Shown: positions 1 to 38,851 of the stretch, piece after piece | How the letters are laid out: every line of letters starts with the position of its first letter | Position numbering within the stretch: position 1 is the first letter of the stretch | Translations under genes and position numbers: made by a program | The notes under the pieces: model-generated | The model's input: the letters and a program-made list of their open reading frames with translations, nothing else | Database searches by the model: none | Told to the model about the DNA's origin: nothing | From: a virus | DNA: 38,851 nucleotides | Strand: one strand, 5' to 3' | IMG/VR virus record: IMGVR_UViG_3300032073_003400 | Coordinates: 1 to 38,851 of that record

Positions 1-694
1 GTTTGATTTCTTCTGCACAGGTTCCCTGTAATATTGGTTTCTTACCATCAAATGCCTTATGAGAACCTTTGATGATCTTGTATAAGTCTTCTCTTTCTTC
101 ACCCACATGCATTTCGATTCTGTTGTCTTCTAACTTAACTGCAAATAAACCCTTATCCATATGATGATTATAAAGATCATACCATTCATCAAATGATATC
201 TCAGGTTCATTTAGTTTTTCTTTTACATCCCAAACTACAAACTCTTCGTTGCAATCGGTGTATTCTATGGCATATACACGGAACTGGCCTGGGTGGCAGA
301 ACCAATGTTCCTTGAATAGATATGCTTGTGGTACTGAATAAAGACCTTCGTTTCGTATGATATCAACTAACCACTGTATCTTATTTGCATGAAAGTACAT
401 ATTCTTTTCATGAACACTCATCCATTCATTCCAGTCGTGATGAGTGGTTGCTTTTGGTATATCTGATGGGCCTTCTTCTAACCATGACCAACCATACGCA
501 TCTAGTATCGACATTGTTAAATCTTTCCATCGTGTCGTACTCTTGATTATGCCGTATTCTTTTGCATCGTTAAATGAGATTATCTTAGGTTTAACAGGCA
601 TCTGTTCAAACCAATTATAAAGAATACATTCATGCTCAGTGTTACGAACATAACCTTCTTTATACCATTCGTTCAACATTAGTGGTTCTTCCAT
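1..694 (-). CDS. Unknown protein with a WLV-GL-HPG-R domain (C-terminus off the window)
   Basis: I read 231 codons without a stop from an ATG at 694 to the left edge, so the C-terminus is missing. The start overlaps the kdsB stop by one base (TGATG), which marks it as the last visible gene of the minus-strand operon. I do not recognise the full protein. Residues about 100-145 carry FHANK, WLV, NEGL, a proline-glutamine pair, then HPG and R139. The same arrangement occurs at residues 161-206 of the glycosyltransferase fusion at 32932-34536, so the two share a domain. The GL-P-Q followed by PG-x-R pattern vaguely recalls ParB/sulfiredoxin-type folds; this is an inference and no function is claimed. 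Rich in W, Y and acidic residues, with no membrane segment seen. Confidence 0.8.
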   Translation of the reverse strand, partial: MEEPLMLNEWYKEGYVRNTEHECILYNWFEQMPVKPKIISFNDAKEYGIIKSTTRWKDLTMSILDAYGWSWLEEGPSDIPKATTHHDWNEWMSVHEKNMYFHANKIQWLVDIIRNEGLYSVPQAYLFKEHWFCHPGQFRVYAIEYTDCNEEFVVWDVKEKLNEPEISFDEWYDLYNHHMDKGLFAVKLEDNRIEMHVGEEREDLYKIIKGSHKAFDGKKPILQGTCAEEIK

Positions 695-1422
695 CAGTGA
701 TACTCTCCTAATTTTAACTCAACCAGCTTTACATCGTGAGGTGTGTCTACGGACAATCCGTCATCTTCGACTTTAACCATTTTAACCATGTATCCGTTTT
801 CAAGATATCTCAACATTTCAACACTTTCTTTATGTTCGTTTATACCTACAGGAAGTGTGGGGAAGATCGATAACATATCTCTACTGAATGCATACAATCC
901 TAATTGTTGATAGTCAGAGATGGGTAATCTTGAGTAATACATTGCATGATTATTTTTGTTCATGACTACCTTTACAACATTTTTATCTTCAACCTTGTAG
1001 TCCTGATCTATATCAACATAAGCATTTGCAACACCAACGGCCCAACCGAATTGGTCTACTAAAGTATCAATTGCATCAGGATTTATTAGAGGTTCATCTC
1101 CCTGAATGTTTACAAAGATTCTTCCGTCTAACATATTCAATGCAGCTGCACAGCGGTCAGTACCACTTCTAGCTGGTTCATCGATGACTATGCATCTCAT
1201 CTCCTGAGATGAACAATACTTTGCGATTCTTTCATCATCGGTCAAGACCACAACTGTATCAAGATACTTTGCCATGCAAGCTCTATCGTATACCCGTTTA
1301 ATCATAGGTATACCTGATATGTTTACAAGTGGTTTACCTTCAAATCTTGTTGAAGCCCATCGTGCTGGAATTAAACCAACAACTAAATCAGATTCGTTAT
1401 CGACTTTAGCGTATGATCGCAT
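694..1422 (-). CDS. kdsB: 3-deoxy-manno-octulosonate cytidylyltransferase (CMP-KDO synthetase)
   Basis: The family activates KDO with CTP to CMP-KDO, the donor for lipopolysaccharide inner-core synthesis in the cytoplasm. Seen here: the nucleotide-binding loop IPARWASTRFEGKPL at residues 18-32, SGTDR at 86-90 and QGDEPLI at 107-113, all typical of KdsB, and a length (242 aa) close to bacterial KdsB. I chose the ATG at 1422 because it has a GGAG seven bases upstream; the in-frame ATG at 1443 would only add seven residues lying inside the previous gene. Even so the gene overlaps the HAD phosphatase by 40 bases. It sits in a minus-strand cassette behind gp4. In a phage it may help rebuild or alter host surface sugar during infection, or feed a phage glycosyltransferase; that role is inferred. 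Confidence 0.9.
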   Translation of the reverse strand: MRSYAKVDNESDLVVGLIPARWASTRFEGKPLVNISGIPMIKRVYDRACMAKYLDTVVVLTDDERIAKYCSSQEMRCIVIDEPARSGTDRCAAALNMLDGRIFVNIQGDEPLINPDAIDTLVDQFGWAVGVANAYVDIDQDYKVEDKNVVKVVMNKNNHAMYYSRLPISDYQQLGLYAFSRDMLSIFPTLPVGINEHKESVEMLRYLENGYMVKMVKVEDDGLSVDTPHDVKLVELKLGEYH

Positions 1423-1973
1423 TCTAAATCTCCAAATCCCCATGATGCATATTCAAAATGTACTCCAGCTCTACTTGCAGCTTGTTGATCGTATATCATA
1501 TCACCAACATAGACTGTTTCAGATGGATCAGTGTTCAGGGTTGCCATGGTATAGAGCAATTGGTCAGGAGCTGGTTTACCTCTCAGTCCAGCTGTAGGAC
1601 ATGAGATGTAATCAAACTTGGGTAACTTGTGTTCAAGGAGTTTAACGGTGTCTCTTGCCTTAGATGTGCAGAGTGCAATCTTACTTCCTTGTTCTTTGAG
1701 TGTTTCTAGGGTTTCATATACACCATCATACAATGGAATCTTGTCTAAATCCATCCTTGAGTATGTTCTGTAGGTGTCATATATCTCTAAATGTTGTTTT
1801 TCAAGACCAAGACACCTCATTATCTCAACAAATGGTTTCCCTATTTGTTCTTTATAGTCTGAAAACGGATTTTTTACTTCGTGTTTTACTTTTACTGCTT
1901 TCCATGCAGTTTCCATGTTGGGTAAAGAGTCAATTAGGACTCCATCCAAGTCAAATACAAATAATTTTGTCAT
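1383..1973 (-). CDS. HAD-superfamily phosphatase (phosphoglycolate-phosphatase-like)
   Basis: A 196-aa hydrolase of the haloacid dehalogenase superfamily. The catalytic motif FDLDGVLIDS lies at residues 7-16 with nucleophile D8 and acid/base D10. A helical cap-like stretch follows, then the motif II region (ALCTSKA) and the motif IV region VGDMIYDQQAA near residue 155, so it looks like a capped subfamily I enzyme rather than the capless KdsC type. Its ATG overlaps the gp4 stop (ATGA) and its 3' end overlaps kdsB, so the three are probably translated together. The location suggests dephosphorylation of a sugar phosphate in the KDO pathway, perhaps replacing KdsC, but the substrate cannot be read from sequence. 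Confidence 0.85.
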   Translation of the reverse strand: MTKLFVFDLDGVLIDSLPNMETAWKAVKVKHEVKNPFSDYKEQIGKPFVEIMRCLGLEKQHLEIYDTYRTYSRMDLDKIPLYDGVYETLETLKEQGSKIALCTSKARDTVKLLEHKLPKFDYISCPTAGLRGKPAPDQLLYTMATLNTDPSETVYVGDMIYDQQAASRAGVHFEYASWGFGDLECDHTLKSITNLI

Positions 1974-2419
1974 TTTTTACCTTTTTTTGGGACTAGGTGG
2001 TCTTCGGTTAAGATTCTGAATCCCATTTTCCTATCATTACAGAATTCACCAGCAGCTTTGAACTTTGCTTGGTTGATTATATAGGTAAGAACTTTTTGTT
2101 TGTATTTTTTTGTGACTCTTTTAGGCTCTTTCGGAGGGAAACATTGAGATTTTGGTTTAACTTCAATGATTTCTCTCTTAACTTCACCTTGAGAAGTACG
2201 ATATTTGATGTAGAAGTCAGGAAAGTAACGATGAACCTTTCTATCTACAGGTGAACGGTAAGGAATGATGACTTCTTCACTTCCCCATTCCAAAATGTTC
2301 GGGTTGTTGTCGCAGTATACCATGAATCTCCTTTCCCAAAGAGACCTATAATATATCTTCGTAGGATCACCCTTATATTTTTTATAATTCTTCGGTTTAA
2401 ACTTACCACTGTATGACAT
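1970..2419 (-). CDS. 4: T4 gp4-like head completion protein (nuclease fold)
   Basis: 149 aa, against about 150 aa for T4 gp4. It starts MSYSGKFKPKN and continues with YRSLWERRFMVYCDNNP, WGSEEVIIPY, then YFPDFYI and IIEVKPK. The E / D / E-x-K arrangement is that of a TnsA-like endonuclease core, which is how gp4/gp50 head completion proteins are built. In T4 this protein joins the DNA-filled head before tail attachment. It is the first gene of the minus-strand operon, divergent from the baseplate genes. A TATAAATA octamer on the minus strand at 2448-2455 would give a leader of roughly 20 bases. Confidence 0.9.
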   Translation of the reverse strand: MSYSGKFKPKNYKKYKGDPTKIYYRSLWERRFMVYCDNNPNILEWGSEEVIIPYRSPVDRKVHRYFPDFYIKYRTSQGEVKREIIEVKPKSQCFPPKEPKRVTKKYKQKVLTYIINQAKFKAAGEFCNDRKMGFRILTEDHLVPKKGKK

Positions 2420-2424
2420 AAATA
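2417..2424 (+). promoter_or_regulatory. Candidate late promoter, CATAAATA, for gp48
   Basis: A one-mismatch copy of the T4 late octamer TATAAATA, 30 bases before the gp48 ATG, with an AGGAA ribosome-binding sequence in between. It overlaps the first codons of gp4 on the other strand. Confidence 0.45.
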
Positions 2425-2447
2425 GAATAAAGACCTTTAGTTAGGAA

Positions 2448-2455
2448 TATTTATA
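2448..2455 (-). promoter_or_regulatory. Candidate late promoter, TATAAATA, for the gp4-kdsB operon
   Basis: The plus strand reads TATTTATA, giving a perfect T4 late octamer on the minus strand 28 bases before the gp4 ATG. Its last plus-strand base is the A of the gp48 start codon, so this promoter lies inside the leader of the opposite transcript. Confidence 0.55.
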
Positions 2456-3555
2456 TGCCAAGTATCAACAAATTATTAGACAAGATCAACCAAGCATCAT
2501 CTGCCGTCAAGTCAGTCAAGGGTATCAAATCCAAAATTGAAAGTATCGGTTACAAAGGTGGTGTAAATACAGAAGAAGTTGACAAACTCCAACAACAAGC
2601 AGAAGAGGGAAGAAGAAAGTTAGAACAGAGACGATCCTCTCTTCAAAAATCATTAGACAGTGCCACCAAGGCAAAAGGAAAAGCAAAAAGAAGTCCAGCA
2701 AATCCTGCTCAAGATTTACAATATCCTATTGATGGAGACATGGATAACTTCATGCTTTTCACTACAAGAAAAAGAAAACCAAGAGAGTCAGGTGGTAACC
2801 TATTATCAGATCAAGAAATTTCTATTGCATTACCTTTACCTAGTGGAGGATGGGAACAATCATCAGATGTCAAATATGGTGAGCAGGCAATCGGTGCAGG
2901 CGCAAGAGCAATCGATCAAGCAATAAGTGGTGGTGGAGAAGCTGGTGGTATGTTAGATGAAGTGGTCAATGCAGCCACAGGATTTATACAAAATGCAATC
3001 GGTAGTATGGGGGGTGGAATACGAAACCTTCGTGCTGGTAGAGCAGTGAACCCGATGGAAGAACAGATGTTAGAGGGTGTAGATTTTAGAACTCATTCAT
3101 TTGAGTGGGATATGTATCCGAGATCATATGAAGAAGCAGTAATGGTTCAAAGAATCGTACATGCATTTAGAGTTGCAATGTTACCTGATACATTTGCAGC
3201 TGGTGGTGATGATGAAGGAGATACACCAACAGTAGAAAACTTCTTTAACTATCCAAATGTATTTGAGTTAGAAATAGAAGGCCCAGTTGCAAAACAAATG
3301 GAAAGATTCTTACCTATGGTTTGTACAAGTGTAAAATTTACACCGATAGATAATATAGATTATATGATAGGACAAAGTGATGATGAGTTCTTTTCAGGCT
3401 TCTCAAAAATAAGTATAGATTTTACAGAGATCAAACTCATGACTCAAGAAGTTTATGAAGATAGAGTTGCACCTGAAAAAGTAAAAGGTATGTTGGGAAC
3501 AGTTACAGATACGAGTGGTTCTCCAAGTCTGTTTGATTCATCAACTGGAGGTTAA
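2455..3555 (+). CDS. 48: Baseplate tail-tube cap protein, gp48-like
   Basis: 366 aa, close to T4 gp48 (364 aa). The N-terminal 80 residues are charged and look helical (SINKLLDKINQASS, then QQQAEEGRRKLEQRRSS). A glycine-rich stretch follows at about 150-200. The conserved part is the C-terminal half: NPMEEQMLEGVDFRTHSFEW at about residues 203-222, then SYEEAVMVQRIVHAFRVAMLP and FELEIEG. This matches the family that caps the baseplate at the base of the tail tube (gp48/gp54). It opens the plus-strand baseplate operon next to gp53, as expected. gp54 is the main alternative, since the two proteins are related; length and position favour gp48. Confidence 0.7.
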   Translation: MPSINKLLDKINQASSAVKSVKGIKSKIESIGYKGGVNTEEVDKLQQQAEEGRRKLEQRRSSLQKSLDSATKAKGKAKRSPANPAQDLQYPIDGDMDNFMLFTTRKRKPRESGGNLLSDQEISIALPLPSGGWEQSSDVKYGEQAIGAGARAIDQAISGGGEAGGMLDEVVNAATGFIQNAIGSMGGGIRNLRAGRAVNPMEEQMLEGVDFRTHSFEWDMYPRSYEEAVMVQRIVHAFRVAMLPDTFAAGGDDEGDTPTVENFFNYPNVFELEIEGPVAKQMERFLPMVCTSVKFTPIDNIDYMIGQSDDEFFSGFSKISIDFTEIKLMTQEVYEDRVAPEKVKGMLGTVTDTSGSPSLFDSSTGG

Positions 3556-3557
3556 TA

Positions 3558-4268
3558 ATGGCAAAAGAATTTTTTAAAAACTTCCCTGAGATGCAATACA
3601 AACTTGATGATGGGAAGATCATCACTATCAAAGATTTCTTTCGTAAATCAAATATCGAAGGAGCTGCAAGAGAAGCTGTAGTCAATTATACCTTACATGA
3701 ATTACAAGAAGGTGATCGTCCTGATGTACTTGCATCTAAGTTATATGGTAATGGTGATTTACACTGGACTTTTTTCTTAGTAAATGATTTTGATAACTAC
3801 TATGATTGGTGGAAAGATCAGATCACATTTGAAAACTATATAAATCACAAATACAAAGGAAAGTTTTTTGTATGTGATTCAGTATCAGATATAGTATCAT
3901 CAACAAGTAAGTTTCTCTTGGGTGAATCAATAACAGGAACAAATTCAAGAGGAATTATAATCGATGTTGATCCTACTATGTGTAGAATTGGTGTTGATGT
4001 AGAAGTAGGATTCCAAAATGTTATGGAAGTAACAGGGTCAACTTCAAATAAATCAGTTACACCTCTTTCTATTATTGATGCGAGAGACGGTGTTGCTTAC
4101 TACGAAAAGGACGGAGTCAGAAGTACACACTTTATTAGTGGGTCTACTGCAAAATCTTTGTGGGAAGACGAATACGAAAAGAACGAGACAAAAAGATTAA
4201 TAAAAATTATCAAACCGAATATGATTGGCCCAGTTGTAAGTCAGTTTGAGAAAATAATGAAATCATGA
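3558..4268 (+). CDS. 53: Baseplate wedge subunit gp53
   Basis: 236 aa. The N-terminus has FFKNFPEMQY, then the hallmark stretch ELQEGDRPDVLASKLYGNGD followed by LHWTFFLVNDFDNYYDWW at about residues 52-90. This is the LysM-like core shared by T4 gp53 and its relatives. T4 gp53 is 196 aa, so this copy has about 40 extra residues, mostly a beta-rich segment after residue 110. In T4, gp53 helps lock wedges together around the hub. The start is two bases after the gp48 stop, and its own stop overlaps the next start (ATGA). Confidence 0.9.
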   Translation: MAKEFFKNFPEMQYKLDDGKIITIKDFFRKSNIEGAAREAVVNYTLHELQEGDRPDVLASKLYGNGDLHWTFFLVNDFDNYYDWWKDQITFENYINHKYKGKFFVCDSVSDIVSSTSKFLLGESITGTNSRGIIIDVDPTMCRIGVDVEVGFQNVMEVTGSTSNKSVTPLSIIDARDGVAYYEKDGVRSTHFISGSTAKSLWEDEYEKNETKRLIKIIKPNMIGPVVSQFEKIMKS

Positions 4269-5710
4269 GTGCAAACTATGTAGCAGGTGAGTTCAAGATA
4301 GATGCATTCACCCTAGTCAACCAATACGATGAATCCATAGACATTACTAATATGGTCATGGGTTTTAAATTATTTGAATCTATATTCAATAAGTTTGTCA
4401 CGGGTGAAATATCCATATATGATGGACTACATCTTCCAAAAAACTTTAGACTAACTGGTCAAGAATATGTTCGTATTGCTATCAGTCAAAAGGAAGGTAT
4501 AGGTGATGATGCAGATAAAGAGTATTCAATTGATAAAACATTTAGAGTTTACAAATTAGATAACCTTCAAAGATTAGATGAGTTAACTCAAACATATGTT
4601 CTTAGAATATGTGACCCTCGAATGTTTTATGCAAGAAGGAAAAGAATTAGTCAAACACTTCGTGGTCGATACGATCAGATATTACAAAATGCATTAGTAG
4701 ATGTTGGTAAATTTAAACCAGCTGAATTTGATGCATGGGAAAAGACAGTTCCCGAAAACAAACAATTCATTTGTCCTAACTGGACTATTGCAGAACTGAT
4801 AGATTACATTACAAACAATTCTCAGGTAGGAGAAAGTTTTGCATTTAGAAATGGTATGTTCTTTTATCAAACATTAAATGGTGGTTTTAGATTTTTAAGT
4901 TTTGATGCAATGACTCAATTAGAATTCCCTATACCATTTTCTATGATACCTAGAAATACCTCAGAGACAGAAGACGAAAACTTAAATGCAGCCAAAGGTC
5001 TAAACACTACGATTCAAGGTTACAAAAAACCACAATTATTTGACACATTACAAGCAACTGTAGGTGGTGCATATGCATCTCGACTTAAGGTTTATGATCC
5101 TATCAGAAAACTAGAAGAAGAAAATGTATATGATTTAAAAACATCGATGGATAAAGGAGATCACATCTCAGGATTTCCTATGTTGTATACTGATGACATG
5201 GAGAGAGTCCTCAGACCGAATGAGATCGTTGATCCAGCTGTATCACCTACTATTGATGAAATAGATGTAGATATAAACCCGATAGAAGAATTTGATTCTT
5301 TAATTATCAGAGATTATCACAATCAACATTCATTTGATAATGCAGAGAATTTATCAGACCCCGAAGTATTTGAACCAAGAAAACTAAACGACAGTGGTAT
5401 ATTAGAGAGAAGAGCTCTCTTAGAGATTTTACAACAACACAGAATACAATTAACAATTCCTCTCAGAACAGACTTAACAGTTGGTATGATTATCAAATTG
5501 CAGATACCAACACCCGAAGTCCCTGGCGAAGGAAGTAAATCAGATAAAGTAAACGATGACAGATATTTAATAACCGATCTTGCACTCAATGGTGATCCAA
5601 CAAAGAAACAAGGTCTCTTACAATTAGAATGTGTAAAAGAAAGTTATGCAAAGAAAATAGAAGATGCCAAACCATTAGATGAAGCAACACCGCCTGAGGA
5701 TACAGAATGA
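4265..5710 (+). CDS. Baseplate hub protein, gp27-like
   Basis: 481 aa. It opens with an all-beta domain (INTERVAL: FKIDAFTLVNQYDESIDITN, then FNKFVTGEISIYDG), as in hub proteins that encircle the spike. The C-terminal part near residues 395-455 (LTVGMIIKLQIPTPE, DDRYLITDLAL) looks like the final beta-barrel of gp27-type hubs. The last 25 residues are charged and probably flexible. In T4, trimeric gp27 holds the gp5 spike and forms the floor of the tail tube. The position, directly before the gp5-like spike and coupled to gp53 by ATGA, agrees. The assignment rests on fold-like features and synteny because hub sequences diverge strongly. Confidence 0.6.
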   Translation: MSANYVAGEFKIDAFTLVNQYDESIDITNMVMGFKLFESIFNKFVTGEISIYDGLHLPKNFRLTGQEYVRIAISQKEGIGDDADKEYSIDKTFRVYKLDNLQRLDELTQTYVLRICDPRMFYARRKRISQTLRGRYDQILQNALVDVGKFKPAEFDAWEKTVPENKQFICPNWTIAELIDYITNNSQVGESFAFRNGMFFYQTLNGGFRFLSFDAMTQLEFPIPFSMIPRNTSETEDENLNAAKGLNTTIQGYKKPQLFDTLQATVGGAYASRLKVYDPIRKLEEENVYDLKTSMDKGDHISGFPMLYTDDMERVLRPNEIVDPAVSPTIDEIDVDINPIEEFDSLIIRDYHNQHSFDNAENLSDPEVFEPRKLNDSGILERRALLEILQQHRIQLTIPLRTDLTVGMIIKLQIPTPEVPGEGSKSDKVNDDRYLITDLALNGDPTKKQGLLQLECVKESYAKKIEDAKPLDEATPPEDTE

Positions 5711-5799
5711 TAGAAGTAATAACATATTTTAGTTTAACATTATTGGCATGGGTAGGATTACCCCTATTGTTCATATGGATTTGGAATAAAGGATACTAA
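5707..5799 (+). CDS. 30-aa single-span membrane peptide between hub and spike genes
   Basis: A short reading frame of 30 codons plus stop. Its ATG overlaps the hub stop (ATGA) and its TAA overlaps the gp5 ATG (TAATG), so it fills the gap exactly and is translationally linked on both sides. The product MIEVITYFSLTLLAWVGLPL continues to LFIWIWNKGY. Residues 4-26 are hydrophobic with three tryptophans, and the C-terminus is NKGY. This is a convincing small transmembrane protein. It could help spike assembly at the membrane or act in lysis or membrane penetration; none of this can be decided from sequence. The perfect fit between two essential genes is the main argument that it is real. Confidence 0.65.
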   Translation: MIEVITYFSLTLLAWVGLPLLFIWIWNKGY

Positions 5800-7142
5800 T
5801 GGATTATTTTTACGGGATAGTAGAAGATAGACAAGACCCTCTAAAGGTTGGTCGTGTCCGTGTTCGTATACATGGAATTCATACTGATGATAAACTTCTT
5901 ATTGCATCAGCTGATTTACCATGGTGTCAAGTTATCCTTCCAACAACTTCTGCTGGTCTTTCAGGATTAGGAACAGGTCACGGACTTGTAGAAGGGTCTA
6001 CGGTCTTTGGATATTTTAGAGATCAAGCAAAACAAGACCCAATCGTTATGGGTGTTGCAGCTGGTATACCACAGGCTGGATACAAAGAAGATATTACAGA
6101 TGCATTATTGACTAGAAGTATTGAGAAGGGATTTAACGATCCAAGAGCATTAACAGTTGATGGATATAAAGAAGGCCCAGAAGCACCAAACCCTACTCAA
6201 GATTCAAGAAGGGGTTGGGGTCTCACTACTGCAATGGATACTGCACCTAAGTCACCTGAGACTATTGATGTCAAGTATGATAACACAGGATCAACTATCA
6301 AAGAGTTGGAACTCACAGAAGAGATGTTGCCATACTATCCTTTATATGTTGATGAGTCAGATTACTCTACACTTGCAAGAGGTTCAGTATTAGATCATAA
6401 GATTGCAAAACAAACTGATGCAGAAGGTAATGAGGTAGAGATACCCGATGAACAAAAGATACTCAAAGATTTTGTAGATGTAGATTCTGCACCAGTATAT
6501 CCATATAACAAAGTTACACAATCAGAATCAGGTCATGTATTTGAAGTAGATGATACTTTAGGAAAAGAAAGAATCAATGTTCATCATAGATCAGGTACAT
6601 TCCATGAGATACATGCAGATGGTTCTGAGGTTACTAGAATTGTAAACAATAACTATACTGCAATCCTAAAGGATGACAAAGTATTCATAGCTGGTAATAC
6701 AGATTTACAAGTAGGTTATGGTAATGTAAACATAACAATCGATACAGGTAATGTTGATCTAAAAGTTTTAAAAGGAAATGTAACTGAATTGGTTGCAGAG
6801 GGTAATGTAGATTCTACAGTATCAAAGGGTAATGTTACTTCTACTATTACAGAAGGAAACTTCACAGGACAGATCGGTGGTACAACTGATGTAACCTCAG
6901 AAGGTAAGATCACAATAACAGGTAATAACACAACAGAGATTATATCAGACACAACAATAACGGGTACACTCGATGTTTCTAAGGCAACTAAATTACATAG
7001 TACATTGAATGTTACAGGTAAACAATCTAATAGTTCTTCTATCACTGCAAGTGGAGAAGTTACAGGTAAGGGTGTGAAACTTTCATCACATACACATACT
7101 GTAGGCGGAAGTGCAGCTCCGAAGACAGGAGGCCCAAGCTAA
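5799..7142 (+). CDS. 5: Baseplate central spike, gp5-like, without lysozyme domain
   Basis: 447 aa. Residues 1 to about 110 are the OB-fold of gp5/VgrG/gpV proteins: YGIVEDRQDPLKVGRVRVRI and DLPWCQVILPTTSAG, then GSTVFGYFRD and DPIVMGV. A linker with several prolines and tyrosines follows. From about residue 240 the protein turns into a beta-helix with short repeats (GNVDLKVLKGNVTELVAEGN and similar). It ends with VKLSSHTHTVGG, then PKTGGPS. H431 and H433 form the HxH seen in metal-binding tips of P2 gpV-type spikes. T4 gp5 has a lysozyme domain between OB-fold and helix; no such sequence is present here, as is usual in marine T4-like phages. The start overlaps the 30-aa membrane peptide (TAATG). 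Confidence 0.85.
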   Translation: MDYFYGIVEDRQDPLKVGRVRVRIHGIHTDDKLLIASADLPWCQVILPTTSAGLSGLGTGHGLVEGSTVFGYFRDQAKQDPIVMGVAAGIPQAGYKEDITDALLTRSIEKGFNDPRALTVDGYKEGPEAPNPTQDSRRGWGLTTAMDTAPKSPETIDVKYDNTGSTIKELELTEEMLPYYPLYVDESDYSTLARGSVLDHKIAKQTDAEGNEVEIPDEQKILKDFVDVDSAPVYPYNKVTQSESGHVFEVDDTLGKERINVHHRSGTFHEIHADGSEVTRIVNNNYTAILKDDKVFIAGNTDLQVGYGNVNITIDTGNVDLKVLKGNVTELVAEGNVDSTVSKGNVTSTITEGNFTGQIGGTTDVTSEGKITITGNNTTEIISDTTITGTLDVSKATKLHSTLNVTGKQSNSSSITASGEVTGKGVKLSSHTHTVGGSAAPKTGGPS

Positions 7143-7145
7143 TTG

Positions 7146-7153
7146 TATAAATA
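7146..7153 (+). promoter_or_regulatory. Late promoter TATAAATA before gp25
   Basis: A perfect T4 late octamer in the 16-base gap between gp5 and gp25. Only five bases separate it from the gp25 ATG, so transcription would start at or very near the start codon. No Shine-Dalgarno sequence is present in those bases. Confidence 0.6.
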
Positions 7154-7158
7154 GTATT

Positions 7159-7575
7159 ATGGTCGATTATGTAAAACCCAATAGTAAGAATGTTGCAATC
7201 AAGAATGCTTATAAAGACCTTGATTTATCATTCACAGCACATCCTATTACAGGAGATGTTGCAACTAAATCTGACTCAGATGCAGTTCGTAGAGCAGTCA
7301 GAAATATAGTGATGACTAATTACTATGAAAGACCTTTTAAACCAAGTTTAGGTGGAAACATTCGTGGGTTACTATTCGAATTAGACACCGACAGAAAATT
7401 AAACAGAGCTAAGAAAAGACTTACTCAAGCAATAGAAGATTTTGAACCAAGAGTGCAAAATGTTAGATGTGTTTTCCAAACTAAGGATAACTCTCTAGAT
7501 GTAACAGTGTTTTATAATATTAAAAATGGTCTATCAAATCAAGAACTTCAATTTACAGTAAATAGGACACGATAA
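7159..7575 (+). CDS. 25: Baseplate wedge subunit gp25
   Basis: 138 aa, against 132 aa for T4 gp25. It has the family pattern: a short N-terminus (MVDYVKPNSKN), DLDLSF-type start (KDLDLSFTAHPITGD), then DAVRRAVRNIVMTNYYERPF and KPSLGGNIRGLLFEL at about residues 45-80. The second half has a helix and paired strands ending in LQFTVNRTR. gp25 is the conserved sheath-initiating wedge component shared by contractile tails. I start it at the ATG at 7159 because the homologous core begins there; an upstream in-frame ATG at 7111 lies inside gp5. The start follows a late octamer by five bases with no ribosome-binding site, and the stop overlaps gp6 (TAATG). Confidence 0.92.
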   Translation: MVDYVKPNSKNVAIKNAYKDLDLSFTAHPITGDVATKSDSDAVRRAVRNIVMTNYYERPFKPSLGGNIRGLLFELDTDRKLNRAKKRLTQAIEDFEPRVQNVRCVFQTKDNSLDVTVFYNIKNGLSNQELQFTVNRTR

Positions 7576-9449
7576 TGGCAGTTAAAAGTTCACAGATAAA
7601 TGTTACTGATTTAGACTTCGATAACATTGCAGACAACCTCAAGAATTATCTTAAAGGACAAGATACATTCAAAGATTATAATTTTGAAGGTGCAACCCTA
7701 TCAATCTTGATAGACCTTCTTGCATATGCATCTCATATTGGTGCAGTTAATACCAACATTGCAGCCTCTGAGTTGTTTTTAGATTCTGCACAGATAAGAA
7801 AGAATGTTGTAAGTCGTGCAAAAGATTTAGGATTTGTACCATCTTCTGAGAAAGCTTCTACTGCCAAAGCAAATATAGTTCTCAGAAATGTAAGAAGTGC
7901 AGATGGTACAGTTCCATCTACATCTTCTATGATTATGTCAAGGGGTACACAATTCAGAACAACATATGAAGGAGTCAAGTACGAGTTTGTATCAGCTTCA
8001 ACATATACACCTACAGTTGATGGTACTACATTTACATACAGTAATGTTGATCTAGTTCAAGGATTATTTGCCCAAGATCAATTTGTATTTGATAGTCAAA
8101 TTAAAAATGCAAAGTTTGTAGTATCAAATCAGAGAGTAGATAAACAGAGAATGACTGTAACAATTAACTCAGGTGGTGTATCATCTACATATGCACTATC
8201 AACTGATGTATCAAACATCGATACAACATCAAAAGTATATTATACTCAAGAGAATGAAGAAGGATTCATTGAGATATATTTTGGTGATGGTACATTAGGT
8301 GTGGCATTACTAGATGGGGATATCATAACAGTTGATTATGTAATCGTTGATGATGTACATGCAGATGGAGCCAATAGATTTACTCAAGTAGGTGCAATCA
8401 ACGGGTTTACAGATTCTACAATATCAGTTACAGAAAAAGCATCAGGTGGTGCAGAGAAAGAATCAATCGAATCGATCAAGTTCAAAGCAACCAAGTTCTA
8501 TACATCACAGAATAGACTTGTTACATTGAATGACTACAAAGCAAAAGTACAAGAATACTATCCAAATGCAGATGCAGTTGCAGTATGGGGAGGTGAGGAT
8601 AATGTTCCGCCTGCATATGGTAAAGTATTTGTTGCACTTAAACCAAACAATGCAGACTATCTTTCTGAGACAGAGAAAACTCAGGTAAAGAATAGTTTAA
8701 ACAAACTAAATATGTTGACGGTTAGACCCGAAATCGTAGATGCAGATATAATTAAAATTTTAATCTCAACTACATTCAAATACAATCCTGCTCTAACCAC
8801 ACTAACAGCTGGAGAGTTGTCAACATTGGTCAAGAATACAATCAATCAGTTTGATACAGATAATCTAAATGGATTCGATGCAATCTTTAGACATTCGAAT
8901 CTAACTAAAACTATTGACGAAGCAGATTCTGCTATCTTATCAAACACAACAAACATCAGATTAAGAAAGAAACTAAATGGTATAGTTTCTACAAATCCAA
9001 AAGGGTATACTCTTTCTATGGGTAATGCTCTATTCAATCCACACTCAGGTCACAATGCAGACGCTGGTGGGATTATAACAACAACAGGTTTTAAGGTTGG
9101 TGGTGACTCAGTAAATACCTATTACTTTGACGATGACGGAAAAGGTAATCTAAGAAGGTATTATCTATCAGGGTCAACACGAATCTACAAGGACAGTGCA
9201 GCTGGAATAGTTAACTATTCCACTGGACTTATATCTATCAATGCTTTCATCTTAACCTCTACGGTTAATGCTGATACATCGATAGACTTCACAGTTATAC
9301 CTTCGGGTAATGATGTCGTTGCAGAAAGAGGTAACTTAATTGATATCTCAATGGACGATGTTAAAGTAACTGGTGAAGTAGACACCATCGCAAGTGGTGA
9401 ATCGAGTGCTGGGGTCGGGTATACTTCTACCTCAACCAGTAGTTATTAA
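7575..9449 (+). CDS. 6: Baseplate wedge subunit gp6
   Basis: 624 aa, against 660 for T4 gp6. The N-terminal region (ITERVAL: INVTDLDFDNIADNLKNYLK, then LIDLLAYASHIGAVNTNIAA, SELFLDSAQIRKNVVSRAKD) is the conserved gp6/J-like baseplate core. The middle has FIEIYFGDGTLG and the segment RLVTLNDYKAKVQEYYPNAD at about 310-330. The C-terminal part, with repeats of short strands, is less conserved. In T4, gp6 dimers form the inner ring that ties the wedges together. It is coupled to gp25 by TAATG, as in other T4-like phages. Confidence 0.92.
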   Translation: MAVKSSQINVTDLDFDNIADNLKNYLKGQDTFKDYNFEGATLSILIDLLAYASHIGAVNTNIAASELFLDSAQIRKNVVSRAKDLGFVPSSEKASTAKANIVLRNVRSADGTVPSTSSMIMSRGTQFRTTYEGVKYEFVSASTYTPTVDGTTFTYSNVDLVQGLFAQDQFVFDSQIKNAKFVVSNQRVDKQRMTVTINSGGVSSTYALSTDVSNIDTTSKVYYTQENEEGFIEIYFGDGTLGVALLDGDIITVDYVIVDDVHADGANRFTQVGAINGFTDSTISVTEKASGGAEKESIESIKFKATKFYTSQNRLVTLNDYKAKVQEYYPNADAVAVWGGEDNVPPAYGKVFVALKPNNADYLSETEKTQVKNSLNKLNMLTVRPEIVDADIIKILISTTFKYNPALTTLTAGELSTLVKNTINQFDTDNLNGFDAIFRHSNLTKTIDEADSAILSNTTNIRLRKKLNGIVSTNPKGYTLSMGNALFNPHSGHNADAGGIITTTGFKVGGDSVNTYYFDDDGKGNLRRYYLSGSTRIYKDSAAGIVNYSTGLISINAFILTSTVNADTSIDFTVIPSGNDVVAERGNLIDISMDDVKVTGEVDTIASGESSAGVGYTSTSTSSY

Positions 9450-9521
9450 AATAAATGTATAAAGTGGTCAGGAATCCCCTGAGTAGTTTCCCATTCAATT
9501 GGATTATAGGAGGAAAAGAGA
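9450..9521. other. Spacer with small hairpin and very strong ribosome-binding site
   Basis: 72 bases between gp6 and the next gene. They hold a 5-bp stem (TCAGG / CCTGA, loop AATCC) at 9468-9482 and a full AGGAGGA at 9508-9514, seven bases before the ATG at 9522. The stem is too weak to call a terminator and has no T-tract. Confidence 0.4.
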
Positions 9522-9989
9522 ATGGCAGATAAAAAAATAACGGCTTTGACCGTAATGAACGGTTCCGAGGTTAGTGGAACAGACATCTTGCATGTCGTTG
9601 ACGACCCTAGTGGAACTCCCGTAAACAAAAGACTTGCTATTTCAAGTCTTTTTGAAAACATCCCAACTCACTTGGCAGTGAATGATGTTGTCACAGTAAG
9701 TGCCAACGGATCAATTGCAAATGGTGGTGTTATTGCAGTAGACGCTGATTCAGTTTCAGCAGACCTTGCATTATCACTTCCTGATTCAAGTGATACAGGT
9801 GAAATCAAATTCATCGTTGCTGTTACAGAACCAGCAGGTTCTTATAATGTAGTTATTACACCATCTAACTTTACTGGTGGTTCAACAATTACATTAAGCA
9901 CAATTGGTGAATCAGCCATGTTAATGTGGTTAGGTTCTTCAAATGGTGGATGGAGTTTGATCTCACATCACGGTGCAGTAATCGCCTAA
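9522..9989 (+). CDS. Small virion protein with a fibre-anchor-like N-terminus
   Basis: 155 aa, not a T4 gene product I recognise. The first 45 residues ([20 protein letters not shown] then [19 protein letters not shown] and SSLF) resemble an N-terminal segment often found on marine phage structural and fibre proteins. The remainder is Ser/Thr/Gly-rich and probably all beta ([20 protein letters not shown], then a C-terminal [14 protein letters not shown]). There is no signal peptide or membrane segment. It lies between gp6 and gp7, and its strong AGGAGGA site predicts high expression. A short fibre or decoration protein attached to the baseplate or head is plausible but inferred. Confidence 0.7.
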
Positions 9990-9993
9990 GATC

Positions 9994-12900
9994 ATGTCAA
10001 GTGATGCCCCAAATATTGACAAGTTATCTGATAGGATAACACAACTTGTTCCTGATTTTGTTCAGGAAGAAGCACCAGTATTTGAGCAATTCTTAAAGGC
10101 ATACTATGAATTCCTTGAGGCTGAAGTCTTGGTACTCCAGTCTCAGGGAGACATAGATGAGTTTCTCTTAGAGGATGACCAAGGTAAACTTCTAGTTGAA
10201 ACTGCAACAGTTCCAGCAGCCCCTGATGCTGAGACTTCCAAATTAATTTTAGAACAAGACATAACTCCCTTTGCAAAAGGTGAGTATATTGTAGGTTCTA
10301 AAACAGGGACAGTCGCAAAGATAAATGTTATCAATGGTAATACATTTTATACCTCTACAATTCACGGAAAAGGTTTTGATAGTGGTGAGACTGTAACAAG
10401 TAGGCAAGGTGGACAGACTGGTGTAGTCAGATCATTCAAACATAATACCATACTTGCAAACAATAATCTTTTAAATTACTCAGATGTAGATAAAACTACA
10501 GAAGAGTTCCTAGATTATTTTTCAAAAGATTTCATACCATCGTTAGACCTAGACGAAACACAGGATGCAAGGTTAACGATCAAGAACATACATGACCTTT
10601 ATCAAAAGAAAGGTACTAAAGAATCAGTCCAGTTCTTACTTAGATTATTATATGGACAAGATGCAGAGATCAGATATCTGATTGATGAGACAATACAAGT
10701 TTCAGAATCAGGACACAATCATCAAAGAAGAATTGCTGTTGTCATGGATGATGTTAATACACTTCCAAGCCCAACAGATAAAGTTATTCAATATGAGGAT
10801 GATGGTGTTCAAATAAAAGCAGAATCAATTGTAGAAAATGTATACATCATAAATTCAGAAAGAGCAGAATACTCATTAGAGATTTCAGATAATCACTATG
10901 GTACTTTCTTAGAAGAACATCCGTGTACTTTTGTAGATCGAGATGGAGTAACCAAAGTTACTGGACGATGTAAAGGTATACTATCAGATTTAGATGTAAC
11001 ACAATCATCAGTATATGTTGCACAGGAAGATGGGGATACAATTCTTTTAGAAAGTCCACAACTATCAGGTAACATTACAACATCAAACGGTGCAAAGACT
11101 TTAACAGGTGCAGCTTCTAAGTTCTTGAGAGAACTAAAAGTAGGTGATACTATTAAGTACACCGTATCAAATACACAATACACTTCTGAGATTGCAACAA
11201 TTACAGACGATGTAACTGCAACCCTAGTTGCAAATGCAACGGTATCAGCTGCAAATGTTGATTACTATAATGAATCATACTCAGGAGGTTTACTAAACGA
11301 GTTCCAAAGTTTTGGTTCTATGTACTCGCTGAATGATCCGATTATTTTCAATGATGGTAAAGCAGGAAGAGATGTAGTAAAAGCAAAAGGTGTTGTCGAT
11401 GGACTCCGAAGAGGTGGAGTAGAAAAGGTATTCATAGTTGATGGTGGTACAGGATATAATGGTGGAGATGTAATTGTCTTCGATAACTCTAATGCAGATG
11501 GTAACGCTGCTGAAGCTTTGATCGGTGCAGTAGAAGATGTTGTAATTTTAGAAAACAGAACAGAGTGGGGTCAATTCGAAATCACTGCAACAGCAGGACA
11601 AACTGTTTTTGGTGGAGTTGGTAATACAGATGATAACGGACAACTCATACTATTCAACGATAACTCAGTACAAGTTTTTGTTGACGGTGTAAAGAAAACC
11701 CCTTACGATGATTACACATTTAAGAATGACAGAGTTACATTTAATAGTGGTCAGAGTGCTGGTGCATTGATAGAAATTTTTACAGATTTCAATAATCTAT
11801 TATTGGAAGATGGTGATAAAATACAACTTAGTACCACTGAATCATTTATAAGAAGTGTGGTTATTACATCACCAGGCTCAGGTTATACAACATTACCTCA
11901 ATGTTTTCCTGGCGGTTATATTTACTTAGACCCAGCAGACATATCAGGATACCAAGTTGGTGAAACAGTTACAGGTGGTACATCAAGTGCAACTGCATCT
12001 ATCATTAGAATAGAAGAAGAGGACAATCGATTAGTAGTTAAAAGAACTCACACCGATGTAAATCAATTCGTTTCAGCTGGAGAACCTATAACTGGTGGAA
12101 CATCAGGAACAGTTAAGACTGCAAAACAAATTAAAGTATCAAGTGGAACAGGTGCAAAACTTCTTGCATACTCAGATGAAATTGGTGGTGTAGGATCAAT
12201 CAACATCCAAGATCAAGGATATAACTTCAAAGAAGATCAGGTGATGGATTCAACATCTCATTCTAAAATGTTGATTAACACACCAACTGCTACACTTACA
12301 TCAAACTTAACATTTACAGGAAGAATTACAGGTTCTACAGGTAAGGTTATAAACTACAATCCAAACCAAAGTGTTCTAACATTCACAGATTTAGATGGCC
12401 ACTTCCTTGACAATGAAGAAATATTGTTTAATAGTGCAGATAAATTCACTTGTTTGAAATTCAATCCTTTCCAAGCAAGAGGTAAGCTTGGTGCAGAGGG
12501 TATCATACAGAGACAATTAGTAACATTAAATTCTACACTAGATGAAGATGCATCTAATTTGCATGATGGACTATTCTATCAAACACACTCTTACATTATT
12601 AAAGTTGGTGAGAGTATAAACAAATATAGATCAATTGTCAAGGACTTAGTCCACCCATCAGGTCACATATTCTTTGGTGAGGTTGCAGTTAAAAACTTTG
12701 TTAACCCATTTGACTTGATAACAAATGAAACAGGAATAGAAAGAGAAAGCAGATTTAATTTTATACCTACTATCATTATCAAAGGTACACCAACATATCA
12801 TGTGGATTTAGAAGCATATGATGGTTCAGGTTTTGTAGGAGATAGAAGAGATGATGAATCTAATATCCTATTAGAGAATGGATATCATATGATATTAGAA

Positions 12901-14157
12901 TCAGCTCCTGATATCAATGCAATCACAGAACATATTAAAGAAGTATTGATTCATGAACAAAAGGACATGACTCTTGTATACATGCCTACAGACTTATCTA
13001 AGTTTGATACAGATTTATTTGCACAAAGAGGTCATATCAATCTTATAATAAAAGAACTTGTATCTAATGCATCAGTAAGACAAAGAACAAGACAAGATAC
13101 AAATCCAAGAGCTCAGAGTGTTCCAGTAGAAATACAATATGATGGAAGTGGAAATCAATATGCAATCAATGGTATAAGAAGAAAGAAACTAGAATTAGAA
13201 ACTGGAGTAACATATTACTTCAACTATGGAAATAATTCACATCCATTTAAGATATCAACAACAAATGATGGTTCTCACAACGGTGGAAGTGAATACACAA
13301 CAGGTGTAGTTGAAGGTTTAAATTTCACTGCATTCACTCCAAGTACAGCAGGAACATTCTATTATTATTGTGTAAATCATTCAGGAATGGGTGGAGAGAT
13401 TGCTGTTATGTCAGGAAATACCGATACAGTATTGAACATAGACAATGTCAACAACCCATCACATAGTCCATACGAAAGAAGAGCAGAATTGTATAGAATG
13501 GCTGAGTCAGGTATTGTATTACCATCATATCATCCTTTCGAATCTGAAGCAATAGTTTTAGAAGATGGATTTAGTAAAATCATAGTTGAAGAGGATGTAT
13601 TTAATTTAAGAATGGAAGAAGATGAAGGTGATGGACTAGGTGCAAGATTCATAACAGAGGATGGTTTCGGTGTAGAATTAGAAGATGCATCATATACAAA
13701 AGAAAATACAAGGTATATGGCAACAGAAAGAGTACAGACTCTTGCAAACTTCTATCATACAACGGAAGCTGGAGAAACAATTATTCTAGAGGACGGTGGT
13801 GTCGTTCTAGATGAAAGAACAGAGGGTGGGTCACTAACCTCTTTTGTTCCTATGGGAACTACAATTGGTGACCTAAATAATATTGTCGACCAAAATGTCT
13901 TCGATATAGCATACTATTTGCTTGACGAAGACTTGGATAACAACGACCAAGACAGAATTGTTCTTGAAGATGGATATGGATCGGTGTTATTAGAGGAATC
14001 AAAAGAGAGTGGTTTCACTTTTGAGGACTTTGATGCAATGATTCCAAACCACAGAATGAAGAGTTTTGATGAACTATCATTCAAGAGAACTAACATAACA
14101 TGGAACTCTTATGTAATATCTTCAAATATTACGAATTCACAGTTGAGTTCTTTATAA
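9994..14157 (+). CDS. 7: Baseplate wedge protein gp7, enlarged, with cupredoxin-like domain
   Basis: 1387 aa, against about 1030 in T4. The N-terminus (PNIDKLSDRITQLVPDFVQE then APVFEQFLKAYYEFLE, and later DIHDLYQKKGTKESVQFLLR-like IHDLYQKKGTKESVQFLLRL) is typical of gp7 in marine T4-like phages. Residues about 350-830 hold common modules: a TLTGAASKF-ELKVGDTI module, GxGY repeats, and a VFVDG-DYTF module at about 525-600. Residues about 1045-1145 look like a cupredoxin with potential copper ligands H1083, C1126, H1129 and M1132. A motif of type ILLEDG-x3-ILE recurs about seven times, mostly in the C-terminal 450 residues. In T4, gp7 bridges the hub side and outer wedge; the inserted domains are probably displayed at the baseplate surface. 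Confidence 0.8.
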   Translation: MSSDAPNIDKLSDRITQLVPDFVQEEAPVFEQFLKAYYEFLEAEVLVLQSQGDIDEFLLEDDQGKLLVETATVPAAPDAETSKLILEQDITPFAKGEYIVGSKTGTVAKINVINGNTFYTSTIHGKGFDSGETVTSRQGGQTGVVRSFKHNTILANNNLLNYSDVDKTTEEFLDYFSKDFIPSLDLDETQDARLTIKNIHDLYQKKGTKESVQFLLRLLYGQDAEIRYLIDETIQVSESGHNHQRRIAVVMDDVNTLPSPTDKVIQYEDDGVQIKAESIVENVYIINSERAEYSLEISDNHYGTFLEEHPCTFVDRDGVTKVTGRCKGILSDLDVTQSSVYVAQEDGDTILLESPQLSGNITTSNGAKTLTGAASKFLRELKVGDTIKYTVSNTQYTSEIATITDDVTATLVANATVSAANVDYYNESYSGGLLNEFQSFGSMYSLNDPIIFNDGKAGRDVVKAKGVVDGLRRGGVEKVFIVDGGTGYNGGDVIVFDNSNADGNAAEALIGAVEDVVILENRTEWGQFEITATAGQTVFGGVGNTDDNGQLILFNDNSVQVFVDGVKKTPYDDYTFKNDRVTFNSGQSAGALIEIFTDFNNLLLEDGDKIQLSTTESFIRSVVITSPGSGYTTLPQCFPGGYIYLDPADISGYQVGETVTGGTSSATASIIRIEEEDNRLVVKRTHTDVNQFVSAGEPITGGTSGTVKTAKQIKVSSGTGAKLLAYSDEIGGVGSINIQDQGYNFKEDQVMDSTSHSKMLINTPTATLTSNLTFTGRITGSTGKVINYNPNQSVLTFTDLDGHFLDNEEILFNSADKFTCLKFNPFQARGKLGAEGIIQRQLVTLNSTLDEDASNLHDGLFYQTHSYIIKVGESINKYRSIVKDLVHPSGHIFFGEVAVKNFVNPFDLITNETGIERESRFNFIPTIIIKGTPTYHVDLEAYDGSGFVGDRRDDESNILLENGYHMILESAPDINAITEHIKEVLIHEQKDMTLVYMPTDLSKFDTDLFAQRGHINLIIKELVSNASVRQRTRQDTNPRAQSVPVEIQYDGSGNQYAINGIRRKKLELETGVTYYFNYGNNSHPFKISTTNDGSHNGGSEYTTGVVEGLNFTAFTPSTAGTFYYYCVNHSGMGGEIAVMSGNTDTVLNIDNVNNPSHSPYERRAELYRMAESGIVLPSYHPFESEAIVLEDGFSKIIVEEDVFNLRMEEDEGDGLGARFITEDGFGVELEDASYTKENTRYMATERVQTLANFYHTTEAGETIILEDGGVVLDERTEGGSLTSFVPMGTTIGDLNNIVDQNVFDIAYYLLDEDLDNNDQDRIVLEDGYGSVLLEESKESGFTFEDFDAMIPNHRMKSFDELSFKRTNITWNSYVISSNITNSQLSSL

Positions 14158-14160
14158 ATA
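14153..14160 (+). promoter_or_regulatory. Late promoter TATAAATA, first of a tandem pair, before gp8
   Basis: A perfect octamer overlapping the gp7 stop codon, 38 bases before the gp8 ATG. A second perfect copy starts 11 bases further on. Confidence 0.75.
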
Positions 14161-14163
14161 GTA

Positions 14164-14171
14164 TATAAATA
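14164..14171 (+). promoter_or_regulatory. Late promoter TATAAATA, second of a tandem pair, before gp8
   Basis: A perfect octamer 27 bases before the gp8 ATG, followed by AACGGAGA as ribosome-binding sequence. The one-helical-turn spacing from the first copy means both face the same side of the DNA. Confidence 0.75.
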
Positions 14172-14198
14172 ATCTATAGTATAACGGAGATTTAAAAA

Positions 14199-15632
14199 AT
14201 GGCAGCAATTATAACCGAAAAGTTTCGAACACATAGTGCGAAACAATTCATAGAAGATTTTGGAGAATCAGCTTCTTCAACTTATATGTTTATTGGTAGG
14301 TCATTCCCTTGGACGGATGACACCTCACCACCTTCACCAGCTAATTCTACAGGTGAAGAATACGATGCATTCTCAGACATGGTAGCATTGAAGAAAGTTT
14401 CTTCTGCAGATGTCTCACATGCAATTACAAGAGAAAACTGGACAACAGGTACTACTTACGATGAGTATGACCATACAATCAGTGCAACAAGTACCTCATC
14501 AGCCACAAGTGCAACAAACTTGTATGATGCAAAGTATTATGTAATCACTGATGAGTACAATGTTTACAAGTGTATAAGAACAGGAAGAGCAGATAACGGA
14601 TCAACCGTTGCATCAACTGTTAAACCAACAGGAACCAGTGCAACTACATTAGTAGAAACAAGTGATACTGGTGCTGGAAGTGGACGAGGATATCTTTGGA
14701 AGTACATGTATACTGTATCAGCTGCCGATACAATTAAATTTGTTACTACCGACTTTATGCCCGTTAAAACTATTGGAGCTCAAACAGAACTTGGTGGAGT
14801 ATCAGATGATAGTTCTGCACAATGGGATGTTGAGAACAATGCTATAGATGGTGGAATCCTCCATGTTAAAGTAAACAGTGGTGGAGCTGGTTACACTCAA
14901 GGTAACTATACAAGTGTTGCAATTGCTGGAGATGGTTCAAGTGGTGTATGTACAGTTCATGTTAATGCATCAGGAAATGTTTCACATGTAACCGTTACTA
15001 CAAATGGATCAGGATATAAGAGAGCAACTATCAATGTAGATGGTATCTCAGGTATCGGAACTCCTTCAACAAGTGCAGTGGTAACACCAATGATATCACC
15101 TCAGTATGGACATGGTGCAAACCCAGTTGAAGAACTAGGTGGAAACTTTGTCATGGTAAACTCAAGATTAGAGTTTGCAGAAGGATCAGGTGACTTCCCA
15201 ACAGATAATGACTTTAGAAGAATTGGTTTGATTCAAGACCCATTCTCATCAGGTACTACAGTTGCAACAGGTACTAACTATTCAGCTTACCATAAGATGA
15301 CTTTATCATCTGTTACAGGTCTTGCAGTAGATGACACTATTAGAGATGCATCTGCAGATGGTACGGGTGTTGCAGTGTCAAGAATTGTTTCCATAACTGG
15401 AAATGTAGTATCTCATATCCCTCAAGCAAATAATGCTGGTGGATATGTAAACTTCTCAGGAACAGACACAGTGTTTAAGGGTGCAAGTTCAATAGGAACT
15501 GTATCAAGTGTTGATAGTTCCTTCCCTGAGATTGTTAAATACTCAGGTAACATCATGTATGTTGAGAATAGAGGCGCAGTCACTAGGGCTGCAGATCAGA
15601 TTGAGGATATCAAGCTGATCATACAGATGTAA
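14199..15632 (+). CDS. 8: Baseplate wedge subunit gp8
   Basis: 477 aa, against 334 in T4. The conserved parts are the N-terminus (ITEKFRTHSAKQFIEDFGES), the FIGRSFPWTDD motif at about residues 33-43, MVALKKVSSADVSHAI and RENW at about 67-88, YKCIRTG at about 125, and GYLWKYMYTV at about 165. This is the gp8 signature, in T4 a dimer on the outside of each wedge. The extra length comes from glycine-rich GAGY and GSGY repeats at about 225-280 and from a late beta-rich module around 370-450, of the same type as in gp7. Transcription is probably from the tandem late octamers just upstream. Confidence 0.88.
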   Translation: MAAIITEKFRTHSAKQFIEDFGESASSTYMFIGRSFPWTDDTSPPSPANSTGEEYDAFSDMVALKKVSSADVSHAITRENWTTGTTYDEYDHTISATSTSSATSATNLYDAKYYVITDEYNVYKCIRTGRADNGSTVASTVKPTGTSATTLVETSDTGAGSGRGYLWKYMYTVSAADTIKFVTTDFMPVKTIGAQTELGGVSDDSSAQWDVENNAIDGGILHVKVNSGGAGYTQGNYTSVAIAGDGSSGVCTVHVNASGNVSHVTVTTNGSGYKRATINVDGISGIGTPSTSAVVTPMISPQYGHGANPVEELGGNFVMVNSRLEFAEGSGDFPTDNDFRRIGLIQDPFSSGTTVATGTNYSAYHKMTLSSVTGLAVDDTIRDASADGTGVAVSRIVSITGNVVSHIPQANNAGGYVNFSGTDTVFKGASSIGTVSSVDSSFPEIVKYSGNIMYVENRGAVTRAADQIEDIKLIIQM

Positions 15633-15666
15633 TTGATTACATCTTAACAGACAATAAGAGTAAACT

Positions 15667-18600
15667 ATGGCAGAGAAGACTGATTTAAACATATCACCCT
15701 ATTACGATGACTATTCGGAGTCTAAAAACTTCCATAAGGTTTTATACCGAGCTGGAAGACCACTCCAAGCAAGAGAGTTAACCCAAACACAATCTATCTT
15801 ACAAAATCAGATAGAAAGATTAGGTGACCATTTCTTCCAAGAAGGTTCTATCGTATCAGGAGCTCAGTCTGATGTCGACTTTGATTTATACTATGTCAAA
15901 GTCAAAACAGATAACCCTAATTCAAGTGGTGATGCGTCTGCAGAATCATACAGACAACTATACCATGGTCTACATTTAGTTGGTCAGACATCAGGTGTTG
16001 TTGCAAAGGTTATAACTTCAACTGCAGAAACAACTACAGACAAACTTACACTCTTTGTCAGATTCGAAAGACAAGGAACAGATGCAAACCATTCATCAGT
16101 ATTTACAGCTGGAGAAACACTTGTTAAGTGTGGATTTAGTGATGCTGGTGTTGTGTCAGAAGATACATCAAGTAACAATGACTTTACAGTCGAAGCACAA
16201 TCAGAAACACCAATAGGAAGATGTTCTATTGCAAACATCTCAGAAGGTGTTGTATTCATCAGAGGTTTCTTTGTAAAAGTAGACAAACAAGAACTAATAC
16301 TTGAGAAGTATAATTCAAAACCTTCTTATAGAGTAGGTTTATCCATTACTGAATCGATGATCTCGACTGCAGAAGATTCTACATTGTACGATAATGCACA
16401 GGGAACTTCAAACGAAAATGCAGCTGGTGCCGACAGATTCCAATTCACACTAACACTTTCAAAACTTGCATTAGGTTCAACAGACGATGCAAACTTTATT
16501 GAATTAGTCAGAGTTAATAATGGTCTGATACAATTACAAAAAACAAGACCTATGTATTCCGAAATCGAGAATACTCTTGCACGAAGAACATTCGATGCAA
16601 ATGGTGACTTTATTACACAACAATTTACTCATAGTATGAGAGAACACCTAGACGATACAACAAACGCAGGTTTTTATCTCAAGAGTCAAGGTGGATTAGA
16701 AAGTAAATTCCTATTTCAGATATCGCCAGGAAAGGCATATGTTAAAGGTTATGAGATCGATAAGATCGGAACAACTAATCTATCATTAAACAAAGCAAGA
16801 ACAACACAAACAATCGCAGGTGCAAAAACACCAACTAGATTAGGGAACTATATTAAAGTTGAAAACTGTCATGGTTTCCCTGATTTTGGAAATGAGTCAG
16901 GAGCTCAAGCACTAGACCCTCATGGAGTATGTCAGTTATTCCCAAGTGAATTATCAGCAGGTAGTTTAGGATCAGGAGATCATATCGGATTTGCAAGAGT
17001 CAGATATATTGACTCTCATGACGATACAGGAGCTGCAGAAGACGGAGTAAGTCTATATCTCTTCGATGTAAGAATGTTTACAAAGATCGGTTATAGTTCT
17101 CATACTGGAACTGCAAATGCTGGAGACAAACTCATAGGTGGAACAAGTGGTGCAACAGGTATTATTGCATACGATAATAACTCAAATGCAGTTTATATCC
17201 ACGATGTGAATGGTATATTCCAACACGGAGAAACAGTAACATCAACAGGTGATGGTACATTCTCATGTACAATTGTAGGTGAAAACTACAGAGGTATTGC
17301 AAACGAAGTTAGGTCTTATAATATAGACAGAGCAAGGGGGATAGGACAAGAAAGAACAGACGCATCAGTTGCAGACTTTACTGCAGATATTATTCAAGAC
17401 GATGATGTAACACTAACAGGTTCAGTTACACTTACAGGTTCATCGACAGCAGTAACAGGTTTTGGAACTAGATTCACATCTGAGTTAAAAGAAGGTGATA
17501 TAATTACTGCAAATGGAACAAATGAATTTGTAGTTGCAAGTATAACAAGTAATGTTGCACTTACATTAACAGGAAATGCATCTTCAAGCTTCTCAGGTAA
17601 TGTTGCAAGAAGAAGAACTAAGATTTATGACCAAGATCAAACTGCAGCTATCTTTGCATGGCCAAGAGATTATGTCAAGACACATACTCCCGATGATGTA
17701 ACAGTCAAAAAACAAAAGATCATTGCAGCCTCAGGTGGTAAAGTTACAGTCACAACAGATTCAAACGAAGCATTCTTACAATTATCTAGAGATAACTTCC
17801 AGTTATCTGTATATGATTTGAATGGTGCAACAGGTGGTGGTGCAAATACTTTAGGTGTCGAGTTAGACCCAGTAACAACTGCTGGAAGTAAAACGAATCC
17901 AACAGCAACAACTGAGAGATATGAATTTACAACAGGTGCAGCTGATGGTGTTGATTACATCGTATCATATGCAGTTACATTAAGTGTACCAGTCAATAGT
18001 GACAAAACACTTAAGAGATCAAGATGTGCATTAGTAAGTCAAAAATATGCTGGTAACGCAGGTGCATATGATTATGGAACATGTTTCGATAATAAAGACA
18101 TCACATTAGGTGTTGCAGACTGTTTTGCAATTAGAGGTATCTATGAAGGTATCGGTGGTTCTACACCATTACCTCCAAGTGGTATACTTGCAGTTGCATC
18201 AGGAACACCAGTAAATGAAGAAGAAGTCATAGGACAAACATCAGGTGCAAAAGCAAGAATCATAAAGTTCAACGCTGGTTCTGCATCATTCTTCTATTAC
18301 ATGAACAATTTTACATTCACCGAAGGTGAAGCAGTAGTAGGTCAAACATCAAACTTTACTGGAACAATTGGAACAGTAACAACTGGTGGTGATAACATTA
18401 CAGATAGATATTTCTTTGACAATGGTCAAAGAGATGGTTTCTATGACCATGGTAAGATCACATTAAAACCAGGCGCACCTACACCAAACAATTCAATACT
18501 CATAGTCTTTGATTACTTCACAGGTGGAGTAGGACAATTCTATGATGTGGCCTCTTATGACGGAATAGACTATGGTGATATACCAGTTTATTCACCAAAC

Positions 18601-21600
18601 AAAGTAGACCTAGGTGGTTTAGAACCCGATGGTCAATTCGAATTATCAGACGCATTAGACTTTAGACCAAGTGTTGCACAATTGTATACAAGTAGTGATA
18701 TATCTGATGCAGCTGCTGGTGCAAACCCAGCTTCTCCGTTGAATATATCAACAGGACTAAGTGGTGATCCATTTGATTACTACAGTAGAAGTTTTACAGG
18801 AACAGGTGTCAATGTATTTGATACACCAGTTCCAACATTGTCAACAACAGGTGATATATCATTCTATACTTCAAGAATAGATAAGATTTTCTTATTGAGT
18901 GATGGTAGATTTGATATCTCGACAGGAACACCTGCGTTGTCACCAACAAAACCAAAAGCAATTGATGACTCAATCGAAATGTTTGAGTTATTCATTCCAG
19001 CTTATACAAAAGATTTAAAGAAGATTAGAGTAAGAACTTTCGATCACCGTAGATTTACGATGAAAGATATTGGTAGGATCAACAACAGGGTCACTAACCT
19101 AGAGAGAATTACATCTCTATCATTACTAGAAAAAGACACCCAGTCTGCTCAGATATTAGATGCAGATGGATTCGATAGATTCAAATCAGGATTCCTCGTA
19201 GATAACTTTAGAGGACATAAAATTGGTGATGTTAACCATCCTGATTATAAATGTTCTATTGACACTAAGATGGGTATGTTACGACCACAGACCTTTACTC
19301 AGTTCTTTGATATTTCACTGAATACAAGTTCTTCTTCTAGTTATCAGAAGACTGGAGACTTAATTACCTTACCTTATGACCAAAGATCATATGTGAATCA
19401 GGACAAAGCTTCAAGACATATAAATGTTAACCCATATCATGTCTTTGCATTTATCGGTAATGTTAAGTTAACACCTGAAACAGATATATGGAATGACTCA
19501 GAGAGATTACCTGATGTCAGAATCAACAGAGAAGGAAACTTCGATGCAGTTCTAGCTGGAGTAGGAAACTCATTAGGAACTGTTTGGAACTCATGGCAAA
19601 CAACTTGGTCAGGAGAACCTACACAGGTATCAACAGAAGTACAATCAACTTCATCAGGATCATGGAGTGGAGACCCATTACAGGGTGGAACATGGCAGGC
19701 TGGAACAGAGATCACTAGAGAGATCACAGAGACACCTGAAATACAAACAAGAACTGGTGTTACAACATCTGTAGTTGAAGACTTTGTAGAAACAAGAAAC
19801 GACAGAATAGTATCTGTATCGATCATACCTTTCATGAGAGCAAGAACGATTGAGATCGATGCAACCAACTTAAAGCCAGGCACAAACCACTTCTTCTTCT
19901 TTGATGGAATTAGAGTGGATAAATTTGTAAGACCATTTAATTCAAGTTATTCTGTAGACGGTGGAACAACCGTAACTTCAAATTTAAAATCAGATGGTAA
20001 TGGTAGATTGAGAGGATTCTTTGAATTGCCTAATGACAATGTTCAGAGATTCCCTACAGGTATGAGAGAATTAAGAATTACTTCTTCATTCTACAACTTG
20101 TCTAATCCACCTTCAACTGGTTCTGCAGTATATCAAGCTCAAGGATTATTGGCAAGTTCACAAACAGAAATTACTTCAACAAGAAATGGTAGAGTTATTA
20201 CTCAATCAGTTTCAGGTACAAGACAATCACAGAGAAGAGGTGAAAGGTTAAATATAAGTAGAGTAGATACTCAGGCACCTGATATCCCAAGAGATACCAC
20301 ACCGCCTGTAGTTGAAATTACTCCTACTGTACCTGAACCAGTGCCAGACCCAGTAATACCACCAGTAATATTTGTACCGCCTGCACCTCCAGTGCCTTTA
20401 CCAGTGCCTCCACCCGAGCCACCTGCGATACCGTTCTTCCCTAATCCGATTTTAGGAATGGGAGTAGGACTTGTTGGGGCAGAAATCCCTGAACCATGGG
20501 GTCAAGGGTCTAGATTAGAAAGAGGTTGGGGTGACCCACTAGCACAATCATTTATTTGTGAGGCAACAGGTGGAATGATGTTGACTTCGATAGACTTGTA
20601 CTTCCAAGCAAAATCAACTCATATGCCAGTATCAGTAGAAATCAGAAACATGGTGAATGGATATCCAGGCCAAACTGTATTACCATTCTCAACCAAGACA
20701 TTGAACCCAGGCGATATTAATATATCTCAAGACGGTTCGACTGCAACAACATTTACATTCGATTCACCAGTATTTGTAAACGAAAAAGTAGAATACTGTT
20801 TTGTAGTTTATTCAAACTCAAATGATTACGAATGTTTCATATCAAGAATGGGTGAAGCAGATTTAATTACTGGAGAAACAATTTCAGGACAACCATACGC
20901 AGGTTCATTATTCTTATCACAGAATGCTTCAACATGGACTGCAGAACAAACAGATGACTTGAAGTTTAACATGAAGATTGCACAATTTGATAATACTAAA
21001 GTTGCATCTGTATATTTTGAGAATGTAGATGTACCTTCACAAAAACTTGCAAAGAATCCTATTCAAACAACTGTAAGTAGTAACACTGTTAAAGTATCAA
21101 GTTACATGCATGGACAATATGATACAAGTTCAAATGTTCAAATATCAGGTATAACTGGAGATAGAGTAGGTTCAGTAATAACTCTTGCAAGTCCATCTCT
21201 TGATACAGGTGGTGGATCACCAGCAGATAATACTTACACAAACCAAGCAACAACAGGTGGAACAGGATCAGGATTGATTGTAGACTTCACAATTGCAAGT
21301 GGTAGTATCACTGATGCAAGGATTGTAAATCCAGGCCAAGGATACACAGCTGGAGATAATATACGAGTCGACACCTTTAATGGTGGTGCAGACTTCTTAG
21401 TTAATGTCGGATCAGTCGGACAAACACTAGGTGGTATCCCAGTGGATGCAATCGGTGGTTCAAGTACGATCACATATGGTGACACAAACACAGCTGGTAT
21501 ATCAGATATAGGTATAGACTCATACAATGTTGCAGTAGATATGTCCACATATATTGCAAACAATAAATTCAAATCAGGATATACTGCATTAGAATCTACT

Positions 21601-22398
21601 ATCGGTGGTGGAGAAAATGTAATGGAATCAAGAAACTTCTATTATGATACTCTACACACTATGATACCTTCAATACAACAAGGTGGTTCAAAAATTATTG
21701 CAAGTACAGAATCGACTGCAATGAAATCACCCGAAGGACATATTGCAACAGGTGATACTGCATATACAAGAAGATCAGCAAATAACTTTATCACACTAAA
21801 TGATAATTCATATTTGGACAATCCAGCCGTAGTTGCATCACCTATAAACGAAACAAACAAAATGTCAAGTGTTAGATCATTTAGATTGTTACTACAAATG
21901 TTTACCTCAAGTACCACTGTTTCACCAGTGTTAGATGTTGGTACAGTAGGTGCAATTGCAATTGCAAACAGACTGAATAACATAGATAGTGCATCAGATG
22001 TGCCTACAGGAGTTGCATATTCGGCGTCTACGGAACCCGAAGGGGATAACAATGCAATGGTCTATGTAACAAGAAAAGTTAACTTGAAAACTCCTGCTAC
22101 AAGTCTGAAAGTTATTGCAGATAACTTTAGACCACCAAACACAGAACTCAAGTATATGTTTAAGATCATCAAGAGTGATGAAAATACACCTCTCGATGAT
22201 ATAGGATTTGAGTTCTTTAACACAGATGGTTCACCCGATAAAGGTATCGAAGTGGATCAAAGAAACTTTAAGGAATACGAATATACTGCAGAAGACTTAC
22301 CTGAATTTACTGCATTTGCAATTAAGATTGTAGGACAAGGTAGCAATACATGTACACCTCCAGCGGTCTCTGCACTTAGATGTATGGCATTAGCATAA
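15667..22398 (+). CDS. Very large baseplate wedge / fibre-network protein (DUF4815-like N-terminus)
   Basis: 2243 aa, the largest gene here. The N-terminus (LNISPYYDDYSESKNFHKVL, then YRAGRPLQARELTQTQSILQ and QIERLGDHFFQEGSIV) is that of DUF4815-type proteins found in place of T4 gp9/gp10 in marine phages. Modules of the types GG-TSGATG-II and TGFGTRFTSELKEGDII occur at about 480-640. A proline-rich hinge spans roughly 1545-1592. After it, DPLAQSFICEATGGMMLTSI begins a jelly-roll-like domain (about 1625-1780: PVSVEIRNMVNG, YAGSLFLSQNASTWT). A GQGYTAG module and a region ending CTPPAVSALRCMALA close the protein. It probably connects the outer wedge to fibres; the exact T4 equivalent is uncertain. 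The stop overlaps the next start (TAATG). Confidence 0.72.
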   Translation: MAEKTDLNISPYYDDYSESKNFHKVLYRAGRPLQARELTQTQSILQNQIERLGDHFFQEGSIVSGAQSDVDFDLYYVKVKTDNPNSSGDASAESYRQLYHGLHLVGQTSGVVAKVITSTAETTTDKLTLFVRFERQGTDANHSSVFTAGETLVKCGFSDAGVVSEDTSSNNDFTVEAQSETPIGRCSIANISEGVVFIRGFFVKVDKQELILEKYNSKPSYRVGLSITESMISTAEDSTLYDNAQGTSNENAAGADRFQFTLTLSKLALGSTDDANFIELVRVNNGLIQLQKTRPMYSEIENTLARRTFDANGDFITQQFTHSMREHLDDTTNAGFYLKSQGGLESKFLFQISPGKAYVKGYEIDKIGTTNLSLNKARTTQTIAGAKTPTRLGNYIKVENCHGFPDFGNESGAQALDPHGVCQLFPSELSAGSLGSGDHIGFARVRYIDSHDDTGAAEDGVSLYLFDVRMFTKIGYSSHTGTANAGDKLIGGTSGATGIIAYDNNSNAVYIHDVNGIFQHGETVTSTGDGTFSCTIVGENYRGIANEVRSYNIDRARGIGQERTDASVADFTADIIQDDDVTLTGSVTLTGSSTAVTGFGTRFTSELKEGDIITANGTNEFVVASITSNVALTLTGNASSSFSGNVARRRTKIYDQDQTAAIFAWPRDYVKTHTPDDVTVKKQKIIAASGGKVTVTTDSNEAFLQLSRDNFQLSVYDLNGATGGGANTLGVELDPVTTAGSKTNPTATTERYEFTTGAADGVDYIVSYAVTLSVPVNSDKTLKRSRCALVSQKYAGNAGAYDYGTCFDNKDITLGVADCFAIRGIYEGIGGSTPLPPSGILAVASGTPVNEEEVIGQTSGAKARIIKFNAGSASFFYYMNNFTFTEGEAVVGQTSNFTGTIGTVTTGGDNITDRYFFDNGQRDGFYDHGKITLKPGAPTPNNSILIVFDYFTGGVGQFYDVASYDGIDYGDIPVYSPNKVDLGGLEPDGQFELSDALDFRPSVAQLYTSSDISDAAAGANPASPLNISTGLSGDPFDYYSRSFTGTGVNVFDTPVPTLSTTGDISFYTSRIDKIFLLSDGRFDISTGTPALSPTKPKAIDDSIEMFELFIPAYTKDLKKIRVRTFDHRRFTMKDIGRINNRVTNLERITSLSLLEKDTQSAQILDADGFDRFKSGFLVDNFRGHKIGDVNHPDYKCSIDTKMGMLRPQTFTQFFDISLNTSSSSSYQKTGDLITLPYDQRSYVNQDKASRHINVNPYHVFAFIGNVKLTPETDIWNDSERLPDVRINREGNFDAVLAGVGNSLGTVWNSWQTTWSGEPTQVSTEVQSTSSGSWSGDPLQGGTWQAGTEITREITETPEIQTRTGVTTSVVEDFVETRNDRIVSVSIIPFMRARTIEIDATNLKPGTNHFFFFDGIRVDKFVRPFNSSYSVDGGTTVTSNLKSDGNGRLRGFFELPNDNVQRFPTGMRELRITSSFYNLSNPPSTGSAVYQAQGLLASSQTEITSTRNGRVITQSVSGTRQSQRRGERLNISRVDTQAPDIPRDTTPPVVEITPTVPEPVPDPVIPPVIFVPPAPPVPLPVPPPEPPAIPFFPNPILGMGVGLVGAEIPEPWGQGSRLERGWGDPLAQSFICEATGGMMLTSIDLYFQAKSTHMPVSVEIRNMVNGYPGQTVLPFSTKTLNPGDINISQDGSTATTFTFDSPVFVNEKVEYCFVVYSNSNDYECFISRMGEADLITGETISGQPYAGSLFLSQNASTWTAEQTDDLKFNMKIAQFDNTKVASVYFENVDVPSQKLAKNPIQTTVSSNTVKVSSYMHGQYDTSSNVQISGITGDRVGSVITLASPSLDTGGGSPADNTYTNQATTGGTGSGLIVDFTIASGSITDARIVNPGQGYTAGDNIRVDTFNGGADFLVNVGSVGQTLGGIPVDAIGGSSTITYGDTNTAGISDIGIDSYNVAVDMSTYIANNKFKSGYTALESTIGGGENVMESRNFYYDTLHTMIPSIQQGGSKIIASTESTAMKSPEGHIATGDTAYTRRSANNFITLNDNSYLDNPAVVASPINETNKMSSVRSFRLLLQMFTSSTTVSPVLDVGTVGAIAIANRLNNIDSASDVPTGVAYSASTEPEGDNNAMVYVTRKVNLKTPATSLKVIADNFRPPNTELKYMFKIIKSDENTPLDDIGFEFFNTDGSPDKGIEVDQRNFKEYEYTAEDLPEFTAFAIKIVGQGSNTCTPPAVSALRCMALA

Positions 22399-22601
22399 TG
22401 GGTATCAAGGTAGAAGGACATACACATTTGGTAAGAGACGAAGAGTCTCATGCAATTATCAATACGGATGTTGAACAATACAGACTCACTATGAGACGAA
22501 GACAGATGTTAAGGACTCAGAGAGATGAGATAAATAGTTTAAAGAATGATATGAGTGAGATTAAATCATTATTAAAGGAACTAATAAACAAAGATGGCTA
22601 G
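22398..22601 (+). CDS. Small coiled-coil protein
   Basis: 67 aa. I start it at the ATG at 22398, which overlaps the stop of the preceding gene (TAATG); an in-frame ATG 18 bases earlier lies inside that gene. The N-terminal half reads MGIKVEGHTHLVRDEESHAI with INTD following. The C-terminal half (RRRQMLRTQRDEINSLKNDM, then SEIKSLLKELINKDG) is a charged heptad-like coiled coil. Its last eight bases overlap the next gene. Proteins with this KVEG-LVRD opening occur among marine phage structural genes, but I know no assigned function. A small connector or assembly factor is a guess. Confidence 0.75.
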   Translation: MGIKVEGHTHLVRDEESHAIINTDVEQYRLTMRRRQMLRTQRDEINSLKNDMSEIKSLLKELINKDG

Positions 22602-23877
22602 AACAGTTACAAGAAATCAAACTCTAGAAGAGTTTAGGGGTAATTATAATCAGTTGGCAAATGATGTCGGAACTATCTCTGGCCTCGTTGGAACGATCAA
22701 CAATAATAATAACCTAGTAGATGCAATTAACGAATTAGAAAACAAAACTTTCTTCTTTGATAATTTTACATTCACTGCAACTGCATCTCAAACAGTTTTC
22801 AATTCCTCTCATGAGGCTGATAATAAAACTGTCAAATTGAGAACTGGCAGATTCCAAGTATTTAAAAATGGTTCACACTTAAATGAAGGTAACGATTACA
22901 GTGTGGGTGCATATAGTGGTGGTATATCAAGTTCGATTACTTTAAACTCAGGTGCATCAGCAGGTGACATTATCAATATTTACACATTCACTGGTTCAGT
23001 AGTTGGTGAAGGTGGTGGTGCTGGTAGTGGAACAGGTCAATTTACAGAGACAGCTGCAAACACAATCTACAATATCAATGATAGTGGTGTAATATTAAAT
23101 GGTTCTTCCACTGGAAGAACAACAGTCTTGGAAACTGGATATACAATTCAATTAGCTGGTAAAACTTTTGCAGAAGACGATGTTATATCAACAGTATCAG
23201 GAAAGAAAGTACAATTCCCAATCGTGTCTGATGGGACTGCAACAATTACAGGTGGAGTAGGATCAGGATTTAGTTCGATCACATCAACTGCATTTGTTGG
23301 TAATATCACTGGTACGGTAACTGGTGATGTAAAAGGTGATATCTTAAAGGATGACGGAACAAAGATTTTAGAAAATTCAACAGGTGCATTGACAGGAACC
23401 GTGTCTGATATTACAAATCACCAAATAACAGATTTGAGTGATGTTAGTACCACTGCACCTTCTAACGGACAGATATTAGCATATAATTCATCCAGTAGTC
23501 AATATGAACCAGTAGACAAACAAACAACTACTACAGTATCAGAAGGAACAAATCTATATCATACAACTGAAAGAGCTCAAGACGCTGCAGCTACAATGAT
23601 AACATCTGCAACTCACAGTAATATTACAGTAAGTTACGATGATGCAAATAATACACTTGCATTCTCGGCTGCATCTCAATACGATAATTCAAATGTACAA
23701 TCATATTTGACAGGTGGAGCTGGTATTGATTTTAGTAATTCAGGTGTTATAAGTGTGAACACATCTAATGGAGTGAAAATCGATGTTGACGATGTTGAGT
23801 TAGACTATGAAGTAGTATCTTCTGCACCTACAGGTGTTGGCTCTTCAAGTGTTGGTCACCTTTGGTTTGTGATATGA
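22594..23877 (+). CDS. Modular tail fibre / adhesin-like protein
   Basis: 427 aa. The N-terminus (RNQTLEEFRGNYNQLANDVG) is helical and probably forms the attachment. Residues about 52-135 are the FTATASQTVF ... FQVFKNGSHLNEGNDYSV ... AGDIINIYTF module also present in gp7 and the fibre at 27531. Next come Gly/Thr-rich beta segments (TTVLETGYTIQLAG), a NHQITDLSDVSTTAPSNGQI segment near 273 with LAYNSSSSQYEP, and a LYHTTERAQDAAA ... ITVSYDDANNTLAF module near 310-350 that recurs in the 678-aa fibre. The end is GVGSSSVGHLWFVI. Repeated beta modules and a genome position after the large wedge protein support a fibre role. It overlaps the coiled-coil gene by eight bases. Confidence 0.75.
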   Translation: MARTVTRNQTLEEFRGNYNQLANDVGTISGLVGTINNNNNLVDAINELENKTFFFDNFTFTATASQTVFNSSHEADNKTVKLRTGRFQVFKNGSHLNEGNDYSVGAYSGGISSSITLNSGASAGDIINIYTFTGSVVGEGGGAGSGTGQFTETAANTIYNINDSGVILNGSSTGRTTVLETGYTIQLAGKTFAEDDVISTVSGKKVQFPIVSDGTATITGGVGSGFSSITSTAFVGNITGTVTGDVKGDILKDDGTKILENSTGALTGTVSDITNHQITDLSDVSTTAPSNGQILAYNSSSSQYEPVDKQTTTTVSEGTNLYHTTERAQDAAATMITSATHSNITVSYDDANNTLAFSAASQYDNSNVQSYLTGGAGIDFSNSGVISVNTSNGVKIDVDDVELDYEVVSSAPTGVGSSSVGHLWFVI

Positions 23878-23878
23878 T

Positions 23879-25345
23879 ATGTCTGACGAAATCTATATAA
23901 ATCACGGGTCTGCTTTTCAACAACCGTACCAAGGTCAAATAATAAGGAATGCACAGGAACCAAATATAAGAAATATAAATGGTTCGTATCCTGCTAACGC
24001 ACAAGCTCCTTTTACATATCAGAATAGAACTCCTTTCACATATAGAAATCCTGTAAGCGCACAGGAACCAAATATAAGAAACAAACAGAGTCCTTTCACA
24101 TATGCAAGACAAGGACAAAGTCCTTTCACATATCAACATCCTTTTACATATGCAAGACAGGGTCAAACACCTTTTATATATCAACAACAAAGTCCGTTTA
24201 CATATAGAAATCCTGTAAGTGCTCAACAACCTAATATAAGGAGTAAACAAAGTCCTTTTACATATGCAAGACAAGGACAAAGTCCATTCACATATAGTTA
24301 TGGATCACCGTATGGTGTAAATGCACAGCAACCATATCCTTATATTTCACAACAACCTGGCCAGGCTCAAACACAGGCAATTGTTCAAAATCCTGTTTCG
24401 GGTAGGGTTCCAACACCTACTCCTTCGCAAGCTCAAGCACAGAATCCTGTAATAATTCAGATTCCGTTTTATTCACCTGATGGTGGGCCAGTGGCATATA
24501 GACAACCGACTCCATATATTACTACTGGACAATCACAACAACCGTTGATTACTCAGGCAATCGTTGCTTCTACTACTAGACAACCGAGTACAACACAAAC
24601 TAGAACTCCGTTGACTTATCAAATACAAGACCCTTATGTTGGTGGGCCGTATGCATATAGACAACCTTCAACACAAACTATTCAGTCTGTTATAAATCAA
24701 CTTTCAAATGTTGGTAATGTGAGAGGGCCACAACCTTATATCTCTCAAAATTCTGTAAACACAACAGGTAGAAGTCCATTTATTGCACCAGCACAAGAAC
24801 CTAACATTAGGAATAAACAACAACCATATCCTTACATTGCAAATGCAAGACAACCTATAATCTATAGTTATAGATCACCATCTTTTTATCAGAATCCAGT
24901 GTCAGCACAGGAAAACAATGCAAAGAACGCTCAACAACCGTATCCTTACATTGCAAATGCAAGACAACCAAGTAATGCACAACAACCGTATCCGTATATT
25001 GCACAGTCAAGGCAACCATTAACATACGATCATAGGTCACCGTTTACATATAGAAATCCAGTAAACGGACAACAACCATATATTGCAAATGCAAGGCAAC
25101 CTAGTACATATCAGAATCCTTACATATACAACTATAACTATAGATCACCATTTACATATCAACAACCATATTCGTTGACTAGACCTATAGATGCAGTTGC
25201 AAAGGTAAAAGGTGTGTTTGTGAATGACAACGGAACATTGAGAAAAGCTCAAGAGGTATATGTAAATGCACCTCAAGGGCCACAACCAACTAATGTTGAA
25301 AAAATTCATCAATCAGTGCCTAATGCACAGTTCTTAAAAGGATAA
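23879..25345 (+). CDS. Octapeptide-repeat, Pro/Tyr/Arg/Gln-rich fibre-like protein 1
   Basis: 488 aa of striking low complexity. Much of it is made of degenerate eight-residue units of form x-[QR]-[SQET]-P-[FNSY]-[TI]-[YRA]-x, for example KQSPFTYA, AQEPNIRN, ARQPSTYQ and YRSPFTYR, with NPVSA or NPVNG spacers and YPYIAN variants. The first 20 residues and the last 50 are not repetitive; the end (KVKGVFVNDNGTLRKAQEVY) resembles the N-terminal tip-like segment of the protein at 31184. There is no signal peptide or membrane segment, and few acidic residues. I know no function for this repeat. Position among fibre genes and relationship to the proteins at 31184 and 32116 suggest a virion surface role. 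The ribosome-binding site is poor. Confidence 0.7.
   Translation: MSDEIYINHGSAFQQPYQGQIIRNAQEPNIRNINGSYPANAQAPFTYQNRTPFTYRNPVSAQEPNIRNKQSPFTYARQGQSPFTYQHPFTYARQGQTPFIYQQQSPFTYRNPVSAQQPNIRSKQSPFTYARQGQSPFTYSYGSPYGVNAQQPYPYISQQPGQAQTQAIVQNPVSGRVPTPTPSQAQAQNPVIIQIPFYSPDGGPVAYRQPTPYITTGQSQQPLITQAIVASTTRQPSTTQTRTPLTYQIQDPYVGGPYAYRQPSTQTIQSVINQLSNVGNVRGPQPYISQNSVNTTGRSPFIAPAQEPNIRNKQQPYPYIANARQPIIYSYRSPSFYQNPVSAQENNAKNAQQPYPYIANARQPSNAQQPYPYIAQSRQPLTYDHRSPFTYRNPVNGQQPYIANARQPSTYQNPYIYNYNYRSPFTYQQPYSLTRPIDAVAKVKGVFVNDNGTLRKAQEVYVNAPQGPQPTNVEKIHQSVPNAQFLKG
23985..25190 (+). repeat. Degenerate octapeptide-encoding repeats, array 1
   Basis: Coding repeats with a 24-base underlying period and irregular spacers. 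Near-identical DNA blocks recur, for example the PFTYARQGQSPFTY-coding stretch near 24097-24132 and again near 24256-24292. The repeats are diverged at most places, so they are old with some recent copying. Confidence 0.7.
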
Positions 25346-25348
25346 ATA
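25341..25348 (+). promoter_or_regulatory. Late-promoter-like GATAAATA five bases before a start codon
   Basis: One mismatch to TATAAATA. The stretch ATAAATAGTATTATGG is identical to that before gp25 (7147-7162), including the five-base spacing to ATG. Here an AAAGGA also lies 11 bases before the ATG, so normal initiation is possible. Confidence 0.4.
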
Positions 25349-25353
25349 GTATT

Positions 25354-25689
25354 ATGGCAATCATAGCAAATCTATACATCGATCAAGGAACAGACTATGC
25401 AATCACTGTAGATTGTACGGATAGTGCTGGAGAGATACTAGACTTAACTGGTTACACTGCAGCTGCACAGATGAGAAAGACATATAGTTCTTCTACTATA
25501 TCTGCAACTTTTGCTACATCTATCAATGCATCTGCTGGACAGGTAACTTTAACACTTACTGATACACAAACTAATTCATTAGATAGTGGTAGATATGTGT
25601 ATGACCTAAATATAACTAAGACTTCGGATTCTTCAATAACCCGTGTTGTTGAAGGTCAAGCAATTTTAACCCCAGGCGTGACGAGGTAA
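25354..25689 (+). CDS. Small beta-sandwich virion protein (BppU-N-like)
   Basis: 111 aa, all-beta in appearance. The pattern IDQGTDYAITVDCTDSAGEI then LDLTGYTAAAQMRKTYSS at residues 8-45, followed by GQVTLTLTDTQTNSLDSGRY and VYDLNI, resembles the N-terminal domain of baseplate upper proteins (BppU) and related one-domain marine phage proteins. It ends VEGQAILTPGVTR. Such domains usually anchor adhesins to the baseplate. It lies between repeat protein 1 and a 72-aa protein, with a gap of two bases to the latter. The family link is by pattern only. Confidence 0.65.
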   Translation: MAIIANLYIDQGTDYAITVDCTDSAGEILDLTGYTAAAQMRKTYSSSTISATFATSINASAGQVTLTLTDTQTNSLDSGRYVYDLNITKTSDSSITRVVEGQAILTPGVTR

Positions 25690-25691
25690 TA

Positions 25692-25910
25692 ATGTCAAAT
25701 ATTAAAGCAAGAGTTCTACAAGGAAACCAAATCAGAGCAAAACAGGTTGCAATTGGAAACTCAACTACAGTTCAAGCAGACTTATCACAAAAGTCTATAA
25801 ATGAACTCAATGATGTCACTGCAACAGAGACGGACAAAGGTTTACTTAATTATAATGCATCCACCGATAAGTGGGAAACCACTACGACCATAGACGGCGG
25901 AACTTTCTAG
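25692..25910 (+). CDS. Small fibre-fragment-like protein ending IDGGTF
   Basis: 72 aa. The N-terminal half (NIKARVLQGNQIRAKQVAIG) is basic. The second half, SINELNDVTATETDKGLLNY then NASTDKWETT, is the ISELxDV-type segment found inside many marine phage fibres (compare ITDLSDVSTTAPSNGQILAY in the protein at 22594). It ends TIDGGTF. The same ending closes the proteins at 26068 and 28896. The product looks like a free-standing fibre segment, perhaps a connector, or a remnant from fibre-gene reshuffling. Confidence 0.65.
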   Translation: MSNIKARVLQGNQIRAKQVAIGNSTTVQADLSQKSINELNDVTATETDKGLLNYNASTDKWETTTTIDGGTF

Positions 25911-26067
25911 CTTCCCAAACACCTAAATACCTATACCAATCAAGGTGACATTCAGTGAGTCACGACCCACATAGTGAGTGGACTGATTAATAATGTTCTT
26001 TCTCGGATAGTGAAGAGAAATAAAAAGCTTTTAATTAACTAAATTATATTCCTAGGAGGAATAAAAA
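25911..26067. other. 157-base leader with short repeats before fibre gene
   Basis: A relatively long spacer for this window. It holds AGTGAGT twice (25954-25960 and 25973-25979), a GTGAC / GTCAC inverted pair (25945-25949 and 25959-25963) and, at its end, AGGAGGA (26054-26060). No convincing reading frame, terminator or perfect late octamer is seen; CCTAAATA at 25922-25929 is only a weak match. Confidence 0.4.
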
Positions 26068-27504
26068 ATGTCAACAGTAATTCAGATTAAGCGAAGTACA
26101 GGTGTCTCCGCTCCAACTGCGAGTAATCTCTCAGAAGGGGAATTGGCATATGTACAGGACAGGTCTAATTCGGGTGCTGGTGCAAAACTATTCATTGAGT
26201 CAGTAGATTCAGATAACTCTACTCCATTGATTCATGCAATCGGTGGTAAGTATTATACTGATATACTTGCTGGTTCTACGGCAACCCCTGCCGACTTTAA
26301 AGTTGGTAATGGTTCGTCTACAGGTGGTACTTTAAAACTGATGGAAGATACCGATAACGGTTCTCACTCCATTGGATTGAAAGCACCTGATAGTGTTGGT
26401 AGTAATGTGGTATTCACATTGCCCGGCACAGATGGTTCTGCAAACCAAGTTATCCAAACAGACGGTTCAGGAAACCTATCCTTCGCATCAACTACATCAA
26501 CCTTAGCAGGCGCAACAGATACAGATATATCAAGTGCATCCACAGGACAAATACTTGTTCATGATGGTTCAGATTCATTCGATAACAAATCGATATCAGG
26601 AGACGCCACTCTTGCAGCTTCAGGTGCATTAACAATTGCAAATGATGCTGTAGATGCAGATAAATTGGCTGCAAGTGCAGTCGTAATCGGTTCATTGTCA
26701 GCAGGAATGTTGGTAATCGAATCCGAAGGTATTGGATCAAACGATAACGATACAACTATTGCAACTTCGGCTGCAATTAAAGATTATGTCGATACACAAA
26801 TCACTGCTCAAGACCTTGATTTCCAAGGTGACACAGGTGGTGCATTGTCAATCGATCTAGATAGTGAAACTCTTTCAATCGTTGGTACAACTAACGAGAT
26901 CGAAACAGCAGGTTCAGGAAACCAAATTCAAATAGGTCTTCCTGATAATGTTACAATCGCAGGAAACTTGACAGTTAGTGGTACAACTACAACTGTTAAC
27001 TCAACTACAGTGTCTATTGCTGACCCAGTTTTTGAAATTGGTGACGACAGTTCAGACGACAACCTAGACCGTGGTATTAAATTCAAATACAATAGTTCAG
27101 GTGCAAAAGTTGGTTTCTTTGGTTTCGATGATTCAACAGGAAAGTTTGTAGCACTAGGAGCTGCAACAGACAGTTCTTCAACATTCTCAGGTACAGCACT
27201 TGATGCAGTATTTGGTGGTGTAGAAGCAACAGGTCTTGCACTTTCAGGATCAATCACAAGCATAGACGGGTCTGCTCCAACAGCAGGTCAAATCCTAATC
27301 GGTCACGGTTCAAACGGTGACTTTGCAAAAGGAACTCTAACTGCTGGTGAAGGTATCGATGTGACTAACGCAGATGGAAGTATCACAATAGCTGGTGAAG
27401 ATGCAACTACCTCGAATAAAGGTATTGCAAGTTTTGCTTCTGCAAACTTCACTGTATCCAGTGGTGCCGTTACAATCACAGGTATAGATGGTGGAACATT
27501 TTAA
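26068..27504 (+). CDS. Tail fibre protein with MTD-like N-terminus, ending IDGGTF
   Basis: 478 aa. The N-terminus ([20 protein letters not shown] then GELAYVQD, residues 4-31) is the intimin/MTD-type N-terminal motif shared by many phage receptor-binding proteins. The body is Ser/Thr/Gly/Asp-rich and beta-structured, with [20 protein letters not shown], then [20 protein letters not shown] (about 118-138), [17 protein letters not shown], an [20 protein letters not shown] segment near 288 and [20 protein letters not shown] near 308, a fibre motif also in the 678-aa protein. The C-terminus is [10 protein letters not shown] perfect AGGAGGA lies seven bases before the ATG, predicting strong translation. 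Confidence 0.8.
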
Positions 27505-27530
27505 TTAATCATCTATAGGAGGAGATACCG

Positions 27531-28355
27531 ATGGCAACAGAGATTAAATTTAAAAGGAGTTCGACACAGAACGATCTTCCCGTAGTCAGTGATCTTGCCC
27601 TAGGTGAGATTGCAATTAATACCTATCATGGTCGTGTATACACGGAGAAAAATGATGGGTCGGCTGCAATTGTGGAAGTCGGATCAGTCCCAGCTTCTCT
27701 AACAATCAATGATGCAATCACATTTCCAACAAGTGATGGTTCAAATGGACAAGCCTTAACTACAGATGGTTCGGGGACTTTATCGTTCTCAACCGTTGGT
27801 GGTACAGGTTTATCAGTTTTCACATATACAATTACAGGTAATACAACTGCTATTACAGGTAATGATGATAACTCAAATTCTCTATCCTACACAGCAGGTA
27901 AAGAACAAGTTTATCTAAATGGTGTGAAACTAATTGATGGTGGTACAGATTATACGACCACTAATTCCACAACTATCACTCTCGCTGCAAATGCGATAAG
28001 TGGTGATGTCGTTCAGGTTCTTGCATATACAAGTGCAGACTTGGTACAAGGATACTATACGGCTTCAACATTTTCTGCAACAACGGCTGACCAAGTGTTA
28101 TCTGCAAATGGCATTGCAAATAAAGCAATCAAATATGTCATTTGTGCAACTCACGCTTCTGCTGGAACACACGCTGCAGAGGTTTTATTAATCAACAATG
28201 GTTCTAACTCATACTTCGTCCAGTACGGTGATGTGTTTAGTGCCAGTTCGTTATTCTCGTTGAATTCCGATATTAACTCAGGTAATATGAGACTTCTCGT
28301 AACACCAACTAATACGAATACAACGATTGATACATTCCAAATAAGACATTCATAG
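27531..28355 (+). CDS. Tail fibre protein with MTD-like N-terminus and receptor-tip-like C-terminus
   Basis: 274 aa. Residues 3-45 (TEIKFKRSSTQNDLPVVSDL then ALGEIAINTYHGRVYTEKND) are the MTD-type N-terminus. FPTSDGSNGQALTTDGSGTL follows near residue 64. Residues about 95-170 are the EQVYLNGVKLIDGGTDYTT ... SGDVVQVLAY module also found in gp7 and at 22594. The C-terminal 85 residues (KAIKYVICATHASAGTHAAE, VLLINNGSNSYFVQYGDV, NSGNMRLLVTPTNTNTTI) are homologous to the next protein, and are likely the exposed tip. AGGAGGA lies seven bases before the ATG. Confidence 0.8.
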   Translation: MATEIKFKRSSTQNDLPVVSDLALGEIAINTYHGRVYTEKNDGSAAIVEVGSVPASLTINDAITFPTSDGSNGQALTTDGSGTLSFSTVGGTGLSVFTYTITGNTTAITGNDDNSNSLSYTAGKEQVYLNGVKLIDGGTDYTTTNSTTITLAANAISGDVVQVLAYTSADLVQGYYTASTFSATTADQVLSANGIANKAIKYVICATHASAGTHAAEVLLINNGSNSYFVQYGDVFSASSLFSLNSDINSGNMRLLVTPTNTNTTIDTFQIRHS

Positions 28356-28366
28356 GAGGATGAGAA

Positions 28367-28777
28367 ATGGCTATAAGTAAATCATTTAAACTTGCAGAAC
28401 TTATCCGACATATCGAATATGATTCGACTGACGATGTAATTAAAACGAGTAAACCAACTCAGGATAAAAACAAAAAGAGAGGATCGGAAACAAAGACCTC
28501 TACCGATGTGTTTAATCTTGATACATTTGCTCATGCAGACTTTAGAGCTGCAAGATACATTGTTGCAATGTCTAAGGGAACAGATTTCCATTCAACGGAA
28601 ATTATGTTGATTCACGATGGAACTACGGTTTCCATTACTCAATATGGTGTTTTGCAAGATACAACACTTGCCACATTTGATGCAGACATCAGTGGTGCAA
28701 ATGTTAGACTTAGATGCACACCAGCTTCGGCAACTTCGACCACAATCAAGTTTGACCGAACATTGGTTGATGCATAA
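28367..28777 (+). CDS. Stand-alone tip-domain protein paralogous to the preceding fibre C-terminus
   Basis: 136 aa. The first 50 residues are basic and polar (MAISKSFKLAELIRHIEYDS, KPTQDKNKKRGSETKTS). The rest (AARYIVAMSKGTDFHSTEIM, LIHDGTTVSITQYGVLQDTT, ISGANVRLRCTPASATSTTI) aligns along its whole length with the last 85 residues of the fibre at 27531: same aromatic-rich strands, same glycine turn before the Q-Y-G motif, same R-L-x-T-P near the end. It starts 12 bases after that gene with AGGAGGA six bases before the ATG, and a strong terminator follows. It may be a fibre tip subunit or an alternative receptor-binding domain. Confidence 0.75.
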   Translation: MAISKSFKLAELIRHIEYDSTDDVIKTSKPTQDKNKKRGSETKTSTDVFNLDTFAHADFRAARYIVAMSKGTDFHSTEIMLIHDGTTVSITQYGVLQDTTLATFDADISGANVRLRCTPASATSTTIKFDRTLVDA

Positions 28778-28796
28778 GAGGAACTAAACTCGAATT

Positions 28797-28826
28797 AAAG
28801 GGGGTGTATGCCCCCTTTTCTTTTTC
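28797..28826 (+). terminator. Rho-independent terminator
   Basis: An 8-bp stem (AAAGGGGG / CCCCCTTT) with loop TGTATG at 28805-28810, followed by TTTTCTTTTTC-type T-rich tract. It is the clearest terminator in the window and closes the transcript that covers the MTD-like fibres. A late promoter follows within 20 bases, so this is a transcription unit boundary. Confidence 0.9.
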
Positions 28827-28844
28827 TAATGCACACTCAAGTCT

Positions 28845-28852
28845 TATAAATA
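28845..28852 (+). promoter_or_regulatory. Late promoter TATAAATA after the terminator
   Basis: A perfect late octamer 43 bases before the ATG at 28896, with ACGGAGA as ribosome-binding site in between. It restarts transcription for the second half of the fibre region. Confidence 0.8.
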
Positions 28853-28895
28853 ATCCTATACATTCTTAAACTTTTATTTTAGGACACGGAGAAAC

Positions 28896-29129
28896 ATGGC
28901 AGATACAAAGAATTTTAGAGTAGAGCATGGAATAAACATTGGAACTACCGAAGTCGTGAATTCAAGTGGGAAGGTACAAGCCTCAGCAGTATCTACATTA
29001 GACTCAGATGACATAACGGAAGGTTCGTCTAATACCTACTTCTCGACAACAAGGGTGAACAACCATCTAGCAGATGCTTCCTCGGCAAAAACTATTAATA
29101 ATGCCACAATTGACGGAGGAACCTTTTAA
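28896..29129 (+). CDS. Short fibre stub, anchor plus linker, ending IDGGTF
   Basis: 77 aa. The N-terminus (TKNFRVEHGINIGTTEVVNS) is paralogous to that of the next gene (AQNFKIKNGLTVGTTEVIDS). It then has SDDITEGSSNTYFSTTRVNN, the linker that precedes adhesive modules in other fibres here, and stops after ATIDGGTF. It looks like a fibre with the shaft and tip removed, yet it keeps a good start and an intact stop that overlaps the next ATG (TAATG). The GGAGGA that codes for part of the GGTF end also serves as ribosome-binding site for the next gene. Confidence 0.75.
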   Translation: MADTKNFRVEHGINIGTTEVVNSSGKVQASAVSTLDSDDITEGSSNTYFSTTRVNNHLADASSAKTINNATIDGGTF

Positions 29130-31165
29130 TGGCAGCCCAAAACTTTAAAATCAAAAACGGATTGACGGTAGGAACAACCGAAGTTATTGATAGTTCAGGA
29201 GACTTAACAAATGCAGCTTTTGGAACTGCAGCTCTTGAGGCAATCGATGACCAAGTAAATTCACTCTTAACAGCAGGGACAGGAGTATCATTATCATATG
29301 ATGACTCTGCTGGAACACTTACGATCAACGGACAACAGGGTGATATCACAGGAGTCACCGCTGGTACAAACTTAAGTGGAGGAGGTACTTCGGGTACAGT
29401 CACACTTAATGTAGAACAAAAATTAAACAACACAACTGCACCATACTATCACAATGTAGTAGTGACAGTTAGTGGTGGTAAATTCTTATTTGACGGACAG
29501 ACTTCATCTCAAGAATTAAGACTTATACCTTCTGTAGTATACAGATTCGATCAATCAGACAGTTCAAACTCAAACCATCCATTAAGATTTTCTGAGTCAT
29601 CAGACGGTTCAGAAATGTCAGATGGTTACACAATTTATAACAAAGTAGGTACACCAGGCTCAAGTGGTTCATATACAGAAGTTGCATTTGACCAAGAAGC
29701 ACCTCAAGTTATGTACTTCTACTGTTCAAATCACAGTGGAATGGGTAACTCAGTTGCACTTGGAAGTGGAGACATAGCAGGAGTTACTGCTGGAGACGGT
29801 CTCTCAGGTGGTGGTGCATCAGGAACAGTAACACTATCATTAAACAGTTCAGTAGCAGGAGATGGTCTTGCACATTCAAGTGGTGTATTATCTCTCGACT
29901 TAAACGAATTAACTGCAGCCACAGTTGATGTATCTGCAGACAGTGTTCCAATTATTGACGGAACTGCAACTAGAAAAGAAAGTATTGCAGATATAGTAAC
30001 TGCAGTTGCTGGAGATGGTTTATCTGCATCGGGTGGTGTTCTTGCAGTTGGAGTCGATGATAGTTCAATCGAAACAGATTCCGATGCATTAAGAGTTAAA
30101 GCATCAGGTGTTACAAATGCAATGTTGGCTGGATCAATTGCAAATGCAAAACTATCAAACAGTGCAGTAACAGTTACAGCGGGTGACGGTTTATCAGGTG
30201 GTGGTTCAGTATCATTAGGTAGTTCCGTATCTCTTGCAGTTGGTGTAGATGACAGTTCAATAGAAACAAGTTCAGATCAATTACAAGTTAAAGCAGGTGG
30301 TGTCACAAATGCAATGTTGGCTGGATCAATTGCAAATGCAAAATTAATTAACAGTGCAATAACGATCAACTCCAATTCAACTTCACTAGGAAGTTCAGTA
30401 ACTTTAGATACTGGTGATATTGCAGAAAATGGAAACTTATATTTTACAAACGAAAGAGTTGACGATAGAGTTGCAGCTCTCATAGTTGGTGGTTCAAATA
30501 TCACTGCAACCTATGACGATGCAGCGGGAACATTAACACTTGCTGGTTCGGCTGCATACGGTGATTCAGATGCAAGACAAGCGATATCAGTCACAGATAA
30601 TGGTGGAGATGGATCACTTGCATACAATAACTCTACAGGTGTTATTACATATAACGGCCCAAGTGCATCAGAAGTAAGAGCTCATTTAAGTGCTGGAACT
30701 GGTGTAGGTTATTCAGGTGGTGCATTTAGTATCGGTCAGGCAGTTGCAACAAACAGTAATGTTCAATTTGCAGACTTAACACTATCAGGAAACTTAACAG
30801 TTAACGGAACAACAACTACAGTATCATCTACAAACTCTGTAATTGCAGATGCATTGATAGAATTAGGAAACGGAACATCAGGTTCACCTTCTAACGATGC
30901 TGGTTTTGTAATTGAAAGAGGAAGTTCCGACAATGTATTTATTGGTTGGGATGAGAGTGCAGATGCAGTCACATTTGGAACAGGTTCATTCACAGGTGCA
31001 TCAACAGGTAATTTGACAATTACACCAAGTGCAGTAAATACAGGTGCAATTACAATAACAAACGCAACAAATAGTGGTGGTACAGCAAGAAATGTATATC
31101 AATCGACTTCTGCTCCGACAGGATCAGATGGTGCGGTTGGTGACTTATGGATTTTATACTCATAA
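29129..31165 (+). CDS. Long tail fibre with cupredoxin-like domain and 64-residue tandem repeat
   Basis: 678 aa. Residues 3-25 are the anchor shared with the preceding stub. Residues about 95-215 resemble a small cupredoxin: SSNSNHPLRFS with H150 and YFYCSNHSGMGNSV with C199, H202 and M205. Then GDGLSGGGASGTVTLSLNSS-type repeats follow, including two tandem copies with a period of 64 residues (starting at V307 and V371: VGVDDSSIET, then VTNAMLAGSIANAKL). Next come LYFTNERVDDRVAALIVGGS near 435, LTVNGTTTTVSSTNSVIADA near 555, and an ending GSDGAVGDLWILYS that resembles the end of the fibre at 22594. A receptor-binding or side-fibre role is likely; copper binding is inferred from ligands only. 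Confidence 0.8.
   Translation: MAAQNFKIKNGLTVGTTEVIDSSGDLTNAAFGTAALEAIDDQVNSLLTAGTGVSLSYDDSAGTLTINGQQGDITGVTAGTNLSGGGTSGTVTLNVEQKLNNTTAPYYHNVVVTVSGGKFLFDGQTSSQELRLIPSVVYRFDQSDSSNSNHPLRFSESSDGSEMSDGYTIYNKVGTPGSSGSYTEVAFDQEAPQVMYFYCSNHSGMGNSVALGSGDIAGVTAGDGLSGGGASGTVTLSLNSSVAGDGLAHSSGVLSLDLNELTAATVDVSADSVPIIDGTATRKESIADIVTAVAGDGLSASGGVLAVGVDDSSIETDSDALRVKASGVTNAMLAGSIANAKLSNSAVTVTAGDGLSGGGSVSLGSSVSLAVGVDDSSIETSSDQLQVKAGGVTNAMLAGSIANAKLINSAITINSNSTSLGSSVTLDTGDIAENGNLYFTNERVDDRVAALIVGGSNITATYDDAAGTLTLAGSAAYGDSDARQAISVTDNGGDGSLAYNNSTGVITYNGPSASEVRAHLSAGTGVGYSGGAFSIGQAVATNSNVQFADLTLSGNLTVNGTTTTVSSTNSVIADALIELGNGTSGSPSNDAGFVIERGSSDNVFIGWDESADAVTFGTGSFTGASTGNLTITPSAVNTGAITITNATNSGGTARNVYQSTSAPTGSDGAVGDLWILYS
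30047..30430 (+). repeat. Tandem repeat of 192 bases in fibre gene
   Basis: Two adjacent copies offset by exactly 192 bases (64 codons). A 39-base block starting at 30113 is repeated identically at 30305, so the duplication is recent or maintained by recombination. Confidence 0.8.
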
Positions 31166-31183
31166 TTGAGTTAGTGAGGATTT

Positions 31184-32113
31184 ATGGCGTCAGGTTCACA
31201 GAAGGTTAAAACTCCTACTGGGTGGAATGCAACCCAAGGTGCTTGGGTTAAAACAGCCTCATCCACATGGAAGGCAGTTGACCAAATTTACATAAAGACA
31301 GGCCCTGCAACATGGAATAATGCTTCAGGTCAAGAGGCAACGCAAATTCCATATCCTTATATTGCAAATGCTCAGAACCCTGTAATTAGACAAACGATTG
31401 TATCGTATCCTTACATTGCAAATGCACAGGAACCTAACATAAGGAATAGACAAAATCCTTACCCATACATTGCAAATGGTCAGGAACCAAATATTAGAGA
31501 TGCAAGGCAACCTGCTACCTATCAACATAGGTCACCTTTTACATACGATCATAGAAGTCCACTAACTTATAGTTTCAGGTCTCCATCTACTTATCAGAAT
31601 CCAGTGTCAGCACAGGAACCAAACATAAGAGATGCAAGACAGCCTGGAACTTATCAGTTTAGATCACCTTTTACATACGATCATAGAAGTCCATCAACTT
31701 ATAACTATAGGTCACCTTTTACATATAGAAATCCAGTATCAGCACAGGAACCTAATATCAGGTCTGCTCAAGAACCAAATATCAGGTCTGCTCAACAACC
31801 AAACATTAGGGATATAAGACAACCTGTAATATATAACTATAGATCACCATTTACATATAGAAACCCTGTAAATGGTAGACAACCGAATATAAGAAGTTTC
31901 CAGTCACCGTTTACATATCCTGCTAACGCAAGACAACCAGCAACCTATCAGGCACCTGCGAGACAACCATTTATTGCACAGGGAAGAAACCCGTTCACAT
32001 ATCAGGCACCTGCTAGACAACCTAATAATGCAAGTTATCAGTCACCTTTCCAATATCAGGCAAGGTTACCGATTCAGTTGCCATCAGGCGGAGGTAATCC
32101 ACAGATTAAATAA
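31184..32113 (+). CDS. Octapeptide-repeat fibre-like protein 2 with WVK-type N-terminus
   Basis: 309 aa. Residues 1-48 (SQKVKTPTGWNATQGAWVKT, ASSTWKAVDQIYIKTGPATW) form a tryptophan-rich repeat typical of fibre segments. From about residue 52 to the end it is built of the same eight-residue units as the protein at 23879: NAQEPNIRN, ARQPATYQ, HRSPFTYD, YRSPFTYR, with NPVSA/NPVNG spacers. The end is LPSGGGNPQIK. It is rich in P, Y, R, Q and N, with very few acidic residues. A GAGGA lies before the ATG. The next repeat protein starts two bases after its stop, so the pair is one translational unit. Confidence 0.72.
   Translation: MASGSQKVKTPTGWNATQGAWVKTASSTWKAVDQIYIKTGPATWNNASGQEATQIPYPYIANAQNPVIRQTIVSYPYIANAQEPNIRNRQNPYPYIANGQEPNIRDARQPATYQHRSPFTYDHRSPLTYSFRSPSTYQNPVSAQEPNIRDARQPGTYQFRSPFTYDHRSPSTYNYRSPFTYRNPVSAQEPNIRSAQEPNIRSAQQPNIRDIRQPVIYNYRSPFTYRNPVNGRQPNIRSFQSPFTYPANARQPATYQAPARQPFIAQGRNPFTYQAPARQPNNASYQSPFQYQARLPIQLPSGGGNPQIK
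31338..32085 (+). repeat. Degenerate octapeptide-encoding repeats, array 2
   Basis: The HRSPFTYDHRSP-coding block near 31528-31563 has a close copy near 31660-31695. A block reading cagaatccagtgtcagcac near 31595 is also present in the 488-aa gene near 24891. Confidence 0.7.
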
Positions 32114-32115
32114 TT

Positions 32116-32910
32116 ATGGCACAAGCACCTTACATTGGACAAGCAAGACAACCAGTTCCGTTTACATTTCAGAACCCGTTTACATATCCTGCGAACGCGA
32201 GGCAACCGTTTACCTATAACGCACAGAATCCGTTTACTTATCCTGCGAACTATCAGAATCCGTTCACATATCAGACACCAGCTCGACAACCGAACACATA
32301 TAACTATAGGTCGCCGTTCACATACAGGAATCCTGTAAATGGTAGACAACCTACTATTAGAAGTAAACAATCTCCGTTTACTTACCAATATAGATCGCCA
32401 TTTACTTACGATCATAGATCACCTTTTACTTACAACTATAGATCACCGTTTACCTATAGAAGTCCAGTTAATGCACAGGAACCTAATATTAGAAATAATC
32501 AACAACCTACGATTAAGAATGCTCAACAGCCTACGATTAAGAACAATCAAACACCATTCACATATAACTATAGATCACCATTCACCTATAGAAATCCAGT
32601 GAATGCACAGGAACCTAATATTAGAAACCAACAAGAACCTAACATCAGGTCTGCTCAAGAACCTAATATTAGAAATAATCAGACTCCGTTTACCTACGAT
32701 CATAGATCACCGTTTACATATGCAAGACAAGGACAGACACCTGATACCTATTCATATAGAAGTCCATCAACATATCAGGTGATTGCAAATACGCAGAACC
32801 CATACAACCATAGAAGTCCTTCTACATATGCAAGACAGGGAAGAACTCCTGAACCTAGATGGGATGGTGCAGTTCAACAACAGTGGCCTGGGACTCCGAT
32901 TACCTCATAA
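32116..32910 (+). CDS. Octapeptide-repeat fibre-like protein 3
   Basis: 264 aa, almost entirely repeats. It shows the octapeptide register most clearly: AQEPNIRN, NQQPTIKN, AQQPTIKN, NQTPFTYN, YRSPFTYR in sequence, with proline always at position 4, I/T at 6 and R/K/Y at 7. It begins MAQAPYIGQARQPVPFTFQN and ends with a non-repetitive, tryptophan-containing tail (PEPRWDGAVQQQWPGTPITS). The length in amino acids, strong Y/R/P bias and lack of membrane segments suggest an extended fibre-like polymer. It directly precedes the glycosyltransferase fusion and oxygenase genes. Function unknown. Confidence 0.7.
   Translation: MAQAPYIGQARQPVPFTFQNPFTYPANARQPFTYNAQNPFTYPANYQNPFTYQTPARQPNTYNYRSPFTYRNPVNGRQPTIRSKQSPFTYQYRSPFTYDHRSPFTYNYRSPFTYRSPVNAQEPNIRNNQQPTIKNAQQPTIKNNQTPFTYNYRSPFTYRNPVNAQEPNIRNQQEPNIRSAQEPNIRNNQTPFTYDHRSPFTYARQGQTPDTYSYRSPSTYQVIANTQNPYNHRSPSTYARQGRTPEPRWDGAVQQQWPGTPITS
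32128..32850 (+). repeat. Degenerate octapeptide-encoding repeats, array 3
   Basis: About 25 units with a 24-base period broken by NPVN-type and RQGQ-type spacers. The antisense strand is also open over long stretches because of the biased composition; those frames are not taken as genes. Confidence 0.7.
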
Positions 32911-32918
32911 TTTAACCC

Positions 32919-32926
32919 ACTAAATA
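32919..32926 (+). promoter_or_regulatory. Weak late-promoter-like ACTAAATA five bases before a start codon
   Basis: Two mismatches to the late octamer, but the same five-base spacing to ATG as at gp25, 25354 and 37418. No ribosome-binding site is visible before this gene. Confidence 0.25.
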
Positions 32927-32931
32927 CAAGT

Positions 32932-34536
32932 ATGTTAGAGAATATCGACACACTTGAAAAAGCACGCAATCATAACTTTAGAATGACTTTAGAAGAAGCT
33001 TCTAAACATTCTTCTAGACCAGGCTTCAAATTTGGACACAAAGCATACAGTCTTGGAGCTATAGATTTTTTTAGACCCGATACAGAAAAGTCTAAAAACT
33101 TTAGAGAAGTTCTAAATTATATTGTTAGGCAATTACCACCAGTCAGAATAGTTCCTTGGAAGTATATAAAACCAAAGATAGATGCAAAAGAGATACAAAC
33201 TTTTGGTCAATTACATCACAATGCAATACAGTATCAGAGATATTTACATCATGGATGGACTGCATCTTTAAGACCTAATCATCCTTTAGGTGGTGGTGCA
33301 ATGGACTTCATGAACTATGATGATGAATATCAAAAAATATCAACTGTTAGTGACCATCCCGATTGTAATGAGTTAGATAATGAAGAAGAAAATTCTGTAA
33401 ACTCAGTATACTATCACGCTGCCAAAGGTCATTGGTTGGTAAACAATATTCAGAAGGAAGGATTGAGACATCCAATACAAGGTCATACAAACTTAGGTTT
33501 AGGTAGTGGATTCAAGTATAAATTATCTATACATCCAGGCTCTATTAGATGTAAAGTATTTGAGACAATGGATGAACCTGAATTTCAAACCATAGTAACT
33601 GATTATGCAGATTGTTTTCCTGAATGTGAATCATTGAGTGGTGATGAGTTAATAAGTTTTTGGGAAGAACTGAGTATAGGTAGTGAATCAAAACACAATA
33701 CTTTATCTGCAATATGGGTAGACGATGGAAAGTTAGAATTTTCATTATCATCTGTAGCTGGTCTAAATTTTAGAGAAGAAGTTTTTGAATTCAATAAAAA
33801 GGTTACGAAGTTAACTAAGAAAAAACCAGTTAACATTTACTTAGGTTATGATTCAAATCATTCAGACTTATTTGATGTTGCAGAAAAATCTATACATGAT
33901 AGTATTGAGAATATAAAATCAGGTGGAGTTGCAGAAGAATACTTCAATGATTATAAAGTAGAAGTTAAAAAACTTGACATCAATGCAATTTCGGAATATA
34001 CTAGAGAGTATGCAAATCAATCTACTGAGTTTACTTATAGTAGATTCTTAATTCCATATCTAGAAAATTATGAGGGATTTAGCTTCTTCATAGATGATGA
34101 CTACATATGGAAACATAATCCTATGAGTTTATTTTACTTCTTAGACCCTGATAATGCTGTTGCATGTGTTCAGTATGATTTCAAACATCACGATGAAAAC
34201 AAAATGGGCGGTGAGAAAAATGTATCATATCCCATGAAGTTATGGTCTAGTATGATGATATTCAATAATGGTCACGAAGATTGTAGAAAACTTACACCCG
34301 AAGTAGTTAATAATGAGAGTGGAATGTTTTTACATCAATTCAAATGGACAGATCAGATAAGTAAAATTCCTCATGATAAAATTTGTACTGAGGGATACGA
34401 TGATTCTTTCAACGAGACTCATCATGCAATCCATTATACAAGGGGTGGGCCTTGGATAAAAGGTATGGATTCTTCCCACATAAATATGTTGGACTTATAT
34501 GAAAAACATAAAAGAGGATTGCCAAACAGCACCTAA
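32932..34536 (+). CDS. Fusion protein: unknown WLV-GL-HPG-R domain plus glycosyltransferase
   Basis: 534 aa in two parts. Residues about 160-235 carry YHAAKGHWLVNNIQKEGLRH then PIQ, and later HPGSIR at 201-206, a domain shared with the left-edge protein at 1-694. Residues 300 to about 520 are a glycosyltransferase: VNIYLGYDSNH (300-310), STEFTYSRFLIPYL (364-377), the metal-binding FFIDDDY with D388-D390, then KMGGEKNVSYPMKLWSSMMI and FNNGHEDC, FLHQFKW and HAIHYTRGGPW. This is a phage/bacterial GT family with a retained DxD-type site, so it is probably active. Donor and acceptor are unknown. It follows the repeat proteins by 21 bases, making fibre glycosylation or host-glycan modification plausible. 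Confidence 0.75.
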   Translation: MLENIDTLEKARNHNFRMTLEEASKHSSRPGFKFGHKAYSLGAIDFFRPDTEKSKNFREVLNYIVRQLPPVRIVPWKYIKPKIDAKEIQTFGQLHHNAIQYQRYLHHGWTASLRPNHPLGGGAMDFMNYDDEYQKISTVSDHPDCNELDNEEENSVNSVYYHAAKGHWLVNNIQKEGLRHPIQGHTNLGLGSGFKYKLSIHPGSIRCKVFETMDEPEFQTIVTDYADCFPECESLSGDELISFWEELSIGSESKHNTLSAIWVDDGKLEFSLSSVAGLNFREEVFEFNKKVTKLTKKKPVNIYLGYDSNHSDLFDVAEKSIHDSIENIKSGGVAEEYFNDYKVEVKKLDINAISEYTREYANQSTEFTYSRFLIPYLENYEGFSFFIDDDYIWKHNPMSLFYFLDPDNAVACVQYDFKHHDENKMGGEKNVSYPMKLWSSMMIFNNGHEDCRKLTPEVVNNESGMFLHQFKWTDQISKIPHDKICTEGYDDSFNETHHAIHYTRGGPWIKGMDSSHINMLDLYEKHKRGLPNST

Positions 34537-34547
34537 TATGTTATAAT
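34519..34547 (+). promoter_or_regulatory. Candidate sigma-70 promoter (TTGCCA-17-TATAAT)
   Basis: TTGCCA at 34519-34524 and a perfect TATAAT at 34542-34547 with the optimal 17-base spacer, at the end of the glycosyltransferase gene. The predicted start near 34554 is only about three bases before the next ATG, whose GGAG would then be outside the transcript. Confidence 0.5.
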
Positions 34548-34556
34548 GGAGATATT

Positions 34557-35111
34557 ATGAATGGATTAATTTATTGTGAAAACGGAAACCTTTGGGTCAG
34601 AAAACCAAATGGTTTGGAATGGGAACACAAAAATGTAGACAGACCTGAGTTAGGTTTCGAATACGAAGTTCTTATCTATGACGATATAGAATGTAAAGTC
34701 GAAAAATGGAATGACGAAGTAAATTTAGATCAACAAGATAGATTACCTCTATCTGAAACTGAGAAGGATGCAGTTGAAGCTTATATCAGTAATGCAGAAC
34801 CTCCTCATGGTGTTAGTTTAAACCAACAATATGTTGGTCGAATCAATGAAGTAGTTAACAACAATCAACATCAACAAGCTGAGAAGTATGGATTTGATAA
34901 TATGGTTGAAGTTCTACTGGCTGCAAGAGAAGGATCAGCACATCCACATAGATCGAATGCAAGAAGAGCTTTAGAATACTTCGATGCAATAGCAAATGTT
35001 GCAGAAGACTTGTATAAAGAAATTTCAATTACAAGAGAAGATACTCTAAAACCTTTAGAAGATTATTTACTAACACTTCCACCACCTTCATCAGGCCCTG
35101 GCATGGGTTAA
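34557..35111 (+). CDS. Unknown protein, possible tail-fibre chaperone
   Basis: 184 aa. Residues 1-50 look beta-structured and tryptophan-rich (MNGLIYCENGNLWVRKPNGL). A polar linker with ETEKDAVEAYISNAEPP follows. The C-terminal half is helical: YGFDNMVEVLLAAREGSAHP then HRSNARRALEYFDAIANVAE at about residues 119-160, ending in PPPSSGPGMG. The arrangement (small N-terminal beta part, P-x-G linker, helical end with R-x-A-L-x-Y-x-D) resembles fibre assembly chaperones of phage tails. That call is an inference from pattern and neighbourhood. It starts 20 bases after the glycosyltransferase and 2 bases before an oxygenase gene. Confidence 0.6.
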   Translation: MNGLIYCENGNLWVRKPNGLEWEHKNVDRPELGFEYEVLIYDDIECKVEKWNDEVNLDQQDRLPLSETEKDAVEAYISNAEPPHGVSLNQQYVGRINEVVNNNQHQQAEKYGFDNMVEVLLAAREGSAHPHRSNARRALEYFDAIANVAEDLYKEISITREDTLKPLEDYLLTLPPPSSGPGMG

Positions 35112-35113
35112 AA

Positions 35114-35821
35114 ATGGATATCAATGTTATACACATTGATGAGCCTTTCCATATCAAGGAAATGCCTTTAGGTAACAATGTTTATGTTTTAGATGATTAT
35201 CTTGAAGATGCTGTATTCCATGCAGTGAATCGAGACATGACCCATTGTGCTTGGCAAAAAACAAATCAAGTAAATGGTCATCCCGATGATGGAAGAGGTG
35301 GTTTACCTAATCATCAATTATGGGGTTGTAGTTTCTTTCGAGATCATGATATGAAAGATGGTCATTTGAATGGAAGGGATGGTTATCCTAATTATCTAAT
35401 TAGATACCTTGATAGAAAAATAAGAACAGACTTTGGATTTGATTGGGTTAGATTTCAATACGCTGGTGGTAACTCACAAACCCATGGACAACATGGAACT
35501 TGTCATGCAGATTGTGATCCCAATGATGAATGGAATCTTTCCTTTTTGTATTATCCTAACACATTTTGGAATCCAAACTGGGGTGGTAAATTGAGATTTT
35601 ATAGTGAGATAGTTCACGGTGGAATTTTAGATTTTATGAATGAGTATGAAACTGGTACAGTTGATTTTGCACCAAATAGACTATTGATGTTTGATGGAAG
35701 AATACCACATGGTGCAGAAGCACCACATGAATCTGCAAGATACATAGATAGGAAGTCTATTGTAATTAGAGGTGATGAGATAGTTTTAAAAGACGAGAGA
35801 GATAAGTATGCCGACTATTGA
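35114..35821 (+). CDS. 2-oxoglutarate/Fe(II)-dependent oxygenase, prolyl-hydroxylase-like
   Basis: 235 aa. Such enzymes use O2 and 2-oxoglutarate to hydroxylate a substrate in the cytoplasm. The iron site is visible: H131-A-D133 (in GTCHADCD), distal H199 (in FDGRIPHGAE) and R209 ten residues later to bind 2-oxoglutarate. Between them is WNLSFLYYPNTFWNPNWGGK with the usual W-GG strand, then LRFY. This is the P4H-like arrangement. The N-terminal 100 residues (YVLDDYLEDAVFHAV) form the support. The substrate is unknown: proline, other residues or a small molecule. Its end overlaps the next gene by 14 bases, so expression is coupled. Confidence 0.82.
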   Translation: MDINVIHIDEPFHIKEMPLGNNVYVLDDYLEDAVFHAVNRDMTHCAWQKTNQVNGHPDDGRGGLPNHQLWGCSFFRDHDMKDGHLNGRDGYPNYLIRYLDRKIRTDFGFDWVRFQYAGGNSQTHGQHGTCHADCDPNDEWNLSFLYYPNTFWNPNWGGKLRFYSEIVHGGILDFMNEYETGTVDFAPNRLLMFDGRIPHGAEAPHESARYIDRKSIVIRGDEIVLKDERDKYADY

Positions 35822-36725
35822 GTTCAGAACATTTAATAAAGAATCATATGCAAACACTAGACCAGTTGCAGCTAGAGAGATGCAACCTGAATGGTGGAAG
35901 AAACAAAAGGTTCGTATAGATCATAGAGGAAGAATGGCTCAGACTATTCGTTCTTGTCCTTCTATGCAAGATTGGTTGTCTATGGGATACTATATTCTTG
36001 CAACAGAAGATATACATGTAATGAATGGGCCTGATTGGGATTGGCCTGATGATGGAGAAAAATTTTCAACCTCTCCAACTGCAAATCATTATTCACAATC
36101 ACATCCTTCAGCACAACTACAAGATTCTGTAGAATATATGGGTGCCCAAGGCCCAGTAAAGGATGCATTTAAAATAACTTCAAACTGGAACATGATTACA
36201 CCCGAAGGTTATTCAGTTCTCTTTCTTGACCCATTTATGTTTTCTAATAAATACTTTGCATGTTGGCAAGGTGTGATTGACTCTGATCGTTTCAACATCA
36301 ATATGGATAATGCACAAATTATTTTTTATCCAAAAGTTAATCATTCTTTTACAATAGAAGCGGGAACACCGCTTGTACAAATATTCCCTTTCAAGAGGGA
36401 AGAATGGGCGTCTACATATTACTATAATGATGCAGATGCATGGCATGGACAACATGCAATACATCCTGATAGTATGCAAAAATGGCAAAGGGAGTTAAAA
36501 TTGGTGGATGAAGAAAGTGGACTACCGAATGACCAATTAAATATAGGTGGATATAGAAGTGGAAAGATTTGGAAACCTAAATCAAGACTCTATGGTAAAC
36601 CTACAGATGGGGGAGAAATACCACCACCTGAGTGTCCAGCTCATCAAAGCTTCAAAGATAAGCAGCGTGAGTTGACTGATTTGAATTGGGATGGTTCGGA
36701 GTCAGAAAAAATAGATAGAGAATAG
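35808..36725 (+). CDS. Conserved phage-type protein of unknown function (DUF6065-like)
   Basis: 305 aa. Features: REMQPEWWKKQKVRIDH near residue 23, TIRSCPSMQDWLSMGYYILA near 46-65, WDWPDDGEKF near 77, NMITPEGYSVLFLDP near 128-142, and IEAGTPLVQIFPFKREEW near 183-200. The central part looks like a cupin-type beta sandwich. Similar proteins occur beside iron oxygenases in marine phages, which is why I suggest the DUF6065-like label, with modest confidence. I see no complete HxH-type metal site. Genes on both sides are 2OG oxygenases, and it overlaps the first by 14 bases. It may be a partner or a substrate-binding protein for them. Confidence 0.6.
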   Translation: MPTIEFRTFNKESYANTRPVAAREMQPEWWKKQKVRIDHRGRMAQTIRSCPSMQDWLSMGYYILATEDIHVMNGPDWDWPDDGEKFSTSPTANHYSQSHPSAQLQDSVEYMGAQGPVKDAFKITSNWNMITPEGYSVLFLDPFMFSNKYFACWQGVIDSDRFNINMDNAQIIFYPKVNHSFTIEAGTPLVQIFPFKREEWASTYYYNDADAWHGQHAIHPDSMQKWQRELKLVDEESGLPNDQLNIGGYRSGKIWKPKSRLYGKPTDGGEIPPPECPAHQSFKDKQRELTDLNWDGSESEKIDRE

Positions 36726-36728
36726 ATT

Positions 36729-37400
36729 ATGTCAGTTAGATTATTGTTTCCTACTTACTTGTTCGAGTTTAATCTCGTAGAGGAAGGATTGGTAACAGAG
36801 GAATATCTTTTATCATTAAAAAATGATATGGATGCAGTGAGAAAGAAAGACCCAGTAGGTAGACAAGTATCTAACGCATATACAGGTTGGCAATCAAACG
36901 ACGGCTTCGAACATCGACCCGCCTGGGCCAAACTCAACCGTGTAATCAAGGACAAATATAATCTTGATGTTCTCCCTTGGTTGCGTGTAGATACTTCTCA
37001 GGCAAGTGTAAGTTTGGGTAATATGTGGGGTAATATAAATGACAAAGGTGCATGGAATAAACCTCACAGACATAATGGTTGTTGGTTAAGTGGTGCATTT
37101 TATGTACATGCAGACGGTGATGAGGGTAATTTTGTTGCAATAAAAGAGGGTGCAGATGTAGTTAGTGACTTCCCACATAACAACAAACAGAGAGAAACCT
37201 TCGAGGTATCACCAGTCACAGGAACCCTTTTACTCTTCCCTAGCGGTCTTATACACATGGTTGAACCTAATGCAACCAGTAAAGATCGATATAGTGTTGC
37301 ATTTAATACAGTTACACACCGAATGGGTTCTGAAACTGATATACCTATAGATTATCATTGGAATAGATTTGAACTAGATGACCCTAAAGTAAGGGGTTAA
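36729..37400 (+). CDS. 2-oxoglutarate/Fe(II)-dependent oxygenase (TIGR02466-like)
   Basis: 223 aa. It begins LLFPTYLFEFNLVEEG, the usual opening of TIGR02466 oxygenases. KPHRHNGCWLSGAFYVHADG near 112-131 supplies H113 and H115 as the first ligand region, and GTLLLFPSGLIHMVEPNATS near 165-184 the distal H176. R187 (DRYSVAFN) is the expected 2-oxoglutarate-binding arginine. An aspartate ligand of the HxD kind is replaced by HRH, as in this family. The substrate is unknown. It is the last gene of the accessory block, three bases after the previous stop, with a weak ribosome-binding site. Confidence 0.8.
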   Translation: MSVRLLFPTYLFEFNLVEEGLVTEEYLLSLKNDMDAVRKKDPVGRQVSNAYTGWQSNDGFEHRPAWAKLNRVIKDKYNLDVLPWLRVDTSQASVSLGNMWGNINDKGAWNKPHRHNGCWLSGAFYVHADGDEGNFVAIKEGADVVSDFPHNNKQRETFEVSPVTGTLLLFPSGLIHMVEPNATSKDRYSVAFNTVTHRMGSETDIPIDYHWNRFELDDPKVRG

Positions 37401-37404
37401 TTTA

Positions 37405-37412
37405 CATAAATA
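37405..37412 (+). promoter_or_regulatory. Late-promoter-like CATAAATA five bases before a start codon
   Basis: One mismatch to the late octamer, in the 17-base gap after the oxygenase gene. Spacing to the ATG at 37418 is five bases, as at gp25. No ribosome-binding site is close to this ATG. Confidence 0.45.
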
Positions 37413-37417
37413 ATCGT

Positions 37418-37678
37418 ATGGAAATTACGATATCACCTTACATAATATGGAACCTAGTTATGACTGTAATCATAGTCCCACTTGGGTTTTTGATCCGTAC
37501 AGTCCTATCAGAACAAAAGAGACTAGACATTCTTGTCAATAAAACAAGAGAAGAAATCGCAAGAGATTACGCAACAAGAGAGCAGATCGAGGCCGATTTT
37601 GAGAGAGTTTTATCTTCGATTCAGAAGATAGATGAAAAACTTGACCGTCTTCAGCATAAAACTTTTTTCCAAGAGTAG
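37418..37678 (+). CDS. Small membrane protein with coiled coil
   Basis: 86 aa. Residues 7-27 (PYIIWNLVMTVIIVPLGFLI) form one transmembrane helix. Residues 30-80 (LSEQKRLDILVNKTREEIAR then FERVLSSIQKIDEKLDRLQ) form a charged coiled coil. There is no cleavable signal peptide. It lies just before the neck genes. The architecture would suit a holin-like, spanin-like or membrane-anchored assembly factor, and I cannot choose between them. The start has no Shine-Dalgarno sequence and lies five bases after a late-promoter-like octamer. Confidence 0.7.
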   Translation: MEITISPYIIWNLVMTVIIVPLGFLIRTVLSEQKRLDILVNKTREEIARDYATREQIEADFERVLSSIQKIDEKLDRLQHKTFFQE

Positions 37679-37684
37679 AAAAGG

Positions 37685-37692
37685 TATAAATA
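37685..37692 (+). promoter_or_regulatory. Late promoter TATAAATA before gp13
   Basis: A perfect octamer 25 bases before the gp13 ATG with GAAAGGA as ribosome-binding site. The likely start of transcription, about six bases after the octamer, falls inside the 5' arm of the hairpin at 37692-37716. Confidence 0.8.
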
Positions 37693-37716
37693 GTAGTATA
37701 CGAAAGGAATACTACT
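37692..37716 (+). promoter_or_regulatory. Perfect hairpin presenting the gp13 ribosome-binding site in its loop
   Basis: AGTAGTAT (37692-37699) and ATACTACT (37709-37716) pair over 8 bp. The 9-base loop ACGAAAGGA holds the whole Shine-Dalgarno sequence, and the stem ends one base before the ATG. Only transcripts that begin upstream of the late promoter would contain both arms. Confidence 0.65.
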
Positions 37717-37717
37717 T

Positions 37718-38533
37718 ATGGCAATACCAAACAGTAAAGCATCATTAAAAGAATATGTTAAAAGAAAACTGGGAGCTCCAGTTTTAGATATCAATGTGGA
37801 CGATGACCAGTTTGATGATAGACTGGATGAGGCATTGCAATACTTCCAAGAGTACCATTATGACGGTTCTATCAGAGTTTATCTCAAGCACCAAATAACA
37901 GACGCAAAGAAAACTACCATGAGATCAGATGAAACATTCACAGAGAATGTAGCTGGAACTCATGCGTATGATAATGAACAAGTAAAACAACAACAAAATT
38001 ATATCGTTTTACCTGAGTTTGTATTAGCCGTAAATAGAATCTTCCCTTTCAATGACAAACATAATTTAAACATGTTTGATCTTAGATATCAATTAAGATT
38101 AAACGATCTATACGATCTTTCAGCTACAAATATTCTGTACTACGAAATGGTACAACAACACATCACAATGATGGATAATATTCTAGTTGGTCAAGTTCCA
38201 GTTAGATACAAACAACACATGAATAGATTGTATCTTGATATGGATATCGAAGCTCTAAGTGGTAACGAATTCATAATCATAGAATGTCATAGAAAAATAG
38301 ACCCAACAGACTTCACAGATATCTACAATGATATGTGGTTGAAAAGATATTCAACTGCATTAGTGAAGTATCAATGGGGGGAGAATCTATCCAAGTTTGA
38401 GGGGGTTGCATTACCTGGCGGGGTGACTTTAAATGCATCAGAAATGAAAGCACAAGCACAAGAGGAGATAACAAAACTAGAAGAGGAGTCTCGATTGAAT
38501 TACGAACTTCCCGTCATGGACTTAATGGGGTAA
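37718..38533 (+). CDS. 13: Neck protein gp13
   Basis: 271 aa, against 309 in T4. The N-terminus (PNSKASLKEYVKRKLGAPVL then DINVDDDQFDDRLDEALQYF and QEYHYDGS) is the clear signature of gp13 in T4-like phages, and RIFPFNDKHNLNMFDLRYQL near 108-127, YEMVQQHITMMDNIL near 145 and FTDIYNDMWLKRYSTALVKY near 202 continue it. In T4, gp13 and gp14 close the filled head and receive the tail. It follows a perfect late promoter, with its ribosome-binding site in a hairpin loop, and precedes gp14 by four bases. Confidence 0.92.
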   Translation: MAIPNSKASLKEYVKRKLGAPVLDINVDDDQFDDRLDEALQYFQEYHYDGSIRVYLKHQITDAKKTTMRSDETFTENVAGTHAYDNEQVKQQQNYIVLPEFVLAVNRIFPFNDKHNLNMFDLRYQLRLNDLYDLSATNILYYEMVQQHITMMDNILVGQVPVRYKQHMNRLYLDMDIEALSGNEFIIIECHRKIDPTDFTDIYNDMWLKRYSTALVKYQWGENLSKFEGVALPGGVTLNASEMKAQAQEEITKLEEESRLNYELPVMDLMG

Positions 38534-38537
38534 GTGA

Positions 38538-38851
38538 ATGCCTACAAATAATTATTTTAATCATGCTGTAAAGACAGAACAGCACCTCTATGAGGATTTG
38601 GTCGTAGAATCATTACGATTCTATGGACACGATGTCCTATATCTACCAAGACAAATTGTAGAGGAAGACAGTATATTGAATGACGATGTTCAGTCAAGAT
38701 TCGGTGACGCCTATTCTGTTGAGATGTATCTAGAGAACACTGAGGGTTTCGAAGGAGAAGGAGACCTTGTTTCTAAATTTGGTGTTCAAATTCAAGAGGA
38801 AGCAACATTTGTAATGTCTCTCAGAACATGGGAGAGATTTATTTCTCTTGA
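38538..38851 (+). CDS. 14: Neck protein gp14 (N-terminal part; cut by window edge)
   Basis: 104 complete codons are visible from the ATG at 38538 to the right edge; T4 gp14 has 256 aa, so more than half is missing. It begins MPTNNYFNHAVKTEQHLYED followed by LVVESLRFYGHDVLYLPR and, later, FGVQIQEEATFVMSLRTWER. The opening N-Y-F-x-H and the FYGxDVxYLPR motif are typical of gp14 in T4-like phages. It joins gp13 in the neck. The position, four bases after gp13, is the usual one. Confidence 0.88.
   Translation, partial: MPTNNYFNHAVKTEQHLYEDLVVESLRFYGHDVLYLPRQIVEEDSILNDDVQSRFGDAYSVEMYLENTEGFEGEGDLVSKFGVQIQEEATFVMSLRTWERFISL

Follow-up and report, generated by a model that had tools for sequence, protein, structure and literature searches.

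A conserved, undescribed module of proline- and tyrosine-rich repeat proteins and associated enzymes in uncultured marine T4-like phages

The window, a 38,851-nucleotide stretch of DNA from an uncultured virus, carries a compact run of genes that ends at the gene for the neck protein gp13 (Table 1). An ORF check found the repeat, glycosyltransferase (GT) and oxygenase genes at the positions given in an earlier note, all on the plus strand, and the gaps are as tiny as described there: 18, 2, 21, 20, 2, –14, 3, 17 and 39 nt from the 29129 gene to gp13. Its gene list was incomplete, since it missed two equally conserved genes at 34557 (184 aa) and 35808 (305 aa). The order repeat-repeat-GT-h184-P4H-h305-Oxy5-h86-gp13 is fixed wherever contigs reach, and in clade loci that extend far enough related A-type repeat genes precede the B pair by ~8 kb. 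This is a real, conserved and undescribed module of repeats and enzymes, with a fixed gene order, strictly co-retained genes, recognizable enzyme folds and intact active sites.

Table 1 Features of the repeat and enzyme locus in the window
Feature	Position	Strand	Remarks
Repeat protein A	23879..25345	+	488 aa, 64 Pro; C-terminal KVKGVFVNDNGTLRK...EKIHQSVP tail
Terminator-like hairpin	28797..28818	+	before transcription unit; consensus match, hairpin number not above chance
T4-type late promoter box	28845..28852	+	TATAAATA, 44 nt before 77-aa gene
77-aa protein	28896..29129	+	first gene of putative late unit
Tail-fibre / structural protein	29129..31165	+	678 aa, directly upstream of repeat pair; PHROG 697 and 30742
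Repeat protein B1	31184..32113	+	309 aa, 40 Pro; conserved N-terminal domain MASGSQKVKTPTGWN...WNNASGQ, then repeats
Repeat protein B2	32116..32910	+	264 aa, 38 Pro; repeats throughout, conserved C-terminal RWDG..QQWP end
GT fusion	32932..34536	+	534 aa; phrog_28018 2.3e-38; DxD and HYTRGGPW stretch conserved
h184	34557..35111	+	184 aa, only with this module; 34 invariant columns in 26 relatives
P4H-like 2OG/Fe(II) oxygenase	35114..35821	+	235 aa; PF13640 at 1e-7
h305	35808..36725	+	305 aa; phrog_7084; distant relatives in haloarchaeal tailed viruses
Oxy5, PF13759 2OG oxygenase	36729..37400	+	223 aa; PF13759 at 1.2e-19
h86	37418..37678	+	small protein, N-terminal hydrophobic stretch; end of unit
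Late promoter box	37685..37692	+	TATAAATA, before gp13; next exact plus-strand box after 28845
gp13 neck protein	37718..38533	+	phrog_211 1.3e-46; downstream boundary

The repeat proteins are Pro/Tyr-rich, as first described, but the repeat is not a strict octapeptide, because the step from one proline to the next is typically 6, 8 or 10 residues. These three spacings account for 63–79% of the intervals, compared to 15% in shuffled sequences (2000 shuffles, largest shuffled value 30–41%), and 92–97% of all spacings are even-numbered. A collagen-like repeat is ruled out by composition, as there is no Gly-X-Y pattern and glycine follows fewer than 3% of the prolines; Pro runs are also absent, so that these prolines lie in no known P4H context, a point against them as substrates of the module. 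Hundreds of marine stretches in IMG/VR encode members of the family, but none turned up in Pfam, PHROGs, 50,697 phage records or 84,980 prokaryote genomes. No relatives of the repeats were found in bacterial genomes, and searches of phage isolates with the repeat termini returned only noise. The repeat proteins are probably virion fibres or bristles.

Late promoter boxes are conserved before gp13 in 22 of 36 loci and before the 77-aa gene in only 7 of 29; no exact box was found before P4H, h305 or Oxy5 in 36 loci. The total number of boxes in the window is not above chance; their positions beside gene starts are suggestive, and we infer late co-expression of the module genes.

The GT fusion consists of an N-terminal part of ~290 aa that belongs to no recognized family and a C-terminal GT-A domain at residues 300–510. 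A resemblance of the N-terminus to ParB/sulfiredoxin was seen by eye, and ParB_N gave no match at E 10 with the window protein or seven relatives. An intact DDD site had been claimed; the DxD motif is indeed present (FIDDDY), with D388 and D390 invariant among 24 relatives, but the middle aspartate is replaced by asparagine in four of them. The AlphaFold model has a GT-A fold (pTM 0.87), and its nearest Foldseek matches, with modest TM-scores, are GlyE, LgtC and UGGT; WbbM and the PBCV-1 capsid GT are also matched. GlyE, UGGT and the PBCV-1 enzyme are protein or virion glycosyltransferases. The Pfam GT8 profile matches 13 of the 24 relatives (best E 2.6e-5) and does not match the window protein itself. 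Nothing similar to the full-length fusion was found in phage isolates.

The oxygenase at 35114 has its iron and 2-oxoglutarate ligands, as stated earlier: H131, D133, H199 and R213 do not vary across 20 diverse relatives. The predicted model also bears out the label P4H-like, being nearest in structure to true prolyl hydroxylases: PHD2 or the Pseudomonas putida P4H occupy Foldseek ranks 1–25 at E ~1e-6, a ranking to be read with the over-representation of PHD2 in the PDB in mind. Other dioxygenases, including small-molecule ones, match from 1e-5, one order weaker. The best solved relative by sequence (E 0.002) is 6T8M, the Skp1 prolyl hydroxylase PhyA of Dictyostelium (PMC7864055).

The second oxygenase, at 36729, scores 71 bits against PF13759, for which the curated cut-off is 27. 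Its residues H113, H115, H176 and R187 are fully conserved among 27 relatives, but the canonical HxD/E carboxylate is missing, with HxH in its place in all 27 as well as in 3bvc from the PDB. Both PDB relatives, 3bvc and 2rg4, are uncharacterized proteins. A search with h184 at E 0.01 gave no match among 50,697 phage records, and profiles of known chaperones and fibre-assembly proteins did not rise above noise. For h305, neither Pfam nor PDB profiles gave a convincing match.

The genes of the module are retained together. Repeats are present at 73 of 73 GT-fusion loci with upstream sequence, all downstream enzymes at 92 of 92 with downstream sequence and, counted in reverse, the GT at 79 of 79 repeat loci; within the clade, every P4H locus on a contig that extends far enough also has repeats. 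Apparent losses of P4H in one group of loci (L086) and of Oxy5 in two loci (L035 and L044) were overlapping genes, with both present. The co-occurrence check suggested earlier thus shows no genomes with repeats that routinely lack the oxygenases and the GT, within one clade. Because all loci belong to a single syntenic clade, this co-occurrence amounts to approximately one evolutionary event. The enzymes evolve rapidly, mostly at 43–65% identity, with invariant catalytic residues.

Since the repeats always adjoin a GT and two oxygenases, the phages of this widespread group may chemically decorate their own fibres. The late fibre operon of this clade would then make both the repeats and the enzymes for its own late structural proteins, with the repeat proteins as the most likely targets. 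The most likely sequence of steps begins with hydroxylation of repeat side chains, foremost proline, by the PHD-type oxygenase 35114; the PF13759 oxygenase 36729 would act on residues of another type, and a sugar would be attached to the repeats by 32932, the GT-A transferase. This reading, late action of the module on the phage's own fibres or repeats, is the most likely one, with a chance that we put at slightly below even. The full hydroxyproline-then-sugar scheme, in which prolyl hydroxylation is followed by O-glycosylation of evenly spaced Pro/Tyr surface fibres, all from the same late operon, is plausible but unlikely in its entirety. The hydroxylation–glycosylation reading put forward earlier is upheld as regards a dedicated, fixed module with a prolyl-hydroxylase-like 35114, but not as regards specificity of the oxygenases for the repeats.

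That specificity is contradicted by sister phages. At the corresponding place upstream of gp13, Mosig and HTVC008M have a set of several 2OG oxygenases but no repeats, and the oxygenases are therefore not repeat-specific. A screen of sister phages by proline spacing alone gave wrong-frame false matches, with at most one hallmark motif per sister locus. Retention of oxygenase clusters between fibres and gp13 in repeat-less sisters is consistent with a different target, namely other virion proteins (for example the fibres at 26068–31165 or the baseplate), in which case the repeats would be neighbours through common ancestry of this part of the genome, the fibre region. In cyanophage Sf-CH1b several P4H-type genes in a row directly follow a tail-collar gene, which points the same way. 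In an exploratory analysis, GT distance still tracks repeat composition after control for the gp13–15 phylogeny and for the adjacent fibre gene (partial r 0.30, permutation p 0.001), but the fibre gene 29129 tracks it as strongly (partial r 0.34), and P4H distance does not track it when the fibre gene is taken into account (partial r 0.07, p 0.17). The repeats, GT fusion, h184 and h305 are, however, jointly absent from the sister-lineage loci, which ties at least the latter three to the repeat clade. We regard modification of other virion proteins as somewhat unlikely.

The GT and oxygenases could instead alter host surface glycans, for receptor masking or seroconversion. The GT model resembles LgtC, WbbM and GlyE, among others, in structure, and in phage S-SCSM2R a related single-domain GT sits among glycan genes, with KdsA, KdsB and several GTs. 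No other sugar genes were found near 32932, however, and the unit, bounded by the neck gene, has the appearance of a late one, so that a role in host glycans is quite improbable.

Nucleotide or DNA modification or repair, either a hypermodification of the 5-hydroxymethylcytosine type or an AlkB-like repair, is very improbable. A repair role has been proposed for the Syn9 oxygenases (reviewed in PMC2984593), and in 4 of 9 long clade contigs a TET/JBP gene adjoins a C5 DNA methyltransferase. That locus, however, lies at another place in the genome, and in five contigs that do carry the repeat module it was not detected; neither a TET/JBP nor a C5 methyltransferase gene was found in the window, and the module oxygenase 35114 is PHD-like in its predicted fold. 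Least probable of all is an effect on host metabolism in which the oxygenases reduce or make use of 2-oxoglutarate and in this way steer the nitrogen response of the host, an idea published for the 2OG oxygenases of cyanophages (PMC3037559; repeated in PMC9602691), since they sit inside a structural unit and psbA was not found in nine long clade contigs, which makes a cyanobacterial NtcA target doubtful.

Marine phage genomes are full of 2OG oxygenases without assigned substrates, for which DNA repair and nitrogen metabolism are the published guesses. If the module modifies the phage's own fibres or repeats, it gives one such oxygenase a candidate class of concrete protein substrates. The repeat family is new to the family libraries used and should be easily visible in virion proteomes. 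Decorated fibres, if real, would have no precedent among the phage systems known to us, and they could influence how marine phages adsorb, mimic receptors or are protected.

The closest phage counterparts are the oxygenase arrays of HTVC008M, Mosig and S-SCSM1, which also contain PF13640 and PF13759 members and in the first two lie at the same place upstream of gp13, but in HTVC008M and Mosig without repeat proteins, GT fusion or h184 at that locus. The functions of such arrays in marine T4-like phages have not been specifically investigated (PMC9602691). GlyE, which acts on a pneumococcal serine-rich repeat protein, and the PBCV-1 capsid GT resemble the phage enzyme as GT-A transferases of a repeat adhesin and a virion protein; the phage module has neither a serine-rich repeat nor a capsid target. 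We know of no oxygenase step in either system. Plant extensins, arabinogalactan proteins and mussel foot protein 1 are extracellular, have Pro/Tyr-rich low-complexity repeats and are hydroxylated and often glycosylated. The phage proteins share the Pro/Tyr-rich, low-complexity character but differ in lacking Pro runs and collagen-type glycine and in their even 6/8/10 spacing. In the Skp1 system of Dictyostelium and Toxoplasma, the cytoplasmic PHD-type oxygenase PhyA is combined with separate cytoplasmic GTs that act on hydroxyproline (PMC7864055). The phage module likewise pairs a PHD-type oxygenase, for which PhyA is the nearest solved sequence, with a separate GT, but this GT is not a recognized Skp1 GT. 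Furthermore, Skp1 is modified on one proline and serves oxygen sensing, whereas the phage has 142 prolines in three repeat proteins.

The window is an unannotated virus record of 38.9 kb and comes from a T4-like marine myovirus, with PHROGs matches to baseplate, fibre, neck and head-closure genes. Its gp13 is nearest to those of Pelagibacter phages Mosig and HTVC008M and Methylophilales phage Melnitz (51-54% identity). Between 29129 and 38533 all genes share a strand, the gaps between them measuring 2-39 nt apart from a single 14-nt overlap, and the repeat, glycosyltransferase (GT) and oxygenase genes are positioned as the earlier note described. The same gene order recurs in loci retrieved with the repeats, a GT alignment and a P4H alignment (best 80 loci per search; more distant family members may be missed). 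After removal of duplicates, repeats are found in 73/73 GT loci with enough upstream sequence, GT in 79/79 repeat loci, and h184, P4H, h305 and Oxy5 all in 92/92 loci with enough downstream sequence. The repeat family thus co-occurs with the oxygenases and GT throughout this clade, which amounts to about one event. The few loci flagged as exceptions (two for h184, three for GT) reflect overlaps in stop-to-stop frames; the gene is present in each. The clade is diverse: identity spans 61-100% for gp13, falls to ~40% for GT and is ~50% for P4H.

Features of the window (all on the + strand) and of related viral loci (L) and long contigs (G)
Feature	Position	Remarks
Repeat A	23879	third repeat gene
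Fibre	29129	678 aa
Repeat B1	31184	
Repeat B2	32116	
GT fusion	32932	
h184	34557-35111	184 aa
P4H-like oxygenase	35114	PF13640
h305	35808-36725	305 aa; phrog_7084
Oxy5	36729	PF13759 oxygenase
86-aa protein	37418	
gp13	37718	
Intein/Hint-tailed B1 proteins	L054:10001-12100, L068:10001-12322, L087:7560-9008	Pfam Intein_splicing 1e-7, Hom_end_hint 3.5e-7
C5 DNA methyltransferase adjoining TET/JBP oxygenase	G010:C1:88293-90364 (in L344)	matching places in G008, G013, G014
Oxygenase run, Synechococcus phage Sf-CH1b	L183:5748-12148	at least six P4H/2OG-oxygenase genes
2OG oxygenase cluster, Mosig	L103:12880-17965	with ferrochelatase-like genes
2OG oxygenase cluster, HTVC008M	L104:15074-23423	with ferrochelatase-like genes

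In 80 sister-lineage loci (gp13 55-93% to Mosig) there are no repeat proteins (at most one chance motif each), and every such locus with over 3 kb of upstream sequence also lacks GT fusion, h184 and h305. These four were therefore gained or lost together, in about one event. The sister loci do contain weak relatives of Oxy5 or P4H, and the presence of oxygenases as a class is independent of the repeats. The strongly conserved h184, whose sole known company is the repeat module, has no match in any library or phage isolate searched; h305 is distantly related to proteins of dozens of haloarchaeal tailed viruses, among them HF1 and HRTV-type viruses.

The window's three repeat proteins contain 142 prolines. 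Of the spacings between successive prolines, 63-79% are 6, 8 or 10 residues, compared to ~15% in shuffled proteins. Even spacings make up 92-97% here and 92% over 225 different repeat proteins, in which QEPNIR, RSPFTY, QQPYPY and QTPFTY are the commonest units; the eight-residue unit reads P-[FNY]-[IT]-[YRA]-[NQ]-[AH]-[RQ]-[SQE]. With even spacing, an extended chain would present all its prolines on one face. B1 proteins have a common N-terminal domain, and relatives of B1 alone are encoded in 243 IMG/VR stretches, with none of the repeat family in Pfam, PHROG, the 50,697 phage-isolate records or the 84,980 prokaryote genomes. Both the family and its fixed module are novel with respect to the libraries used. 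Of 161 repeat proteins counted, 12 end in a glycine run and an intein/Hint-like domain; the latter might serve to cleave the repeat chain or to attach it.

The C-terminal domain of GT is of the GT-A type and matches phrog_28018; Pfam GT8 matches it in 13 of 24 relatives. D388 and D390 do not vary, nor does most of the HYTRGGPW stretch. With its AlphaFold model (pTM 0.87), Foldseek places GlyE, LgtC, WbbM and UGGT on top and also matches the PBCV-1 capsid glycosyltransferase. In P4H, H131, D133, H199 and R213 are kept in 20/20 relatives. PHD2 and Pseudomonas putida prolyl hydroxylase occupy Foldseek ranks 1-25 for its model (pTM 0.82), followed by general dioxygenases with E-values just ten-fold weaker. 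The only solved relative by sequence is 6T8M, the Dictyostelium prolyl hydroxylase DdPhyA (PMC7864055), which works in the Skp1 prolyl-hydroxylation/glycosylation pathway (PMC3515798). Oxy5 fits its Pfam family well, and its first motif is HxH, as in PDB 3bvc; the claim of complete iron ligands in both oxygenases thus holds only in part.

Co-variation with repeat-composition distance was explored across 35 non-redundant loci, controlling for gp13, gp14, gp15 and the adjacent fibre gene, with multiple tests uncorrected. GT distance correlates (partial r 0.30, p 0.001), Oxy5 (0.17, p 0.013) and h305 (0.13, p 0.019) weakly, and P4H (0.07, p 0.17) and h184 (0.03, p 0.30) do not. Physical linkage can explain part of these correlations.

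Exact late-promoter boxes (TATAAATA) precede 28896, where the 77-aa gene starts, and gp13, with none between them on the + strand. The intervening genes would fit one late unit, at a box count in the window not above chance. No exact box precedes P4H, h305 or Oxy5 in 36 loci, and only 7/29 loci have one before the 77-aa gene.

The module's genes, order, co-retention, active sites and folds are observed; its timing, location and substrate we infer. Repeat fibres would be made late in infection and modified in the cytoplasm, either ahead of assembly or while it proceeds: P4H would hydroxylate them, Oxy5 may perform a second oxidation, and GT would transfer sugar, with h184 and h305 as putative helpers. 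The arrangement described earlier is confirmed and widened, and its interpretation, that the phage hydroxylates and glycosylates its own proline-repeat fibres, is supported in part. The proposed hydroxyproline-glycan chemistry is reasonable as a hypothesis, with a low probability; searches of open-licence literature found no paper on phage fibre hydroxylation.

DNA modification was checked as an alternative. Away from the module, TET/JBP and C5 methyltransferase genes occur together in 4/9 long relatives, probably as a DNA hypermodification locus; the pair was not found in the other five, all of which still have the module. In L344, a P-loop kinase-like ORF lies two genes beyond the pair. A psbA gene was not found in any of nine long relatives, so a heterotrophic host appears more likely than a cyanobacterium.

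The Sf-CH1b oxygenase genes directly follow a tail-collar gene, so the placing of oxygenase runs after fibre genes is a more general trait among such phages. The Mosig and HTVC008M clusters lie between fibres and terminase; the Mosig region also holds heme oxygenase and bilin reductase, and that of HTVC008M a tryptophan halogenase. Both phages carry oxygenases in the slot corresponding to that of the module, without repeats.
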